A DNA stretch of 64,000 bases from Chloroflexales bacterium ZM16-3 (GTDB lineage: Bacteria > Chloroflexota > Chloroflexia > Chloroflexales > Chloroflexaceae), in the NCBI GenBank assembly GCA_004138175.2, contig RYFE02000009.1, forward strand, positions 62,001 to 126,000, written 5' to 3'. Below, in pieces: positions 1 to 64,000 of the stretch (position 1 is its first letter; each line of letters opens with the position of its first letter). Under the pieces are notes generated by a model. The model made no database searches, was not told where the DNA came from, and was given only the letters and a program-made list of their open reading frames with translations. Both the position numbers and the translations under genes were made by a program.

Positions 1-224
1 CCTGGGGGCCGCTGATGGTGTCGCAGATCGCTGGCCCGCTCGGGCGGCGGATCAGTTCGAAGATCCAGGTCGGCGATGTGGTCGATCCCGGCGCCCGCCT
101 CGGCACCGTGCGCTTCGGCTCCCGCACCGACCTCTACATCCAGCGTGATGTCGCCCGCATCCTGATCGGCGTCGGACAGCATATCGTCGCGGGGATCTCC
201 CGCGTCGGCGAACTGGCCTCGTGA
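1..224 (+). CDS. psd: Phosphatidylserine decarboxylase, C-terminal end (partial)
   Basis: Only the last ~74 codons are in the window; the reading frame is open from base 3. The enzyme makes phosphatidylethanolamine by decarboxylating phosphatidylserine at the membrane. The visible part has the family's C-terminal pattern: QIAG followed by an R-R-I strand, VGDVV, RLGTVRFGSRTDLY and a final VGQHIVAG hairpin. The Gly-Ser pyruvoyl-forming site would lie upstream or at the very edge and cannot be fully seen. The stop overlaps the next start as GTGA (221-224), so the two genes are probably translationally coupled. It could also be an archaetidylserine-decarboxylase-type short form; the fragment cannot decide this. 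Confidence 0.8.
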   Translation, partial: WGPLMVSQIAGPLGRRISSKIQVGDVVDPGARLGTVRFGSRTDLYIQRDVARILIGVGQHIVAGISRVGELAS

Positions 225-1084
225 CGGCCGGCTCCCTCGGCCCCGGCTCTCCATACGCCCTGCTCTTCGACGATGGCCTCTGCGACGGCACCGGCCTCCC
301 CGATTTCCTCCGTGTAATCTACGGCGGCGACTGGCATTTGCCTGATCCTCCCGCCGAACGGCCATTTGTCTTTACCAACTTTGTGGCCTCCCACGACGGG
401 CGGATCTCCTTCGGTGAGCCGGGGCGCTCGGGCGGCGGCGATGTCAGCCGCCACTCCCGCCACGACACATGGCTCATGGCGCTGATCCGCGCTCGCGCCG
501 ACGCGATCATCATCGGCTCGGGCACCCTGCGCATGGCCCGCCGTCACCTCTGGACGCCCGACCAGGTCTTCCCTGATGACGCGCCCGCCTTCGCCTCCCT
601 GCGCGCCGCCGAGGGCCGACCACTCACTCCCTTGCTGGTGGTGGCTACCGCCAGCGGCAACCTACAGGCCGATGCCTACGCTCTAAGCGGCGACCCGCAC
701 CCGGCTATGATCGCCACCACTGCCGCCGGCGCAGCTCGCGCCCGCGCCATCCTGGGCGACCGGCCCGGCCTCAACTACCACATCTCGCCCGGCGACTCGG
801 TTGACCTCGCGACGCTCCTGTCCCACCTGCGAGCAAGCTGCGGCGTGCGCCACCTGCTCAGCGAGGGCGGGGCCAGGATCTACGGCTCCCTGATCGCCGC
901 CCGCCTGATCGACGAGACCTTCCTCACGATCAGCCCAGTTGTGATCGGCAGCCCGCCCGGTCGCCCGCCGCGCCCCAGCCTTGTGGAGGGGGTTGGCTTC
1001 AGCCCCGATGATCCGCCGATCCTGCGGCTGCTCAGCCTGCGCCGCTCCGGCGACCACCTCTTCCAGCGATCTTCGTTTGTATGA
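221..1084 (+). CDS. RibD C-terminal domain (pyrimidine reductase / DHFR-like) protein
   Basis: A 287-residue protein of the RibD C-terminal / DHFR-like reductase family, which binds NADPH and in riboflavin synthesis reduces the ribosyl group of the deaminated pyrimidine. Family landmarks are TNFVASHDGRIS near residues 52-63, RADAIIIGSGTLR near 90-103, and the nucleotide-binding LSEGGARIYGSLI near 211-223. There is no cytidine-deaminase-like N-terminal domain, so this is a stand-alone reductase and its substrate is uncertain. The GTG start at 221 overlaps the stop of the upstream gene. The stop lies in the left arm of a 20-bp hairpin (1079-1123). A riboflavin link is plausible, since an FMN-riboswitch operon lies 7 kb away, but this is inference. 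Confidence 0.8.
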   Translation: MTAGSLGPGSPYALLFDDGLCDGTGLPDFLRVIYGGDWHLPDPPAERPFVFTNFVASHDGRISFGEPGRSGGGDVSRHSRHDTWLMALIRARADAIIIGSGTLRMARRHLWTPDQVFPDDAPAFASLRAAEGRPLTPLLVVATASGNLQADAYALSGDPHPAMIATTAAGAARARAILGDRPGLNYHISPGDSVDLATLLSHLRASCGVRHLLSEGGARIYGSLIAARLIDETFLTISPVVIGSPPGRPPRPSLVEGVGFSPDDPPILRLLSLRRSGDHLFQRSSFV

Positions 1085-1123
1085 TGCGGGTGTGTCAGTT
1101 CTGCTGACACACCCGCATCATAC
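1079..1123. repeat. 20-bp perfect hairpin overlapping a gene end
   Basis: Arms 1079-1098 and 1104-1123 pair perfectly around the loop TTCTG. The stop codon of the upstream reductase (1082-1084) is inside the left arm. It probably marks the transcript end, but no T-tract follows. Confidence 0.7.
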
Positions 1124-1154
1124 ATTGGGGAGCCGCAGGCTCCCAGAATCTCTT

Positions 1155-1205
1155 GTTGTTTTGGCCAAAATGGCCAGCGAAGCTGGCCATTTTGGCCAAA
1201 ACAAC
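1155..1205. repeat. 24-bp perfect hairpin, GC-GAA-GC loop
   Basis: Arms 1155-1178 and 1182-1205 pair without mismatch around the triloop GAA closed by GC pairs. The arm contains its own smaller palindrome TTTTGGCCAAAA. It is followed by a small hairpin (TTTAGGGC, loop GGCA, GCCCTAAA; 1213-1232) that recurs at 59368-59388 after another GC-GAA-GC hairpin. Confidence 0.8.
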
Positions 1206-1240
1206 GCTGGCTTTTAGGGCGGCAGCCCTAAACTTGATGC

Positions 1241-1267
1241 GCCTGGGGCGGCGAAGCCGCCCCAGGC
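1241..1267. repeat. 12-bp perfect hairpin, GC-GAA-GC loop
   Basis: Arms 1241-1252 and 1256-1267 are GC-rich and perfectly paired around GAA. It lies just upstream of the sigma-factor promoter and may insulate it from upstream transcription. Confidence 0.75.
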
Positions 1268-1275
1268 GGCGATGG

Positions 1276-1281
1276 TATAAT
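1276..1281 (+). promoter_or_regulatory. Putative -10 box of the ECF sigma gene
   Basis: A perfect TATAAT, 39 nt before the ATG at 1321. No convincing -35 hexamer is present; a GG precedes the box. It could instead be read by another sigma factor. Confidence 0.35.
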
Positions 1282-1320
1282 AGGCGCTGTGCCGCATAGA
1301 AGAGGGCATCGCCAACACCT

Positions 1321-1920
1321 ATGTCCAATGAAGAGCAGCGCCTTATCGAGTCCGCGCAGCGTGGGGAGGTTGAGTCCTTCAACCAGCTGGTGCGCCTCTA
1401 CGAGTCGCGCGTCTATAACCTGTGCTACCGGATGCTGGGCGACCCCGACGCGGCCGCCGATGTCGCGCAGGACACCTTTATCTCGGCATACCGTAACCTG
1501 GGCCGCTTTCGCGGCGGCATGTTTCGCTCCTGGCTGCTGCGGATCGCCACCAACGCCTGCTACGATGTCCTGCGCGTGCGCAAGCGCCGCCCCTCCACCT
1601 CGCTCCAGGCCCTCGGCGTCGCCGACGATGATGGCATCGGCTTCGACCTTCCCGATCTTGGCGAGCGCCCCGACGATGCCGCCCTGCGCCACGAGCTGGC
1701 CGCTGCCATCCAGCGCGGTTTGGCCGACCTGCCCGAGGATCAGCGCGTGGTGATCATCTTGAGCGATATCCAGGGGATGGCCTATGAGGAGATCGCCGCC
1801 GTGACAGGCGCGAATTTGGGCACAGTCAAGTCGCGCCTAAGCCGCGGCCGTGCCCGGCTGCGCGACATCCTGCGGGCGGGGGAACTACTACCGTCAAAAT
1901 TTCGTCATGATGGCGGATAG
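1321..1920 (+). CDS. ECF-type RNA polymerase sigma factor
   Basis: A 199-residue sigma-70 family factor with only regions 2 and 4. Region 2 spans about residues 14-66, with the typical pattern FNQLVRLYESRVYNLCYRML and the DVAQDTF core-binding helix. Region 4 spans about 134-185, with LPEDQRVVIIL, an EIA helix-turn-helix and GTVKSRLSRGRARLR. The low-complexity linker between the regions is typical of extracytoplasmic-function sigmas. The following gene looks like its membrane anti-sigma partner, 71 nt downstream, so the pair probably forms an operon reacting to an envelope signal. The ribosome-binding site is weak (AGAGGGC, 11 nt before ATG). The signal and regulon cannot be read from the sequence. 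Confidence 0.92.
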   Translation: MSNEEQRLIESAQRGEVESFNQLVRLYESRVYNLCYRMLGDPDAAADVAQDTFISAYRNLGRFRGGMFRSWLLRIATNACYDVLRVRKRRPSTSLQALGVADDDGIGFDLPDLGERPDDAALRHELAAAIQRGLADLPEDQRVVIILSDIQGMAYEEIAAVTGANLGTVKSRLSRGRARLRDILRAGELLPSKFRHDGG

Positions 1921-1991
1921 TAGTTCAAATGTTTAAATTAGCCATCGTGGACGACCGGGCCCTATGGCGCAGCGACCACCCCCAATAGACG

Positions 1992-2822
1992 ATGAACACC
2001 TCTCAGCCACAACTGAATAGCATGCCAGACAGCGACATCGAGCTGCTGTCGGCCTATATAGATGATCAGCTCACGGAACCCGAACGGGCTGAGCTTGAGC
2101 GCCGCCTTGGCACCGAGCCGCGCCTGCGGGCTGAGCTTGAGGATCTGCGGGCCACGGCGGCTGTGCTGCGTGACCTTGAGCCGCGGCCGCTGCCGCGCTC
2201 CTTCACGCTAGACCCGGCGATTGCTCCTCGACGGCGGGGATTCCTGTCGTTTGGCTGGGCCATGCAGCTCGGCGGTGGGCTCGCTGGCTTTGCCCTGGTG
2301 CTCCTCGCCAGCCTACAGATGTTCATCGGCGTGGGTGGCGGTATGGCGGCATCTGCCCCCGCGCCCGCCGCGATGATGGCGGCCGCGACAGAGGCACCCG
2401 CCGCGCCGCTGCCACAGGCCGCCGAGATGGCTCCTGCGTCCACCGCTGCCCCTATGGTCGCCGCCGCCGCCGCGCCCGAGAGCGCCCAGGATGCTACCGC
2501 TGCACGCAACGCGCCCGACTCGATGGCGAGCGACACCGGCGCGGAGGGCGAGTCATCAGGCGCAGGCGCGCCAGCGCTCACGGAGGTGCCGACTGCCGCT
2601 GCCGCAATGGCGCTGCCCGCTACCGAGGCACCCACTCCGGCGATCTCTGCCAGCGGCCTGTCGTCGCCGGGCACCGAGAGCCTAGAGCAGCCCGCGTCGC
2701 CGCCCGCCGCCAAGTCGCCCCCGCAGCTGTCAGCACCACCTGCTGGCATGATCCTCGCTCTGGGAGTTGTGCTCATCGCCCTATCCCTCGGCTCATTCCT
2801 CTACGGCAGGGCGCGCAGGTAA
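1992..2822 (+). CDS. Putative membrane-anchored anti-sigma factor
   Basis: A 276-residue protein directly after the ECF sigma gene. The cytoplasmic N-terminus (about 14-60) has the anti-sigma pattern D-I-E-LLSAYIDDQLTEPER followed by an ERRL...LRAELEDL helix. The His/Cys zinc ligands of ZAS anti-sigmas are absent. A hydrophobic segment at about 88-113 would span the membrane. Then comes about 130 residues rich in Ala, Pro, Ser and Glu, and a second hydrophobic segment near 252-271 followed by GRARR. The two-helix layout would put the low-complexity region outside the cell. The assignment rests on position and the N-terminal pattern; the long Ala/Pro region has no recognisable fold. Confidence 0.72.
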   Translation: MNTSQPQLNSMPDSDIELLSAYIDDQLTEPERAELERRLGTEPRLRAELEDLRATAAVLRDLEPRPLPRSFTLDPAIAPRRRGFLSFGWAMQLGGGLAGFALVLLASLQMFIGVGGGMAASAPAPAAMMAAATEAPAAPLPQAAEMAPASTAAPMVAAAAAPESAQDATAARNAPDSMASDTGAEGESSGAGAPALTEVPTAAAAMALPATEAPTPAISASGLSSPGTESLEQPASPPAAKSPPQLSAPPAGMILALGVVLIALSLGSFLYGRARR

Positions 2823-2895
2823 GGCGCCACGCAGTGGCTCAGCGATGTTCGTGTCAGCCCTATAGCTGGTCGTCGGTTATACTGCACAGCAGCGC

Positions 2896-2927
2896 CAATC
2901 TGCAATCTGCAATCTGCGATCTGCAAT
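2896..2927. repeat. Heptamer repeat block (CAATCTG x4) reaching the recD2 start
   Basis: Tandem units CAATCTG, CAATCTG, CAATCTG, CGATCTG, then CAAT. The recD2 ATG (2926-2928) overlaps the last partial unit, so the repeat has replaced the place where a Shine-Dalgarno sequence would be expected. Confidence 0.85.
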
Positions 2928-5115
2928 GCTTTTAGAGGGCACCCTCGAACGGATCACCTTCCAGAGCGACGACGACGGCTACCTGGTGGCCCGCCTGACC
3001 CCCAGCGGCAAGGGCTACCTGGTGACGATTGTCGGCAAGCTGATCGGCGTGCGCCCCGGCGAGACGCTCTCGCTTGAGGGCGAGTGGCAGGAGCACCGCG
3101 AGCACGGTCGCCAGTTTCAGGTGAGCGGCTACCGCACCCTGATGCCGGCCACCATCGACGGCATGCGCCGCTACCTCGGCAGCGGCCTGATCAAGGGCGT
3201 TGGCCCCTCCACCGCCAAGAAGATCACCGAGACCTTCGGCAAGTACACGCTGGACGTGCTCGACCGCGAGCCTGACCGGCTGGTTGAGGTGCCCGGCCTC
3301 GGCAGGCGCAAGGTCGAGGTGATCAAGGCCGTCTGGCGATCCCAGCAGCAGATCAAGGAGGTCATGCTCTTCCTCCAGGATCTCAGCCTGCCCACCGGCC
3401 TGGCCGTCCGCATCTACAAGCAGTATGGCGACGCGGCCATGGCTGTAGTTCGCGACACGCCCTACCGCCTATCCGATGAGGTCTACGGCATCGGCTTTCT
3501 CACCGCCGACAAGATCGCCGCCGGCCTCGGCGTGGCCCCCGACGACCCCCAGCGCATCGGGGCCGGCCTGCGCCACACCCTCGGCCAGGCCACCGACGAT
3601 GGCCACTGCTACCTGCCCGCTGGGGAATTGACCCGACGCGCTACAGATATCCTCGACATCACAGAGGATCTGGCCGCCGAAGGGCTTCAATTGCAGATTG
3701 CAGATTGCAGATTGCAGGTTGATGGCGAGCCGGGCTCGCCATCAACCTGCAATCTGCAATCTGCAATCTACCTGCCCCCGCTCGCCATGGCCGAGACCGG
3801 CGTGGCCGCCGCGATCATCCGCCAGGCCCGCGCGCCCTCGGCCATCGCCGGGTTCTACGCCCAGGCCCGCTGGGATCATGTCTTCGCGCACCTCTCCGAG
3901 CGGCGCGAGATCAGCCTGAGCCCGCGCCAGCAGGACGCCGTGCGCATGGCCCTCACCTCCAAGGTCAGCGTGCTCACCGGCGGCCCCGGCACCGGCAAGA
4001 CGATGACCCTGCGCGCGGTGACGGTGCTGCTGGCCGCCAGGGGCTACCGCTGCCTGCTGGCCTCGCCCACCGGGCGGGCGGCCAAGCGGCTCACCGAGGC
4101 CACCGGCGCGCCCGCCTGCACCATCCACCGCCTGCTGGAGTACGCCCCCGGCGCCGGGGGCCAGTTTCGCCGCAACGCCGAGTGGCCCCTGGAGTGCGAC
4201 CTGCTGGTGATCGATGAGGTCAGCATGCTCGACGTGCTGCTGGCCAACCATCTGCTCAAGGCCCTGCCGCCCCAGGCCCACCTGCTGCTGGTGGGCGACG
4301 CCGACCAGCTGCCGAGCGTCGGCCCCGGCCGGGTGCTGCGCGACCTGCTCGACAGCGGGGCGGTGCCCAGTGTCCACCTGCACGAGATCTTTCGCCAGGC
4401 CGCTGGCAGCGGGATCGCCGAGAGCGCCCGGCGGATCAACCTCGGCGAGCCGCCCGAGTTCTCGGGCCACAGCGACTTCTTCTTCTTCGCCGCCGCCGAG
4501 CCGGAGCGCTGCGCACAGATGGTGGTCGAGCTGGTGGCCGAGCGCATCCCGCGCCGCTTCGGCCTCGACCCGCGCCGCGACATCCAGGTGCTCTCGCCCA
4601 CCCACAAGGGGCCGGCCGGCGTGATCCAGCTCAACAAGCTGCTCCAGCAGGTGCTCAACCCCGAGGCTCCCGGCAAGATCGAGAAGCGCTTCGGTATGAA
4701 CCTCTTCCGCACCGGCGACCGGGTTATCCAGCAGCGCAACAACTATGATCTGGACGTGTATAACGGCGATGTGGGCGTGGTGGCGGCGATTGACCACGGT
4801 GAGGAGCAGCTGCACGTGCAGTTCGATGATGGCCGCACGGTACCCTACGACTTCGCCATCCTCGATGAGCTGGCCCTGGCCTACGCCCTGAGCGTCCACA
4901 AGAGCCAGGGCGGCGAATACTCCGCCATCGTGCTGCCCATGCTGATGCAGCACTACGCCATGCTCCAGCGCAACCTGCTCTACACGGCGGTGACACGGGC
5001 GCGCCAGCTGGCCGTGATCGCCGGCGACCGGCGGGCCGTGGCGCGGGCCGTGGCTAACCACGAGGTGCAGGACCGCTACAGCGGCCTCGCCGGACGCCTG
5101 CGCGGCGGGCGGTAA
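2926..5115 (+). CDS. recD2: RecD2-type ATP-dependent DNA helicase with in-frame repeat insertion
   Basis: A 729-residue superfamily 1B helicase that unwinds DNA 5' to 3'; RecD2 proteins act outside RecBCD in DNA repair. The N-terminal OB-like domain begins LEGTLERITF, which fits the family start and supports ATG 2926. Helix-hairpin-helix segments follow (GLIKGVGPSTAKKI and VPGLGRRKVEVIKAV). The helicase core has Walker A GGPGTGKTMT near 350-359, Walker B LLVIDEVSML, GDADQLPSVGPG, and the late motifs YALSVHKSQGGEY and YTAVTRARQ. Residues about 257-281 (LQIADCRLQVDGEPGSP and on) are encoded by a perfect 36-bp inverted repeat of heptamers at 3695-3769, inserted in frame in a variable loop before the core. 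No Shine-Dalgarno is visible. Confidence 0.93.
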   Translation: MLLEGTLERITFQSDDDGYLVARLTPSGKGYLVTIVGKLIGVRPGETLSLEGEWQEHREHGRQFQVSGYRTLMPATIDGMRRYLGSGLIKGVGPSTAKKITETFGKYTLDVLDREPDRLVEVPGLGRRKVEVIKAVWRSQQQIKEVMLFLQDLSLPTGLAVRIYKQYGDAAMAVVRDTPYRLSDEVYGIGFLTADKIAAGLGVAPDDPQRIGAGLRHTLGQATDDGHCYLPAGELTRRATDILDITEDLAAEGLQLQIADCRLQVDGEPGSPSTCNLQSAIYLPPLAMAETGVAAAIIRQARAPSAIAGFYAQARWDHVFAHLSERREISLSPRQQDAVRMALTSKVSVLTGGPGTGKTMTLRAVTVLLAARGYRCLLASPTGRAAKRLTEATGAPACTIHRLLEYAPGAGGQFRRNAEWPLECDLLVIDEVSMLDVLLANHLLKALPPQAHLLLVGDADQLPSVGPGRVLRDLLDSGAVPSVHLHEIFRQAAGSGIAESARRINLGEPPEFSGHSDFFFFAAAEPERCAQMVVELVAERIPRRFGLDPRRDIQVLSPTHKGPAGVIQLNKLLQQVLNPEAPGKIEKRFGMNLFRTGDRVIQQRNNYDLDVYNGDVGVVAAIDHGEEQLHVQFDDGRTVPYDFAILDELALAYALSVHKSQGGEYSAIVLPMLMQHYAMLQRNLLYTAVTRARQLAVIAGDRRAVARAVANHEVQDRYSGLAGRLRGGR
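3695..3769. repeat. 36-bp perfect inverted repeat of TTGCAGA heptamers inside recD2
   Basis: The left arm 3695-3730 and right arm 3734-3769 are fully complementary around the loop CGG. The outer parts are tandem heptamers (TTGCAGA on the left, TCTGCAA on the right); the inner part is a unique stem. The element has no stop codon and keeps the recD2 frame. Confidence 0.9.
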
Positions 5116-5118
5116 TCT

Positions 5119-5159
5119 CACACCGATGCGGGATGGCAAAGCCATCCCGCATCGGTGTG
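5119..5159. repeat. 19-bp perfect hairpin, GC-AAA-GC loop
   Basis: Arms 5119-5137 and 5141-5159 are perfectly paired around AAA and begin four bases after the recD2 stop. Part of the right arm recurs at 5308-5321. Confidence 0.8.
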
Positions 5160-5172
5160 GTTGTTACAAAGC

Positions 5173-5191
5173 TCTGGGGCTTCGCCCCAGA
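5173..5191. repeat. 8-bp hairpin, loop TTC (GAA on the minus strand)
   Basis: TCTGGGGC pairs with GCCCCAGA around TTC. It is the second of four hairpins in a row between recD2 and the DUF1499 gene. Confidence 0.65.
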
Positions 5192-5196
5192 CCCGG

Positions 5197-5243
5197 TTTT
5201 ATATTGGGTTTGGGCGGCTTCGCCGCCCAAACCCAATATAAAA
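5197..5243. repeat. 22-bp perfect hairpin, loop TTC (GAA on the minus strand)
   Basis: Arms 5197-5218 and 5222-5243 are perfectly paired, with AT-rich ends and a GC-rich core, and close as GC-TTC-GC. Confidence 0.8.
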
Positions 5244-5248
5244 ATACT

Positions 5249-5273
5249 GCGGGGGCGGCGAAGCCGCCCCCGC
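5249..5273. repeat. 11-bp perfect hairpin, GC-GAA-GC loop
   Basis: Arms 5249-5259 and 5263-5273 form an all-GC stem around GAA. It is the last of four consecutive hairpins. Confidence 0.75.
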
Positions 5274-5389
5274 GCCCCCACCGGGAGGTGGCAGTGCAAC
5301 AGCCCTGCCCGCATCGGTGTGTGAGGCGCTGGCGTGACACGAATCGTGCTACACTGAATCGTAGCTCTGGAGATAGATGAGGATAACTA

Positions 5390-5881
5390 ATGTCGAAGAT
5401 CATGAAGTTTATTATCGGGGCCGTGGGCGGCCTCGCCGCGTTAGGCGCTCTCGGGACGGGGGCGCTGTTTGTGGCCGCGCGCATGGTCGGCGCGCCCGAG
5501 GGGCTCGGCGTGCGCGATGGCCACCTGGCGCCCTGCCCCGCGAGCCCCAACTGTGTCTCGACCCAGGCCGACCAGGCCGACCGTGAGCACGCTATGACAC
5601 CGATCGCCTACGGCGGCCCGGCGGCCTCGGCCATCGCGAGCATCGCCGAGCTGGTGGCCGCCGAGCCGCGCACCGAGATCGTCACCGCCGAGGGGCCGTA
5701 CCTGCACGCCGTCTTCCGCTCGCCCACTATGGGCTACCCCGACGATGTCGAGTTCTATGTGGACGAGGCCGCCGGCCTGATCCACTTCCGCTCGGCATCG
5801 CGCCTGGGTGAGAGCGACCTGGGGGTGAACCGCCGGCGCATGCAGGGGCTGATCGCCGCCCTGGAGGCGGTGCTGAAATAG
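5390..5881 (+). CDS. DUF1499 family membrane-anchored protein
   Basis: A 163-residue protein with an N-terminal hydrophobic segment (about 5-31) that is either a signal peptide or an anchor. The body matches DUF1499: LAPCPASPNCVST near 45-58, then DDVEFYVDEAAGLIHFRSAS and a C-terminal GVNRRRMQGLI. The function of the family is unknown; the domain is often found in envelope-associated proteins. Two cysteines in CPxSPNC are conserved in the family. The ACT-domain gene follows 10 nt later on the same strand, so the two are probably cotranscribed. ATG 5390 is the first start of the open frame. Confidence 0.82.
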   Translation: MSKIMKFIIGAVGGLAALGALGTGALFVAARMVGAPEGLGVRDGHLAPCPASPNCVSTQADQADREHAMTPIAYGGPAASAIASIAELVAAEPRTEIVTAEGPYLHAVFRSPTMGYPDDVEFYVDEAAGLIHFRSASRLGESDLGVNRRRMQGLIAALEAVLK

Positions 5882-5891
5882 GGGGAAGCGT

Positions 5892-6275
5892 ATGGAGCTG
5901 CTGCTGCTTCCCGAGGTCTATGCCGTCTGTCGGCTGCCCGCCGCCGCCGAGGCCCCCGCCTGGGGCGCCGGCGCGGGCCTCTGGTCGCTCACCCGCAGCG
6001 CCGAGGAGCTGTCGCTGGTCTGCGCCGAGGATGGCCTGCCCGCCGATGTGGGCGCGGCCGTGCTGAGCCGGGGCTGGCGGGCCATACGCGTGGCCGGCAC
6101 CCTCGACTTCAGCCTGGTCGGGGTGCTCGCATCCCTGGCCGCGCCCCTGGCCGAGGCCGGCGTCTCGATCTTCGCCGTGTCCACCTACGACACCGACTAC
6201 CTGCTGGTGCGCGCCGCCGATCTGGAGACGGCTGTGATTGCGCTCCGATCTGCGGGCCATCATCTAGAAGCATAA
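5892..6275 (+). CDS. ACT-domain protein (CASTOR/POLLUX-like)
   Basis: A 127-residue protein made of ACT-like halves. The C-terminal part reads GTLDFSLVGVLASLAAPLAEAGVSIFAVSTYDTDYLLV, which is the typical ACT strand-helix-strand with the AGVSIF..STYDTDY signature. The N-terminal half (LPEVYAVCRL, LWSLTRSAEELSLVC) resembles the first ACT lobe of the CASTOR-type family. Such proteins bind small molecules, often amino acids, and can act as sensors. The ligand is not predictable. A GGGGGAAGCGT sequence before the ATG gives a good ribosome-binding site. The gene ends at a convergent junction marked by a 21-bp hairpin. Confidence 0.78.
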   Translation: MELLLLPEVYAVCRLPAAAEAPAWGAGAGLWSLTRSAEELSLVCAEDGLPADVGAAVLSRGWRAIRVAGTLDFSLVGVLASLAAPLAEAGVSIFAVSTYDTDYLLVRAADLETAVIALRSAGHHLEA

Positions 6276-6276
6276 C

Positions 6277-6321
6277 AGAATAGGCAGGTGTGGAAGCAAA
6301 GCTTCCACACCTGCCTATTCT
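6277..6321. terminator. 21-bp perfect hairpin, GC-AAA-GC loop, between convergent genes
   Basis: Arms 6277-6297 and 6301-6321 pair perfectly around AAA between the plus-strand ACT gene and the minus-strand TetR gene. It is probably a bidirectional terminator. On the plus strand only a weak TATATGTTC follows; there is no true T-tract. Confidence 0.6.
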
Positions 6322-6327
6322 ATATGT

Positions 6328-6945
6328 TCAATCAATCGCCATCGCGCGCAGAAAGCCCTGGATCGTCTGGTCGGCCATCTCCCTGGGTGAGACGTCCTGG
6401 ATCTCGGGCTGCTCGAAGATATAGTTAGTGAGCGCGTAGGCGATGATCGGCCCGACCAGCATGCGCGCGGCAACGTGCGGGTTCATACGCCGCAGCCGCC
6501 CAGCGTCCATCTGGCGCTCCATGTAGGTGGCCAGAATGCGCAGCCCGCGCCCGGGGCCGACCTCGCTGACCATATGCGCCACCCGCTTGTTGCGCATCGA
6601 CTCGGCGAGCACCACCCGGGCGATCGCCAGGGTTGGCCACAAGGTGAGCACTTCCAGCAGCTTGTCCGCCAGCTCGGGCAGCGCCTGCTCCGGCGGCTGA
6701 TCCAGCATCGCCTCGGCCGAGTCCATGATCTTGATCAGCGCCATGCGCTGGAGCACCACCTGGTGCAGCAGGTCGACCTTATCCTTGAAGTAGTGGTAGA
6801 TCAGCCCCGGCGAGCCGATCTTGGCCGCCTCGGCGATATCTTTGTTCGAGGCGCCGTCGAAGCCTTTTGCGGCGAATGCCTCCAGCGCGCCATCGATGAT
6901 CTGCTGGCGTCGCTCCTCGTAGTCTTGCTCATCGCGTGGCGGCAT
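6328..6945 (-). CDS. TetR/AcrR family transcriptional repressor
   Basis: A 205-residue TetR-type regulator. The N-terminal helix-turn-helix reads RRQQIIDGALEAFAAKGFDGASNKDIAEAAKIGSPGLIYHYFKDK in family terms: helix 1, the A-KG-F turn, the recognition helix and the YHYF-K signature. The remaining ~145 residues form the ligand/dimer domain and do not reveal the ligand. The start at 6945 (MPPRD) is preferred over an upstream frame start at 6984 because GGAGG lies 8 nt upstream of it and because 6984 falls inside the operator palindrome. A 14-bp inverted repeat (6959-6990) overlaps its own promoter, which predicts autorepression. No neighbouring gene is divergent and close, so other targets are unknown. 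Confidence 0.9.
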   Translation of the reverse strand: MPPRDEQDYEERRQQIIDGALEAFAAKGFDGASNKDIAEAAKIGSPGLIYHYFKDKVDLLHQVVLQRMALIKIMDSAEAMLDQPPEQALPELADKLLEVLTLWPTLAIARVVLAESMRNKRVAHMVSEVGPGRGLRILATYMERQMDAGRLRRMNPHVAARMLVGPIIAYALTNYIFEQPEIQDVSPREMADQTIQGFLRAMAID

Positions 6946-6958
6946 AGCGCGCCTCCGT

Positions 6959-7014
6959 ACACTATTGATTGACTGGTCAATCAATAGTGTACCGCCACTA
7001 TGACCTCACGTCAA
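6959..7014 (-). promoter_or_regulatory. TetR-gene promoter with overlapping operator palindrome
   Basis: On the minus strand TTGACG (7009-7014), a 17-bp spacer and TACACT (6986-6991) form a good sigma-70-type promoter. The inverted repeat ACACTATTGATTGA (6959-6972), CTGG, TCAATCAATAGTGT (6977-6990) covers the -10 box and start region, as expected for an autorepressor's operator. Confidence 0.75.
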
Positions 7015-7061
7015 GGATTCCTCATAAATTCTCTATACTGTGCCCAGCAGGCACATGCTGC

Positions 7062-7108
7062 ACTGATGATGCTGCGGCGCGGCTACGCCGCGCCGCAGCA
7101 TCATCAGT
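7062..7108. repeat. 22-bp perfect hairpin, loop TAC (GTA on the minus strand)
   Basis: Arms 7062-7083 and 7087-7108 pair perfectly around TAC. Six T residues (7108-7113) follow on the plus strand, giving the shape of an intrinsic terminator for plus-strand transcripts, although no plus-strand gene lies immediately upstream. Confidence 0.75.
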
Positions 7109-7114
7109 TTTTTC

Positions 7115-7139
7115 TGTGGGAGAGCAAAGCTCTCCCACA
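7115..7139. repeat. 11-bp perfect hairpin, GC-AAA-GC loop
   Basis: Arms 7115-7125 and 7129-7139 pair perfectly around AAA, downstream of the minus-strand ribY gene. The 15-mer ATAAATTCTCTATAC occurs twice around here (about 7024 and 7172); the second copy is part of the palindrome ATTCTCTAT-AC-ATAGAGAAT. Confidence 0.6.
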
Positions 7140-7195
7140 CCCTCTCTGTGCGCAGTGTTGTTGCCGGCAACAATAAATTCTCTATACATAGAGAA

Positions 7196-8236
7196 TTACT
7201 TAATAAACTCGTTGGTGAAGGCCGCGCTCACATCGACCGGCCCGGCCAGCAGTCCGGCGTCGCGCATAAACTGCTCGGTCTTCGCCCAGAGGTCGGCGTC
7301 GGTGAAGCCGAGCCCCTCGCTGGCGGTCTTGGCGCTCGACCAGTAGGGCAAGCTCTCCTGGAGCACCTGGCGCTGGAGCGTCGGGTCGCCCAGCTGGGCC
7401 TCGGGGATGAAGGTGAGGCTGGTGGTGTAGGCCTCGTCGGGGTTGTCCAGGGTGTCCCTCAGGCCGCGCAGCGAGGCCATGATGAAGCCGCGCACCAGCT
7501 GCGGGTCCTGCGCGATGAGCGCCTCGCTGGCGACGATCCCATTGGCCGCCAGGTCGTAGATATCGGCGACGCGCAGCACGTCCACCTGCTCGCCCTGCTG
7601 GCGCAGGATGACCGGCTCGTTCATGGCGTAGCCAATCGCCACCTGCACCTTGTCCTCAAGCACGGTCTGGGCCTGGGTGAAGCCGATCTCCTGCACATTC
7701 ATGGCGCTCTCGTCGAGCTTGTTCGCATAGAGCACCGCCATCAGGGCGTAGAGGCTCTCGCCGAAGCGCCCAGGGATGCCCACCGTCTTGCCCTTCAGGT
7801 CGTCCACGCTCTTCAGCCCGGTGGAGGACTTGGCGAAGAAGACGACCGGGAACTGCTGGTAGAGCGTCTCGACCGTCTTCACCGGCAGGCCCTGCTGGCG
7901 GGCGAGCAGCACCGAGGTGCCGCTGGCCGTGGCGAACTCGACCTTGCTCTCAGGCCAGGAGGCGGCCCGCTGGACGACGTCATTCTCAAAGTTGTAGTCG
8001 AAGTTGACCTCGATCCCGGCATCTTTGTAGTAGCCCTTGGCGGCGGCCACATAGTAGGGCGCGAACTGGACATTGGGGATGTAGGACATGGCGAGGGTCA
8101 CTTGGCGCAGCTCCTGGCCTGCGGACGGGGCGGGGGCATCTGTGGCGGCGGGCGTGGCGGCGGGGGCCGTCGGCTGGGCGCCGCAGGCCGCCAGGGTCAG
8201 CGATAGCAGCGTGATGATCGCGAGACGCTTGAGCAC
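7196..8236 (-). CDS. ribY: ABC transporter substrate-binding lipoprotein, RibY-like (riboflavin uptake)
   Basis: A 346-residue extracytoplasmic binding protein. The N-terminus is a lipoprotein signal peptide ending in LAAC (Cys18), followed by an Ala/Pro/Thr linker. The body is of the NMT1/ThiY type: SYIPNVQFAPYYVAAAKGYYKDAGI near 50-75, then DDLKGKTVGIPG and YAMNEPVILRQQG. By sequence alone it could bind a thiamine precursor. It is assigned to riboflavin because it is the second gene of an operon under an FMN riboswitch, the arrangement described for RibXY in Chloroflexi (from memory). The permease ribX lies immediately upstream; the ATPase is not in the window. The hairpin at 8263-8285 lies between the two genes. 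Confidence 0.82.
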   Translation of the reverse strand: MLKRLAIITLLSLTLAACGAQPTAPAATPAATDAPAPSAGQELRQVTLAMSYIPNVQFAPYYVAAAKGYYKDAGIEVNFDYNFENDVVQRAASWPESKVEFATASGTSVLLARQQGLPVKTVETLYQQFPVVFFAKSSTGLKSVDDLKGKTVGIPGRFGESLYALMAVLYANKLDESAMNVQEIGFTQAQTVLEDKVQVAIGYAMNEPVILRQQGEQVDVLRVADIYDLAANGIVASEALIAQDPQLVRGFIMASLRGLRDTLDNPDEAYTTSLTFIPEAQLGDPTLQRQVLQESLPYWSSAKTASEGLGFTDADLWAKTEQFMRDAGLLAGPVDVSAAFTNEFIK

Positions 8237-8284
8237 GATGTTCTCCTTATACAGGTCAAGTCGAGACGCCCCACCGAGGCGTCT

Positions 8285-9100
8285 CTACGCTTCCCACGTC
8301 ACTAGCAGCCGCTCCAGCAGCGTGGCGATCATATAGAGGCTCAGGGTGATCGTGGCCAGGGTGATCAGGGCCACGAAGATCAGGGGCGTGTCGAAGAGCC
8401 CGCGGGCGATGTTGATCAGGGCGCCGAGGCCGTCGCGCCCGGCCACAAACTCGCCCACCACGGCGCCGGTGGTGGCCAGGGCCAGCCCGGTGCGCACCCC
8501 GCCGAAGATACCGGGCAGGGCTAGGTACGCCTCGACATAACGCAGCATCTGCCAGCGGCTGGCCCCGCTGATCAGGGCCATCTCGCGCAGCTCGCGGGGG
8601 ATGCCGCGCAGGGCGATCACCGTGCTGATCAGGATGGGCAGGAAGGTGATCAGGGCGGCGATCAGCAGCTTTGACTGAATGCCTGGGCCGAACCAGAGGA
8701 TGATCAGCGGGGCCACGGCCACCACCGGCACGGCCTGGCTGGCCGCCAGCACGGGGGCGGTGGCGCGCTCTAGCCAGGGGGTGTGGGCCAGCAGGTAGCC
8801 CAGGCTCAGCCCGAGGGCCAGGGCGATCCCGAAGCCGCCCAGCGCCTCGCCCAGGGTGGCCGAGCTGTGCTGCCAGAGCACCCCGCTCGTCGCCGCAGCG
8901 ATCAGCCGCTCTAGAACTAGGCTCGGGGCGGGCAGGATGAAGGCGCGGTAGCCGCCGATGCTCACCACAGCCTGCCAGATCGCCAGGATGCCGATGATTG
9001 TCGCTGGCAGGCCGACCCAGTGTATGCTGATCCTCCGCCGTGGCGCTGTCTCCGGCTCCGCCGCCACCCGCTGGATGGGTAAGGTCTGCTGCATGTCCAT
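8285..9100 (-). CDS. ribX: ABC transporter permease, RibX-like (riboflavin uptake)
   Basis: A 271-residue permease of the binding-protein-dependent transport family with about six membrane segments. The cytoplasmic EAA loop that docks the ATPase is seen as SGASRWQMLRYVEAYLALPG, with VRTGLA after it. The frame is open up to 9220, but ATG 9100 is chosen: GGAG lies just upstream, and the stretch before it holds a Rho-independent terminator (9117-9153) that belongs to the riboswitch leader. With ribY it forms a two-gene transporter operon controlled by FMN. No ATP-binding subunit gene is adjacent, so a shared or distant ATPase must be used. Confidence 0.85.
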   Translation of the reverse strand: MDMQQTLPIQRVAAEPETAPRRRISIHWVGLPATIIGILAIWQAVVSIGGYRAFILPAPSLVLERLIAAATSGVLWQHSSATLGEALGGFGIALALGLSLGYLLAHTPWLERATAPVLAASQAVPVVAVAPLIILWFGPGIQSKLLIAALITFLPILISTVIALRGIPRELREMALISGASRWQMLRYVEAYLALPGIFGGVRTGLALATTGAVVGEFVAGRDGLGALINIARGLFDTPLIFVALITLATITLSLYMIATLLERLLVTWEA

Positions 9101-9116
9101 CGCTCCATCGCCCCGA

Positions 9117-9153
9117 GCACAACAAAATGCCCCGAGGCCATTGGCTTCGGGGC
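9117..9153 (-). terminator. Leader terminator of the FMN riboswitch
   Basis: On the minus strand GCCCCGAAGC, a short loop and GCCTCGGGGC form a strong stem (9129-9153), followed by ATTTTGTTGT. This is a Rho-independent terminator between the aptamer and ribX, so control is probably by premature termination when FMN is bound. Confidence 0.8.
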
Positions 9154-9255
9154 AGGCAGACAGATACGTCAGGCAGGCGGCCATAGCCGCTTTACCCGGT
9201 AGCACGGTACGCAGCGGCACACCCCAAGGGTGCGCACAATGCGCCCGTTGTCCGC

Positions 9256-9378
9256 ACGATCTCCTTTATATCCGGACTGTAACCGTCGGCCCCGGAGTTT
9301 CACCGGATCATGCGTGCCTCGCAACACGCTCGTGGGCTATACCACCGATCGGGAATTTCACCCTGCCCCGAAGATCGT
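9256..9378 (-). ncRNA. FMN riboswitch (RFN element)
   Basis: On the minus strand the RFN core is nearly canonical. Closing stem P1 is ACGATCT (9372-9378) with AGATCGT (9256-9262). In between are CTTCGGGGCAGGGTGAAATT, CCCGATCGGTGGTATAGCCC, ACGAGC, a variable arm, GATCCGGTGAAACTCCGG, GGCCGACGGTTACAGTCC and GGATATAAAGGAG. FMN binding would stabilise the aptamer and favour the terminator at 9117-9153, shutting off ribX-ribY when flavin is plentiful. Confidence 0.97.
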
Positions 9379-9394
9379 CGATAAATTTGTTTCC

Positions 9395-9423
9395 ATGATA
9401 GCACCAGCTTACAAAAGCTGCAA
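9395..9423 (-). promoter_or_regulatory. Putative promoter of the riboswitch-ribXY operon
   Basis: On the minus strand TTGCAG (9418-9423), a 17-bp spacer and TATCAT (9395-9400). Transcription would begin about ten bases before the aptamer stem, the right place for a riboswitch leader. The -35 match is only partial. Confidence 0.5.
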
Positions 9424-9444
9424 GCGCAGTGGGGCTAGTGCCAG

Positions 9445-9613
9445 GGCATGAGCAACGTCGCTGGCGGCTGAAGCCGCGTCACGGGGGCCTGCGGCCAGCC
9501 GCCCGCCTGCGCGGGCGGTTCCGGCGTTGGCGCAGGTCGACGCCCGGCGCAACGCGCCCCGCCGGCGCACCTTCAGTCGCCAGCCGAGGGGTGCTTAGGG
9601 CTTTGCTCATACC
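9445..9613. other. Unclassified branched inverted-repeat element (structured RNA or MITE/REP-like)
   Basis: The outer stem GGCATGAGCAA (9445-9455) pairs with TTGCTCATACC (9603-9613) with one G-T pair. An inner stem GCTGGCGGCTGAAG (9460-9473) pairs with CTTCAGTCGCCAGC (9571-9584), also with one G-T pair. Inside are further hairpins such as CCGCCCGC-CTGC-GCGGGCGG and GCGTTG...CAACGC. The preserved pairs suggest either an RNA with a multi-branch core or a decayed palindromic mobile element. It lies between the riboswitch promoter and a lipoprotein gene and matches no riboswitch class I know. The stretch 9380-9769 holds no gene. Confidence 0.55.
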
Positions 9614-9769
9614 CAGCGATGGAACTTCTGGCGCATATGCTGCGTACATAGAGCATTCGTGACCGCCCTGGGGCTACTCGCTCGTTCTCTGGGGTGCTAA
9701 GATGGTGTTGCTGCTCGGTGCCCGACATTGGAGGGCGGGCCGCTTTGCAGTAGCAGATTTGGAGGAAGT

Positions 9770-10516
9770 ATGCTTCGCTCGCTTCGTCGCCTGGCCGCCC
9801 CGCTCTCGCTGGCTCTGCTTCTGTCGCTCGCCGCCTGTGGCTCCAAGCCAGCCGCCACCGCGCCCACGTCGCCCCCCGCGCCGACGGAGGCTCCCGCGCC
9901 TACCCGCACGCCCCGGCCCACCCGCGAGCCGACCGCCGCGCCCGAGCCGACTACTGCGCGCGCGCCGACTGCCGTTGTTCTCAGCAACGATACGCCCACC
10001 AGCGCCCCCGCCGATGGCGAGCTTCAGCCGGTTGATATCGGCCCCCTTGAGACCTACGCCCACGACTCCGGGGTCTTCCAGATTGACATCCCCAACAACT
10101 GGGCGATCCAGGACAACAGTAAGCCCGACGAGCTCATCCTCGTCTGGACCGACCCGAGCCGCAATGGTGCCGTGATCGTCGATATCTTCGAGGACTCCAC
10201 TACCTACACCAGCGACGATCTTACCACCACGCTCCAGAAGTACCTGAAGACCAGCTTCGGCAAGCAGCCTGACTTCTCGATGGATGACCCCACCCCGCAG
10301 TCCGATGATAGCATCCTGATCGTCTGGACCTACACCGCCACCGCCGACAACGGCGTCAAGGCGGATCTGCTTGGCAACACCTTCATCGAGCAGCGCGGCA
10401 ACAAGATCTCGCTGCTCAGCACGCTGGTTCCCTCGGATCAGTTTGACAGCCTGGTCGATCAGACCAACGAGATCATCAACGCCTACAGTATCGACACCGA
10501 GGCGTCGATCCAGTAG
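9770..10516 (+). CDS. Secreted lipoprotein of unknown function
   Basis: A 248-residue predicted lipoprotein: basic start, hydrophobic core and LAAC with the lipid-carrying Cys at about 23. A Pro/Thr/Ala-rich spacer of roughly 50 residues follows, then a globular domain starting near residue 85 (ETYAHDSGVFQIDIPNNWAI). This opening, a short strand pair with 'F.I..P..W', resembles the PsbP/Mog1-like domain of secreted lipoproteins, but I cannot confirm that. The start at 9770 is chosen because GGAGGAAG lies directly upstream and the signal peptide begins there; the frame is open from 9728. It probably sits on the outer face of the membrane. A 23-bp hairpin follows the gene. Confidence 0.8.
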   Translation: MLRSLRRLAAPLSLALLLSLAACGSKPAATAPTSPPAPTEAPAPTRTPRPTREPTAAPEPTTARAPTAVVLSNDTPTSAPADGELQPVDIGPLETYAHDSGVFQIDIPNNWAIQDNSKPDELILVWTDPSRNGAVIVDIFEDSTTYTSDDLTTTLQKYLKTSFGKQPDFSMDDPTPQSDDSILIVWTYTATADNGVKADLLGNTFIEQRGNKISLLSTLVPSDQFDSLVDQTNEIINAYSIDTEASIQ

Positions 10517-10548
10517 CTCTGCTCCCAGCATGATGCGGCCCGTTGGAT

Positions 10549-10597
10549 AGGGGTTTCGCCGCCCCCGCGACACTGTCGCGGGGGCGGCGAAACCCCT
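10549..10597. terminator. 23-bp perfect hairpin between lipoprotein gene and carB
   Basis: Arms 10549-10571 and 10575-10597 pair perfectly around the loop ACT. It lies just before the carB -10 box, so it could end upstream transcription and insulate carB. Only TTATGTT follows, not a clean T-tract. Confidence 0.6.
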
Positions 10598-10602
10598 TAT
10601 GT

Positions 10603-10608
10603 TATAAT
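10603..10608 (+). promoter_or_regulatory. Putative carB -10 box
   Basis: TATAAT, 41 nt before the carB ATG and directly after the hairpin. No good -35 is visible because the hairpin arm occupies that position. Confidence 0.4.
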
Positions 10609-10649
10609 CGCCGCCAATAGGACAACCCCAGCGAGGAGCCACTGTCACA

Positions 10650-13940
<3,291 letters not shown>

Positions 13941-14005
13941 GCGATGCCGTTGGCTGGTAACGTTCACGAAGTATATTTGTGGTTAAGGAGACGACATTTG
14001 TAGAG

Positions 14006-15256
14006 GTGCTTACGGTGACAACCTTCCCTGACAATGACATCACATCGTTTCAGCAAGAGCTGGCTAGGCGTAGCGCCGAGCTTGCGGCGATGATCGACGC
14101 AGAGATCGCCCGCAGCGCCACCAGCTTCGCTCGCCTCGATGTTGAGCGGCGGGGGTTGGTGGCGCAAGCTCTCGGCTCCGCGCTCGTCGCCGCGATCAGC
14201 GATCTGAGCGCCATCCCGCTGTGGGAGCTGCTCGAATCCGACGTGCTGCCCGATGAACGATCCTTTGCAGAGACCCAGGAGGTACTCGCCCTCGCCCGGC
14301 GATCAGTCCTGAACCTGCTGCGCGCGGAGATCGCCGCCCGCCCGGATGCCAGCATGGTGCTGATCGACTGCATTGGCGAGTTGCTCGGCGCGGCCCGCGA
14401 GGCTGAGGTGAACTGGCAGATCCAGAGCGCCCAGCGCCACACTGATGCCCATGCCGCTGAGCTGCGGGCGGCCCTGCGTCGGATGGAGCAGACCTTAGAG
14501 AGCTCGCCGTTGGCCAACATTGAGGCTGACACCGAGGGCATGATTACCCGTTGGAACCGTGCCGCCGAGCAGATCTTTGGCTGGAGCGCCGGGGAGATGG
14601 TTGGCCGGAACGCGATCTCGCTGCTGGTGCCCAACCTTGCTCGTGAGCAGGTGGATGATGTGGTGAGCATCCTGCTGGACGGCCACGCGACGAACAGCCG
14701 CAATATCAATGTTACCAAGGATGGCCGCGAGATTACCTGCCAGTGGTACAACACGGTGCTCTACGACGCTGACGGTGGCGTGGTCGGCTGGCTCTCGCAG
14801 ATCGAGGATATCACCGAGCAGCTGCGTGCTGAGCAGGAGCGTGTGTCGCTTCAGGAGCAGGTGATCGCGGCCCAGCAGGCCGCCCTGCGCGAGCTGAGCA
14901 CGCCGATCATCCCGATTGGCGAGGGTGTGGTGGCCATGCCTCTGATCGGCAACATCGACACCATGCGCGCTCAGCTTGTGATCGAGACCCTTCTGGAGGG
15001 TGTGGCCGAGACCCGCGCCCGCACGGCCATTCTCGATATCACCGGCGTGCAGGTGGTGGACACCCAAGTGGCCAACGCGCTGCTGCGCGCCGCTCAGGCT
15101 GTTAGGCTCCTCGGTGCCCAGGTGATCATCACCGGCATCCGTCCCGAGGTCGCTCAGACTCTGGTTGGCCTCGGGCTCGACCTCAGCGGGATCAAGACCC
15201 TCTCGACTCTCCAGAGTGGTATCGCCTACGCGCTCTCCGGCGCTGCTCGCCGGTAG
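14006..15256 (+). CDS. PAS-STAS regulator (RsbR/stressosome-like)
   Basis: A protein of about 416 residues in three parts. The N-terminal ~160 residues are helical, with no clear match. A PAS domain follows (LANIEADTEGMITRWNRAAEQIFGW, then ...GREITCQWYNTVLYDADGGVVGWLSQIEDITE), then a short coiled-coil linker. The C-terminal STAS domain starts ELSTPIIPIGEGVVAMPLIG and contains LDITGVQVVDTQVANALLRA and GAQVIITGIRPEVAQTL. This layout is that of RsbR-type stressosome co-antagonists, in which the STAS Thr/Ser is phosphorylated. No RsbS/RsbT partners are adjacent. The start is uncertain: AAGGAG at 13985-13990 favours GTG 14006 or GTG 14015; the frame is open from 13979. Confidence 0.85.
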   Translation: MLTVTTFPDNDITSFQQELARRSAELAAMIDAEIARSATSFARLDVERRGLVAQALGSALVAAISDLSAIPLWELLESDVLPDERSFAETQEVLALARRSVLNLLRAEIAARPDASMVLIDCIGELLGAAREAEVNWQIQSAQRHTDAHAAELRAALRRMEQTLESSPLANIEADTEGMITRWNRAAEQIFGWSAGEMVGRNAISLLVPNLAREQVDDVVSILLDGHATNSRNINVTKDGREITCQWYNTVLYDADGGVVGWLSQIEDITEQLRAEQERVSLQEQVIAAQQAALRELSTPIIPIGEGVVAMPLIGNIDTMRAQLVIETLLEGVAETRARTAILDITGVQVVDTQVANALLRAAQAVRLLGAQVIITGIRPEVAQTLVGLGLDLSGIKTLSTLQSGIAYALSGAARR

Positions 15257-15257
15257 C

Positions 15258-15288
15258 AGGGAAGACGCCCCTACGGGGCGTCTTCCCT
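15258..15288. terminator. 14-bp perfect hairpin, loop TAC, between convergent genes
   Basis: Arms 15258-15271 and 15275-15288 pair perfectly around TAC (GTA on the minus strand), right after the PAS-STAS stop and facing a minus-strand small gene. Probably a bidirectional terminator. Confidence 0.6.
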
Positions 15289-15303
15289 CGCCAGGATTAC
15301 ACA

Positions 15304-15531
15304 TCATGCAGCATCGATCCTGCGCACGACAACACTGGTTGTCGGTGCCTGCGGGCCACGATCACGCTGCACATCCAATGGCTCGATCTGCGCCAGCTTG
15401 ATGATCGAACCCTGCTGGCGGTACGTCCGTGCAGCATAGGCGAGCTGGATCAGCGAGGCGAACGGAATCACCATACGCGGTCTAGGAATCGGGTTCACCT
15501 CGGGGCTGCTGTACCAGCGGCGTGGTTTCAT
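15304..15531 (-). CDS. Small hypothetical protein (75 aa) behind a consensus promoter
   Basis: A short open frame, MKPRRWYSSPEVNPIPRPRM and on, basic and without a membrane segment or recognised domain. The ATG at 15531 is used; GGAG lies about 10 nt upstream, and an alternative GTG at 15546 would add five residues. What makes it credible is the perfect TTGACA-17-TATAAT promoter 150 bases upstream (15681-15709) on the same strand, with a hairpin-containing leader between. The leader and gene could instead be a non-coding transcript. I do not recognise the protein. Confidence 0.5.
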   Translation of the reverse strand: MKPRRWYSSPEVNPIPRPRMVIPFASLIQLAYAARTYRQQGSIIKLAQIEPLDVQRDRGPQAPTTSVVVRRIDAA

Positions 15532-15634
15532 GGGGGGGGACTCCACAGCACGGCGGTTGGCAAGACGGGCGCAAACCCCTTACAGTTAGCCTGTAGGATG
15601 CTACGCAGCACCGTCGTATTCTCCCGTCAGGGCG

Positions 15635-15668
15635 ACAATAGGCAGGGGGTTCTCCCCCTGCCTATTGT
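15635..15668. repeat. 15-bp hairpin in the leader of the 75-aa gene
   Basis: ACAATAGGCAGGGGG (15635-15649) pairs perfectly with CCCCCTGCCTATTGT (15654-15668). It is about ten bases after the predicted transcription start of the minus-strand promoter. It could be an attenuator or simply stabilise the 5' end. Confidence 0.6.
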
Positions 15669-15680
15669 AAAAGGAACGCT

Positions 15681-15709
15681 ATTATATACGTAGCTTTGCC
15701 AGCTGTCAA
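15681..15709 (-). promoter_or_regulatory. Consensus sigma-70-type promoter TTGACA-17-TATAAT
   Basis: On the minus strand TTGACA (15704-15709), a 17-bp spacer and TATAAT (15681-15686). It is the only promoter in the window matching both hexamers completely. It points at the 75-aa gene, downstream of the ftsZ end. Confidence 0.8.
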
Positions 15710-15750
15710 CCGGCAATAAGGGCACAGAAGCGGCTTCGCTACTTCCCCAT

Positions 15751-15797
15751 TTTATGACTGATGGCTGGCAGCTTTGCTGCCAGCCATCAGTCATAAA
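15751..15797. terminator. 22-bp perfect hairpin at the ftsZ 3' end
   Basis: Arms 15751-15772 and 15776-15797 pair perfectly around TTT (GC-AAA-GC on the minus strand), eight bases after the ftsZ stop. It probably ends the long dcw transcript, but no U-tract follows on the minus strand. Confidence 0.6.
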
Positions 15798-15805
15798 GAG
15801 AACCC

Positions 15806-16978
15806 TTACTTCCCCCGGTTGCGGTTGCGCAGGAAGGGCGGGATATCCAGGTCATCGCTGCTGTTGAAGCTTGGTGCCACGCGCGGCTGCGGGGCGGGCT
15901 GCTGCGGAGCCTGGCGCGGGGCCGGCTGCTGCTGCGGGTGCTGGCCGGTGGCGTGGCCCGTGGTGGTGCCCGCCGTCGGGAACGAGCGCGAACGCTGCAC
16001 GTTGGCGTTCGGTCGGCTGATGTCGAAGCCGGTCGCGATCAGCGTCACCTTCACCTCGCCGGGCGGGAAGTTCGGGTCGATCACCGCGCCGACAATAATG
16101 TTCGCGTCCGGGTCCACCTGCTTGGCCACAATATCGGCTGCCTCGTAGACCTCCAGGATTCCCAGATCCTCGCCGCCAGTCACATTGAACAGCACGCCGC
16201 GCGCGCCGTCGATGCTCACCTCCAGCAACGGGCTGGCGATTGCCTGGTTCACCGCGTCCACCATACGGCTGTCGCCGCTGCCGACGCCGATCGCCATCAG
16301 GGCCGAGCCCTGCTGGGCCATGATCGTCTTCACATCGGCGAAGTCCACGTTGATCAGGCCGCGCTGTGTGATCAGGTCGGAGATGCCCTGGATGCCCTGG
16401 CGCAGCACATTGTCGGCCATCTGGAATGCCTGGGTGAAGGTGGTGTTCTTGCTGGCCGTCTGGAGCAGCCGGTCATTGGGGATCACAATCAGCGTGTCAA
16501 CCACCGGGCGCAGCTGCTCGATGCCCTGCTCGGCCATCTTACGGCGGTGGTTGCCCTCGAAGGTGAAGGGCCGCGTCACCACGCCCACCGTCAGGGCCCC
16601 CAGGTCGTGGGCGATCCCGGCGATGATCGGCGAGGCGCCGGTGCCGGTACCGCCACCCATACCAGCCGCCACAAAGACCATATCGGCACCCTTGAGCTGC
16701 TCGTAGACGTCCTCCTGGTTCTCCTCGGCCGCCTTCTGGCCGATTACCGGGTTGCCGCCGCTGCCCAGCCCACGGGTCAGCTTGTCGCCAATGCGGATGC
16801 GCACCGGGGCCAGCGAGTGCATCAGGGCCTGCACGTCCGTGTTCACGGTCATGAACTCCACGCCCTGCACGCCGTCCGCGATCATGCGATCCACCGCGTT
16901 GCTGCCGCCGCCGCCCACGCCCACCACCTTGATCTGGGCGAAGTCCTCGTAGCTGAAGCCGTTATTGCGGTCCACCAT
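15806..16978 (-). CDS. ftsZ: Cell division protein FtsZ
   Basis: A 390-residue tubulin-like GTPase that forms the division ring. It has [13 protein letters not shown] near the N-terminus, the GTP-binding signature [14 protein letters not shown], and the T7 region [11 protein letters not shown]. The C-terminal tail [15 protein letters not shown] is the conserved peptide that binds FtsA. The frame is open up to 17158, but that extension is encoded by a heptamer repeat (GQGTGDRGQ...) and is not FtsZ-like. ATG 16978 has AAGGAG exactly 6 nt upstream and gives a normal N-terminus ([20 protein letters not shown]). It is the last gene of the dcw cluster, 155 bases after ftsA, with the repeat array between. 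Confidence 0.97.
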
Positions 16979-17040
16979 CTGCATCTCCTTCATCGTCGGG
17001 TTGCGTAGGGCCAAAGTATTCGCGCTGCTGCTGTAAGCCT

Positions 17041-17129
17041 GTCCCCTGTCCCCTGTCCCCTGTCCCCTGTCCCCTGTCCCCTGTCCCCTGTCCCCTGTCC
17101 CCTGTCCCCTGTCCCCTATCCCCTGTCCC
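17041..17129. repeat. Heptamer array between ftsA and ftsZ: (GTCCCCT)11 and a variant
   Basis: Eleven exact copies of GTCCCCT (17041-17117), one ATCCCCT (17118-17124) and a partial GTCCC. On the transcribed strand the unit is GGGACAG. It lies in the ftsZ leader, between the ftsA stop and the ftsZ start. It is the longest uninterrupted array in the window and so a likely variable-number locus. Confidence 0.97.
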
Positions 17130-17133
17130 AAAA

Positions 17134-18384
17134 TCAGGGCAGAAACTCGCGCATCCACCCCTTGAATCGCTCATAGACATTCCCCCATCCCTGCCGCTCG
17201 TCCGAGCGGTGGGATGGCCCGAGCATCGAGAGCCCATGGCGCGACCCCCAGCGCAGCAGTCCCACGCCGGTGGCGTAGGAGGGGCTGTCGAGCGAGTCGG
17301 CTAGGCCGGTCAGGTCGTTCGGCACGCCGATCCGCACGGGCATTCCCAGCATGTCGCGCACCAGCTCATCGAAGCCACTGAGCTGGGCCGCCCCGCCGGT
17401 CAGCACGATCCCGGCGGGTAGGAGACCCTCGTAGCCGCTGCGCTTGATCTCGTTATAGATAAGCTCAACTACCTGCTCGGCGCGGGCCTGGATGATCTCA
17501 TTGAGCAGGTGTCGGCTGATTTGTTGCTTCTCGCCCACGGTCAGGCTCTCGGCGTCGATCAGGTCGGATGCGTCATCGTCGGCGGGCGGGTCGCCGGCAA
17601 TGGCCGAGCCATACTTCAGCTTGAGGTACTCGGCGGTGTTGTGTGGCGTGTGCAGCACGTACACAATGTCGTTGGTGAAGTGGGTGCCGCCCACCGGCAG
17701 CACGCTGGTGTGCCAGACGCCGCCCTGCACAAAGATCGCCATGTCGGTGGTGCCGCCGCCCATGTCCACCAGCATCACCCCGCGATCTTTGTCATCGGCC
17801 GTCAGCACCGCCTCGCCCGAGGCGAGCGGCTGGAGCACCAGGTCGTCGATCTCAACCCCGGCCTTCTGCACGCTCTTGATCAGGTTCTGGATGGCCATCA
17901 CCTCACCGGTAACAATATGGGTCTCCACCTCCAGGCGGAAGCCGCTCATGCCGATCGGGTCGCGGATGCCCTCGTGGCCGTCCACCACATAGGCCCTGGG
18001 GATAACGTGGATGATCTCGCGCTGGGTCGGGATGGCCACCGCCTGCGCCGACTCGACCGCGCGGGCCACGTCGTTACGCGAGATCTCGTGGTCGGGCCGC
18101 TGCACCGCCACCACCCCCCGGCTGTTGAGCGAGGAGATATGCCGACCGGCCACCCCCACAAAGGCCGTGCCGATGCGGTAGCCGCTCAGCCGCTCGGCCT
18201 TCTCGACGCTGGTGGCGATCGCATTCACGGCATCATCGATGTTGACGACCACCCCCTTGTCGAGCCCCTTGCTTGGCGTGAGGCCGACCCCGAGAATATT
18301 CATGCTGCCCGAGTCAGAGACCTGGGCGACAATCGTGCAGACCTTTGTGGTCCCGACATCAATTCCGACGATGGTGCGCTGCAT
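17134..18384 (-). CDS. ftsA: Cell division protein FtsA
   Basis: A 416-residue actin-like ATPase that ties FtsZ to the membrane. It shows the phosphate-1 motif [14 protein letters not shown] at the N-terminus, the SHS2/1C insertion (DEIS.. to [16 protein letters not shown]), phosphate-2 [16 protein letters not shown] and the adenosine motif [18 protein letters not shown]. The C-terminal [17 protein letters not shown] is the amphipathic helix used for membrane binding. Start ATG 18384 follows a TTGCAGA-type heptamer block that separates it from ftsQ. It is usual for ftsA and ftsZ to be neighbours in this order. Confidence 0.96.
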
Positions 18385-18397
18385 TGGCTTCTCTTCC

Positions 18398-18458
18398 GAT
18401 TGCAGATTGTAGATTGTAGATTGGTCTGAAGTCGTAGGGTGATCTGCAATCTACAGTC
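18398..18458. repeat. Heptamer inverted repeat between ftsQ and ftsA (TTGCAGA family)
   Basis: GATTGCAGATTGTAGATTGT (18398-18417) and its continuation AGATTGG face GATCTGCAATCTACAGTC about 20 bases later. The arms pair imperfectly. It occupies the ftsQ-ftsA gap. Confidence 0.85.
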
Positions 18459-18462
18459 TTGC

Positions 18463-19302
18463 TTAGGGCTGGTCGCTGGCCGCTGCCTGCTGACCATTCT
18501 GATAGAACGGGTTTGATGGGCGGAGGTCTAGGTAGGTGAAAGGCGTCTGATCCTTCAGGAGCTCACGAAAGATCGCGAGCTTTCGGTCGAGATCCTTGCT
18601 CTGGCCGAAGATAATGGTCTGGCCGGTTTGGGAGCGCACATAGACGCCGATGCCAAAGTCCCAGCCGATCTGGGCAGGGGTGAAGGCGGCTTCGCCTGGC
18701 AGGCGCAGGGCCAGGGCGCGGGTGAGAATAAGTGCATCAGGGTCGATCTGGTCGCCTGGCTTTAGCTCAGGGGTTGTCCTGTCGATAACGACAAGAACGT
18801 CAGTGGTGGCCGGCTCTTGCGCAGCGGCGAGCACCTGTCCTCGGCCATCGACCAGGTACTGCACGCTGCCTGCCTGCCAGCGCACCTCGGGCCGCCGCTC
18901 GATCACGGTGATGATCGCCCGGTCGGGCAGCGCCAGCTCAACCTGAGCCGACTCGACGTAGGGGTTGGCTCGCAGGCGCGCCGCTGTCTGCGCCGCGTCA
19001 ACAAACCAGATCGGACGTCCAGAGATGCCGGACTCGGCGATCACCTGGTTGGGCTTGAGCGCGCTGGCCCCCGCGACCGTCACCTGCTGGATGCTGTAGC
19101 GCCCGCTGGTGAGCAGGTAGCCCAGTGTACCCATGCTGGCCAGGAAGATCAGCAGGCTTACCAGCCGACCGCTCGCCAGCCAGGCGAGGGTGGATCGCCG
19201 GGCGTCCGGTCGCACCTGCGAGCCGCCGTCGGCCGGCCGGCCCTGGCGGGCGAGTCGGCGGGCGGCGATGCGCTGGCGGGTATTTGGCGGGTTATAGTCC
19301 AT
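18463..19302 (-). CDS. ftsQ: Cell division protein FtsQ/DivIB
   Basis: A 279-residue protein with a basic cytoplasmic N-terminus, one membrane helix near residues 58-78 (LVSLLIFLASMGTLGYLL), then a POTRA domain (YSIQQVTVAGASALKPNQVI...NPYVESAQVELALPDRAIITVIERRPEVRW) and a beta-rich DivIB region. It links FtsB/FtsL-type proteins in the division complex outside the membrane. The frame is open from 19422; ATG 19302 (MDYNPPNTRQR) is chosen for its start context and because the upstream part overlaps an intergenic repeat arm (about 19320-19345). The position between ddl and ftsA is classical. Confidence 0.9.
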   Translation of the reverse strand: MDYNPPNTRQRIAARRLARQGRPADGGSQVRPDARRSTLAWLASGRLVSLLIFLASMGTLGYLLTSGRYSIQQVTVAGASALKPNQVIAESGISGRPIWFVDAAQTAARLRANPYVESAQVELALPDRAIITVIERRPEVRWQAGSVQYLVDGRGQVLAAAQEPATTDVLVVIDRTTPELKPGDQIDPDALILTRALALRLPGEAAFTPAQIGWDFGIGVYVRSQTGQTIIFGQSKDLDRKLAIFRELLKDQTPFTYLDLRPSNPFYQNGQQAAASDQP

Positions 19303-19346
19303 ATGGCGACCTCGGTATAGGCGCCCACAAGGGGCGCCCTTACGTC

Positions 19347-20459
19347 CTACGCTTTCCGCTCCAGCGCCAGCGCGATCAGGTGGTCGAGCAGGTCGGCGTA
19401 GGCCAGGCCGCTGGCGGCCCACATCTTGGCGTACATGCTGATCGGGGTGAAGCCGGGCATGGTGTTGGCCTCGTTGATCCAGAGCTCGCCGGTCTCTTTG
19501 TCGAGCAGGAAATCCACCCGGGCCAGCCCGGCACCGTCAATTGAGAGGAAGGCGCGGGCGGCCAGCTCGCGCACCCGCTCGGCCAGCTCGGCGTCGATGG
19601 GGGCGGGGATGTGGATGGCCGACTGTCCATCGATATACTTGGCGTTGTAGTCGTACCACTCGCCCGAGGGCACGATCTCGCCGGGGACGCTGGCCTCGGG
19701 CGCCTCATTGCCCAGCACGCTGACCTCGATCTCGCGGGCCGGGACGCCCTGCTCGACCACGATCCGCCGGTCGTAGCGGGCGGCATCGGCGATGGCCTGC
19801 TCTAGCCCGGCGCGATCCTTGGCCTTGCCCACGCCCACGCTGCTGCCCATATTCGCCGGCTTGACGAAGACCGGGTAGTGCAGGGCACCTTCGACGGCGG
19901 CGTAGGCCGCCTGCGGGTCGCTCTGCCAGTCGGTGCGGCGCAGCAGCAGCCAGGGCAGCAACGGCAGGCCGGCGGTGGCGAAGGCGGCCTTCATCAGCGC
20001 CTTGTCCATGCCTATGGCGCTGGCGGCCACCCCGCAGCCCACGTAGGGCACGCCCGCAAGCTCCAGAAGCCCCTGCACCGTGCCGTCCTCGCCCATGGGG
20101 CCGTGCAGCACCGGGAAGACCACATCGACGCCTGGGGGCAGCAGGCGGGCCACGCTGGGCACGCCCGGCCCACCGTGCTGGGCGAGGAGCGCGACCTCGT
20201 CCTCAGCCTCGTCCAGATGCTCCTCGGGATAGTGCGCAGCCGCCCCCGCACTGGCCGGCAGCAGTGCCTGGTCGGCGGCGGCCAGCAGGGTCGGCATGGC
20301 CCCCGGCCCAGCCAGCCAGCGCCCATCCTTCGCGATGCCCACTGGCAGAACCTTATACTTTTCCGGGTCGAGGGCGGCGATCACTGCCTGGGCCGAAACC
20401 AGAGAAACCTCGTGCTCGCCGCTCTGGCCGCCGAAGAGAACTGCAATAGTCTTTTTCAT
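19347..20459 (-). CDS. ddl: D-alanine--D-alanine ligase
   Basis: A 370-residue ATP-grasp enzyme that joins two D-Ala for peptidoglycan. The N-terminus KKTIAVLFGGQSGEHEVSLVSAQ is the family signature. HGPMGEDGTVQG, VKPANMGSSVGVGK and the C-terminal NEANTMPGFTPISMYAKMW, which contributes to the D-Ala site, are all present. The start overlaps the murB stop as ATGA (20456-20459), so the two are translationally coupled. The insert between HGG and VLHGPMGEDG is somewhat long but within the range for type I/II ligases. Confidence 0.96.
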   Translation of the reverse strand: MKKTIAVLFGGQSGEHEVSLVSAQAVIAALDPEKYKVLPVGIAKDGRWLAGPGAMPTLLAAADQALLPASAGAAAHYPEEHLDEAEDEVALLAQHGGPGVPSVARLLPPGVDVVFPVLHGPMGEDGTVQGLLELAGVPYVGCGVAASAIGMDKALMKAAFATAGLPLLPWLLLRRTDWQSDPQAAYAAVEGALHYPVFVKPANMGSSVGVGKAKDRAGLEQAIADAARYDRRIVVEQGVPAREIEVSVLGNEAPEASVPGEIVPSGEWYDYNAKYIDGQSAIHIPAPIDAELAERVRELAARAFLSIDGAGLARVDFLLDKETGELWINEANTMPGFTPISMYAKMWAASGLAYADLLDHLIALALERKA

Positions 20460-21355
20460 ATCACCCTCACCTCAAGCTCCAGGTCGACGCCGAACTGGCT
20501 ATAGACCGCCTCGTGGGCCTTCGCGATCAGGCCAAGGATATCATCGCTCGACGCACCGCCTGTGTTGACGATATAGTTTGCGTGGCGCTGGCTGATCTCG
20601 GCGGCCCCGACACGTGCGCCCTTGAGCCCGGCGCGCTCGATCATCTGGCCCGCGCTGTGGCCGGGCGGGTTCTTGAACACGCTGCCACATGTGCTGCCAA
20701 CCGGCGTCTTGCTCTTGCGCTGAGCGGCGATTCGCTCCATAGTGTCAGCCAGTTCGACCGGGTCGCTCCGGCGGAGCTGTAGGCTGGCTGCCAGAATCAG
20801 CGGCGGCGCGCCGGATGCGAGACTGGCGTCCTTCAGTATGCTGCGTCGGTAGCCGTAGGCCATCCGGGCGGCGGGCCACTCCTCAACCGCATCTCCGACA
20901 AGCATTGTCGCACTCTGGAGCAGCCCGGCGATATCGCCGCCGTAGCAGCCAGCGTTCCCGAAAACCGCGCCGCCGACCGTGCCGGGCACGCCCTCGGCCC
21001 AGGCAAGTCCGGCCCAGCCCAGCGTACCCATACGCCGGGCGGTTCCGGCCATCGGCGCGCCGGCCTCGGCCCGCAGGGTTGCTGTGTCGCCCTGCTCCTC
21101 GATCTGCCAGTCCTGGGCGCGGTAGCGGGCGATCAGGCCAGAGAAACCGGCGTCGCGCACCAGCAGGTTCGTGCCGCCGCCCACCCAGATCAGCTCAAGG
21201 TCGGCCTCATTCGCCCAGCTCGCCAGGGCGCGGGCATGCTCGACGCCCAGCACCTCGGCGTAGTAGCGGGCAGGCCCGCCCACCCGCCACGAGGTGTGCC
21301 GGGCCATTGGCTCGTCTTCGATGAGGGGTATGGGTGGTGCGCTCAAATTCTTCAT
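20456..21355 (-). CDS. murB: UDP-N-acetylenolpyruvoylglucosamine reductase
   Basis: A 299-residue FAD enzyme that makes UDP-N-acetylmuramic acid. It shows TSWRVGGPARYYAEV, the FAD loop WVGGGTNLLVRDAGFSGLI, the catalytic-region GVPGTVGGAVFGNAGCYGG, and GSTCGSVFKNPPGHSAGQMIE with the proton-donor Ser in CGSVFKNP. The C-terminus (HANYIVNTGGASSDDILGL) marks it as the compact type II form. It overlaps ddl by four bases. An exact 28-bp palindrome (21377-21404) separates it from murC. Confidence 0.95.
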   Translation of the reverse strand: MKNLSAPPIPLIEDEPMARHTSWRVGGPARYYAEVLGVEHARALASWANEADLELIWVGGGTNLLVRDAGFSGLIARYRAQDWQIEEQGDTATLRAEAGAPMAGTARRMGTLGWAGLAWAEGVPGTVGGAVFGNAGCYGGDIAGLLQSATMLVGDAVEEWPAARMAYGYRRSILKDASLASGAPPLILAASLQLRRSDPVELADTMERIAAQRKSKTPVGSTCGSVFKNPPGHSAGQMIERAGLKGARVGAAEISQRHANYIVNTGGASSDDILGLIAKAHEAVYSQFGVDLELEVRVI

Positions 21356-21376
21356 AATGGTGATATGCCGTATCCC

Positions 21377-21404
21377 GTAGGGGCGGCTCGCGAGCCGCCC
21401 CTAC
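21377..21404. repeat. 28-bp perfect palindrome between murC and murB
   Basis: GTAGGGGCGGCTCG followed immediately by its reverse complement. A further partial copy (CGCCGCCCCTAC) follows at 21411-21422 and reaches the murC stop. It would form a cruciform or an RNA stem within the operon. Confidence 0.75.
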
Positions 21405-21418
21405 TCAATTCGCCGCCC

Positions 21419-22828
21419 CTACCCTTGTTCCAGATGCCTCAACAATTCCATTCCCACCGCATCCCCATCGCCCGCGCCGAAGGTGATCACCACATCGCCG
21501 GGATGGGCCAGGCCGATCAGGGCGGCGGCGCTGGCCACCACGTCGCCGCTGTGGCGGACGTTCACCCCGGCGGCGGCGATCCGCCCGGCCAGTGTTGCCG
21601 CCAGGGCCGCAGGGTCGCCTTGCTCGCGGGCGGCGTAGATGTCTCCTACTAGCAAGATATCGGCCCCGGCGCAGGCGTCGGGCCACTGGTCGAGCATGGC
21701 CTCGGTGCGGCTGAAGGTGTGCGGCTGCAGGTAGGCGACAAGCCGCCGGTCAGGGTAGCGCATTCGCGCCGCCGCCAGAGTGGCCCGCACCTCAGTGGGG
21801 TGGTGGCCGTAGTCGTCGATCACAGTTACTCCGCCAGCCTCGCCCTTCAGCTCGAAGCGCCGCGTGGTGCCCTGGAATGCCCCCAGGGCGACTACCGCTC
21901 CAGCCATATCGACCCTCAGCAGCGCGGCCACAGCCAGGGCAGCCAGTGCGTTGCGCACATTGTGCGCGCCCGGTACGGCCAACTCCTGAGCGCCAACCCG
22001 GTGCTGGCCCATGCGCCGCCTGTCGAATTGCCAGAGGTCGAACCTCACCCCACCGGAGGGCATGCCCGCCACCCCGCTTGCCGTCCAGTCGAGCGGTGCC
22101 AGCCTACACGATATCGGGTCGTTCGCCAGGCGCTCCTCAATGCCGTAGAAGACCGCGCCGGAGGGAGGCAGTCGGCCCACGCCCGCATCGTCGCCGCAGA
22201 GCACCAGCTGGCCTGGGGCCGACACGAGCGCGGCGAACTCGGCGAAGGCCGCGTCATACGCCTCCGCGCTCGGGAAGATATCCGGGTGATCCCACTCAAT
22301 GTTCGTGATCACCGCCAGGGCCGGGCGTAGGCTGAGGAATGCCCGGTCATACTCATCGGCCTCGATCACCAGCGGATCGTCCGGGTCTCCCCATGCCGCG
22401 TTGCCGCCCAGGTCGGGAACCTCGGAGCCGATCAAGAAGCCGGGGTTCAGCCCGGCTCCGCGCAGCGCCACCGCGATCATCGCGCTCGTGGTTGTCTTGC
22501 CGTGGGTTCCGGCCACGGCCACCACCCGCCGTTGCTGCGACCAGTCGCGCCACAGGTCGCCGCGCTTGAGCACAGGGATGCCCAGCTCGCGCGCGGCCTC
22601 TAGCTCAGGGTGATCGGGCCGCACGGCCGCTGTGGCCACCACGGCGTCGGCCCCGCGCATATGCGCGGGGCTATGGCCGACGTGCAGCGTCGCCCCGCGC
22701 GCGGCGAGGTCCGCCGTGAGCCGGCTGCTTGCCTGGTCCGAGCCGCTCACGCAGTGGCCCTGGTCGAGCAGCAGGTTAGCGATGGCGCTCATCCCAGCGC
22801 CCGCGATGCCGACAATATGGTAGTGCAT
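21419..22828 (-). CDS. murC: UDP-N-acetylmuramate--L-alanine ligase
   Basis: A 469-residue Mur ligase that adds L-Ala to UDP-MurNAc. The N-terminal Rossmann domain reads [21 protein letters not shown]; the ATP loop is [25 protein letters not shown] and [10 protein letters not shown] are family motifs, and the C-terminal domain has [16 protein letters not shown]. The frame is open to 22876; ATG 22828 ([10 protein letters not shown]) gives the normal N-terminus. It lies downstream of a small membrane-protein gene in the dcw order. Confidence 0.96.
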
Positions 22829-22844
22829 AGCCCCTTTGTTCCGA

Positions 22845-23519
22845 CTACTTCTTCGGCGGCTCTGGCACCGTGACAATCCGCGGCAGGTAGAAGACCATTA
22901 CGAGGAACAGAATCAGCATAAAGATCACGATCAGCGACGGGATAAACTGGCTCACATCTGGCAGAACGGCGAGGATGGTGCCCACAGGGTAGCCGATCGG
23001 GCCAAAGATGTTGACATACTCGGCGTAGAACAGAGCTGCGGCGTTCGACCAGAGCAGCGCGATAAGTGCGCCGCCAAAGACCCCCAGGATGCGCGCCAGC
23101 GGCTCATGTCTAGCTGGCCCAGCCCCATACCACTTCGAGCGTTTGTTAAAAAACCAGCCGATCGCCACCAGGGCGATGAAGAACACAAAGCGAAAGAACA
23201 GCGGCACCTGAAGGTCTGTACTCAGGAGCGGATCGAGCGCCGGGACAACGCCAGGGTCGCGCCCCGCTGCGAAGGCCAGGAGCTTCGGGCTATTTTGCCA
23301 GAACCTGTTAATCACGGCGACAATCTGATCGCCGCCCTGCACACAGACAACATAGGCGATGATTGTGCCCAGGACAACGGTGAGGATTGCCCGAACACCG
23401 CGCATATGCCCGATGTATGCACCAATGAGCATCAAGATAACCAGGAACGAAAAGCCGCTGATGCTGAAGGTGAAATTTGCCTGGGCCAGAGGCACCAATG
23501 TGAGCCACTCGTCGTTCAT
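22845..23519 (-). CDS. Multi-pass membrane protein embedded in the dcw cluster
   Basis: A 224-residue protein with about five hydrophobic segments: near 20-45, 47-62, 104-124, 142-168 and 188-212. The order and the first helices ([29 protein letters not shown]) recall CvpA-like membrane proteins, but no decisive motif is visible. Its start overlaps the murG stop (23516-23519, ATGA), and it ends 16 bases before murC, so it is cotranslated with two cell-wall enzymes. A role in division or envelope assembly is inference from position only. Confidence 0.75.
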
Positions 23520-24817
23520 CTGCCAGCACTCCTTGTTGCCAGACGACTGATCGCCGCTGCCAGATGCCGGGCCGCATCCGGCCGGGCCAGCGCCCGACTC
23601 TGCTCAGCCATGCGTTGTCGCTCGTGTTTGTTCTCTAAGAGTCGGATCACCTCGCGGGCCAGCGGCCCGTCGTTGGGCTTCCCCTCGCCAAGCATTGCGG
23701 CGTCGCCCACCTTCACCGCTGCGCCCCGGCGAACCAGATAGTCGGCGTTCTCATCCTGATGGACATAGGGGTAGGGTACCAGCACGGCGGGAAGCCCGGC
23801 GGCCGGCAGCTCGGCCAGGGTCGATGCCCCGCTCCGGCAGATCGCCAAGTCGGCCGCGCCGAATGCCTGTGTCATTGTTGGGAGTCGGGAGTCAGGAGTT
23901 GGGAGTCGGCCTGCGTCACCCGATGTCGTTCTGCGAGCCCCCGACTCCCGACTCCCGCCCCCCGACTCCAGGTAGGAGTATAGCTTATACCTTGCCCTCA
24001 GCTCTGGCCCTAGCCGCTCAGCCGCCTCGCGCAGCCAGGCATCGTCGCCCTCGCGCCCACAGACGTGGATGATCTCGCAGCGGGCCAGTAGGTCGGGCAG
24101 CAGCGCCGCGACTGCCCGGTTGAGGCTGCGCGCCCCCCGGCTGCCGCCGTAGATCAGGGCCACCGGCAGGTCGTCGCCCAGACCGAATGCCCGCCGACAG
24201 GCCGCCCGATCTTGGCCGAACAGCTCGGCCCGCACCGGGTAGCCCGTCACGACGAACGCCGAACGCGCAGTACGCAAGGTTTGGTCGTTCGTCATTGGTC
24301 GTTCGTCGGCCCGAAAGCCTAAATACGGCAACGCATCCTCCACATTCACCGCCGTCAGGGTAGCAATCCGGCTCAGCAGCTTCACGGCCAGCCCAGGGAC
24401 AACATCGGGCAGGTAGATCATCGTCGGCACGCCCATCATCTTCGCGGCCAGGAATAGCGGGACACAGACATAGCCTCCGGTGCCAAGGATCGCCGCTGGG
24501 CGCAGCTCGCGGATGAGCCCCCGCGCGGCGAGGGTGCCCGCCGCCATCGTGGCGGCAGCGCGGGCCATCTGGATCGGCCCGCGCCCGCGCAGCGCCGCTG
24601 CTGGGATCGCCCGGAAGGGTAGTCTGCTTTCACGAGCTACAATTCCCTCCTCCATACCGCCCACGCCGCCCACGTAGACCAGGCGGCGGCCCTCACCATC
24701 GTCGGCGAGCGCGGCGGCCACCGACAGGGCTGGGTAGACGTGGCCGCCCGTTCCCCCGCCAGACAGGAAGATTGTCGAGGATGCGGCGGGCGAGCTGTCG
24801 GCGGACGGTCGGGCCAT
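23516..24817 (-). CDS. murG: UDP-GlcNAc:lipid I transferase MurG with in-frame repeat insertion
   Basis: A 433-residue GT-B glycosyltransferase making lipid II on the inner membrane face. The N-terminal loop IFLSGGGTGGHVYPALSVA and the C-terminal donor-site motifs (ALIYGGSRGARSLN, ADLAICRSGASTLAELPAAGLPAVLVPYPYV..DENADYL) are intact. About residues 284-314 are an insertion rich in Ser, Gly, Arg and Pro, encoded by GGGAGTC heptamers on both sides (23879-23909 and 23937-23969). It lies just before the helix TMTQAFGAADL. The start ATG 24817 has AGGAG 7 nt upstream. The 5' end overlaps the end of ftsW by 125 bases, which is unusually long. Confidence 0.94.
   Translation of the reverse strand: MARPSADSSPAASSTIFLSGGGTGGHVYPALSVAAALADDGEGRRLVYVGGVGGMEEGIVARESRLPFRAIPAAALRGRGPIQMARAAATMAAGTLAARGLIRELRPAAILGTGGYVCVPLFLAAKMMGVPTMIYLPDVVPGLAVKLLSRIATLTAVNVEDALPYLGFRADERPMTNDQTLRTARSAFVVTGYPVRAELFGQDRAACRRAFGLGDDLPVALIYGGSRGARSLNRAVAALLPDLLARCEIIHVCGREGDDAWLREAAERLGPELRARYKLYSYLESGGGSRESGARRTTSGDAGRLPTPDSRLPTMTQAFGAADLAICRSGASTLAELPAAGLPAVLVPYPYVHQDENADYLVRRGAAVKVGDAAMLGEGKPNDGPLAREVIRLLENKHERQRMAEQSRALARPDAARHLAAAISRLATRSAGR
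23879..23969. repeat. GGGAGTC heptamer inverted repeat inside murG
   Basis: The left block TTGGGAGTCGGGAGTCAGGA (23879-23898) and on to 23909, and the right block CCCGACTCCCGACTCCCGCC (23939 on) to 23969, are complementary, with 28 bases of unique sequence between. The whole element keeps the murG frame and has no stop. Confidence 0.9.
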
Positions 24818-25961
24818 CACGAGTCTCCTGGGCCTGGTGCGGCACCGTGTGCCGCGAGATATTCAGCAGGATGCCGATGCCGACCATACAGGCCATCAGC
24901 GAGCTGCTGCCGTAGGAGAGGAAGGGTAGTGTCAGCCCGGTAAACGGGATGAGCGAGGTCGTCACCGCGATATTGATCAGCGCCTGGAAGGTGACCCAGG
25001 TGGTGATGCCGACGGCGACCAGGGCGGCGAAGGGGTTCGGCGCCCGCCCGGCGATCTTGTAGCCCCGGTAGGCGATCAGGGTGAATGTGGCCACAATGGC
25101 CAGGGTGCCGATCAGTCCGAGCTCCTCGCCGATAATGGCGAAGATCGTGTCGGTGTGGGCCTGGGGCAGCCACTGGAACTTCTGTCGGCCCTGGCCGAGC
25201 CCGGCCCCGAAGATGCCGCCGCTGCCCAGGGCGTAGAGCGCGTGGATGGGCTGGAAGCCAGCGCCGTCGTAGTAGGCCCATGGGTCGAGGAATGCCTTGA
25301 TCCGCATGTTGTTGCCGAAGCCCACCACATTGATCATCAGCCAGAAGGCCACCCCTCCCAGGCCAGTCGCCCCCAGCACATGCCAGACATTCGCCCCGGC
25401 CGCGAAGTAGACCACCCCGGCGATCACGATCAGCACCACCGTCGTGCCCATGTCAGGCTCTAGCATCACTAGGCCGCACACCAGGCCGAGCATTACGGCG
25501 AAGGGGATAAGGCCGTAGCTCACATTGCCCAACTTCTCGCTGCGCCGTGAGAGCCAGTCGGCGAAGTAGATAATAATCGCCAGCTTGGTGAATTCGGTCG
25601 GCTGGATGCTGATCAGGCCGAACACCCCGCCCTCGCCGAAGCGCAGCCAGGAGCGCGAGCCGTTCACCTGCGTGATCGAGGCCGGCAGGATGAGCACCAG
25701 AAAGAGCAAGACGAGGGCCAGCGCCATCAGATGCACCGAGTAGGTGCGCCAGAAGCTGTAGTGGAGCCGCTGGGCCACCAGCAGGCCCGCCGTGCCGACG
25801 AAGGCACCGACAATCTGCCTCAGCAGGTAGTAGTACTGGTTCTCGTAGAGCGCGAATGCCTCCACAAAGCTGGCGCTGTAGACCATCACCAGCCCAATAC
25901 AGACCAGGATGCCCACCGTGGCCAGCAGCACGTAGTCGGGCTTGTTGGTTCGCTCGGTCAT
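24693..25961 (-). CDS. ftsW: Lipid II polymerase / division protein FtsW
   Basis: A 422-residue SEDS-family protein with about ten membrane segments, which polymerises glycan strands together with the class B PBP. Landmarks are VMVYSASF near the N-terminus, SIQPTEFTKLAIIIYFADWL, MLEPDMGTTVV, AGLGQGRQKFQWLPQAHTDTIFAIIGEELG and the C-terminal PFLSYGSSSLMACMVGIGILLNISRH. These are the conserved FtsW/RodA motifs. The family core ends near residue 375; the last ~45 residues are Arg-rich and lie on DNA shared with the murG 5' end. The position before murG matches FtsW rather than RodA. Confidence 0.94.
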   Translation of the reverse strand: MTERTNKPDYVLLATVGILVCIGLVMVYSASFVEAFALYENQYYYLLRQIVGAFVGTAGLLVAQRLHYSFWRTYSVHLMALALVLLFLVLILPASITQVNGSRSWLRFGEGGVFGLISIQPTEFTKLAIIIYFADWLSRRSEKLGNVSYGLIPFAVMLGLVCGLVMLEPDMGTTVVLIVIAGVVYFAAGANVWHVLGATGLGGVAFWLMINVVGFGNNMRIKAFLDPWAYYDGAGFQPIHALYALGSGGIFGAGLGQGRQKFQWLPQAHTDTIFAIIGEELGLIGTLAIVATFTLIAYRGYKIAGRAPNPFAALVAVGITTWVTFQALINIAVTTSLIPFTGLTLPFLSYGSSSLMACMVGIGILLNISRHTVPHQAQETRDGPTVRRQLARRILDNLPVWRGNGRPRLPSPVGGRRARRRW

Positions 25962-26012
25962 CCGTAATACCTTCCGCGTGCAGAGTCAAGCAATCTTTGA
26001 AGATCCTTCACC

Positions 26013-26031
26013 CAATCTGCAATCTGCAATT
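26013..26031. repeat. Short CAATCTG heptamer block between ftsW and the rhomboid gene
   Basis: CAATCTG, CAATCTG, CAAT, ending at the stop codon of the rhomboid gene (26030-26032). Confidence 0.8.
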
Positions 26032-26914
26032 ATGAGGCTGGCTGTAGCAGCAGCGCCATTGCGGCGATCACAAGCAGCAGTGCCGTCGCCCCGGCCCAGC
26101 TCAGCTCCGGGTACTCGCGCCGGAGCACCGGCGGGTAGAGGTTCGTGTCAACCCGCAGGCGCGGGGCCAGCGCCATTCCGGCCAGCGCCCCGCCTGCCAG
26201 TCCGCCCAGGTGGCCCCAGTTATCGATCACGCCCTGGTTGGCGAAGCCGATGAACAGGTTGATCATGGCGATCGTCACCATATTCTGCACCTGAGCCTTG
26301 CCGAAGTCACCCAGAGCCTCCCGGTTAAGGTAGTAGAAGATGCCAAGTCCGCCGATCAGTCCGAAGATTGCGCCGCTGGCCCCCACCGATATCGCCGGCG
26401 AGATTAGGTACGATGCTAGGCTGCCACCCAGCCCGGCCAGGAAGTACAGCGCCAGAAAGCGCCGTGTGCCATAGATCCGCTCCGTCTCTGGCCCCAGCAA
26501 ATACAGGGCGTAGCCGTTGAAAAAGATGTGGATCAGGTTGGCGTGCAGGAAGGTCGCTGTCAGCAGTCGCCAGTACTGGCCCTGGTGGATCAGGCTGTTG
26601 ACCTTCGCCCCCAGCAGCACCAGTGTGTCGAGGCTGGGCTCGAAGAGGCTGGCGCTGATCGCCGAGCTGAGCACGTAGATGATCACGATTGCCCAGAGCA
26701 GGGCCATTGCCGCCGGCGTGCGCGGGCGGGCCTGCCGCTGCGGCGGGGTGCCACGCGCCACCGGCGGCCCCATCGGTCGCTGGAAGCGCGGCTCGGCTGG
26801 TGGAATACTATCCGGCTCATCCGCCTCGCCCTCGCGCGGGCGGCGCGGGCCAAACTCCCGCTCCATGCGTCGCAGGGCGTCCTCAATATTCTCGTTGTCG
26901 TTGGGTTGGGTCAC
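26030..26914 (-). CDS. Rhomboid family intramembrane serine protease
   Basis: A 294-residue protein. About 70 residues of charged, Pro-rich cytoplasmic N-terminus are followed by six to seven membrane helices. The catalytic Ser lies in GASGAIFGLIGG (near residue 177) and the catalytic His in NWGHLGGLAGG (near 233). The first loop carries the family's WRLLTATFLHANLIHIFFNGYAL with the H..N pattern. It cleaves membrane proteins within the bilayer; the substrate is unknown. The ATGA overlap with the murD stop (26911-26914) places it inside the dcw operon, between murD and ftsW. That is not its usual location and suggests a division or envelope substrate (inference). Confidence 0.92.
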   Translation of the reverse strand: MTQPNDNENIEDALRRMEREFGPRRPREGEADEPDSIPPAEPRFQRPMGPPVARGTPPQRQARPRTPAAMALLWAIVIIYVLSSAISASLFEPSLDTLVLLGAKVNSLIHQGQYWRLLTATFLHANLIHIFFNGYALYLLGPETERIYGTRRFLALYFLAGLGGSLASYLISPAISVGASGAIFGLIGGLGIFYYLNREALGDFGKAQVQNMVTIAMINLFIGFANQGVIDNWGHLGGLAGGALAGMALAPRLRVDTNLYPPVLRREYPELSWAGATALLLVIAAMALLLQPAS

Positions 26915-28350
26915 GCGGTTTCCGTTTCCGTGGGTCGCACATCATCACCGGGGCCAAGGCCGTTCACGATCCGGCGGAACTCCTCGCCGCGATGGAACTC
27001 GTTACGAAACATCCCGAAGCTCGCGCACCCCGGCGAGAGCAGCACCGTGTCCCCAGCCTCGGCCATCCCCCGCGCCGCCAGGATGGCCTGCTCGAAGTTG
27101 CCATATGGCCCGCCGACCGTCTGCAGCCTGCAATCTACAATCTGTAATTTGCAATCTGCAATCGCCTGTGTGAGCCGCGCCGTCGCGCTGCCCTCCAGCA
27201 GCACCAGCGCCCTCACCCGTTGGGCAATTGCCCGCCCCAGCTCGGCGAACTCCAGATCCTTGTCGGCACCGCCGGCGATCAGCACAATCGGTGTGGTTAT
27301 AGCCTCCAGACCGGCCAGGGCGGCGGCCGGGTTGGTGGCCGTCGTGTCGTTTACATAATGCACACCGTCAAGTTCACGCACAAGCTCCAGCCGGTGCTCC
27401 ACCCCGGCGAAGCCGCGCAGAGCCGTAGCAATCTGCGTGGGACTGACCCCGAAGCTGCGAGCCAGCGCCGCGGCGGCCAGGGCATTCGCCCGGCTGTGCG
27501 CCCCCGGCAGCCGGATGTCGCTCACCTGCGCTAGCGTCTCCTCTCCCAGCACCAGCCGACCATCAGCCGTTATCCGTGCCTCAGTCTCAGCCCCCGGCGT
27601 CGCATCGTAGTAAATCACCCGCCCCTGACCTGCCCCTCCCCGACTCCCGACTCCCGATTCCCGACTCCCGACCACCACCCCATCCTCGCCCTGGTGGGCG
27701 AAGATCTGCGCCTTGGCCCTGGCGTATGCCGCCATCGAGCCGTGCCAGTTGATGTGGTCGCCCGAGAGGTTGGTGATCAGGCTGTAGCGCGGGCTCAGCC
27801 CGGCCTCGCCGAGCCGCTCTAGCTGGAAGCTGCTCAGCTCCAGCACCACCGGCGTCTGCGCGGTGATCGTCTCCAGCGCCTCAAGGGCCGAGACGCGCAG
27901 GTTCCCGGCGGCCACCGTGTCGGGGAATGCCTCGCGCAGCATGGCCGCGAGCATCAGCGCGGTGGTGGTCTTGCCCTTGGTTCCGGTGACGCCGAGGATC
28001 GGGCCGGGGCAGACCCGGAAGAAGAGGGTCATCTCCGTCTCAATCGGCACTCCGGTCTGGCGACAGAGCGCCAGCCAGGGCGAGTCCGGTCGGACGGCGG
28101 GGTTGACGACGACGAGGTCACTGGAGGTGAAGTCATCAGTGCGGTGTTCGCCGAGGGTGTAGCGAAGGCTGGTGCCGAGCTGTGCGGCGGTCGAGTTGAG
28201 CTGGGCGAGGGGCGCTGCCAGCGCCTCGGGCGAGGCCATATCGGTGACAGTGACTCGGGCGCCCTGGCGGAGCAGCCATCTGGCAGCTCCCAGGCCACCC
28301 CCGTGAACCCCCAGCCCCATCACCAGAATGCGCTTACCGCGTAGATCCAT
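26911..28350 (-). CDS. murD: UDP-N-acetylmuramoylalanine--D-glutamate ligase with two in-frame heptamer blocks
   Basis: A 479-residue Mur ligase adding D-Glu. It shows KRILVMGLGVHGGGLGAARWL, the ATP loop GVTGTKGKTTTALML, LELSSFQLERL, NLSGDHINWHG, the MurD-type AGVEHRLELV and YVNDTTATNPAAAL, and the C-terminal LLSPGCASFGMF. There are two repeat-derived segments. About residues 228-237 (GSRESGVGSR) come from four GGGAGTC units. About residues 396-410 (ADCKLQIVDCRLQT) come from six CTGCAAT-type units. Both keep the frame and lie in surface loops by comparison with family alignments from memory. The start ATG 28350 (MDLRGKRILV) is chosen; the frame is open to 28413. Confidence 0.94.
   Translation of the reverse strand: MDLRGKRILVMGLGVHGGGLGAARWLLRQGARVTVTDMASPEALAAPLAQLNSTAAQLGTSLRYTLGEHRTDDFTSSDLVVVNPAVRPDSPWLALCRQTGVPIETEMTLFFRVCPGPILGVTGTKGKTTTALMLAAMLREAFPDTVAAGNLRVSALEALETITAQTPVVLELSSFQLERLGEAGLSPRYSLITNLSGDHINWHGSMAAYARAKAQIFAHQGEDGVVVGSRESGVGSRGGAGQGRVIYYDATPGAETEARITADGRLVLGEETLAQVSDIRLPGAHSRANALAAAALARSFGVSPTQIATALRGFAGVEHRLELVRELDGVHYVNDTTATNPAAALAGLEAITTPIVLIAGGADKDLEFAELGRAIAQRVRALVLLEGSATARLTQAIADCKLQIVDCRLQTVGGPYGNFEQAILAARGMAEAGDTVLLSPGCASFGMFRNEFHRGEEFRRIVNGLGPGDDVRPTETETA
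27121..27162. repeat. Six CTGCAAT-type heptamers inside murD
   Basis: Units CTGCAGC, CTGCAAT, CTACAAT, CTGTAAT, TTGCAAT, CTGCAAT, 42 bases in all, which is exactly 14 codons. They encode the ADCKLQIVDCRLQ-like segment that also appears in RecD2. Confidence 0.9.
27641..27671. repeat. Four CGACTCC heptamers inside murD
   Basis: CGACTCC, CGACTCC, CGATTCC, CGACTCC, CGA: the complement of GGGAGTC, in the murD coding sequence. Confidence 0.9.
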
Positions 28351-28386
28351 AGCTGGGGTGTGAGGAAGGCTGAGCTCCCCCACACT

Positions 28387-28428
28387 GTAAGGGCGCCCCT
28401 TGTGGGCGCCCACAAGGGGCGTCCTTAC
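28387..28428. repeat. 20-bp inverted repeat between mraY and murD
   Basis: Arms 28387-28406 and 28409-28428 pair with a single G-T pair. The mraY stop lies inside the element. A related half-copy (GGCGCCCACAAGGGGCGCCC) occurs at about 19322-19341, upstream of ddl. Confidence 0.75.
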
Positions 28429-29528
28429 TGCCCCGGCGTCTCCACCACAACGATTGGCTCAGAGTCAGCCCGCTGCGTGTCCGGGCTAGGCCGGGCGAAG
28501 GTGATCGCCAGCGAGATCGCGACCATCGCGGCCACAGTGCCGATCAGCACAAAGCGCTGCGTCACCTGAACCTGGCTCCAGCCTAGCAGCTCAAAGTGGT
28601 GGTGCAGCGGTGCCATCTTGAAGATCCGTCGGCCCTCGCCATAGCGGTGCTTCGTCCACTTAAAGTAGCCAGTCTGTAGCATGCTCGAGAGCGCCTCGAC
28701 GATAAAGATCACCCCGACCACCGGCAGCAGCAGCCATTGCTGCGACTGGAGCGCCACAATCGCCAGCACCGCGCCCAGCGCCAGTGAGCCAAGGTCGCCC
28801 ATAAAGACCTGGGCCGGGTGGGCGTTGTACCAGAGGAAGGCCGCACATGCCCCCACCAGGGTGAAGCTGAAGGCCATCAGGTTCGTCAGCCGGGGCTCGG
28901 CCAGGAAGGTCATCACCCCGTATGCCGCGAAGGCCATGGTCAGGTTCCAGCCGGCCAGGCTGTCCAGCCCATCGGTGATATTCACCGCGTTGGAGATGAA
29001 GACAATGATCAGCGTGGCGATCGGGATGAACCAGACCCCGATATTCCGCTCCCCCAGGAAGGGGATCTGCACCAGCCCATCGTGCTCCAGGCCGAAGGGC
29101 TTGGGCAGGTAGAGCGCCAGGCTGGCGATGAAGGCCACCGCCAGCATCAGCAGAAACTTGTAGCGCACCGTGAAGCCGTAGGTCTTCGAGTGCGACTTCG
29201 TGAGCGTCATCCAGTCGTCGATGCCGCCCAGAACGGCGAAGCTCACCAGCACCGCCAGGGGCAGCAGCATCGACCAGCGGTCAACCAGGTTAAACAGCAC
29301 CGTCAGCAGCACCACCGTGCTGACGATCATGACGCCGCCCATCGTGGGCGTGCCCATCTTGGTCATATGGCTCTGCGGGCCATCAATGCGTATCTGCTTG
29401 CCGAGCTTATGGCGGCGGGCGAACTTCACCCACCACCCGCCGACGAACAAGGTTAGCACAAAGGCTGCGGCGGCCAGCAGCAGGGCGCGGGCCATATCCT
29501 GCACCAGCACCGCACGTAGAACGTCCAA
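28425..29528 (-). CDS. mraY: Phospho-N-acetylmuramoyl-pentapeptide transferase
   Basis: A 367-residue integral membrane enzyme with about ten helices, which makes lipid I from UDP-MurNAc-pentapeptide and undecaprenyl phosphate. It carries KMGTPTMGGVMI (the KxGTPTMGG signature), GGIDDWMTLTKSHSKT with the DD motif, NAVNITDGLDSLAGW, MGDLGSLALGA and KMAPLHHHFELLGW with the HHH motif. It starts with TTG at 29528, directly after the murF stop; GAGGAGGAG at the end of murF serves as the ribosome-binding site. It lies between murF and murD, the classical order. Confidence 0.96.
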   Translation of the reverse strand: MDVLRAVLVQDMARALLLAAAAFVLTLFVGGWWVKFARRHKLGKQIRIDGPQSHMTKMGTPTMGGVMIVSTVVLLTVLFNLVDRWSMLLPLAVLVSFAVLGGIDDWMTLTKSHSKTYGFTVRYKFLLMLAVAFIASLALYLPKPFGLEHDGLVQIPFLGERNIGVWFIPIATLIIVFISNAVNITDGLDSLAGWNLTMAFAAYGVMTFLAEPRLTNLMAFSFTLVGACAAFLWYNAHPAQVFMGDLGSLALGAVLAIVALQSQQWLLLPVVGVIFIVEALSSMLQTGYFKWTKHRYGEGRRIFKMAPLHHHFELLGWSQVQVTQRFVLIGTVAAMVAISLAITFARPSPDTQRADSEPIVVVETPGQ

Positions 29529-31010
29529 TTACTCCTCCTCCTCGGGCTGGCGTTGGAGTGCTGCGACGACTCGCTCAAGCTCCATCCCGCGCGATGCCTT
29601 GACCAGCACATAGTCACCGGCCTGAAGCAGCGGGAGGATCGCAGCGCCCCCGTCCTCGCTCGTGTCGAAGGCCATGATCTGGCTCACGGGCATCCCCGCA
29701 TGCTCGGCGGCCTCGGCGATCCACCTGGCTCGCCTGCCGATCGTAACGAGCAGTTGGGCGACCTCTGCCGCCCGCCGGCCAACTTGGCGGTGGCCCTCCT
29801 CCTCGGCCCCCCCCAGCTCAAGCATATCGCCCAGGATGGCCACCCGCCGCCCGTCAGTGTCGGCGAGCAGGTCGAGGGCGGCCAGGGTCGAGATCGGTGC
29901 CGCGTTGTACGAGTCGTCGATCAGGGTCGATCCGGCTGCGCCGGGCAGCACGCGCAGCCGGGGCTGCGCCTCGGGGTCGCTCAGGCCAGCCAGAATATCA
30001 TCCCAGGCCATCCCCATGATCAAGCCCACGCTGATCGCCGCCAGCGCCAGGTAGACGCTGTGGCGACCGATCAGCGGCAGCCGCATCGCCACACTCCCGC
30101 CGCCATAGTGGGCACGCATACCTATACCGCCGAGCCCGTAGCTCACCACCTCGTCGGCCCAGAGGGTCGCCGTCGGCGCAAGGCCATAGGTGAAGACTCT
30201 CGCAGTCGTATACTCAGTCATCCCCAGCACGCGCGGGTCGTCGGCGTTCAGTACCACCCATCCATCCTCGGGAAGCGACTCGGCCAGCTCGCCCTTGGCG
30301 TGCGTGATCGCCTCGATCGTCTTCAGGCGCTCCAGGTGCGTGGGGCCGACATTCGTCACCAGGCCGATCAGTGGCCGGGCGAGATTCGCCAGAAAGCGGA
30401 TCTCGCCCGGCGCCCACATCCCCATCTCCAGCACCGCCACCTCGTGGTCCGGCGTCAGGCGAAGCAGGGATGTGGGTAACGTGGCCTCGCTATTAAAGCT
30501 GCGTTTACTTTTTAAGGTGCGGAACCGACGGCTGAGGACAGCCGCCACGACCTCTTTTGTCGAGGTCTTGCCCACACTGCCGGTGATACCAACAACGGTT
30601 AGCGTGAGCTGTCGGCGATGGTAGACGGCCAGCCGCTGCACGGCCATAAGCGGGTCGTCTACGGCGATGAGAAGGCACGTTCCGGGGGCCGTGTCAGCGA
30701 GACCCTCGCCCGTCGCTGGGTCGATCAGCGCCCAGGGGCGCTCGGTCTGGGCCAGAGATTCGCTGCGGGCCTCCACCTCGGCGCGAGTGACCAGAGCCCC
30801 CTGCGCGCCGTGTGCGATCACATCGGGAAGAAAGGAATGTCCGTTGGTGCGCTCGCCAGCCAGGGCGATGAAGAGCATCCCTGGCTCAACCTCGCGCGAG
30901 TCGGTCACCGCCTCGCCGAACGTCACATCCTGCCACTGGGGCGGGATATGCGGCATCTCGCGGGACCATTGCGGTTGCACACCATACAGAACATGAACCA
31001 GTCGTAACAC
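29529..31010 (-). CDS. murF: UDP-N-acetylmuramoyl-tripeptide--D-alanyl-D-alanine ligase
   Basis: A 493-residue Mur ligase adding D-Ala-D-Ala. Motifs: VTDSREVEPGMLFIALAGERTNGHSF at the N-terminus, the ATP loop GITGSVGKTSTKE, LEMGMWAPGEIRFLA, TNVGPTHLERL, DDSYNAAPISTLAALDLL, and AILGDMLELG near the C-terminus. The start is GTG 31010, supported by AGGAGG 6 nt upstream. murE, which normally precedes murF, is not here. The gap to ftsI (31011-31141) holds only a small stem (ATCCCAACGAAGGGAT on the minus strand) and a weak heptamer-like remnant. Confidence 0.95.
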   Translation of the reverse strand: MLRLVHVLYGVQPQWSREMPHIPPQWQDVTFGEAVTDSREVEPGMLFIALAGERTNGHSFLPDVIAHGAQGALVTRAEVEARSESLAQTERPWALIDPATGEGLADTAPGTCLLIAVDDPLMAVQRLAVYHRRQLTLTVVGITGSVGKTSTKEVVAAVLSRRFRTLKSKRSFNSEATLPTSLLRLTPDHEVAVLEMGMWAPGEIRFLANLARPLIGLVTNVGPTHLERLKTIEAITHAKGELAESLPEDGWVVLNADDPRVLGMTEYTTARVFTYGLAPTATLWADEVVSYGLGGIGMRAHYGGGSVAMRLPLIGRHSVYLALAAISVGLIMGMAWDDILAGLSDPEAQPRLRVLPGAAGSTLIDDSYNAAPISTLAALDLLADTDGRRVAILGDMLELGGAEEEGHRQVGRRAAEVAQLLVTIGRRARWIAEAAEHAGMPVSQIMAFDTSEDGGAAILPLLQAGDYVLVKASRGMELERVVAALQRQPEEEE

Positions 31011-31141
31011 AGCGCCCTCCTGACATCCCTTCGTTGGGATGGCTGCATCTTCAGGATACAGCCGAGGGCAATTATAGCATCATCCTCCTTATGGGCTGCG
31101 GTAGCAGCCGAGCGTTACGTGCAATATTCAGCACTCAACAC

Positions 31142-32971
31142 TCATGGTGTCACCCCAGGAATCTCCTGGCCCTCGCTAAGGAGGGTCGGGTCGGGCGGGA
31201 TCTTCTCGTAGCGCAGCAGCTGATCCATGATGTTGTAGTAGACCGGGATGGCTGTCGTCACGCCCCAGATATCGTCCTTCGGCCGGTCGATCTTCACCAG
31301 CACCACGTAGCGGGCGTCCTCGGCCGGGGCCATCCCCAGCACCGAGCCGATTGTGTAGCTTGGGTCGTAGCCGCCGCCCTCCAGCGGGATAGACGACGTG
31401 CCGGTCTTGGCCGTCACCTGATAGCCCGGCACGAGCCACTGGTCGGCGTAGCTGCCAGTCTGCGCCGCCCACACCACCGGGGCGTAGTGGTTGGCCGAGT
31501 TCACCATCATGCGCCGCAGTGTCCAGGCCACGCCCTTCTCAATCGGCTGGCCAACCTGAACGGGCTGCGTGTCAGTGCAGCGCTCGGCCTGACAGCGCCG
31601 CTCCACAATATAGGGCCGCATCATCACGCCATTATTGGCGATCGCGGCGGCGGCCTGCACCATCTGGAGGGGCGTCACCGAGATGCCCTGTCCATAGGCG
31701 TTGGTTAGGAAGCTCAGGTCGTTGTAGGCGTCCGTGCCCCAGCTGTTGACAATACCGGCCTCCTCACCGCCCATATCGACGCCGGTGAGCTTGCCGAATC
31801 CGAACTTGTCCACCATGCTGTAGAACTTCTCCGGCCCGGTGATCTCATTCAGCTGAAGCGCGCCCACGTTGCTAGAGTAGTAGATCACGTGGGCCGGGTC
31901 GATCATCCCATTGCCGCCGCCGTTCCAGTTGCTGAGCGACTGGCCGAAGCGGTAAATCGTGCCCGTGTCGTTCACCTGCGTGTCGGCGGTGAAGCTGCGG
32001 GTCTGTAGTCCAGCGGATACCGTAATCATCTTGAAGGTGCTGCCCGGCTCATACAGGCTGCTGATCGCCGGGTTGCGCCCGTACACATCGGCCGGGTAGT
32101 CGCCATAGCGGTTCGGGTCGAAGGTCGGCCAGCTGGCCATCCCCCGGATCGCCCCGGTCTTCGGGTCGAGCACAATAATGCTACCGCCGTCGGCATCGTG
32201 CTTCTCGATCGCCTGCTGAAGCTCGCGCTCGATCACATACTGCACGAGCGGGTCGATCGTCAGCCTGAGATCCTCTCCGTTGCGCGGTGGGATCGTGCGC
32301 GACGGCGCGATGGCGATCGGGTTCTTATTCGGGTCGAACTCCGCCTCAAGGCTGCCGTTACTCCCCTGGAGTTGGCCGTTATAGAAGCCCTCGACGCCGC
32401 TGATTCCATCGCCGTTATCGTTGGCGGCCCCGATCAGCTGGGCGGCGAAGGTGCCCTGCGGGTAGACCCGTCGCGGCTCGTACTGCCAGTGCAGCCCCGG
32501 CTCGTTCAGCGCGTCCACTTGCGCGGCAACCTGCGGGTCGAGCCAGCGCGCCACCGGCAGCCAGTAGTGCTCGGTGTCGGTGAGCGATGTAAGGATATCT
32601 GCGGAGTCTTTCCCAAGCAGGGCCGAGAGCGTCAGGGCCAGGCGCGCAGCCTTGTCTGGGTTGATCTGGGAGGGCACCACCCACAGGCTCTCGCGATCCA
32701 CATCCATAGCCAGAACATTGCCGAGGCGGTCGGTGATCAGGCCGCGCTGCGCCTGGATGGGCACCTGCTGGTCGATCTCGGCGCGGGCCTGGGCCGAGAG
32801 TGTGTCGTGCTGGGCCACCTGTAGGTCGCCAAGGCGCACCACCACGCGGGCGACAAGCACCAGGCAGAGCAGCAGCACGGCGTTGATACGCCAGCGCTCA
32901 AGCCGCACACGCGCGGGGGGCGTGGCGGCTTCAGGGCGGGCTCGCGGCGGGTTGTTGGTGCGTGTGGCCAT
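31142..32971 (-). CDS. ftsI: Division-specific penicillin-binding protein (FtsI/PBP2 type)
   Basis: A 609-residue class B PBP, the transpeptidase partner of FtsW. A short cytoplasmic tail and membrane helix (about 27-47, INAVLLLCLVLVARVVV) are followed by the dimerisation domain (QRGLITDRLGNVLA). The transpeptidase domain has the Ser-x-x-Lys motif EPGSTFKM (around residue 309), Ser-x-Asn in YYSSNVGA (around 363-370) and KTGT in VTAKTGTSS (around 520). There is no C-terminal PASTA domain. It sits between the ftsL-like gene and murF, the standard dcw place. Confidence 0.95.
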   Translation of the reverse strand: MATRTNNPPRARPEAATPPARVRLERWRINAVLLLCLVLVARVVVRLGDLQVAQHDTLSAQARAEIDQQVPIQAQRGLITDRLGNVLAMDVDRESLWVVPSQINPDKAARLALTLSALLGKDSADILTSLTDTEHYWLPVARWLDPQVAAQVDALNEPGLHWQYEPRRVYPQGTFAAQLIGAANDNGDGISGVEGFYNGQLQGSNGSLEAEFDPNKNPIAIAPSRTIPPRNGEDLRLTIDPLVQYVIERELQQAIEKHDADGGSIIVLDPKTGAIRGMASWPTFDPNRYGDYPADVYGRNPAISSLYEPGSTFKMITVSAGLQTRSFTADTQVNDTGTIYRFGQSLSNWNGGGNGMIDPAHVIYYSSNVGALQLNEITGPEKFYSMVDKFGFGKLTGVDMGGEEAGIVNSWGTDAYNDLSFLTNAYGQGISVTPLQMVQAAAAIANNGVMMRPYIVERRCQAERCTDTQPVQVGQPIEKGVAWTLRRMMVNSANHYAPVVWAAQTGSYADQWLVPGYQVTAKTGTSSIPLEGGGYDPSYTIGSVLGMAPAEDARYVVLVKIDRPKDDIWGVTTAIPVYYNIMDQLLRYEKIPPDPTLLSEGQEIPGVTP

Positions 32972-33001
32972 ACGTTTAGGGTACAGGGGCGGCGCTGCAA
33001 A

Positions 33002-33400
33002 TTAAGGAGTGGTACTGGCGGATCCTATCCCCTGTCCGCTATCCCCTGTACCCTCACTTGGGATATTCAGGTAGCGCACCTGGTCGGGTGCGATCGGGCG
33101 CAGGCCAATCTGCTCGGCGCGACGACGGATCAGCTCAAGCGACTGAGCGTGGGCCTCGCGCACCTGAAGCTGTGAGCGCTCGCGCATCAGATCCGTCTTC
33201 TCGGCCTCCAGACGCGAGATCGCGTAGCCTCTCGTGGCCACAGCGCCAGTCTGGACAAGGACGATCAGGCTCATAAGAGCCAGGATGAACACCAGCCCAA
33301 GCAGATAGCGGCTTCCATCGAGCCGCATGTATTGGGGCAGGGTGATCCGCCGCTTGCGGGCCTCGCTAATAGTAGAGATGCGCTGAGTGTTGACGGCCAT
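33002..33400 (-). CDS. ftsL: FtsL/DivIC-like division protein with repeat-derived tail
   Basis: A 132-residue bitopic protein: basic N-terminus, one membrane helix near 34-54 (LLGLVFILALMSLIVLVQTGA), then a coiled coil of about 50 residues (AISRLEAEKTDLMRERSQLQVREAHAQSLELI) ending in the IGL-P motif typical of FtsL/FtsB-type proteins (EQIGLRPIAPDQVRYL). Sequence conservation in this family is low, so the name rests on topology and position between rsmH and ftsI. The last ~15 residues (GTGDSGQGIGSAS) are encoded by GGGACAG-type heptamers at 33027-33055, so the original C-terminus may have been altered. Confidence 0.82.
   Translation of the reverse strand: MAVNTQRISTISEARKRRITLPQYMRLDGSRYLLGLVFILALMSLIVLVQTGAVATRGYAISRLEAEKTDLMRERSQLQVREAHAQSLELIRRRAEQIGLRPIAPDQVRYLNIPSEGTGDSGQGIGSASTTP
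33027..33055. repeat. GGGACAG-family heptamers at the ftsL 3' end
   Basis: On the plus strand TATCCCCTGTCCGCTATCCC and CTGTACCC: four imperfect units of the same type as the ftsA-ftsZ array, within the last codons of the ftsL-like gene. Confidence 0.75.
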
Positions 33401-33423
33401 AGCATACTCCAGTCAGTGTCTCA

Positions 33424-34401
33424 CTATCTCAGTATTTCAGTGATCTTCTCGGCGACCCGCAGCTTCGCGCTGCGAGATCTGGGGTTGGCTGCCAGCTCTT
33501 CCTCGCCAGCTTCGATCGGCTTCTTCGTAATAATCCGCAGGCGCGGCGTCTGCTCGTTGGCGCTGCCGCCATAGCCCGACTCGGCCCGAAAAAATAGCTT
33601 GACGATCCGATCCTCCAGCGAGTGAAAGCTGATCACCGCAAGCCGCCCGCCGTCCCGCAGCAGATCCACGGCCTGCGGCAGGGCCGCCTCCAGCTGATCC
33701 AGCTCGCCGTTGACCGCGATGCGTAGCGCCTGGAAGGTGCGCGTTGCCGGGTGGATGCGCTCGCGTCCGCCCCGGCTAACCGCCCTCGCCACCAGGGCAG
33801 CCAGCTCGGCTGTGCGCGTGAACGGTGCCTGCTTTCGTCGCTCGGCGATCAGCCGGGCGACCCGCCGCGAGCCGCGCTCCTCGCCATAGCGAAAGATAAT
33901 ATCTGCCAGGGCCACCTCATCCAGGCTATTCACCAGGTCAGCCGCTGTCGGTCCGTGGGTCGGGTCGAGCCGCATATCGAGCGGCCCGTCATTGCTAAAG
34001 GCGAAGCCGCGCTCCGCCGTGTCGATCTGATATGACGAGACCCCCAGGTCGAGCAGAATTCCATCTACGAGATGATCCGCGCCGGTGCCGTGGGCGATTG
34101 TGGCCATCTCGGCGAAGCGCCCGTGGTGCAGCGAGTAGCTTTCGGGCGGCAGCTGCGCCGCCTCAAGCCGCTCTCGGGCTGCCGCCAGCGCGGCTGGGTC
34201 GGCGTCGATGCCGATCAGCCGCCCCCCCGGCTGCGCCGCCTGAAGCAGGGCCAGTGCGTGGCCACCCCCGCCGAGGGTCCCGTCAAGGTAGACCCCGCCG
34301 GGCTGAGGCTGTAGGGCTTCCCGTACTTCATTGGGTAGGACAGAGACGTGGTGGAATAATGTTGAATGTTGAATGTTGAATGTTGAATTGGTCTGAGACA
34401 T
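33424..34401 (-). CDS. rsmH: 16S rRNA (cytosine-1402-N4)-methyltransferase
   Basis: A 325-residue SAM-dependent methyltransferase. It shows [14 protein letters not shown], the SAM-binding [72 protein letters not shown] and [18 protein letters not shown]. All are RsmH hallmarks. The start chosen is ATG 34401 (GAAGG lies 5 nt upstream; the frame is open from 34422). The first ~13 residues after Met ([13 protein letters not shown]) are encoded by four TGTTGAA heptamers at 34360-34387, so the N-terminus ahead of HHVSVLP is repeat-made. It follows mraZ by 24 bases. Confidence 0.95.
34360..34387. repeat. Four TGTTGAA heptamers in the rsmH 5' coding region
   Basis: Exactly four copies (28 bases). 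TTCAATATTCAACATTC at 34408-34424, between rsmH and mraZ, forms the complementary arm. Confidence 0.92.
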
Positions 34402-34425
34402 ATGGCCTTCAATATTCAACATTCG

Positions 34426-34857
34426 TTAGATCCCGAGGGCCGCCATCTGCTCGGCGATACCGGCACCGCTGGTATCGAGCTGCTCCATCACTGCGCGCCA
34501 GCGCTCGGCAGACCACAGCTCGAAGTAGGTGTCCATGCCGGTGATGACCACCTGCTCGGCGAGCCCGGCGTACTCGCGCAGGTTCTGCGGGACGAGGATG
34601 CGCCCCTGACGGTCAACCTCGACCTCAGCGGCGTTCGAGAAGAGGATGCGGCGTAGGTTGCGGGCCTCGGGGCTGCCCAGCGAGAGGCTGCTCACCTTCT
34701 GGGCCAACTGCTGCCAGACCTGGCGGGGGAATGCCTGGAGGCACTGATCGAAGCCGCGTGTGAGTACCATCCCTTCGCCTAGATCCTCGCGGAAGCGGGA
34801 GGGGACGGCCACGCGGCCCTTCTCATCAATGCTGTGTTCGAACTCGCCTAGGAACAC
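34426..34857 (-). CDS. mraZ: Transcriptional regulator MraZ
   Basis: A 143-residue protein with two SpoVT/AbrB-like repeats. The first is FLGEFEHSIDEKGRVAVPSRFRE with the DxKGR motif; the second is FSNAAEVEVDRQGRILVPQNLREYA with DxxGR. MraZ represses its own dcw operon in other bacteria by binding GTGG-type boxes in the leader. Three boxes with 10-bp spacing lie just upstream (34907-34932). It is the first gene of the cluster, the usual position. Confidence 0.96.
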   Translation of the reverse strand: MFLGEFEHSIDEKGRVAVPSRFREDLGEGMVLTRGFDQCLQAFPRQVWQQLAQKVSSLSLGSPEARNLRRILFSNAAEVEVDRQGRILVPQNLREYAGLAEQVVITGMDTYFELWSAERWRAVMEQLDTSGAGIAEQMAALGI

Positions 34858-34906
34858 GGTGCGCTCTCAGTGTTAAGGTATTTTGTGAAGAAAATCTGTT
34901 CGAATT

Positions 34907-34932
34907 CCCCACTTTTCCCCACTTTTCCCCAC
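34907..34932 (-). promoter_or_regulatory. Three tandem MraZ boxes
   Basis: On the minus strand GTGGGG occurs three times at 10-bp intervals, the first two followed by AAAA, so each repeat reads AAAAGTGGGG. This agrees with the AAAGTG[T/G]-N3 boxes described for MraZ (from memory). They lie between the -10 box and mraZ, where bound MraZ would block the polymerase. Confidence 0.85.
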
Positions 34933-34942
34933 CATTTGGGCC

Positions 34943-34971
34943 ATTATATACCACCCTGCATGCAATTTCAA
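34943..34971 (-). promoter_or_regulatory. Main dcw promoter
   Basis: On the minus strand TTGAAA (34966-34971), a 17-bp spacer and TATAAT (34943-34948). The predicted start is about 34936, just before the MraZ boxes. This promoter may serve the whole mraZ-ftsZ series. Confidence 0.85.
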
Positions 34972-35293
34972 GCATTTGGGGCCGTTCCTAAGCATTCTGT
35001 GATGTTTGGTGTCTGTAGTACTCTTTACACCCGAACACTATTCCCCACCTGATTCGGAGGGCGAGAGGCGCGGGCAAGTCCTCGCTGAGAACCTCCGCGC
35101 TGGGCGAAGGGGAATCTTGTGTAGGGCCGTGTTATAATGCAAAACTTGTGGCGTAGCCGCTGCTCCACGGGAATCCGCACCACATCAACCTTCAGTGCCT
35201 CATTCCGCTCAGTGCTATAAGTGAAGATGAGGATGGCGGCTGGGAGCATGCCATCGCCTGCGCCGAACTGCTTTGCCAATCCTAAAGAGCGCC

Positions 35294-35581
35294 ATGATTC
35301 AGCAGAACCTGACCACCATCACTATCGAGCGTCGCAACTATGGCAGGCGCTATAGCGAGCTACCGGTCGATAAGATCGACCGCGACGGATTCGAGATCGA
35401 TTGCGCTGGGGCATACGCCCGACCTGCCCACTACGACCTGTGCGCTGGCGATATTGTGCGCTGGCGCGAGGGCGAGCGCGCCATTGAGGCCGTCATTGTT
35501 GCCGTCGCGCGCGGCGACGACCTCGTGAGCGTCACCATCGCCGACGCGCACCCCTTGCCGCCTGAGTTCTTCTACTATTAG
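35294..35581 (+). CDS. Small hypothetical protein (95 aa)
   Basis: Starts MIQQNLTTITIERRNYGRRY and ends PPEFFYY; the middle has alternating hydrophobic and charged residues (GDIVRWREGERAIEAVIVAV), suggesting a small beta-barrel-like fold. No signal peptide, membrane helix or known motif. ATG 35294 has AAAGAG 6 nt upstream; the frame is open from 35273. TATAAT at 35133-35138 may belong to its promoter. It lies head-to-head with mraZ and converges on the MFS gene. I do not recognise it. The stretch 34972-35293 holds no other gene that I would support. Confidence 0.6.
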   Translation: MIQQNLTTITIERRNYGRRYSELPVDKIDRDGFEIDCAGAYARPAHYDLCAGDIVRWREGERAIEAVIVAVARGDDLVSVTIADAHPLPPEFFYY

Positions 35582-35582
35582 A

Positions 35583-35683
35583 TCACTGAGGCACTGAGGC
35601 GCTGAGGCACTGAGGCGGCAAGCCGCCTCAGTGTCTCAGTGCCTCAGTGCCTCAGTGCCTCAGTGCCTCAGCGCCTCAGTGAT
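35583..35683. repeat. ACTGAGGC octamer inverted repeat between convergent genes
   Basis: Four ACTGAGGC-type octamers lead into GGC-GGCAAGCC-GCC and then about seven complementary GCCTCAGT-type units. The whole forms a long stem and probably a bidirectional terminator. The last unit overlaps the stop codon of the MFS gene. Confidence 0.85.
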
Positions 35684-36860
35684 CCCCCTCGCGCACAAAC
35701 CGCAGGCACACCAGGGCACCGATCAGGGCCGAGGTGCCAGCCAGCAGCCCATTGCCCCAGAATCCCACCGCCGTAAATACCTGCGGCCCGGCCAGCGAGC
35801 CCATCACCCGGCCCATACCAGACATCGCCACCATCAGCGACAGCACCGTGCCCCGCCCATCCTCTGTCAGCCCGCTGATCAGCGGGAAGGCCGAGACAAT
35901 CGAGAACTCGAAGCACAGGTCTAAGAGCAGGAACAGCGTCAGGAACAGCCCCCAGCTGCCGCCGCTTAGCGGCAGCAGCGCCTGGAGCGTAGCCACGCAT
36001 AGGAAGCCGATCACCACCGCGCGCCGCTTGCCGATCCGATCGGTGAACAGCGTTGCGCTGATGGATCCGGCCAGCTCCACAAAGCCGAGCAGCCCAAAGA
36101 TCAGGCCCAGCTGCTCCGTGCTCGCCCCGAAGTCGCGCTGGAGCCAGCTCGCGTAGACCACGAAGATCAGCTCGGCCGCCAGCATCTGGAAGAAGATCAG
36201 GGCCAGCGCTGCGCGGATGTCGCCCCTCCGCCACACGCCTCGGCGGGCCGGTGTACCCACGGTGCGCTGCCGCCGTACGCTGCCGGTATCGGGCAGGCCC
36301 AATGTCAGCGCCAGCATCACCATGCCCAGCGCCAGCAGCGTCCAGAAGGCCGACCCCCAGCCGCCGCGCAGTGCGATCAGCTGAGTGAGCCCGGTCACGC
36401 CCACCAGGGCCGCCAGCGCCCAGCTCATCTCCAGGATGCCCAGCACCCGCCCGCGCTGGCTGTAGTCGCTGCGGGCGCTGGCGTATGCCTGCACCGCTGG
36501 CATGTAGAGGGCCGTGCCCATACCGATCAGGGCGTAGCCAGCCAGGAACAGCGGGAAGCGCATGGTCAGGGCGCAGACGAGGGTGCCCATGCAGAATCCG
36601 ACCAGCCCCATAATCATTGTGAAGCGCTCGCCCCGCGCGTCCGAGAGCGCCCCGCCCAACGGGCTGAGCAGTGCCGCCGCAACCTGCACCGTCACCAGCA
36701 GGCTCGCCACCCCCAGGCCCACCCCCAAGCCAGCGGCCAGCACCGGCAGCAGCGGGTAGACGATCCGGAAGGCCGTGTTGAAGGCGAGACGCCCGAAGAG
36801 TAGCGTCAGTAGCTGTGGGACACTCATGGCGGCGGGGCGATCAAGGGCCTGGGTGGTCAT
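35676..36860 (-). CDS. Major facilitator superfamily transporter
   Basis: A 394-residue protein with about twelve membrane helices. The MFS motif between helices 2 and 3 is visible as GGALSDARGERFTMI, and a second-half counterpart as ATLFTDRIGKRRAVV. It starts at MTTQALDRPAA (36860); the frame is open to 36914. The substrate cannot be predicted; the layout is like drug/metabolite efflux members. The divergent esterase gene has its own promoter in the 114-bp gap. The stop codon lies in the octamer inverted repeat. Confidence 0.88.
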   Translation of the reverse strand: MTTQALDRPAAMSVPQLLTLLFGRLAFNTAFRIVYPLLPVLAAGLGVGLGVASLLVTVQVAAALLSPLGGALSDARGERFTMIMGLVGFCMGTLVCALTMRFPLFLAGYALIGMGTALYMPAVQAYASARSDYSQRGRVLGILEMSWALAALVGVTGLTQLIALRGGWGSAFWTLLALGMVMLALTLGLPDTGSVRRQRTVGTPARRGVWRRGDIRAALALIFFQMLAAELIFVVYASWLQRDFGASTEQLGLIFGLLGFVELAGSISATLFTDRIGKRRAVVIGFLCVATLQALLPLSGGSWGLFLTLFLLLDLCFEFSIVSAFPLISGLTEDGRGTVLSLMVAMSGMGRVMGSLAGPQVFTAVGFWGNGLLAGTSALIGALVCLRFVREGDH

Positions 36861-36881
36861 GGATTTCCCTAGCAGGTACGG

Positions 36882-36910
36882 TTGACAGTCGTGATCACGC
36901 CCGCTATCAT
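36882..36910 (+). promoter_or_regulatory. Promoter of the esterase gene
   Basis: TTGACA (36882-36887), a 17-bp spacer and TATCAT (36905-36910), 65 nt before the ATG. Confidence 0.75.
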
Positions 36911-36974
36911 ACACCCCATCCAGACGCCCGTAAACCTAATCTACTGCCCCTTGTCCCCTTGTCGAAGGAGTCCT

Positions 36975-37691
36975 ATGCACCGCGCCTATCATCGCTGGGA
37001 CAGCCCGGCCCTCGGCCGTCCCATGGAGCTGCTGATCTTCGGCCACGCCGGTGCCCCCTGCCTGGTCTTCCCCACGTCCCACGGCCGATTCCACGAGTAC
37101 GAGGATCGCGGCATGGTCGCGGCGCTGGCCCACCGGATCGAGCAGGGCTGGCTCCAGCTGATCTGCGTCGACAGCGTCTTCGGCGAGAGCTGGTATAACG
37201 AGGGCGGCCCGTCGGACGCCCGCATCTTCCGCGAGGAGCAGTACGAGCACTACCTGATCACCGAGGTCGTGCCGCTTATCCGCTCGATCAACCCGAACCC
37301 GTTCTTGATGGCCACCGGCTGCTCATTCGGTGCCACCGAGGCTGTGATCCTAGCTCTGCGCCACCCCGGCCTCATCCGCCGCGTGATCGCCCTCAGCGGC
37401 CTCTACGATATCCGCCGCTTCTTCAGCCACTACACCCAGGGCGTCTACTTCCACAACCCAGTGGACTTTGTGCCAAATATAGCCGACCAGTGGGCGACCG
37501 ACCGGCTCAACGAGACGGATTTCATCCTCGTCACCGGCCGTGATGACCCATCCGCCTGGTCGAACGACCTGCTCTCGCGCCAGCTCTGGGAGCGGGGCGT
37601 CGGCAACGCGCTGCGCCTCTGGGACGGCTGGTGCCACGACTGGCCCTACTGGCAGCAGATGATCAACGCCTACATCGAGGGCCATGATTAA
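36975..37691 (+). CDS. Alpha/beta-hydrolase, esterase-D-like
   Basis: A 238-residue putative esterase. The core reads PMELLIFGHAGAPCLVFPTSHGRFHEYEDRGM, and the nucleophile elbow is GCSFGATEAVILALRHP, with Ser in G-x-S-x-G near residue 117. A late acidic residue (FILVTGRDDPSAW) and His (DGWCHDWPYW, near 224) complete a likely catalytic triad. This is the D-family esterase pattern also seen in uncharacterised bacterial homologues. AAGGAG lies 6 nt before ATG 36975. It is transcribed alone and ends at a hairpin shared with the convergent peroxiredoxin gene. The substrate is unknown. Confidence 0.85.
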   Translation: MHRAYHRWDSPALGRPMELLIFGHAGAPCLVFPTSHGRFHEYEDRGMVAALAHRIEQGWLQLICVDSVFGESWYNEGGPSDARIFREEQYEHYLITEVVPLIRSINPNPFLMATGCSFGATEAVILALRHPGLIRRVIALSGLYDIRRFFSHYTQGVYFHNPVDFVPNIADQWATDRLNETDFILVTGRDDPSAWSNDLLSRQLWERGVGNALRLWDGWCHDWPYWQQMINAYIEGHD

Positions 37692-37740
37692 AAAGAGAGG
37701 GTCCCAGGGAGAGCTTAGCTCTCCCTGAGACCCTCTCTTT
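37692..37740. terminator. 23-bp hairpin, GC-TTA-GC loop, between convergent genes
   Basis: Arms 37692-37714 and 37718-37740 pair with one mismatch around TTA. It starts right after the esterase stop and ends just before the stop of the minus-strand peroxiredoxin gene. TTTATTTAT follows on the plus strand and a run of A's lies on the other side, so it could work in both directions. Confidence 0.75.
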
Positions 37741-37742
37741 AT

Positions 37743-38318
37743 TTATAGGCTGTCGAGCTCCCTCAGCAGCAGCTCGGGCGCTGGCGGCCTAAAAACTGGC
37801 GAGAACGGCGCGGCCCAGCTGTAGCGGATCACCCCGGCGGCATCAATCACAAAGCAGCCTGGCAGCGGTACGCCAAAGCCCGATCCCATCCCGTAGCGGT
37901 AGAAGACCTCCCAGCCCGCATCGCTCAGGATGGGGAAGGGCGCGTGCAGCACCTCTGCCACATAGCTCGTCATCTCTAGGTCTGTGCTGCTCACCACAAT
38001 CACGTGGGAGCCCCGCCGCTCGAATTCACTGTATGCTTCCCGCAAACCATCCAGGTGCGGCGCGCAGTTCGGTCAGAAGAAGCGGTCGCTCACAATTCGG
38101 GTCAGATCCAGCACCACCGGCCGCCCGCGCAGCTCGCTCAGGCGCAGGGTGCGCCCGTACTCGATCTTCCCCTCGCCGGTCTCATCGTAGAAGAAGCGTG
38201 CGAAGGGCAGCGTAAAGTCGGGCGCCTCATCGCCGGGCTGCGGCACATCCGCCGGCCCGCGCGGGCGGACAAACTCATTCCGCCACTTGCTCGTCATCGG
38301 AAGAAAAGGGCGTGCCAT
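37743..38318 (-). CDS. Peroxiredoxin-like (AhpC/TSA) protein with in-frame UGA: candidate selenoprotein
   Basis: Reads as a single frame of 191 codons interrupted only by TGA at codon 82 (38073-38075). Before it: an AhpC/TSA N-terminus (PQPGDEAPDFTLPFARFFYD, LSELRGRPVVLDLTR). At the site: R-F-F-UGA-P-N-C, where relatives have F-C-P-x-C. After it: an intact domain (HLDGLREAYSEFERRG, VIVVSSTDLEM, FPILSDAGWEVFYRYG, GVPLPGCFVIDAAG). The UGA thus replaces the redox-active Cys and would give a U-x-x-C motif. A stem-loop at 38040-38060 suits a bacterial SECIS. GAGGAG lies 6 nt before the ATG, at the end of the upstream SRPBCC gene, so they are coupled. The alternative is a pseudogene by a Cys-to-stop change; no other decay is visible. 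Confidence 0.75.
38040..38060 (-). promoter_or_regulatory. Candidate bacterial SECIS stem-loop
   Basis: On the minus strand, 12 nt after the UGA, CCGCACC pairs with GG-UU-UGCGG (two bulged U on the 3' side) around the apical loop UGGAU. The loop begins 19 nt after the UGA and has G at its second position, which agrees with the general bacterial SECIS description (stem close to the UGA, G among the first loop bases). Folding was done by eye. Confidence 0.55.
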
Positions 38319-38321
38319 ATC

Positions 38322-38771
38322 TTACTCCTCACATACCTGCTGAAGCCGTCGCATCTGAACGTCAGCATCCCAGCCCATCAGCGGGCCGACCGTCGCTGGC
38401 CAGATCAGCGAGAGGCCGGGCACCTTCAGGCGGTACTCGATCCGGTTCTGGATCAGCGTCTCGCCGGAGCCACCGTGGGGTCGCCAGTGCCAGGCGTCGA
38501 ATCCCTCCCAGAAGCCGTCAAAGGCCCACAGGATCAGCCCCTCGCGCCGATCAAACACACTATAGTCTGCCTCCAGGAGGCTGCCGAGGCCAGGTATGCT
38601 GAGCCTCCAGCGTGCGCCCCGGTCGAATCGCCAGCCATCGAGCGGCGTGAAGCGCACCGCCGGCGATGTCCAGCGCTCCATATGCGACTGGTCGGTCATC
38701 ACATGGCCGACCCGCACCATATCCGCTCGGACAACGACAAAATCCTCTTGCTTATGTGGAAATTCGCTCAT
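38322..38771 (-). CDS. SRPBCC (START-like) family protein
   Basis: A 149-residue protein with the SRPBCC/polyketide-cyclase pattern: ADMVRVGHVMTDQSHMERWTSP at the start of the fold, ARWRLSIPGLGSLLEADYSV and LIQNRIEYRLKVPGLSLIWP as core strands, and a C-terminal helix. Such proteins bind hydrophobic ligands in a cavity; no catalytic residues can be named. It is chosen to start at ATG 38771 (MSEFPHKQED); the frame is open to 38900, where no family match exists. Its stop is three bases from the start of the UGA-containing peroxiredoxin gene, so both are in one operon. Confidence 0.78.
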   Translation of the reverse strand: MSEFPHKQEDFVVVRADMVRVGHVMTDQSHMERWTSPAVRFTPLDGWRFDRGARWRLSIPGLGSLLEADYSVFDRREGLILWAFDGFWEGFDAWHWRPHGGSGETLIQNRIEYRLKVPGLSLIWPATVGPLMGWDADVQMRRLQQVCEE

Positions 38772-38893
38772 AGCATTCAGTATAGATCTTTTCACACTCT
38801 TTGTCCATACTTTGCACAGAATCGGGCGCAACAGATTTTCCTGCAAAGGCAGCCATGACGCGCGGTTAAAACCGCGCCGTCCAGACGCCCAAT

Positions 38894-38911
38894 CTGTCAT
38901 CTTTCTGTCAT
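38894..38911 (+). promoter_or_regulatory. Pho-box-like direct repeat upstream of the Tad operon
   Basis: CTGTCAT-CTTT-CTGTCAT, two exact heptamers with 11-bp period. This is the layout and sequence of the PhoB/PhoP-type Pho box known from Escherichia coli. It lies about 30 bp upstream of the likely -35 region, further than usual for activation. The rest of 38772-39002 contains a small stem (CGCGGTT-AA-AACCGCG) and the promoter. Confidence 0.5.
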
Positions 38912-38940
38912 CTTTTTGGCGACTCGGTACCTTTAGCCTA

Positions 38941-38970
38941 TTGTTCTAGCCCGTCCTAAAGACCTATAAT
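38941..38970 (+). promoter_or_regulatory. Putative promoter of the Tad operon
   Basis: TTGTTC (38941-38946), an 18-bp spacer and TATAAT (38965-38970), 33 nt before the tadE ATG; GGAGGAAGGGT provides the ribosome-binding site. Confidence 0.6.
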
Positions 38971-39002
38971 CAACCTACAGCAACCAGTATCGGAGGAAGG
39001 GT

Positions 39003-39572
39003 ATGAAGCACCGATCAGGTGGACAGTCAATGGTCGAGATGGCATTTGTGCTCCCCGTACTCCTAATCGTCCTCTTCGGGATCATAGAGTTCGGCTATCT
39101 GATCTTCGCCTACACGACAGTCTCGCAGGCAGCCCGCAACGCCGCCGAGGCGGCCGCGCAGCTCCCGCCCTATCAGAGCTGGCTTGCCGGTGCGGGTACT
39201 CCGCTCGCGTTCCGATCCGACGCCTGCGTGCGCGGGGTCTATATGGCTGCGGAGTCTGATGCGACGCTGTTTGCGGACAATATAGCGAACTTTATAGCGA
39301 TCAGCTACCCAAACGATGATCTGCCGGATACAGATACCCGCAACCTCAGTGTTCGCGGCCCGATCCAGATCACGATTGCCTACCCTGTCCAGGGGATCAC
39401 GCCGCTCTTCAGCCTGCTGCGGATTGGCAACGCCAGCGGGACGCTGAACCTACAGGTGACGCAGCGGCGCTCACTTGAGAACCTTGGCCAAGACCCGACT
39501 AAGCCTGGCGGAGTCGCTTGTGCCAGAGATGCGGCCGACTGGCAGAGGCTCAATCCGGATGCGAATCCTTAG
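39003..39572 (+). CDS. tadE: TadE-like pseudopilin
   Basis: A 189-residue protein with the TadE N-terminus: GGQSMVEMAFVLPVLLIVLFGIIEFGYLIFAY, with the E of the prepilin-like V-E motif followed by a single long hydrophobic helix. The remainder is extracytoplasmic, with GPIQITIAYPVQGITPLF and a short Cys-containing end. Minor pseudopilins of this kind are needed for Tad/Flp pilus assembly. It is the first gene of a plus-strand Tad locus, behind a possible Pho-box promoter. No major Flp pilin and no prepilin peptidase (cpaA) are in the window. Confidence 0.88.
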   Translation: MKHRSGGQSMVEMAFVLPVLLIVLFGIIEFGYLIFAYTTVSQAARNAAEAAAQLPPYQSWLAGAGTPLAFRSDACVRGVYMAAESDATLFADNIANFIAISYPNDDLPDTDTRNLSVRGPIQITIAYPVQGITPLFSLLRIGNASGTLNLQVTQRRSLENLGQDPTKPGGVACARDAADWQRLNPDANP

Positions 39573-39634
39573 ATTGACCCAGTGACGCACAGGTCGTGGA
39601 AGCTCTATTAGGCGTATCTGTAAAGGGAAGCATC

Positions 39635-40252
39635 ATGTTTCGTCGCAGGCGAACAAAGCGCAGCACTGGTCAGGCTCTGGTGGAGTTTGCCCTGGCGGCA
39701 ACGCTGATCTTCACGCTGCTCTCCGCGGCCGTTGATCTCGGCCTGATCTTCTTCACCCTCCAGGGGCTGCGCACCGCCGCCCAGGAGGGGGCCACCTTCG
39801 GCAGCCACCCGGTGCTGAAGATGACTGGCAGCACGGTTGATGAAGTCGATCTGAACTACGACCAGATCGTGGATCGGATACGCCAGTCCGGCGGTTCTCC
39901 CTCCATCGGCTTTGTCGACCTACACGACCTGAATAACAATGGGAGGGATGACTGGAATGATGGCAGCAACATCGTTGATAACCCCAAATTAGCGAACTCC
40001 TACATCTATATCGAGCGCCTGATGTACCCCAATGGCCAGTTGCAAGATGAGGATGGGAATCCCGTAACTCCCACCAACTGTCCAATCAATATCCCACGTA
40101 GGTATATGCGTAACGCAGCACAGTACTGCTATATTCGAGTGACAGTCAAATACGATTATAAGTTCATATTTCCACTTGCGCCCGTCTTTGGGGACACCAT
40201 TACGCTCCATTCCTCATATATGGTGCAGGTGCGTAGCTCATTTATCGGCTAA
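39635..40252 (+). CDS. TadE/TadF-like pseudopilin
   Basis: A 205-residue second pseudopilin: RRRTKRSTGQALVEFALAATLIFTLLSAAVDLGLIFFTLQGLRTAAQEGA has the same G-Q-x-L-V-E-F-A start and single helix. The external part contains DLHDLNNNGRDDWNDGSN, an Asp/Asn-rich calcium-binding-like stretch near residues 88-105. ATG 39635 is selected because AAAGGGAAG lies upstream and the basic N-terminus begins there; the frame is open from 39596. Confidence 0.86.
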   Translation: MFRRRRTKRSTGQALVEFALAATLIFTLLSAAVDLGLIFFTLQGLRTAAQEGATFGSHPVLKMTGSTVDEVDLNYDQIVDRIRQSGGSPSIGFVDLHDLNNNGRDDWNDGSNIVDNPKLANSYIYIERLMYPNGQLQDEDGNPVTPTNCPINIPRRYMRNAAQYCYIRVTVKYDYKFIFPLAPVFGDTITLHSSYMVQVRSSFIG

Positions 40253-40327
40253 CCCGCCTTGTTTGAATCATCGTTCAGCTCTATCAGCACAACTACAACA
40301 ACCTAACACTACACACGGAGGACGGTC

Positions 40328-42889
40328 ATGAGTACAAGCCCACGTCACAGCCTGCGCCGGCTCGTAACCCGCCGCAGGCGCGGCCAGAGCATCCCGATCA
40401 TCGCCCTGATGATCGTTGTGCTTGTCGCAATGGTCGGCCTCTCGGTCGATGTCGGCAATACCTTCTCCGAGGAGCGCAAGGCGGTCTCAGCCAGTAACGC
40501 CGCTGCCCTCGCCGGGATGGAGGCATACATTAATCGAGCCAACGACGCGACCGACCAGAGTATCCTTGATTCGATCAATGCCTCGCTCGAGTCGAATGGG
40601 ATTAAGACTACCGGAGATGGCAGTGTGGAGGTCTCGGCCTACTATCTGAACTCTCAGGGCGAGTTGCTCCCCGGCCATCCGACGATTAGCTCTGGCCCGG
40701 CCCCTACCGGCGTCTCATACATCCAGGTTAAGCTAAATGGTAAGGTCGATACCTCGTTTGCCCGCGTGGTGGGGCGCAACGACCTACCGATCAACGCCTC
40801 CTCCCACGCCGGCCTCTGTCCGGTGAACTCGTCGGTCTACCCGATCGGTGTTGATACGGCGACGATCACCGGCGATAGTTTCAATGATGATGGTACGAAC
40901 GGCCCGGACGAATATAAAGATCTGGGCAGTGGCATGATCCAGCGGCGCATCTTTGTGAAGACGGGCGCCCCCGGTGGCTTCAGCTGGTTGCGCTGGATGG
41001 AAGATAAGGGCGTCAATGGGAAGAGCGCTCTCAGCGCGGAAGAGCTGGCGGCCAGCATGTCCGGCGTTGGTAACATCGCCGCAGGCTTTGAGGAGGCACC
41101 TTGGCCTACTGGCCCGGACTCCGAACCGACCGGCTACCCCGATAAGCCGGGTGAGCTTTCTCCTGGCGATTGGGTCTGGGGCACGACTGGCTGGAAGGGC
41201 GGCAATGCTAAGTCAGAGGCATCGGTCGGCGCTGCGATCAACGAGTTCATCTTCCATAGCACCTACCTCATCCTGCCGATCTACAGCGATATTCGTGGCA
41301 ACGGTAGCAATACTCAGGTGCGTGTGGTGCGCCTCGGTACCTTTGTAATCACCGGACAGGGAGATATCCCTAGCATCGGCCCCTACTTTGACATGGTCTT
41401 CCTCGGCGACCCGGTGCGCCAGTACACCGCCTGCGAGGTGACGCCACCACCGCCTGCCGATAATAACCTGGAGCTGTTCGGCGACGTCTCCTTCTATCCG
41501 GAGTATGCGATCCGCCCGACCTCGCAGCAGCCCATCCAGTATGTGGTGGTGCTCGACTCCTCCGGCTCGATGAGCGCTAACTTCAACGGCGAGTGCGATA
41601 ACAAGAAATTTGACAATCACAAGCCCGTGCAGTGTGCCAATGGCCCGGCCGACTACCCGGATGTGGAGGTCGATGGCACCGGCGTGAATTACTGGTGGAA
41701 GACGGAGAGTGAACGTCGCATCTACGTGGCCAAGCAGGCTCTTATGCGCCTGGTCAGGCTCTCGAATATGTCCGGCAACGCCGACTACGATAACACCCGG
41801 CCACCCGACAAGATGGCGGTGGTCTGGTTCAGAGAGTACGTCCCGGAAAGCCAGACCATGGGCTTCTCCAGCACCCCGAACAGTCTCATTACCTACATCC
41901 AGAACATTAACGACGGCAATGGCGACTACCGCAGTGAGGGTGGCACGAACGGCGCGGCCGGTCTGTACCGGGCCAGCCTGATCTATAAGAATGCGTCCAA
42001 GACGGTCAAATTCAACGGGAAGGACGTGGAGTACAAGCGGGTGGTGCTGTTCATCACTGACGGTGTGTCCAACCAGTTCCTGGACACCGGTGCTTCCAAT
42101 CTGCTGGCAGAGAAGAGCGCCTACGGCACCTACAAGAAGAATAGCTACTGCTATAATCTCGACGCCCTTGTTGTCGAGAACGCGGGATGCCAGACCACCG
42201 ACGTTGGAGGGACGAGCATTGGAAGCAATAGCTATGGAATGGACCGCCCGATTACCCAGATGATCACCACCAGTCAGAACTACCTGCGCAACACTGCGGT
42301 AGGGGCCGAGGTCTTCGTGATCGCCCTCTCGAATATCGCGAGCACCGGCCTGCGCGATGGCGTGCCATCCTCGACGAACTACTTCTTCTCGGCTGAGAAA
42401 CTGGAGGTCTCGGTCGACGCCAATGGTAACAAAACGACGAATGTCGACGGCATCATCGACAAGATCAATGCGAAGGTTGAGCTGGGCTCTTGTGTCGCCG
42501 GCCCCAGCGGCAGTCTTTCCGGTGCTGTTACAACGGCTGAGTTTGGCAGCAATCCGAACGGTTTCGTGTACCCGCAGGTCGGTGAGGTGATTATCTCTAA
42601 TCAGACCGACAGCTTTACGGCACCGATCATTGCTGACACGGACGGAACGCTGAGCTACGTCTTCTCAAGTGTGCCACCAGGAACCTACCAGATGGAGGCA
42701 TACATCTGGTACCATCATCCGGACGACTTGCCTGGCGTGATGCGTCTGTACAGTCGCATCTGGTCGGCCGGTCAGGCGGTTAGCGACTTCATCGTTGATG
42801 TGAATCCCTCCACCCAGGGCACCAGTTTCTCGCAGCGGGTCGAGCAGCCGCTTACGCTGAAGCTTACCGGCGATGTCTGTGCAAGCTAA
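40328..42889 (+). CDS. tadG: TadG-like protein with von Willebrand factor A domain
   Basis: An 853-residue protein. The N-terminus is TadG/TadE-like (RRRRGQSIPIIALMIVVLVAMVGLSVDVGNTFSEERKAVSASNAAALAG). About residues 395-700 are a vWA domain: the metal-binding MIDAS start IQYVVVLDSSGSMSAN has D-x-S-x-S, and VVLFITDGVSNQF is the later strand. Near residue 735-850 is a beta-sandwich-like end (GEVIISNQTDSFTAPIIADTDGTLSYVF). It would be anchored in the membrane with vWA outside, a design of Tad loci that can contribute to adhesion. A 20-bp G-T-rich stem (42910-42952) follows the gene. Confidence 0.88.
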   Translation: MSTSPRHSLRRLVTRRRRGQSIPIIALMIVVLVAMVGLSVDVGNTFSEERKAVSASNAAALAGMEAYINRANDATDQSILDSINASLESNGIKTTGDGSVEVSAYYLNSQGELLPGHPTISSGPAPTGVSYIQVKLNGKVDTSFARVVGRNDLPINASSHAGLCPVNSSVYPIGVDTATITGDSFNDDGTNGPDEYKDLGSGMIQRRIFVKTGAPGGFSWLRWMEDKGVNGKSALSAEELAASMSGVGNIAAGFEEAPWPTGPDSEPTGYPDKPGELSPGDWVWGTTGWKGGNAKSEASVGAAINEFIFHSTYLILPIYSDIRGNGSNTQVRVVRLGTFVITGQGDIPSIGPYFDMVFLGDPVRQYTACEVTPPPPADNNLELFGDVSFYPEYAIRPTSQQPIQYVVVLDSSGSMSANFNGECDNKKFDNHKPVQCANGPADYPDVEVDGTGVNYWWKTESERRIYVAKQALMRLVRLSNMSGNADYDNTRPPDKMAVVWFREYVPESQTMGFSSTPNSLITYIQNINDGNGDYRSEGGTNGAAGLYRASLIYKNASKTVKFNGKDVEYKRVVLFITDGVSNQFLDTGASNLLAEKSAYGTYKKNSYCYNLDALVVENAGCQTTDVGGTSIGSNSYGMDRPITQMITTSQNYLRNTAVGAEVFVIALSNIASTGLRDGVPSSTNYFFSAEKLEVSVDANGNKTTNVDGIIDKINAKVELGSCVAGPSGSLSGAVTTAEFGSNPNGFVYPQVGEVIISNQTDSFTAPIIADTDGTLSYVFSSVPPGTYQMEAYIWYHHPDDLPGVMRLYSRIWSAGQAVSDFIVDVNPSTQGTSFSQRVEQPLTLKLTGDVCAS

Positions 42890-42909
42890 GTAAGCTGGTC
42901 CTATATGCT

Positions 42910-42952
42910 CAGGTGCGCCTCTGGGTGGCAGTGCCGCCCAGGGGTGTACCTG
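42910..42952 (+). terminator. 20-bp RNA stem after tadG, GC-AGT-GC loop
   Basis: Arms 42910-42929 and 42933-42952 pair completely if four G-T pairs are allowed, and all four are wobble-compatible in plus-strand RNA. No T-tract follows. The gene-free stretch 42890-43300 further contains TATAAT (43100-43105) and a CAATCTG heptamer block. Confidence 0.55.
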
Positions 42953-43256
42953 AAACTAGGCACATATCGTATGGACGTGCTGGAGGTGGGCCGGGTTGTG
43001 GGGATATAACTCCATGGCCCGGCTCATACTATGCAAGGTAGCAAATGTGGCACCCTGTGAGCGTTTCGCATGGTACACTGCTCCCACTACGCTGCGCGTT
43101 ATAATCGCCCTAAGACAAGGTTTCAGGGGGCATGTGGCAGGGGTTGCGCTTTGGGACGCCTTGCGCTACGTCAAACGATAAAGCTCTCTGAAAACTTGCC
43201 TCATGCAGATATTGGGATCGCGCCAGATGCCGGATCGTAGCTGAATGCGCTGCGCC

Positions 43257-43283
43257 CAATCTGCAATCTGCAATCTGCAATCG
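43257..43283. repeat. CAATCTG heptamer block before the kelch-like gene
   Basis: Three exact CAATCTG units and CAATCG, ending 17 nt before the start codon, next to its ribosome-binding site. Confidence 0.85.
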
Positions 43284-43300
43284 CACGAAGGAGGTGCCTC

Positions 43301-46045
43301 GTGGTGCCAGACTCACGCGCTCGATATCCCATTCGTGGCTTCGCGCTTTTCCTGATCGCCCTGATCCTGCTCTCCCTATTCCCTGGGCAGCCCACATTTG
43401 CCCTCGACAACCTCCCATCAACGCTCGATAACTCGCAGAGCGAATTTGCCACTGGCGTCTTTCAGCGTACTGCGATCAGCCCAGATAAGACCACCTTCTC
43501 CCTCGGCCTCAATGAACGGATCCCCGATGAGAAAGGGCTCGTGCAGCTTGCTCCCGCCGGTATTCTCCAGCCCTGGTCGCTCACAACCCCTCCGCTGAAC
43601 TTGCCGGTGAGTGATGCGGGCGTTACCGCCCTCGGAACTCGGATCTATGTCGTCGGCGGGCTGAAGAGGGAGGGTGGGGTCGATAGCTATTCCAGCAATG
43701 TGTACTGGTCTGATGTTAACCCCACACTTGGCTCCATCGTTGGATGGCAGACGAGCGCCATATTGCCCACAAAGATGATCCTGGACAACGATACGATCTT
43801 CGATACGGATCCCAACTTCAACACCTGTAAGGCGCAGACCACCGGCGCACGCACCAAAGCCGGGGTGGTGGGCCTGCCCACCGGCACCAATACCGGCTAT
43901 ATCTATGTGGTTGGTGGCAGAGTCAGCCTGCCCGCAGTCAATTGTGGTGTGGATGATCTCTCGACCTCGGTCGTCCTCCGTGGCACTGTGGCCAGCAACG
44001 GGTCGATCTCATGGGATGAGATGGCCCCGGTGCCGAGCCCGCCCGCCGTCAGCGATACTGGCGGTACCTCCACTCGCCTCCTCGGCGTCGATGGAGCAGC
44101 GACGGTGATCGGTCACGAAATCATCTTCGACTCTGTCCAGGGCAAAAATATTGACCACACCTACCTCTATGTAATCGGCGGCGAGAGCCTCTACCTCCGT
44201 GGTGAATCGGGCGCTCAACTCTTTGATCCCAAAGAGCACCTTGAACGGACGCTGAAGACGGTCTTCTACACGGAGATCAATGGCAGCGGGGACTTCATCA
44301 ACCCCGACACGAAGCTCGCCACGAACGTCTGGAAGCGTGATGTCAAAGATATCGACTTTGTTGATCGACCGACAACTCCTGCGCCAGGCATCACAGCGGG
44401 CGAAGAAGGGATCTGGGAGGCGACCGCCAGCGCCACCAACGTGACCGTCGGCAGCACAACGAAGTCGGCGATCTTCCTGTCCGGCGGCGCGTGGGATAAT
44501 AAGCGCATCTATCTCAACAGCAACATCTACAGGGCCATGATCAGGACGAACGGCGTACTTGATTGGGAGCAACCTGGCAATCAAACTGTTGGGGCTGAGA
44601 ATGTTGTGATGGGCCGCCGCACAGGAACGGCCAGCATCATCTATAACAATAAGCTCTACATGATCGGTGGTCGTACCACTAATCTTGACACGAGCGGAAC
44701 TGTCTCGGTGCCGACAGCGTTCCTGGACGACAACCTCGATCTGATCGATATCGACGGCTCGTTCATCATCGGCGATACCGAGTCCCCAGCTGTGCTGAAA
44801 AGCGGCAGCCGTTACAGCAGCGGTGTGGCGCTGGTACAGGCCCAGGTCGATGCCAGTAATGAGACCCCCAACGCGGCATGGGTCTTTGTGATTGGTGGCA
44901 GCGTGAGCGGCGGCACACCAACCGCGACGATCTACAGAGGCGCGGTCGGCGGCGACGAGGCGCTCAACACCAACCGCACCCCCGACGGCTGGTACTACTC
45001 GAACGTCTTCCAGTCCGGCTACAACAATTTGGGCGACGAAGTTTCCGCTGATAAAACCAAAGCGCGCCTGCTCGCCATCCACTGGGCGGCCGAGATCGAC
45101 CGTCCGGCCACCAACCTGAATGCAGATATCGAGATACAGTTCCGCACCAAGAGCACCCTTACCGGCCTCTGTGCGGACGACACCTTCAGTAACAACGACG
45201 CCTGGATCGGGGGGGCCGATGGGGTTGATGGAGACGGCAACCCAAGCAATAGCCTCTACAGTAGGCCTGCCGCCAACGATGCGCTCTACAACAACGTCAA
45301 GCTGGCGGATCTCAACCTGGGCGACAGTAAGATCACTGGCCACTGCTTGCAGTACCGTGTCCACCTGGTGCAGGGCGGGAGCGATTCCTCCATCACACCG
45401 AAGCTGCTGAGCGTCTACATCGAGAGGGAGATTGCGACCACTCCCGACATTAGTATCCCCGCTGGCGGTTTTGCGGTGACAACAACCTCAGCCAATCGGA
45501 TCAGCAACGTAAACATGACGGTGCAGAACCTGAATCTGCTTAACCCGGCCAATACGTTGAGCGTCGAGAACTGGCTCACTGCCTCCAATCTTCCCGCGCG
45601 AGGTAGCTTCTTTGTGAACCTCTGTATTGCCAGAACGGATCTTGCGGCAGATCCGCCCATCCTGACGCTACCCAGCCCCGACAAGAACTTCACGAGTATC
45701 CCTGGCAACACGACGACATGCCCATACTATGCCGAGATCTTCAGTTCCGAGATGGGCGTCGGGAAATCGGTTAACCTGGCAAGCAACACCTTGCCCTTTA
45801 CTGGCAGCCCGCGCTGGTATAAGAACCTAGACGGGGAGCCGGTCACGGATATTATGAGCGCGTTCAGCCAGTATGGGCACTATCAGATCGGCCTAGTGCT
45901 CGACGCGACGGCAGATATCGCCGAGGGCGATGACGGCGAGGCAAATAATCGCAGTAACGTAATCTCGTTCACGGTTGAGGATACACCGGTCATACCGAAT
46001 CCGGATACGAATCATGACGTCTTCCTTCCGCTGGTTACGCGTTAG
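43301..46045 (+). CDS. Large secreted kelch-like beta-propeller protein with FLPLV C-terminal tail
   Basis: A 914-residue protein with a signal peptide (FALFLIALILLSLFPGQPTFA, about 14-34). The middle has repeated kelch-type strands: TRIYVVGGLKR, GYIYVVGGR, TYLYVIGGES, AIFLSGGAWDNKRIYLN, NKLYMIGGRTTN, AWVFVIGGSV, which predicts a six-or-more-bladed propeller. From about residue 700 there is a CARDB-like adhesion domain. The last residues DVFLPLVTR resemble the short tail shared by many secreted Chloroflexi proteins, whose role is unknown to me. GTG 43301 has AGGAGG 6 nt upstream. It lies inside the Tad locus, so a cell-surface or pilus-associated role is plausible but unproven. Confidence 0.8.
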   Translation: MVPDSRARYPIRGFALFLIALILLSLFPGQPTFALDNLPSTLDNSQSEFATGVFQRTAISPDKTTFSLGLNERIPDEKGLVQLAPAGILQPWSLTTPPLNLPVSDAGVTALGTRIYVVGGLKREGGVDSYSSNVYWSDVNPTLGSIVGWQTSAILPTKMILDNDTIFDTDPNFNTCKAQTTGARTKAGVVGLPTGTNTGYIYVVGGRVSLPAVNCGVDDLSTSVVLRGTVASNGSISWDEMAPVPSPPAVSDTGGTSTRLLGVDGAATVIGHEIIFDSVQGKNIDHTYLYVIGGESLYLRGESGAQLFDPKEHLERTLKTVFYTEINGSGDFINPDTKLATNVWKRDVKDIDFVDRPTTPAPGITAGEEGIWEATASATNVTVGSTTKSAIFLSGGAWDNKRIYLNSNIYRAMIRTNGVLDWEQPGNQTVGAENVVMGRRTGTASIIYNNKLYMIGGRTTNLDTSGTVSVPTAFLDDNLDLIDIDGSFIIGDTESPAVLKSGSRYSSGVALVQAQVDASNETPNAAWVFVIGGSVSGGTPTATIYRGAVGGDEALNTNRTPDGWYYSNVFQSGYNNLGDEVSADKTKARLLAIHWAAEIDRPATNLNADIEIQFRTKSTLTGLCADDTFSNNDAWIGGADGVDGDGNPSNSLYSRPAANDALYNNVKLADLNLGDSKITGHCLQYRVHLVQGGSDSSITPKLLSVYIEREIATTPDISIPAGGFAVTTTSANRISNVNMTVQNLNLLNPANTLSVENWLTASNLPARGSFFVNLCIARTDLAADPPILTLPSPDKNFTSIPGNTTTCPYYAEIFSSEMGVGKSVNLASNTLPFTGSPRWYKNLDGEPVTDIMSAFSQYGHYQIGLVLDATADIAEGDDGEANNRSNVISFTVEDTPVIPNPDTNHDVFLPLVTR

Positions 46046-46149
46046 GTGTAGCGGACACCACAATACATCGGGGCAGCGGTCGCTTCTCTACTGGCCGCTG
46101 CTCCGATAAGTGTAAAGCCTTCCATCCCCTTTACATGCCATAAAATCGC

Positions 46150-46177
46150 TTCACAACTTGCCCGCCTATGCTATACT
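46150..46177 (+). promoter_or_regulatory. Promoter of the cpaB operon
   Basis: TTCACA (46150-46155), a 16-bp spacer and TATACT (46172-46177), 57 nt before ATG. It suggests that the pilus assembly genes form a second transcription unit. Confidence 0.65.
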
Positions 46178-46233
46178 GTGTTGACATAGTGCCGTGTTAC
46201 CCTCGCTCTGCCTGATAGGAAGGAAGCCCCCGT

Positions 46234-47280
46234 ATGAGGCGTGGTGGTGTACTCATCCTGTTGATCGGCCTGATTATCCTCGTTGCCGCAGGCATGGGGC
46301 TGTTCATCTTTATGCAGGGGCAGAACCCGCTCTCAACTGCCTCCACCTCCGCAGAGACCGCACTGCCCACTGAGGTTCCGTTGGTTGGTGTTGTCCGTGC
46401 CCGCATTGATATCGAGGCGAACACGATCATCTCCGACACATCGCAGATCGAGATCGTGCAGATCCCGCAGAACGAGTTCGATGAAAACAAAGACCTCACC
46501 AGCCTCTCCGACGCTCAAGGGAAATTGGCGATCCGCAAGATTCTCGCCGAGCAGCCTATTCAGAAGGCTGATCTGACTGAGCCCGGCCTGTCCCAGCAGA
46601 TCCCGACGGCTGAGGCATCGCGCTCGCGCGACAAAGCCTACCCCTTCATCGTGAATAGCCTCTCGGGCGTAGCCGACCAGATCAAGCCTGGCGATTTTGT
46701 TGACGTGGTGGCGACCTTCAGCCTGCTTCGTCGCTACTCGTACCCGACCGGGCAGACGGTAGAGGATATCGGTGGTGTGCAGGTGCCGGTGCTTGAGCGT
46801 GAGATCACCGATCTGGACTTTAATGCGACGAAGACGATCGTCCAGCGCGCCCAGGTGATTAAGATCATCCGCCCGCAGGTAGCTGCGCCCGATGCCACGC
46901 CAGAGCCGAACCCGGCTGCCCCGCCCCAGTCGAGTAGCCTCCCCCAGGTCGACGCATCGGGCCAGCCGATCGACTCGGCGCAGGGTGGAGGAGATACGAC
47001 CGGCTCAATCACCCAGGGTGCGTGGACCCTTATCCTCGCGGTGAACAATCAGGAGATTGAGTTGATGGAGTTTGCCCTCTCGACAAACTCGCGCATGGTT
47101 CTTGTGCTGCGTGGCGCAGGCGACAGTACCTATGAGCCGACGATTGGAGCAACCTTCGACCTGCTGGTGTCGGAGATCGGCATGCCGCTGCCGCAGAATC
47201 TGCCGCCGAATGTGATCAGCCCCGACCAGGCGTTTACGCCTGAGCCAACGCGTACCCCAGCACCGACGCGGGTGCCGTAA
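46234..47280 (+). CDS. cpaB: Flp pilus assembly protein CpaB (RcpC)
   Basis: A 348-residue protein with an N-terminal membrane helix (VLILLIGLIILVAAGMGLFIFM), a SAF-like domain (VPLVGVVRARIDIEANTIISDTS) and the CpaB core (NSLSGVADQIKPGDFVDVVATFSL; TKTIVQRAQVIKII; WTLILAVNNQEIELMEFALSTNSRMVLVLR). It ends in a Pro/Thr-rich tail. In Gram-negative bacteria CpaB works with the secretin CpaC; no secretin is present here, which suits a cell with a single membrane or a divergent exit route. It is followed by a 19-bp hairpin and then cpaE. Confidence 0.9.
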   Translation: MRRGGVLILLIGLIILVAAGMGLFIFMQGQNPLSTASTSAETALPTEVPLVGVVRARIDIEANTIISDTSQIEIVQIPQNEFDENKDLTSLSDAQGKLAIRKILAEQPIQKADLTEPGLSQQIPTAEASRSRDKAYPFIVNSLSGVADQIKPGDFVDVVATFSLLRRYSYPTGQTVEDIGGVQVPVLEREITDLDFNATKTIVQRAQVIKIIRPQVAAPDATPEPNPAAPPQSSSLPQVDASGQPIDSAQGGGDTTGSITQGAWTLILAVNNQEIELMEFALSTNSRMVLVLRGAGDSTYEPTIGATFDLLVSEIGMPLPQNLPPNVISPDQAFTPEPTRTPAPTRVP

Positions 47281-47301
47281 CGCACCAGTGACCTGTGTCC
47301 G

Positions 47302-47344
47302 TAATGCGTGATACGTGACCTGTTCGGTTACGTATCACGCATTA
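47302..47344 (+). terminator. 19-bp stem between cpaB and cpaE
   Basis: TAATGCGTGATACGTGACC (47302-47320) pairs with 47326-47344 with one G-T pair, around TGTTC. ATGTGTC follows. It may act as a partial terminator within the locus. Confidence 0.5.
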
Positions 47345-47473
47345 TGTGTCACACAGCAGGTTTGGCCAGGAAGTAGCCGAAATGGGCGAAAAAGTGGTAC
47401 GATATGCACACGCAAAGCTGCCTACTTCGCTGCGCCGGCACGCCGCCAGTTGATCGCACTGAGGAGTTAGTCC

Positions 47474-48742
47474 ATGAGTGAGGGCGAAAAAATCCGCGTG
47501 ATGATCGTCGATGACATTGTCGACACACGCGATCAGCTGGAGAAATTGCTCTTCTTTGAGAAAGACATTGACGTGATCGCTAAGGCGGGCAATGGCCGTG
47601 AGGCCATCGCTATGGCGAAGCAGTATCACCCCGATGTTGTCCTGATGGACATTAATATGCCCGATATGGACGGCATCGCCGCCACTGAGGCGATTCTGAC
47701 CCAGGATCCATCGATCCAGGTCATTATTATGAGCGTCCAGGGCGAGACGGACTACCTGCGTCGGGCGATGCTCGCCGGGGCGCGTGAGTTTCTCACCAAG
47801 CCGATCAGCGCTGACGACCTGTATAAGTCGATACGTCACGTTCATCGCTTGGCCGCCACCCGGCCGCGGGCGGTGGCGGCCACGAGCGACTCAGGCGGTG
47901 CCTCTGGTGGGGCGGGCGGGAGTGTCAGCGAGGGGCAGATTATCGCTGTCTTCAGCCCGAAGGGCGGCGTCGGCACCTCGTCGATTGCGGCCAACCTCGC
48001 TGTCGCTCTGCGCCAGATGACCAATAAGAAGGTTGCTCTCCTCGACGCCAATGTGATCTTCGGCGACCTCAGCGTCATCCTGAACCTGCGCTCCGATAAG
48101 ACGATTATCGATATTGCGACCCGCATTGATGATATGGATCGCGAGCTGCTCAATGACGTGATGGCCACGCACACCTCGCAGGTGAAGGTGCTGCTCGCCC
48201 CGCCCGACCCGCAGCGCGGCGAATTGGTGACGTCGGATCACATCCGCGCTATCCTCGACCTGATGCGCCGCGAGTTTGACTATGTGGTCGTGGATACGCC
48301 AGCATCATTCCAGGATCGCTCCCTGGCCGTCCTCGATATGGCGAACCGGATTGTCACCCTGATGACCCTTGAGATGCACTGCATCCGCAATATTAAGCTC
48401 TTCCTTGAGGTTGCAGATCTACTGGAGTATCCTCACGAGAAGGTGATGCTGGTGCTGAATAAGGCGTCAAACCGCACCGGTATCCGCGCCGAGGATGTCG
48501 AGAAGAACATCCAGCGTAAGGTGTCGCTCCAGATCGGTGACGCTGGCCAGGATATGACCTTCTCGATCAACCAGGGCGTACCTCTGGTGATCGGGAAGCC
48601 CACGCACCAGATTGTGCGTGATGTCGTCGCCCTCGCGAAGGAACTGGTTACGGTGACGAAGGCCGCTGAGACGCCTGGGCAGCAGGCAGCCCCAGACCAG
48701 AAGAGCGGTGGCCTCTTCTCTCGCCTTATCCCCAAACGCTAG
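47474..48742 (+). CDS. cpaE: CpaE-like pilus protein: receiver domain fused to MinD/ParA ATPase
   Basis: A 422-residue fusion. Residues about 8-122 form a response-regulator receiver with all key residues: acidic pair in MIVDD, phospho-Asp in VVLMDINMPDMDG (near 57), Ser in IIMSVQG, and Lys in FLTKPIS. After a Gly/Ser linker, residues about 154-400 are a MinD/ParA-like ATPase with deviant Walker A FSPKGGVGTSSIAANLA, the DANVIFGDLSVIL segment and YVVVDTPASFQD. CpaE localises Tad assembly in other bacteria. Here the receiver looks functional, so a histidine kinase may control it; no kinase gene is nearby. GAGGAG lies before the ATG. Confidence 0.93.
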   Translation: MSEGEKIRVMIVDDIVDTRDQLEKLLFFEKDIDVIAKAGNGREAIAMAKQYHPDVVLMDINMPDMDGIAATEAILTQDPSIQVIIMSVQGETDYLRRAMLAGAREFLTKPISADDLYKSIRHVHRLAATRPRAVAATSDSGGASGGAGGSVSEGQIIAVFSPKGGVGTSSIAANLAVALRQMTNKKVALLDANVIFGDLSVILNLRSDKTIIDIATRIDDMDRELLNDVMATHTSQVKVLLAPPDPQRGELVTSDHIRAILDLMRREFDYVVVDTPASFQDRSLAVLDMANRIVTLMTLEMHCIRNIKLFLEVADLLEYPHEKVMLVLNKASNRTGIRAEDVEKNIQRKVSLQIGDAGQDMTFSINQGVPLVIGKPTHQIVRDVVALAKELVTVTKAAETPGQQAAPDQKSGGLFSRLIPKR

Positions 48743-48808
48743 TAGGCTCTCGTAGCGGGGAGGGGCCACGCGCCCGCCCCCAAGGTCTCCCACCGGAGGA
48801 ATGCGTCT

Positions 48809-50212
48809 ATGTCTCTGCTTAAACGAATCGGCGGGACGGCACCCGGTGAGTCTCAGTCTGGCGTACGTCCGTCGGGCAACAGCAATACGCAGCGCCTTGA
48901 GGCACCGCCGCGATCGGCAAGCGCCAGCCGCGAAGATGACACCTTTAATGAGATCAAGTCGCGCGTCCAGAACCGCCTGATCAATGAGCTCGACCCAAAG
49001 ATGGATCTCGCCAATAAGGTGAAGGTGCGCAAGCAGGTCGAGGAGACATTTAACGCTATCCTTGATGGCGAGAGCATTGTGATGACTCGCTCCGAGCGGG
49101 CCAGACTCTTTGAGAGTATCGAGGCTGATATTATTGGCCTCGGTCCGCTTGAGCAGCTCCTCTCAGATGACGATATCAGCGAGATTATGGTGAACGGCCC
49201 CAAACGGATCTACATCGAGAAAAAGGGCAAGCTGATCCGCACCGATATCACCTTCGCGAATGATGACCACGTACTGCGGATTATCGACCGGATCGTCGCC
49301 CCGCTCGGTCGACGCATTGATGAGTCATCGCCGATGGTGGACGCCCGCCTCCAGGATGGCTCTCGCGTCAACGCGATCATTAGGCCGCTCGCCCTCAACG
49401 GGCCGACGCTGACCATCCGTAAGTTTCGCAAGAACCCGCTGACTATCGAAGATCTCATCCGCTACGGCTCGATGAGTCGCGACATGGCCGACTTCTTAGA
49501 GGCATGCGTAAAGGGTCGTTTGAATGTGGTGGTCGCCGGTGGCACTGGCTCCGGTAAGACGACCTTGCTCAATGTGCTCTCGTCATTCATCCCTGAGGAC
49601 GAGCGGATCATCACCGTCGAGAACGCTGCCGAGCTTCAGCTTGTCCAGGATCATGTCGTCACCCTTGAATCGCGTCCGCCGAACGTCGAAGGCCGCGGCG
49701 AGGTGACGATTCGCGACTTGGTGATCAACTGCCTGCGTATGCGCCCCGAGCGGATTGTGGTGGGCGAGTGTCGTGGCGGTGAGACCTTGGACATGCTCCA
49801 GGCGATGAACACTGGCCACGATGGATCGATGACGACGATCCACGCGAACTCCCCCCGTGACGGGATCGGTCGTATCGAGACAATGTGCCTGATGGCTGGT
49901 ATGGATCTGCCCGCCCGCGCTATCCGCGAGCAGGTTGTCTCTGCTGTCCACATCTTTGTCCAGCAGTCGCGCCTCCAGGATGGCTCGCGCCGGGTGACAC
50001 AGATCACCGAGGTGAGCGGGATGGAGGGCGATGTGGTGGTGCTTCAGGATATCTTCGTCTTTGAGCAGACTGGCCTCGATGAGCGGGGAAAGATCGTCGG
50101 CCAACTGCGGCCCACCGGCGTGCGGCCGAAGTTTATCGAGAAGTTCGAGTCGATGAATATCTATCTGCCCTCCCATATTTTTGGGATGGGGGGGGATCGG
50201 TTTGGGTTCTAA
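48809..50212 (+). CDS. cpaF: Tad pilus assembly ATPase CpaF/TadA
   Basis: A 467-residue type II/IV secretion ATPase that powers pilus assembly. The N-terminal domain (IKSRVQNRLINELDPKMDL, DDISEIMVNGPKRIYIEKKGKL) precedes the RecA-like core with Walker A VVAGGTGSGKTTLLNVLSSF, the Asp box ERIITVENAAELQL, Walker B MRPERIVVGECRGGETLDMLQAMNTGHDGSMTTIHANSPRD, which includes the His box. These are classic CpaF motifs. It follows cpaE by 66 bases; GGAGG lies before ATG. Confidence 0.96.
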   Translation: MSLLKRIGGTAPGESQSGVRPSGNSNTQRLEAPPRSASASREDDTFNEIKSRVQNRLINELDPKMDLANKVKVRKQVEETFNAILDGESIVMTRSERARLFESIEADIIGLGPLEQLLSDDDISEIMVNGPKRIYIEKKGKLIRTDITFANDDHVLRIIDRIVAPLGRRIDESSPMVDARLQDGSRVNAIIRPLALNGPTLTIRKFRKNPLTIEDLIRYGSMSRDMADFLEACVKGRLNVVVAGGTGSGKTTLLNVLSSFIPEDERIITVENAAELQLVQDHVVTLESRPPNVEGRGEVTIRDLVINCLRMRPERIVVGECRGGETLDMLQAMNTGHDGSMTTIHANSPRDGIGRIETMCLMAGMDLPARAIREQVVSAVHIFVQQSRLQDGSRRVTQITEVSGMEGDVVVLQDIFVFEQTGLDERGKIVGQLRPTGVRPKFIEKFESMNIYLPSHIFGMGGDRFGF

Positions 50213-50313
50213 GCTCATCGTTTACGGGACGACCGACTAGTCTCTGTCACTGGGCACTATCAACAACTGCCTTCAGCATGTGAATGGTGCGCTGAGGGCA
50301 CCCCCGGAGCATT

Positions 50314-51309
50314 ATGGACAGGCTGTTCTCATCCGAGATGATGCCGATAACGCTAACCGCCCTGGGCCTACTGTCGGCGCTAATCTTGGCGGTGGTGGTG
50401 ATGCTCGCCCGTGGGTCGCGCACGCCTGATGTCTCACAGCGACTCTCGGATTTCGCTGGTCGTACCGACGACAAGCCAAGCGAGCCCGCTGCGAAGCAGG
50501 CTATGGAGCGGATCGATGATGTTGTCTCCAAAAGTAAGCAGGGCGGTAATATCGCACGCGATCTGGCGCGGGCTGATCTCAAGCTGACCGTGGCTGAGTT
50601 TATCGGGGTGAAGCTGCTTGCTGCCTTCGTCGGGTTAGGGGTAGGCATGTACCTGGGCCGGGCTGACCAGGCGGCGATGTACGCGGCAGGCTTAGTGGGT
50701 GCGGTCGCGTTATCGTTCACTCCGAATATCTACGTGAGCATGCAGGCCGGCAAGCGGGTCAAGTCGTTTAACAACCAGCTTGGCGATACCATTACGATGA
50801 TGGCCAACGCGTTGCGCGGCGGCTTCAGCTTCTTACAGACTCTCGACATGGTGGCAAAAGAGGCACCCGCGCCGATGTCGGCGGAGTTCCGTCGTGTGGT
50901 GCAAGAGGTCGGGCTCGGACGCTCCACCGAGGAGGCACTCCAGAGCCTGCTACGGCGTATGCCCTCTGAGGATCTTGATCTGTTGATCACGGCGGTGAAT
51001 ATCCAGATGGAGGTGGGCGGTAACCTGGCTCAAATCCTTGATACGATCGGCCATACGATCCGCGAGCGGGTACGTATCAAGGGCGAGATTCAGACCCTCA
51101 CTGCTCAGGGGCGTATTTCAGCCTGGGTGATCACTGGACTGCCGATTGGCTTGGCGGCGTTCATCTCGGTGGTGAACCCAACGTATATGGCACCGATCTT
51201 CACCTTTGGGATGCCGCCCGAAAATTGGTGCTGCCTACCGCTTACATCGCTCGTGATGATCGTCATTGGTTACTTTACCATTATGAAGATCATGGATATC
51301 GATGTCTAG
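50314..51309 (+). CDS. tadB: Tad pilus inner-membrane protein TadB
   Basis: A 331-residue type II secretion F-like membrane protein. Hydrophobic segments are at about 10-30, 90-110, 118-136 and near the C-terminus (ISAWVITGLPIGLAAFISVV; LTSLVMIVIGYFTIMKIM). The T2SF core is GDTITMMANALRGGFSFLQTLDMVAKEAPAPMSAEFRRVVQEVGLG and DLLITAVNIQMEVGGNLAQILDTI. TadB and TadC form the platform driven by CpaF. It starts at 50314 after GAGCATT; the Shine-Dalgarno is weak. Confidence 0.93.
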   Translation: MDRLFSSEMMPITLTALGLLSALILAVVVMLARGSRTPDVSQRLSDFAGRTDDKPSEPAAKQAMERIDDVVSKSKQGGNIARDLARADLKLTVAEFIGVKLLAAFVGLGVGMYLGRADQAAMYAAGLVGAVALSFTPNIYVSMQAGKRVKSFNNQLGDTITMMANALRGGFSFLQTLDMVAKEAPAPMSAEFRRVVQEVGLGRSTEEALQSLLRRMPSEDLDLLITAVNIQMEVGGNLAQILDTIGHTIRERVRIKGEIQTLTAQGRISAWVITGLPIGLAAFISVVNPTYMAPIFTFGMPPENWCCLPLTSLVMIVIGYFTIMKIMDIDV

Positions 51310-51542
51310 ATCACTGTGCAGCATGCGTGCGCCAGCGAGCCGATGACGTTTGTGCGCTGTTGTCTCTGGCGTTGGTGACTCATGCTTAACTGATTCGTCC
51401 CTTATGCATTAGTACGCTAACAAGACTTTGCTCTCTGCTGTGCCTGTATCCCGCGCCCATGTTGCCTTAATCGGAGGCGCAGCCAGAGCGAAATGCCTCG
51501 ACAGGATATTGGATATGATAGAACAACCGACGAGGTGCTGCG

Positions 51543-52466
51543 ATGACTCCTATTCTGCTGTTTGCGTTCGTAGTGATTGCCGGGATCGGGCTGATGATCT
51601 TCGGTCTGAGCCGGGCGCGCCAGCCTGACGCGATCGGCGAGCGACTGAACCAGTTCACCGAGCGACAGATGACTCTCGAAGAACTGGAGCTTCAGCAGCC
51701 GCTTATGCAGCGGGTGTTTATTCCCGCCGCGCGCTCGGTGCTGTCACTGCTCGGTAAGTACGGGCCGAAGCAGAGCGCCGAGCGGCTGCGCACAAACCTT
51801 CAGCAGGCTGGCAGTCCCGGTGGCATCACCCCGCCGATGTTTATCGGCCTACGTGTGGTGTTGGCTCTCCTGCTCGGGCTGATGATTACAGTGGTGACCA
51901 TACAGACAGGGGATATGCCGATCTTCCAGCGGTTGATGTATAGCGCTGTCGGCTTTGTGCTGGGCTATATGCTGCCGGTTATGTGGCTCGGGAGGAAGAT
52001 CACCGCGCGCAAAAAGGCGATCACTAAGGCGCTCCCCGACGCCCTTGACCTGCTGTGTATCAGCGTCGAGGCTGGCCTGGCCTTCGACCTGGCCCTCCAG
52101 CGGGTGACCCAGAAGTGGGACGATGAGCTGTCTCGCGAGTTTAAGAAGGTGCTGTCGGATATTCGCCTTGGCCGGACGCGGCGCGAGGCGCTGAAGGATG
52201 TGGCCGTGCGCACAGGCGTTGAGGATGTGCAGACCTTCACCGCCGCCGTGATCCAGGCCGACCAGTTGGGTGTTTCGATGTCGAAAATCTTGCGGCTCCA
52301 GTCGGATCAGATGCGCGTCCGACGCCGGCAGCGAGCTGAGGAGGCCGCCCAGAAGGCACCGATCAAGATGCTCTTTCCGATGGTCTTCTTGATCTTCCCG
52401 GCGCTGTTTGTGGTGATCCTTGGCCCAGCTATTCCGCGCATTATGACCAGCTTTGGCAGCCTCTAG
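51543..52466 (+). CDS. tadC: Tad pilus inner-membrane protein TadC
   Basis: A 307-residue companion of TadB with the same T2SF organisation: N-terminal helix (LLFAFVVIAGIGLMIFGL), a helix pair around residues 100-155, the core AITKALPDALDLLCISVEAGLAFDLALQRVTQKW, and a final hydrophobic segment (MLFPMVFLIFPALFVVILGPAI). GAGG lies before ATG. The 233-bp gap to tadB (51310-51542) shows no gene or strong signal. tadC is the last recognisable gene of the Tad locus. Confidence 0.93.
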   Translation: MTPILLFAFVVIAGIGLMIFGLSRARQPDAIGERLNQFTERQMTLEELELQQPLMQRVFIPAARSVLSLLGKYGPKQSAERLRTNLQQAGSPGGITPPMFIGLRVVLALLLGLMITVVTIQTGDMPIFQRLMYSAVGFVLGYMLPVMWLGRKITARKKAITKALPDALDLLCISVEAGLAFDLALQRVTQKWDDELSREFKKVLSDIRLGRTRREALKDVAVRTGVEDVQTFTAAVIQADQLGVSMSKILRLQSDQMRVRRRQRAEEAAQKAPIKMLFPMVFLIFPALFVVILGPAIPRIMTSFGSL

Positions 52467-52540
52467 GGCGATTGTCGATGGTAGGCTTTTGATTCTAGCT
52501 TGGGAGCCCCTGGCCACTTAGAAGGTCGGGGGCATTGTCT

Positions 52541-52897
52541 ATGATAAACTTCCGTGTCACTAATACCACCCGCGGCACTGTCATTGCGGAGCAGTGCGAG
52601 CGGGCCAGCAGCTTTATCGCCCGCGGCCGGGGGCTGATGGGACGCCCCGATCTCGCCCCGCAGGCTGGTATGCTGATCGACCCCTGCTCAAGCATTCATA
52701 CCTTCTTTATGAAATTCCCTATTGATGTCATCTTTATTAACCGTGGCGGGCGAGTGGTCGGCCTGCACGCTGCGATGCCTCCAGGGCGGCCATATGCCGG
52801 GGCATGGGGTGCCCGCTCGGTGATCGAGCTGCCGGTCGGCGTGATCGCCGCCACTAGCACGCAGATCGGCGATCTGATTGAGATGAGCGACGCGTGA
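52541..52897 (+). CDS. DUF192 family protein
   Basis: A 118-residue protein matching DUF192: a short strand region, ERASSFIARGRGLMGRPDL, then the characteristic CSSIHTFFMKFPIDVIFINRGGRVVGLH and ARSVIELPVGV. The family is small, often exported, and of unknown function. Here no signal peptide is seen. The start ATG 52541 follows GGGGGCATTGTCT; a TTG at 52535 is also in frame. Its stop overlaps the next gene's GTG start (GTGA at 52894-52897), so the two are coupled. Confidence 0.88.
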   Translation: MINFRVTNTTRGTVIAEQCERASSFIARGRGLMGRPDLAPQAGMLIDPCSSIHTFFMKFPIDVIFINRGGRVVGLHAAMPPGRPYAGAWGARSVIELPVGVIAATSTQIGDLIEMSDA

Positions 52898-52903
52898 CCT
52901 TCG

Positions 52904-52980
52904 AAGGTAAAAGGCAAAAGGTAAAAGGCAAAAGACGAGCTGCGATAGCCTTTTGCCTTTTGCCTTTTACCTTTTACCTT
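52904..52980. repeat. AAGGYAA heptamer inverted repeat forming the glycosyltransferase N-terminus
   Basis: Left units AAGGTAA, AAGGCAA, AAGGTAA, AAGGCAA (52904-52931) and right units TTGCCTT and TTACCTT types (52948-52980), with a 13-base spacer. Read in frame, the left arm gives Lys-rich and the right arm Phe/Leu-rich residues, that is, a signal-anchor-like start. Confidence 0.9.
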
Positions 52981-53490
52981 GGGCTCTACCTAATCACGCT
53001 CACCCAGGTCCACACCTTCGACGCCCTTTCCTATATCCTTGATGTTGACCGCAAGCCTTGGCCTGAGCTGTTTCACCCGCACCATCTGGCCTATGGCCCT
53101 CTCGGCGCATCTATCCGTAGCATTGCCCTCGCTCTTGGTTGGCAGGGCAGCTCGGCGATGCTTATTCAGGCTGCGAACGCCCTGGCCGGTGCCGCCGGTG
53201 TGGCTACCTTCTTCAGCCTGGCTCGACGCGCCACTGGCCGGGTTGGCCTCGCCGCCGTCGGGGCGCTGCTCCTCGGGTCGAGCTACGCCTTCTGGTACTA
53301 CGCGGTTGAGGTTGAGGTCTACACGATCGCATCCCTCTTCCTGATCATCGCCCTTTTTCTGATCATTGCCCTGTTGCGCCGCCCATCCCTGGCCCTCGCC
53401 GCCGCGCTCGGCTGCGTCCAGGGCCTCGCTGTGCTCTTCCACCAGACGAATGTGCTGCTATGTGTGCCGGCAGGGGTGGCGCTGCTCCTA

Positions 53491-53517
53491 GGGGACAGGG
53501 GACAGCAGACAGGGGAC
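53491..53517. repeat. GGGACAG heptamers in the glycosyltransferase gene
   Basis: GGGGACAGGGGACAGCAGAC and AGGGGAC: about four units of the ftsA-ftsZ array family, in frame with the first part of the gene. Confidence 0.85.
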
Positions 53518-53956
53518 ATGCGGCGCGCTGTTTCCCGTTACTGGTTGCTTATGGCCTACATCATCCCCCTCGCCCTGATCGTCGCAGGATCTTACCTCTG
53601 GGTCGGCCTGGGGGTGAGCGGCTTCCGCAGCTGGGGCGAGCTCTCGGCATGGATGGAGGGCTACGCCCGGACGGGCTGGTGGGGTGGGGCGGTGGATGGG
53701 GCGAAGCTGAGCGGCCTCGGCGTGGGCTTGAGTAGAACGGTGTCGCCGCCTGGCTGGGAGTTTCTCGCGATTGGGCTGCTCGTCGTTCTTCTGGCGAACC
53801 TGGGCGGGCTTAGGCGTGCGCCGCGTGCGCTGGTGTGGGCGCTGCTGGCATGGCTGCTCACCTACGGGGCCTTCTTCCTCTGGTGGGAGCCGGATAATAT
53901 CGAGTTCTGGATCGCATCGCTGCCGCCCTTCTACCTTCTCGGTTGGGGGTTGGGGG

Positions 53957-53973
53957 GCAGGAGTCAGGAGTCG
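53957..53973. repeat. Two GGAGTCA heptamers at the frameshift point
   Basis: GCAGGAGTCAGGAGTCG: the same family as the murG and murD insertions. The frame changes across it. Confidence 0.85.
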
Positions 53974-54904
53974 CTGGTCGATGGTCGCCCTGCTCAGCCT
54001 GGGGCTGGCGATGCTGGCGATCAACCTGGGGGCGATCCGGCAGCGCGGCGACGAGCGAACAGACCTCCAGCGGGCGATCACCGCAGCGCTGGCGGCCCAC
54101 AGCTCGCCGGGCGACCTGCTGGTTGTGCCCGATGGCCTGCTGGAACTCTACCTGCCCTACTACGCGAGCCGCGAGAGCGTCACCTCGCTGAACCAGGCGA
54201 TGACGGCGAGTGGCGGCGACTGGTCGGCGGCATGCGAGATGCTGCGTGGTCGGGTGGATCTGGCGATCTCCAGCGGTTACGCGGTCCTGGTCGCCGACGA
54301 GGCGATGCGGCCCACGCCCGCGCCGCCGGGTGAGCCGCCGAGCATGATGGAGCGCTTCGGGCTGACGCCCGACCAGGTGGCCGCCTGCTACGCGCCGCTG
54401 GCCCCGATGATGGTGGCGCTGAACCTCGGCGCGGGCATTCCGCCCTACGCCCGCATCCCCTCGGCCCAGGAGCTCGCTGACCGCGATGGGTGGGACTTCA
54501 CACGCGGGGAGTGGGGCTGGCGGGCGGCAAACATCGGCTCGGCCTCCGTCACAGAACAGGGCTGGGCGATGATCCCAGCGCTCGACCCGTCGATCAGCAG
54601 CCCGCCCCTTCAGATCGATGTCGCGCGCTACAAGGCGATCGAGGTGCGCATGGCGGCGGGTACGGCATCCCGCGACGCTCAGATCTTCTTCCTCGACGCA
54701 TCTGGCCATGCCGATGAGGAGCGCTCGCTGCGCTGGCAGCTCGACCCTGGCCCCGAGATGCGCACCTACCGCCTGAACCTGGGCGACACGCTGGGCTGGG
54801 GCGGCCAGGTCAGCAGGCTGCGTCTCGACCCGGTGGGCGCGGGCGACGGCGGGGCGGTGACGGTGGAGTCGATCCGGCTGGTGCCGTAGTTTCTTCTGTA
54901 TGAT

Positions 54905-55858
54905 TCAGCTGCGCCCTGCGCCGAGCAGGTAGGTGTAGAGGGCTATGCCGGAGCCAAAGGCGACCAGCAGCTTGACGGCGAGGGGCAGGGCCGATGGCGA
55001 GATGAATGCCTCGATCACACCAGCGATCACGAGCAGGGGCACGCAGCCGAGCAGCAGTAGCACGGCACGGCGAGCGGCCAGCACCAGGGCGGCGCGGCGG
55101 GTGAGCAGGCCGGGGTGGAGCAGCGCCCAGCCAAGCTGTAGCCCCGCGCCGCCGGCGATGAAGATCACGCTCAGCTCGATCACGCCGTGGGCCGCCACGA
55201 AGCCCCACAGGTTCGCCGCGAAGCTGAAGCGCTGGGCAGCGCCCGCTACGACCCCGAGCATCAGTCCGTTTGTCGCCAGCACGACCAGCGTGTAGACGCC
55301 GAAGGTGACGCCGCCAGCGAAGGCGCGGAAGGCCACCCCGATGTTGTTGGTCATGATCTCGGCCGAGCTGAGGCTGCGGCCCTCCTCGTTGATCCGCTGC
55401 CACCATTCGTTGCCAGCCTCGACATTAGTGATTACCTGTTCGGCACCGGGCACGAGCACACTGCCCAGGGTCGGGTCACGGTAGGTGATGATGAATGCGG
55501 CGATGGCGGGCAGCAGGAACATCAGGAAGGCCGCGAGGGTGAAGGCCCAGGTATCGCGGAAGGTGCGGGGGAAGGTGCTGCGGAGGAAGGTGCCGGTACG
55601 GCCAGCGCGCCCGCTGGTGTCATGGTAGATCGCGCCGTGACCGCGGGCGACCAGTCCGTTCAGGTAGGCGCTCACCTGATGACGTGGGAAGTCGCGCCGG
55701 GCGGCGGCGAGGTCGGAGCTGGCCTGGCGGTAGAGCCGGCCGAGCTCCTGGATCTCATCGGCCGAGAGCGCGGCGATGCCGACACCAGCCCGGTCGAGCA
55801 GGGCGCTCAGGCGCTCCCACGAACTGCGCTTGCGCTGAATGAAGTCATCGGCGTGCAT
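54905..55858 (-). CDS. SpoIIM/DUF95 family membrane protein
   Basis: A 317-residue protein: about 100 cytoplasmic residues (HADDFIQRKRSSWERLSALLDRAG, ELGRLYRQASSDLAAARRDFP), then about six membrane helices. The DUF95 pattern is clear: IMTNNIGVAFRAFAGGVTFGVYTLVVLATNGLMLGVVAG and LWGFVAAHGVIELSVIFIAGGAGLQLGWALLHPG. In sporulating Firmicutes SpoIIM localises wall-degrading proteins; in other phyla homologues are usually paired with RDD or MoxR-type genes, not seen here. It is 18 bases from the isopentenyl phosphate kinase gene on the same strand and converges with the glycosyltransferase. Confidence 0.88.
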   Translation of the reverse strand: MHADDFIQRKRSSWERLSALLDRAGVGIAALSADEIQELGRLYRQASSDLAAARRDFPRHQVSAYLNGLVARGHGAIYHDTSGRAGRTGTFLRSTFPRTFRDTWAFTLAAFLMFLLPAIAAFIITYRDPTLGSVLVPGAEQVITNVEAGNEWWQRINEEGRSLSSAEIMTNNIGVAFRAFAGGVTFGVYTLVVLATNGLMLGVVAGAAQRFSFAANLWGFVAAHGVIELSVIFIAGGAGLQLGWALLHPGLLTRRAALVLAARRAVLLLLGCVPLLVIAGVIEAFISPSALPLAVKLLVAFGSGIALYTYLLGAGRS

Positions 55859-55876
55859 CTTCGCCCTGGTGATGCG

Positions 55877-56686
55877 TTACGCACCACGGATTATCGTACC
55901 AGCGTCAAGATCATCATCGCCGAGGGCGGCGGCGAGCAGGCCGGGCCGTGTGCCGATCAGGCGCACCTCTAGGCCAGGGGTCGCCTGCACGAGTCGCCAC
56001 ATCAGGTCGAGCTTGCTGCGCATCCCGCCGGTCACATCAACGGCGTGGGAGCCGCTGGCACCATGCAGCACCGCATCGATGTTGTCCGCCGTGATCAGCG
56101 GGATGCGCTCGGCGTGCAGATCGACGCGCGGGTCGGCGGTGTAGACAGCGTCCTCGCCGACCAGGATGATCCGGGAGGGGCGCAGGTCGGTGGCGAGGGC
56201 CAGGTGGGCCAGCAGCTGCTCGGTGGAGATGATCGCGCTGCCCTGCTGGCTATCGAAGGCTACGTCGCCGTGGATCACTGGGATAAGGCTGTGGGAGAGC
56301 GCGACGCCGACCGATGCCGTGTCCCATGCGATGACCTGGCTGCCGCCGCTGCGCAGGGCGGCCGAGGGCTGGATCTCGACGGCGGGTATGTTGGCGGCGA
56401 GCAGGGCGTCCACCACGATCCGGTTCAGGCGCAGGGCGGCCCCGGCGGTGAGGGCGAACCCCATCCAGTCGGCGTCGGCGGCGAGGCCACGGTGGACGCC
56501 GTACTTGGCGGCGTAGTGGTGGCCGAAGGAGCCGCTGCCGTGCCCGATGATCAGGCGCAGGTTGGGGCGGGCGGCGCGGGCCTGGGCGATCTCGTGGGCC
56601 AGGCGCGTGATCAGGGGGAGATCGGCCGCCTCGCGCCCGGACTTATCGGTGATGACGGAGCCGCCGAGCTTGATGAAAGTATACAT
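55877..56686 (-). CDS. ipk: Isopentenyl phosphate kinase
   Basis: A 269-residue amino-acid-kinase-fold enzyme that phosphorylates isopentenyl phosphate to isopentenyl diphosphate in the alternative mevalonate route. The start YTFIKLGGSVITDKSG has the ATP-site K-x-G-G, and LIIGHGSGSFGHHYAAKYGVHRG carries the Gly-rich loop and catalytic/substrate His of the family. IPVIHGDVAFDSQQGSAIISTEQLLAHLA, ILVGEDAVYTADPR and HAVDVTGGMRSKLDLM are further hallmarks. The enzyme was first known from archaea, and a Roseiflexus homologue has been reported (from memory). The neighbouring UbiA prenyltransferase fits an isoprenoid role. No decarboxylase or other mevalonate gene is in the window. Confidence 0.92.
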   Translation of the reverse strand: MYTFIKLGGSVITDKSGREAADLPLITRLAHEIAQARAARPNLRLIIGHGSGSFGHHYAAKYGVHRGLAADADWMGFALTAGAALRLNRIVVDALLAANIPAVEIQPSAALRSGGSQVIAWDTASVGVALSHSLIPVIHGDVAFDSQQGSAIISTEQLLAHLALATDLRPSRIILVGEDAVYTADPRVDLHAERIPLITADNIDAVLHGASGSHAVDVTGGMRSKLDLMWRLVQATPGLEVRLIGTRPGLLAAALGDDDLDAGTIIRGA

Positions 56687-56689
56687 AGT

Positions 56690-56785
56690 GGAGTCGGGAG
56701 TCAGGAGTCGGGAGTCGGGAACTGGTTATTTCCCACTTATCGAGCGAGAATCATCCCGACTCCCGACTCCCGATACCTGTCCCCT
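56690..56785. repeat. GGGAGTC heptamer inverted repeat between UbiA and IPK genes
   Basis: The left block (GAGTCGGGAGTCAGGAGTCG and on, 56690-56720) and the right block (CCCGACTCCCGACTCCCGA, 56755-56773) are complementary, with a 34-base spacer. CCTGTCCCCT follows (56776-56785), a unit of the GGGACAG family. Confidence 0.9.
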
Positions 56786-57755
56786 AATTCGGGAAGAGCA
56801 TAAGTACGGTGAGCACCGAGATGCCCCAGAGCACAACGCTGCTGGCGAGGGGCATATCCTTGAGCAGCAGCTCGTCGGGCGAGCCACCTTCGCCGCGAAT
56901 ATAGATCAGGTAGAGGTAGCGAAAGATGGCGTAGATCACGAAGGGGATGGTGGCCATCAGCATCGGGTAGGGCTCCTGCGGGGCGGCAGGGGCCAGGAAG
57001 GCGGTGACGCTGTAGGCCATAATAATGCTTGCCGTGACGATTGACATCATCTGGTCGAGCATGGGCAGCGAGTACTCCTGCAGGATGCGGCGATGCTCGC
57101 CGGCACCGTCCTCAAGCAGCACCAGCTCGTGGCGGCGCTTGCCAATGCCCAGGAAGAGCGCCAGCAGCAGCATGCAGAGCAGCAGCCATGGCGTAATCAG
57201 CACATGGATCACGACCGCGCCGCCGATCGCCCGCAGGACGAAGCCCGCCGCTAGGACAAGGATATCGAGCAGGACGACATTCTTTAGCCAGTAGCTGTAG
57301 AGGAAGCCTTGGATGAAGATGTAGGTGGCGATGACGGCCAGGTAGCTGTAGCTCGGGTCGAGCAGAATCGCCGAGGGGATCGCAATGGTGATCAGGATGG
57401 CGGCGGCGATGATCCCGACCAGCGGGCTCAGCCGACCAGAGGCGAAGGGCCGGTTGCGCTTCTTGGGATGCGCCCGATCCTTCTCAATATCGACTAGGTC
57501 GTTGACCAGATAGATCCCGCTCGCGGCCATGCAGAAGATGGCGAAGGCACCGATCACCTTTAGGAGCGGCCAGGGGCCGACATCGGGGTTCCAGAAATGC
57601 CAGAGTCGCTGCTCGGAGAAGGCGAGGGCGGCGAAGACGAAGACATTCTTCACCCACTGGCGCGGGCGCATGGCCCGCAGTAGCTCAATAATCATATTGG
57701 GGCGCGCGGCGATTGTGGCCGCGCCGAGGGTTCGATCCGTCGAGAGGTTGTTCAT
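56784..57755 (-). CDS. UbiA family prenyltransferase (decaprenyl-phosphate phosphoribosyltransferase-like)
   Basis: A 323-residue membrane enzyme with about eight or nine helices. The N-terminal MRPRQWVKNVFVFAALAFSEQ is the signature of the decaprenyl-phosphate 5-phosphoribosyltransferase branch. The first Asp-rich motif is NDLVDIEKDRAHPKKRNRP (N-D-x-x-D-x-x-x-D), and a second conserved region lies at YSYWLKNVVLLDILVLA. These enzymes transfer a prenyl- or phosphoribosyl group; that branch makes the precursor of arabinose lipid carriers. The start ATG 57755 has AGGAG close upstream and follows the promoter at 57791-57819. It lies beside an isopentenyl phosphate kinase. The exact substrate is not certain. 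Confidence 0.88.
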   Translation of the reverse strand: MNNLSTDRTLGAATIAARPNMIIELLRAMRPRQWVKNVFVFAALAFSEQRLWHFWNPDVGPWPLLKVIGAFAIFCMAASGIYLVNDLVDIEKDRAHPKKRNRPFASGRLSPLVGIIAAAILITIAIPSAILLDPSYSYLAVIATYIFIQGFLYSYWLKNVVLLDILVLAAGFVLRAIGGAVVIHVLITPWLLLCMLLLALFLGIGKRRHELVLLEDGAGEHRRILQEYSLPMLDQMMSIVTASIIMAYSVTAFLAPAAPQEPYPMLMATIPFVIYAIFRYLYLIYIRGEGGSPDELLLKDMPLASSVVLWGISVLTVLMLFPN

Positions 57756-57790
57756 GATCTCCTGCCGGATGGGCGGCGTAAGGCTGTCTG

Positions 57791-57819
57791 ATTGTACCCG
57801 AGCCACCTAGAAGCGTCAA
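57791..57819 (-). promoter_or_regulatory. Promoter of the UbiA gene
   Basis: On the minus strand TTGACG (57814-57819), a 17-bp spacer and TACAAT (57791-57796). The start would be near 57784, which excludes the longer frame beginning at 57806. Confidence 0.75.
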
Positions 57820-57843
57820 TGAGGTTTCATGATGATCTGCCCC

Positions 57844-57872
57844 TTGACAGGGAGGCCCGTCGGAAGTAGATT
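57844..57872 (+). promoter_or_regulatory. Promoter of rdgB giving a nearly leaderless mRNA
   Basis: TTGACA (57844-57849), a 17-bp spacer and TAGATT (57867-57872). The expected transcription start, about 7 bases on, falls at or next to the ATG (57881). Confidence 0.65.
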
Positions 57873-57880
57873 CTAGCACT

Positions 57881-58465
57881 ATGCATGAGCTTCTGATCGC
57901 TACCCACAACCCTGGCAAGCTGCGCGAGTACGCTGCGATCTTCGATGGCCTCGGCCTGACCCTGCGCACCCTCGACGACCTCGGTATCAGCGAGGATGTG
58001 GAGGAGACGGGGGCAACCTTCGAGGAGAACGCCCGCCTGAAGGCCGAGGGCTACCTGGCCCTGAGCGGTCTGCCCACCCTGGCCGATGATAGCGGCCTAG
58101 AGGTCGCCGCGCTCAATGGTGCCCCTGGCGTCTACTCGGCGCGCTATGGCGGGGTCAAGGGCGCTGCTCAGCTTCAATACCTGCTCGACCAGATGAAGGA
58201 TGTGCCCTGGCATCAGCGTGTGGCCCGCTTCGTCTGCGTGATCGCCTTGGCTCGCCCCGGTCAGCCTACGCAGTTCGCTCAGGGCACGCTTTCCGGGGTG
58301 ATCGAGGCAGCCCCGCGCGGCACCGGCGGATTCGGCTACGACCCGCTCTTCTACCTGCTTGATGATGACAAGACTCTGGCCGAGGTTCCGGCTGAGCGCA
58401 AGAACCAGATCAGTCACCGCGCTGAGGCGGCGCGTGCGGCGCGGGTATTTCTGGAGCAGTGGTAG
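57881..58465 (+). CDS. rdgB: XTP/dITP diphosphatase
   Basis: A 194-residue Ham1/RdgB-type pyrophosphatase that removes non-canonical purine nucleotides. It shows LLIATHNPGKLREYAAIF at the N-terminus, EETGATFEENARLKAEGYL, the metal-binding LADDSGLEVAALNGAPGVYSARYGG, GTGGFGYDPLFYL, TLAEVPAERKNQISHRAEA. The start is certain from the family N-terminus, yet no Shine-Dalgarno is present and the promoter lies directly before it, suggesting leaderless translation. The next gene starts at the base after the stop. Confidence 0.95.
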   Translation: MHELLIATHNPGKLREYAAIFDGLGLTLRTLDDLGISEDVEETGATFEENARLKAEGYLALSGLPTLADDSGLEVAALNGAPGVYSARYGGVKGAAQLQYLLDQMKDVPWHQRVARFVCVIALARPGQPTQFAQGTLSGVIEAAPRGTGGFGYDPLFYLLDDDKTLAEVPAERKNQISHRAEAARAARVFLEQW

Positions 58466-59305
58466 ATGGCGTTTACGGTGACATCGCTGGCTTCGGGCAG
58501 CAGTGGCAACGCCCTCGTCGTCCAGCGCGACGATACGGCCATCCTGATTGACTGTGGGATCGCCCTGCGCACGATGGAGAAGCTGCTGCGCTACCGGGGA
58601 ATCGCCCCCGAGTCCATCCGCGCCCTGCTGCTGACCCACGAGCACGGCGACCACGCTCTGAGCGCGGCGGCCTTGGCCCGCCGCTACGGCGTGACGGTGA
58701 TCTGTAACGAGGCCACCCGCACGGCGCTGGGCACCGAGCTTGACGGGGTCGATGTCGATCTTCTGCCGGTGGGTGAGTCCGCCTGCGTTGGCCCCTTCGA
58801 TGTGCGCAGCTTCCGCCTGCGCCACGACGCCGCCGACCCGGTGGGCTACAGGGTGTCCGCCGATGGCGCATCCATGGCTTTGGCGGTGGATCTGGGTAGC
58901 TGGGACGATGACACCGCCGCCGCGCTCAGCGGGGCCGACCTGCTGGTGGTGGAGGCCAATCACGACCGCGAGTTGCTCAAGGCATCGGCCTACCCCTGGG
59001 CCACCCGCCAGCGTATCTTCGGCCCGCTCGGCCACCTTGACAATATGCAGTGCGGCGAGCTGCTGGCCCGCGCCGGGGTGCGGGCCAGCCACGAGGTCTG
59101 GCTGGCCCACCTCTCGGAGCAGACGAACTCGCCGCGCATGGCTGCCGCTGGGGTTCGCCGCGTGCTGGAGCTGGCCAACCGCCGCGAGGTGAGCTTGCGC
59201 GCCCTGCCGCGCCGCTCGGTGAATGGCCCCGGCGGCGCGCCCACCTGGCACAGCGATACGCGGCTGCTCCAGCAGCCGCTGTGGGAGCCACAGACCCCCA
59301 TGTAA
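58466..59305 (+). CDS. MBL-fold metal-dependent hydrolase (WalJ/YycJ-like)
   Basis: A 279-residue metallo-beta-lactamase-fold protein. FTVTSLASGSSGNALVVQ is the typical start of the YycJ/WalJ group, followed by TAILIDCGIALRTMEKLL and the metal-binding LLTHEHGDHALSAA (H-x-E-H-x-D-H, near residues 53-59). FRLRHDAADPVGYRV and VVEANHDRELLKAS carry further ligands. WalJ members are thought to act on DNA and affect replication-division coordination; here the role is inferred from family only. ATG 58466 abuts the rdgB stop (TAGATG). A 27-bp GC-GAA-GC hairpin follows the gene by three bases. Confidence 0.9.
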   Translation: MAFTVTSLASGSSGNALVVQRDDTAILIDCGIALRTMEKLLRYRGIAPESIRALLLTHEHGDHALSAAALARRYGVTVICNEATRTALGTELDGVDVDLLPVGESACVGPFDVRSFRLRHDAADPVGYRVSADGASMALAVDLGSWDDDTAAALSGADLLVVEANHDRELLKASAYPWATRQRIFGPLGHLDNMQCGELLARAGVRASHEVWLAHLSEQTNSPRMAAAGVRRVLELANRREVSLRALPRRSVNGPGGAPTWHSDTRLLQQPLWEPQTPM

Positions 59306-59307
59306 TT

Positions 59308-59364
59308 TCATATCAATGGGCAAAACGTGCCAGCGAAGCTGGCACGTTTTGCCCATTGATATGA
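59308..59364. terminator. 27-bp perfect hairpin, GC-GAA-GC loop
   Basis: Arms 59308-59334 and 59338-59364 pair perfectly around GAA, the longest in the window. It is followed, as at 1213-1232, by the small stem of TTTTAGGGCGGCAGCCCTAG (59369-59388). Confidence 0.65.
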
Positions 59365-59412
59365 TCGGTTTTAGGGCGGCAGCCCTAGTATTGAACATTC
59401 GGAGGTGGATCG

Positions 59413-60336
59413 ATGCCAATCGCAAAGATGGACTATATCTGGTTTAATGGCGAGCTGGTCGAGTGGGACAAGGCTACCATCCATGTGCTCTCGCACGTGG
59501 TTCACTACGGGACGAGCTTCTTCGAGGGCATCCGCTGCTACGAGACGCCTCAGGGCACGGCGATCTTTCGGCTGACGCCGCATATGCGTCGGCTGGTCGA
59601 CTCGGCGCGGATCTACCGCACCGAGATCCCCTACTCGCTTGAGCAGCTGGTGGCGGCAGTCAAGGAGACGGTGCGGGCCAATAAGCTGCGCGCTGGCTAC
59701 ATCCGCCCGGTGGTCTACCGTGGCTATGGCGAGATCGGCGTGAACCCGCTGGGCAACCCGGTTGAGGTGGCGATTGCCACGATTGAGTGGGGCAAGTACC
59801 TGGGTGCCGAGGCCATGGAGCAGGGCGTCGATGTCTGCGTCTCGTCGTGGAACCGCTTCGCTCCCAACACGCTGCCGGCCATGTCGAAGGCTGGCGGCAA
59901 CTACATGAACTCGCAACTGATCAAGATGGAGGCTCTGGCCAACGGCTACAGCGAGGGGATCGCCCTCGACCACAACGGCCAGGTCAGCGAGGGCAGCGGC
60001 GAGAACCTGTTCCTGGTGCGCGACGGTGTGGTCTACACACCGCCTGCCGGCTCGTCTATCCTCAGCGGGATCACCCGCGAGACGGTGATCACCCTGCTCG
60101 GCGAGATGGGTGTGGAGGTGCGCCAGCAGGTCATCCCGCGCGAGATGCTCTACCTGGCCGATGAGCTGTTCTTCACCGGCACCGCCGCCGAGGTCTCGCC
60201 CATCCGCTCGGTGGACAGGGTGACGGTCGGGGCGGGGCGGCGCGGCCCGATCACCGGCGAGGTGCAGGCGGCCTTCTTCGCGGTCGTTGAGGGCAAGCGC
60301 GAAGACGCTCACGGCTGGCTGGAGCTTGTGGATTAG
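59413..60336 (+). CDS. ilvE: Branched-chain amino acid aminotransferase
   Basis: A 307-residue class IV PLP aminotransferase that makes or uses Leu, Ile and Val. [48 protein letters not shown] is the family start. [24 protein letters not shown], and [30 protein letters not shown] with the PLP Lys follow, then [38 protein letters not shown] and the C-terminal [26 protein letters not shown] lies 8 nt before the ATG. It is probably a single-gene unit. Confidence 0.96.
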
Positions 60337-60349
60337 GGGTTGGGGAATC

Positions 60350-60469
60350 AGGAGTCGGGAGTCAGGAGTCGGGGGGCGGGCCGGATACGGAGAGATAGCA
60401 GGTGATAGCAGGCGCTAACAGACCATGAAGAGACGCTCCCGACTCCCGACTCCTGACTCCCGACTCCCC
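60350..60469. repeat. GGGAGTC heptamer inverted repeat between convergent ilvE and rpmB
   Basis: Left units (GGAGTCGGGAGTCAGGAGTC, 60351-60370) and right units (TCCCGACTCCCGACTCCTGA and on, 60437-60469) flank about 60 bases. In RNA it would form a long stem at the ilvE end. The rest of 60337-60603 contains TATAAT (60495-60500) and a stem near 60551-60583. Confidence 0.88.
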
Positions 60470-60550
60470 TATTGCGCGGGGGGATTCCTTGGGCTATAAT
60501 GCGGCCCCGTGGGCGGCTGGGTGTTCAGCTCCTGGCACAAACGAAGAGGC

Positions 60551-60583
60551 CAGCGCCCCTTCGACGGGACACTGGCCTATCCT
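60551..60583 (-). terminator. Putative rpmB terminator stem
   Basis: On the minus strand AGGCCAG...CTGGCCT encloses a smaller CCC/GGG stem and is followed by CTTCGTTTGT. It lies about 20 bases after the rpmB stop. The U-tract is imperfect. Confidence 0.45.
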
Positions 60584-60603
60584 GACGCTAGCTGCAGAGG
60601 GAA

Positions 60604-60789
60604 CTAGCGAACTTTCGTCATGGTGCGTATGCACTGGGTGCATACGCGGATCTGCTCGGGCTTGCCCTCGCTGTTCTTCACGGTCATCTTCTGTAGGTTG
60701 GGCCGCCACATGCGGTTGGTGTGGCGCTTTGAGAAGCTGACATTGTGACCGAACGAAGGGACTTTGCCGCACATCTTGCACTTCGCCAT
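60604..60789 (-). CDS. rpmB: 50S ribosomal protein L28
   Basis: A 61-residue ribosomal protein. MAKCKMCGKVPSFGHNVSFSKRHTNRMWRPNLQKM is the L28 start. It has two Cys pairs (C-x-x-C near residues 4-7 and near 50-53, VCTQCIRT), so it is the zinc-binding form. It is transcribed alone from a promoter at 60848-60876. Confidence 0.97.
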   Translation of the reverse strand: MAKCKMCGKVPSFGHNVSFSKRHTNRMWRPNLQKMTVKNSEGKPEQIRVCTQCIRTMTKVR

Positions 60790-60847
60790 TACAGTTGTAC
60801 TCCAGATGGTGTCGCAATAAACCCTGAAATTTTCGCGTATCTGCGAG

Positions 60848-60876
60848 AATATACCATACCGCTACCTCTTTGGCAA
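60848..60876 (-). promoter_or_regulatory. Promoter of rpmB
   Basis: On the minus strand TTGCCA (60871-60876), a 17-bp spacer and TATATT (60848-60853), leading into an mRNA leader of about 50 nt. Confidence 0.7.
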
Positions 60877-60945
60877 ACGTTTGATGTGGGGTCTGGCCCA
60901 TACAGGCGACCTCAGATGAGATAAGTAAGAATAGGTGTCCCGCAC

Positions 60946-61797
60946 ATGGCGAAGATCAAGATTGTCACCGATGGGTCTGCCGATATTCCTGCCGAGCTGG
61001 CTCGCGACCTTGGCATCGAGGTGGTGCCGCTGCTGATTCATGCCGACGATAAAATCTATCGGGCCGGCGTCGATATCAGCGACGAGTACCTTTACGAGGT
61101 GTTGATGTCGGGCCACCAGCGCTTTAAGGTCTCCTCGCCTTCGCCTGCGATCTTCGAGCAGCTCTACCGGCGTATGGTTGGTGATTACGATTACGTCTAC
61201 TCTATTCACCTCAGCAATCACCTTGGCAATATCTACGGCAATGCGGTGCAGGCTCGCAGCAAGGTTCCCGCATCGACAACCCGGATCGAGCTAGTGAATA
61301 GCAAGTCGGCCTCGGCCGGGCTTGGCTCGATCGTGCTCGCCGCCGCCAACGCCGCCCGCGATGGCGCTACGCCCGACGAGGTCAGCCTCCTGATCAACGC
61401 GATGGTGCGCCATACCCACGTCTGCTTCTTTGTGGACACGATGGAGCACCTGGAGTCCGCCGGACGGCTGACGATCACCGGCTCGGTGCTCGGCTCGATG
61501 CAGCGGATCAAGCCGCTGATGATCCTCGATGAGGGCGAGATCGTGCCCTACGAGCGCACCCGCACCCGCGCCAAGGCGATCGAGGGGCTCTTCACCTTTG
61601 TTGAGGACTTCCCGCGCGTCCAGGAGGTGATCGCGCTCTTCGCCACCACCCCCGAGGATGTTGAGAAGCTGCTAGAGAAGGTCGAGCCGATCTTCCCGCG
61701 CGAGAAGGTGCAGATCGCTCGCTTCGGCCCCAGCATTGCCGCCCACCTCGGATCAGGCGCCATGGGCGTTATGGTCTTTGAGGGGTTTGAGGAGTAA
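60946..61797 (+). CDS. DegV family fatty-acid-binding protein
   Basis: A 283-residue DegV-type protein, a family that binds fatty acids and, as FakB, presents them to a fatty-acid kinase. It starts KIKIVTDGSADIPAELARDLGIEVVPLLIHADDKIYR with the TDGSAD loop. The ligand-site sequence KVSSPSPAIFEQLY and SIHLSNHLGNIYGNA, and the later VCFFVDTMEHLESAGRLTITGS, follow the family. The final GPSIAAHLGSGAMGVMVFEG contains the G-P-x-x-x-x-H motif. The kinase partner FakA is often next to recG in other bacteria; here recG follows directly, but no FakA gene is between them. Confidence 0.94.
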   Translation: MAKIKIVTDGSADIPAELARDLGIEVVPLLIHADDKIYRAGVDISDEYLYEVLMSGHQRFKVSSPSPAIFEQLYRRMVGDYDYVYSIHLSNHLGNIYGNAVQARSKVPASTTRIELVNSKSASAGLGSIVLAAANAARDGATPDEVSLLINAMVRHTHVCFFVDTMEHLESAGRLTITGSVLGSMQRIKPLMILDEGEIVPYERTRTRAKAIEGLFTFVEDFPRVQEVIALFATTPEDVEKLLEKVEPIFPREKVQIARFGPSIAAHLGSGAMGVMVFEGFEE

Positions 61798-61799
61798 AT

Positions 61800-61839
61800 G
61801 GCACGGTAGGGGCGCAGCACGCTGCGCCCCTACCGTGCC
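61800..61839. terminator. 19-bp perfect hairpin between degV and recG
   Basis: Arms 61800-61818 and 61821-61839 pair perfectly with a two-base centre AC, so in practice the loop opens to GCACGC. It starts two bases after the degV stop and ends 11 bases before the recG ATG. Confidence 0.55.
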
Positions 61840-61850
61840 GTGACGGATCT

Positions 61851-64000
61851 ATGCAGAACCCCGAGCATATCATCCAGCTAGGTAAGGTGCTGGCCGCCGA
61901 GCAGCGCCGTGGCTGCGATGATCAGGCCACCGATGATGGCCTCGACCGCTTCCTCGGCCTCTGGCAGGCCGGGGCTGATGGCGACCTCGCCCTCGATGCG
62001 GTGCAGGTGGCCCTGACCCTGCTTGAGGACTACGGCGGCCAGACGATCCGCGAGCGCAAGGAGCGGGTGGCTCAGGCCGTCGAGGGTCTGCGCGGGCTGT
62101 TTCGTGGTCAGGAGTCGGGCGTTAGGAGTCGGGAGTCGGGCGTCAGGAGTCAGGAGTCGGGGGATAGGCCAGCTGCGCCGGTGAAGAAGCCCCGCGCGAA
62201 ACCGAAAAAGCCTGCCGAGGCTCAGCCCCCAGCCCCCAGCCCCCAGCCCCTAGCCCCTAGCCCCCAGCCCGCCGATGTGCAACCAATAGCCCCCGCGAAA
62301 GCACTTTCGCCGGGGGATCTGCTAGACTCCGTGCCCGGAATCGGCAGGAAGGATGTGAATGCCTTCAAGCGCATGGGCCTGCGCACGGTCGAGGATCTGC
62401 TTTACCACTTCCCGCATCGCTACGACGACTACAGCTCGCAGAAGCATATCGGCGATCTGGTCGTCGGCTCGGTGGAGACGATCGTCGGCGAGGTGACGAA
62501 CACGCGCCTGGCCGGCGGGCCGCGCCCGCGCGTCGAGGTCGAGGTCTCGGATGAGACCGGCACGATCAAGGCGGTGTTCTTTGGCCAGCCATGGCTCACG
62601 AGGCAGCTGCCCGCCGGCAAGATGATCGTGCTCAGCGGGAAGGTCGGAGCCTATGGCGGCGTGCGCCAGATGACTAGCCCGACCTGGGAGCCCTATGTGC
62701 CCGACAGTGACGCGCTGATTCACACCGGGCGGCTGGTGCCGGTGCATCCGCTCACGAAGGGTCTGCTCGACCGCAACGCCCGCAAGGTGATCAAGCAGGT
62801 GGTGGATGCGGTTGCCCCGCACCTGCCCGAGTATCTGCCCGAGGCGACGCTGGCGCATGCCGGGCTGCTCGGGCTGTCCCAGGCGATCAGCCAGATCCAC
62901 TTCCCCGAAAGCGCCGAGACACTTATGCGCGCCCGCGAGCGTCTGGGCTTCGACGAGTTCCTCTTCATCCAGATCGGCGTGGTGCAGCGCAAGCTGCTCT
63001 GGCAGGGCGAGCTGGGCTATCAGCTGCGCCTTCACGAGGATGTCCACACGGATCTTCAGTCCCAGCTGCCCTTTGCGCTCACTGGGGCGCAGCAGCGCTC
63101 GCTGTCCGAGATCTTTGCCGATGTGGCCCGCCCGGTGCCTATGGCTCGTCTGCTCCAGGGCGATGTCGGATCGGGCAAGACGGTGGTGGCCGCAGCCAGC
63201 CTGCTCCAGGCGATCGCCAACGGCTACCAGGGTGCGCTGATGGCGCCGACTGAGATCCTGGCCGAGCAGCACTACAAAGGGCTGAAGAAGCTGCTGGGCC
63301 GGGTGCGCGTGCCTCGCCAGGCCAAGCAGGAGGCCGAGGGCGAGAGCTGGCGCGACCGCATGAGCCCCGAGGAGTCCGCTCAGCTCGCCGAGATCAAGGC
63401 CCTGCTCGGCATGACCGTCGAGGATGATATGGACGGCCAGGGTGTGCGGGTGGCCCTGCTCACCGGCAGCCTCGGCGTGAAGGATCGCCGCCGGGTGCTG
63501 GAGGGCATCGCCAAGGGCGAGGTGGATCTGGTGGTGGGCACCCACGCCCTGATCACTGAGAGCGTGCAGTACCACAGTCTCGGCCTGGCCGTGGTGGATG
63601 AGCAGCACCGCTTCGGTGTCGAGCAGCGCCAGCGACTGCGTGACAAGGGCTTCAACCCGCACCTGCTGGTGATGACCGCCACGCCCATCCCGCGCACCCT
63701 GACCATGACGATCTACGGCGATCTGGATACCTCGGTGCTGGATGAGCTGCCGCCCGGTCGCCAGGTGATCCGCACCCGCTGGGTCAATCGTAGCGACCAC
63801 GACAAGGTCTACCGCCACATGCGCAAGGAGATCGAGAAGGGCCGCCAGGCATTCGTGATCTGCCCGCTGGTGGAGGAGAGCGAGAAGATCGATCTGCCCT
63901 CGGCCGAGGAGATGTACGAGAAGCTACAGAGCGAGATCTTCCCCGATCTGCGTGTGGCCCTGCTCCACGGCAAGATGCTGCCCCGCGAGAAGGATCAGAT
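61851..64000 (+). CDS. recG: ATP-dependent DNA helicase RecG (partial, cut at window edge)
   Basis: The first 716 codons of RecG, which remodels stalled replication forks. ATG 61851 begins a ~85-residue helical N-terminal extension. A linker follows, of which about residues 87-103 are encoded by seven GGAGTCG-type heptamers (62111-62159) and about 125-140 by AGCCCCC heptamers (62224-62270). The classical RecG starts near 153 (SPGDLLDSVPGIGRKDVNAFKRMGLRTVEDLLYHFPHRYDDY). The wedge OB-fold (GEVTNTRL...VEVEVSDETGTIKAVFFGQPW) and helicase motifs follow: Walker A QGDVGSGKTVVAA, motif Ia APTEILAEQH, DEQHRFGVEQRQ, and TATPIPRTL. The gene continues past base 64000. The repeat-made linker keeps the frame. 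Confidence 0.95.
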   Translation, partial: MQNPEHIIQLGKVLAAEQRRGCDDQATDDGLDRFLGLWQAGADGDLALDAVQVALTLLEDYGGQTIRERKERVAQAVEGLRGLFRGQESGVRSRESGVRSQESGDRPAAPVKKPRAKPKKPAEAQPPAPSPQPLAPSPQPADVQPIAPAKALSPGDLLDSVPGIGRKDVNAFKRMGLRTVEDLLYHFPHRYDDYSSQKHIGDLVVGSVETIVGEVTNTRLAGGPRPRVEVEVSDETGTIKAVFFGQPWLTRQLPAGKMIVLSGKVGAYGGVRQMTSPTWEPYVPDSDALIHTGRLVPVHPLTKGLLDRNARKVIKQVVDAVAPHLPEYLPEATLAHAGLLGLSQAISQIHFPESAETLMRARERLGFDEFLFIQIGVVQRKLLWQGELGYQLRLHEDVHTDLQSQLPFALTGAQQRSLSEIFADVARPVPMARLLQGDVGSGKTVVAAASLLQAIANGYQGALMAPTEILAEQHYKGLKKLLGRVRVPRQAKQEAEGESWRDRMSPEESAQLAEIKALLGMTVEDDMDGQGVRVALLTGSLGVKDRRRVLEGIAKGEVDLVVGTHALITESVQYHSLGLAVVDEQHRFGVEQRQRLRDKGFNPHLLVMTATPIPRTLTMTIYGDLDTSVLDELPPGRQVIRTRWVNRSDHDKVYRHMRKEIEKGRQAFVICPLVEESEKIDLPSAEEMYEKLQSEIFPDLRVALLHGKMLPREKDQ
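62111..62159. repeat. Seven GGAGTCG-type heptamers in the recG linker
   Basis: GGAGTCG, GGCGTTA, GGAGTCG, GGAGTCG, GGCGTCA, GGAGTCA, GGAGTCG: 49 bases, encoding an ESGVRSR-like heptapeptide period. No complementary arm. Confidence 0.92.
62224..62270. repeat. AGCCCCY heptamers in the recG linker
   Basis: AGCCCCC x3, AGCCCCT x2, AGCCCCC and AGCCC, encoding a Pro/Ala/Ser-rich run (PAPSPQPLAPSPQP). A second, unrelated heptamer family only 65 bases from the first. Confidence 0.92.

Follow-up and report, generated by a model that had tools for sequence, protein, structure and literature searches.

A predicted Chloroflexaceae selenoprotein with a peroxiredoxin fold and a UxxC active site read across an in-frame UGA

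Peroxiredoxin (Prx)-like thiol:disulfide oxidoreductase selenoproteins with a UxxC or UxxU motif (PF00578; representative WP_010940744.1) have been listed (PMC13188914, Table 1), and the UxxC form is a recognised, high-confidence predicted kind (PMC13188914; also PMC1794560, PMC9312934), and an earlier note on the DNA analysed here had rightly stated that such proteins exist. The published bSECIS model places a hairpin 16–37 nt from the UGA, with an upper stem of 4–16 bp, a loop of 3–9 nt having a G in its first two positions, and an MFE of −7.5 or lower (PMC13188914). A 2006 survey counted three selenoproteins of three families in Chloroflexi; its main text does not name them, and a Chloroflexus orthologue of the present gene may already be among them. 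In the Chloroflexus and Chloroflexota selenoprotein literature, covered chiefly by titles and abstracts, no paper naming the gene was found.

The window, a stretch of 64,000 nucleotides from Chloroflexales bacterium ZM16-3, carries the gene on its minus strand (Table 1). The earlier note had described a frame of 191 codons with a single TGA at codon 82 in the context R-F-F-UGA-P-N-C, AhpC/TSA sequence on both sides of it and a ribosome-binding site beside an SRPBCC gene, and all of this agreed with coordinates and sequence. In detail, the frame runs from ATG to TAA (37745–37743) with the TGA as its only in-frame stop, and the read-through product matched AhpC-TSA (PF00578) in Pfam over residues 28–166, that is, across the TGA, at 4.1e-21 (75.6 bits, cut-off 26), as well as the Redoxin domain at 8.1e-15. 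The GAGGAG lies 6 nt before the ATG and falls within the 3' end of the SRPBCC ORF; the stop of that ORF (38324–38322) is separated from the start of the gene by a 3-nt gap. The SRPBCC ORF more likely starts at the ATG at 38771, and the two ORFs are probably co-transcribed.

Table 1. Positions of the features discussed, numbered from the first letter of the window.
Feature	Position	Strand	Basis
Predicted selenoprotein gene, Prx-like UxxC protein, 191 codons	37743–38318	−	frame, Pfam, orthologues
TGA at codon 82; predicted Sec-82, which opens the U-P-N-C motif	38073–38075	−	TGA/TGC in orthologues
Cys-85 codon, partner of Sec-82	38064–38066	−	invariant; HMM alignments to 5ovq and AhpE
bSECIS-like hairpin CCGCACC-UGGAU-GG-UU-UGCGG	38040–38060	−	folding, conservation, covariation, bSECIS model
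Apical loop UGGAU, G at loop position 2	38049–38053	−	sequence; model of PMC13188914
Shine-Dalgarno-like GAGGAG, overlapping the SRPBCC ORF end	38325–38330	−	sequence
Upstream SRPBCC (Polyketide_cyc2) ORF	38322–38900	−	ORF list, Pfam 9.8e-7
Inverted repeat with flanking A/T runs, directly after the gene	37690–37740		sequence only
Convergent esterase ORF	36882–37691	+	sequence

We conclude that the gene is predicted to encode a full-length selenoprotein of 191 residues with UGA-82 read as selenocysteine (Sec), at a probability of about 0.95, which applies to this reading and not to the chemistry of the protein. SelB, acting on the hairpin just downstream of UGA-82, would deliver Sec-tRNA-Sec to the ribosome, where the codon would be decoded as Sec, a decoding event that we infer from parts recognised in the sequence and by comparison. 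The earlier note had proposed the same reading, which is now supported by the Sec machinery, by the TGA and Cys orthologues and by the fit of the hairpin to the bSECIS model.

The active site probably points to a chemistry other than that of a classical peroxiredoxin. An AlphaFold2 model (pLDDT 88) gave AhpE and Bcp as the best fold matches (Z about 22.8, rmsd 1.7), and in profile alignments Sec-82 aligned with the TxxC threonine of peroxiredoxins and Cys-85 with their peroxidatic Cys, while the Prx Arg preceding the G-T-F strand corresponded in HMM alignments to Pro-153, within an invariant P-L-P. Thus, of the classical signature PxxxTxxC plus Arg, Cys-85 is present, but Sec-82 stands in place of the Thr and Pro-153 in place of the Arg. 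The UGA had earlier been placed at the active-site Cys; it does lie in a redox UxxC motif, but at its N-terminal position, where classical peroxiredoxins have Thr, and the assignment of U82 to the peroxidatic position was ruled out by the HMM alignments. The combination of UxxC with PLP is that seen in thiol-disulfide oxidoreductases of the ResA/TlpA type. Because this site is combined with replacement of the Prx Thr and Arg, a thiol-disulfide mechanism would be likelier than a classical peroxidase; on balance, the sequence favours thiol/disulfide-type chemistry over that of a classical H2O2 peroxidase. The protein would then most likely cycle between a selenol/thiol and a Sec82–Cys85 selenenylsulfide form, its predicted role being that of a thiol:disulfide oxidoreductase or else of a peroxide/persulfide reductase that depends on thiols, and the name Prx-fold thiol:disulfide oxidoreductase suits it better than peroxiredoxin. 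The rival proposal, which concerns chemistry only, is that the Sec protein is a Prx-type peroxidase with Cys-85 peroxidatic and Sec-82 resolving. It draws on the nearest folds being the AhpE and Bcp peroxiredoxins and on the alignment of Cys-85 with the peroxidatic Cys, but it must accommodate Sec-82 and Pro-153 in place of the Prx Thr and Arg, as well as a UxxC-plus-PLP site like that of ResA, whose model also matches (NCBIfam NF002854, 7.4e-9), and is a tentative second choice.

Orthologues were searched in 100 relatives and the window's own genome, the family set comprising 41 Chloroflexaceae genomes. A TGA orthologue, 64–93% identical, was found in 27 of these 41, from Oscillochloris, Chloroflexus, Ca. 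Viridilinea, Ca. Chloroploca and other Chloroflexaceae. In a phylum-wide search of 400 genomes, matches at E ≤ 1e-20 were confined to Chloroflexaceae, and a plasmid search gave nothing beyond distant Prx/ResA matches. The TGA sits at the same aligned codon in all 26 full-length TGA orthologues, none of which has another stop; the only other codon there is TGC, in two copies, so residue 82 is Sec or Cys and never Trp. Comparing homologues at this codon, as the earlier note had suggested, revealed no accumulating damage. Cys85 is invariant, the motif being U82-P-N/H-C85. Low dN/dS values on both sides of the TGA (against G004, a member of the window's genus, dN 0.045 and dS 0.18 before it, 0.03 and 0.38 after it) show that both gene halves are under strong purifying selection. 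Separately, in another genome of the same order (G050, L045:1501–1926), a different Prx-like gene carries a TGA in RGSW-UGA-PDC and is a probable further UxxC selenoprotein.

The neighbours mraZ, MFS, esterase and Tad genes are common to the window and the orthologous loci. The SRPBCC ORF lies upstream in 13 of 21 orthologous loci and adjoins the gene in most genera other than Chloroflexus. Judged from its sequence, the inverted repeat behind the gene is a probable intrinsic terminator separating it from the convergent esterase ORF. In several Chloroflexus genomes, a rhodanese–metallo-beta-lactamase gene adjoins the Sec gene divergently, as at locus L098 (2564–3745, minus strand; 1613–2206, minus strand), and in some it is followed by a DsrE-like gene; these rhodanese and DsrE-like neighbours give a weak hint of sulfane-sulfur metabolism.

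The hairpin was found as the earlier note had drawn it, with arms CCGCACC (38060–38054) and GG-UU-UGCGG (38048–38040), a UGGAU loop beginning 19 nt after the UGA, and an MFE of −7.7 kcal/mol for the 21-mer. Its 5-nt loop, 7 bp with a 2-nt bulge, distance and folding energy all lie within the published bSECIS ranges; this fit is a comparison with the constraints of PMC13188914 and not a bSECISearch run. Among synonymous recodings of the window peptide, 1.9% folded equally well (1.9–12% over the three sequences tested), so that, taken one sequence at a time, the hairpin stands out only a little and is not extreme. It is on the strength of its conservation in the 26 full-length orthologues that the hairpin is judged, from these alignments, to be beyond chance. 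Synonymous variation fell to 0.20–0.41 of expectation in 8-codon windows within codons 79–94, against a gene median of 0.88; CCG-87 and CTG-89 were invariant, and TTG-92 and CGG-93 each varied once. In the covariation test, 96% of stem cells were paired across orthologues, above all 500 shuffles. Consistently, codons 88 and 91 covaried (CAC-GGT 8, CAG-GCT 12, CAG-GCG 1 and CAA-GCG 6; p 5e-7 before allowing for kinship), switching His/Gln and Gly/Ala in step while the stem was kept. The stem shows compensatory change, but since the codon-88/91 types track the phylogeny, the number of independent events behind it is small. A weaker stem (−5.7) was found at L086 (= L022, G006). A bulge-free 7-bp hairpin was also tried for the whole set and rejected as the worse fit (85% vs. 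96% of cells paired), although the Chloroflexus sequences are predicted to fold with a bulge-free stem, CCGCAAC/GUUGCGG.

The selA, selB and selD genes and the selC tRNA, which the earlier note had named as the genes to look for, are all present in the window's genome (genus Oscillochloris, 6.27 Mb, rated 100% complete) above curated cut-offs. SelA scored 552 bits, SelB 315 bits on the gene's own contig about 42 kb away, SelD 369 bits (C85:19051–19980) and the tRNA-Sec, with anticodon TCA (UCA), 66.9 bits against an Rfam gathering threshold of 47. The SelD gene has its own in-frame TGA in the motif ACAGUGSK, a known UxxK selenoprotein position (PMC13188914, Table 1), so that this genome is predicted to have one or more Sec genes besides the Prx-like one. 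Over the 41 family genomes, the TGA gene was present in 27 of the 35 with SelA evidence and in none of the 6 without (p 0.0007, kinship not corrected; p 0.004 if G033, with a SelA fragment only, is counted as without SelA). Some components went undetected in a few drafts with the TGA gene. SelB was not found in Ca. Viridilinea mediisalina (G016, L023; draft, 99% complete), which has the TGA gene, SelA, SelD and tRNA-Sec, and either an assembly gap or a divergent SelB may account for this. In the drafts G007 and G033 no tRNA-Sec above the cut-off and no complete SelA, SelB or tRNA-Sec were detected, respectively, and G025 (draft, 99% complete) has SelA, SelB and tRNA-Sec with no SelD above the cut-off.

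The Cys versions provide a natural control. Two TGC copies were identified. One is in G025, as the second gene of a tandem pair (locus L037 on C29, minus strand, with Sec-type and Cys-type copies at 1501–2064 and 2143–2712), and in G038 the TGC gene is the sole copy. In the tree the two group as a single clade (100/100) within Chloroflexus, so Cys is the derived state. Both are single continuous ORFs, and both have lost the hairpin (MFE −1.4 and −0.7 kcal/mol), with changed synonymous codons in the stem at positions otherwise fixed. The Chloroflexus genome G038 is a single contig of 4,684,931 bases, in which no SelA, no SelB beyond EF-Tu-like matches and no SelD above the cut-off were detected. 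It keeps an intact-looking tRNA-Sec (L066, C1:4496440–4496532; 70.9 bits, anticodon TCA), which is an orphan with SelA, SelB and SelD undetected in that genome.

These copies bear on whether the gene could instead be split, the UGA ending an 81-aa protein and translation restarting downstream, for example at the TTG at 38045, with the hairpin aiding reinitiation. A TTG-started ORF of 100 aa (38045–37743) does exist, but the break would cut a single Prx domain within its active site, the Cys-type copies form a continuous ORF, the hairpin is gone where TGA became TGC, and family genomes without SelA evidence do not have the TGA gene, which makes a split gene very improbable. We regard near-cognate read-through, with the UGA read as Trp or Cys instead of Sec, as equally improbable. 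Read-through can depend on RNA structure too, but nothing found here speaks for it. The site holds only Sec or Cys among the orthologues and never Trp, the Sec machinery co-occurs with the gene, and the genome in which the Cys version is the sole copy is the one where selA, selB and selD were not detected. Finally, a pseudogene or sequencing error, in which the TGA would be a real nonsense mutation and the Prx gene in decay, would agree with the two fragments (ORFs of 81 and 100 aa) that standard annotation would give and with the additional frameshift of one relative (G021), but the recurrence of the TGA in independent assemblies of many genera, the 64–93% identity, which excludes a single recent copy, and the lack of any other stop in the 26 TGA versions together with low dN/dS on both sides effectively exclude it.

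A somewhat favoured history is that of a Chloroflexaceae-specific selenoprotein subfamily with a Prx fold and a TlpA-like UxxC/PLP site. Within Chloroflexus, a tandem duplication would have given rise to a Cys copy, which would have persisted beyond the Sec gene once selA, selB and selD were lost, leaving the orphan tRNA-Sec. A Sec gene, a tandem Sec and Cys pair, and a Cys-only genome without Sec machinery make up a natural series that bears on what Sec buys over Cys and on how the Sec trait disappears. The selenoprotein lies above no current NCBIfam cut-off in a family that includes Chloroflexus and Oscillochloris, and standard annotation is expected to split or discard its gene.

Compared with known systems, the protein shares with PrxU (NF040737, TxxU) the Prx fold and a Sec at the active site, but in PrxU the Sec replaces the peroxidatic Cys, whereas here it replaces the Thr three residues earlier, and the protein scored 25.7 bits against the PrxU cut-off of 270. 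The best NCBIfam model was that of the SelL-related redox protein (SelL_rel_redox, NF040769), which all 21 group members matched weakly (best 5e-13); the window protein reached 33.3 bits against a cut-off of 120 and has one Sec, not UxxU. The closest fold is the 1-Cys Prx AhpE of Mycobacterium tuberculosis (1xvw, 4x1u; Z 22.8, rmsd 1.7 over 150 residues), which differs from the window protein in carrying TGIC in place of UPNC and, ahead of the GTF strand, Arg in place of Pro-153. With the ResA/TlpA thiol-disulfide oxidoreductases it shares the PLP before the strand, and the first residue of the ResA CxxC corresponds to Sec-82; its score with the ResA model was 35.7 bits against a cut-off of 170, and its fold is nearer to peroxiredoxins. 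The Prx-like UxxC selenoproteins (PMC13188914) are alike in the AhpC-TSA domain, the UxxC motif, a Sec-utilising host and a downstream bSECIS; the Chloroflexaceae group is likened to them by domain and motif, lies below every NCBIfam cut-off and, in the search of 400 genomes across the phylum, had close orthologues in no other family. The Chloroflexaceae group is not a new kind of system but is new within this known kind of UxxC Prx-like selenoproteins.
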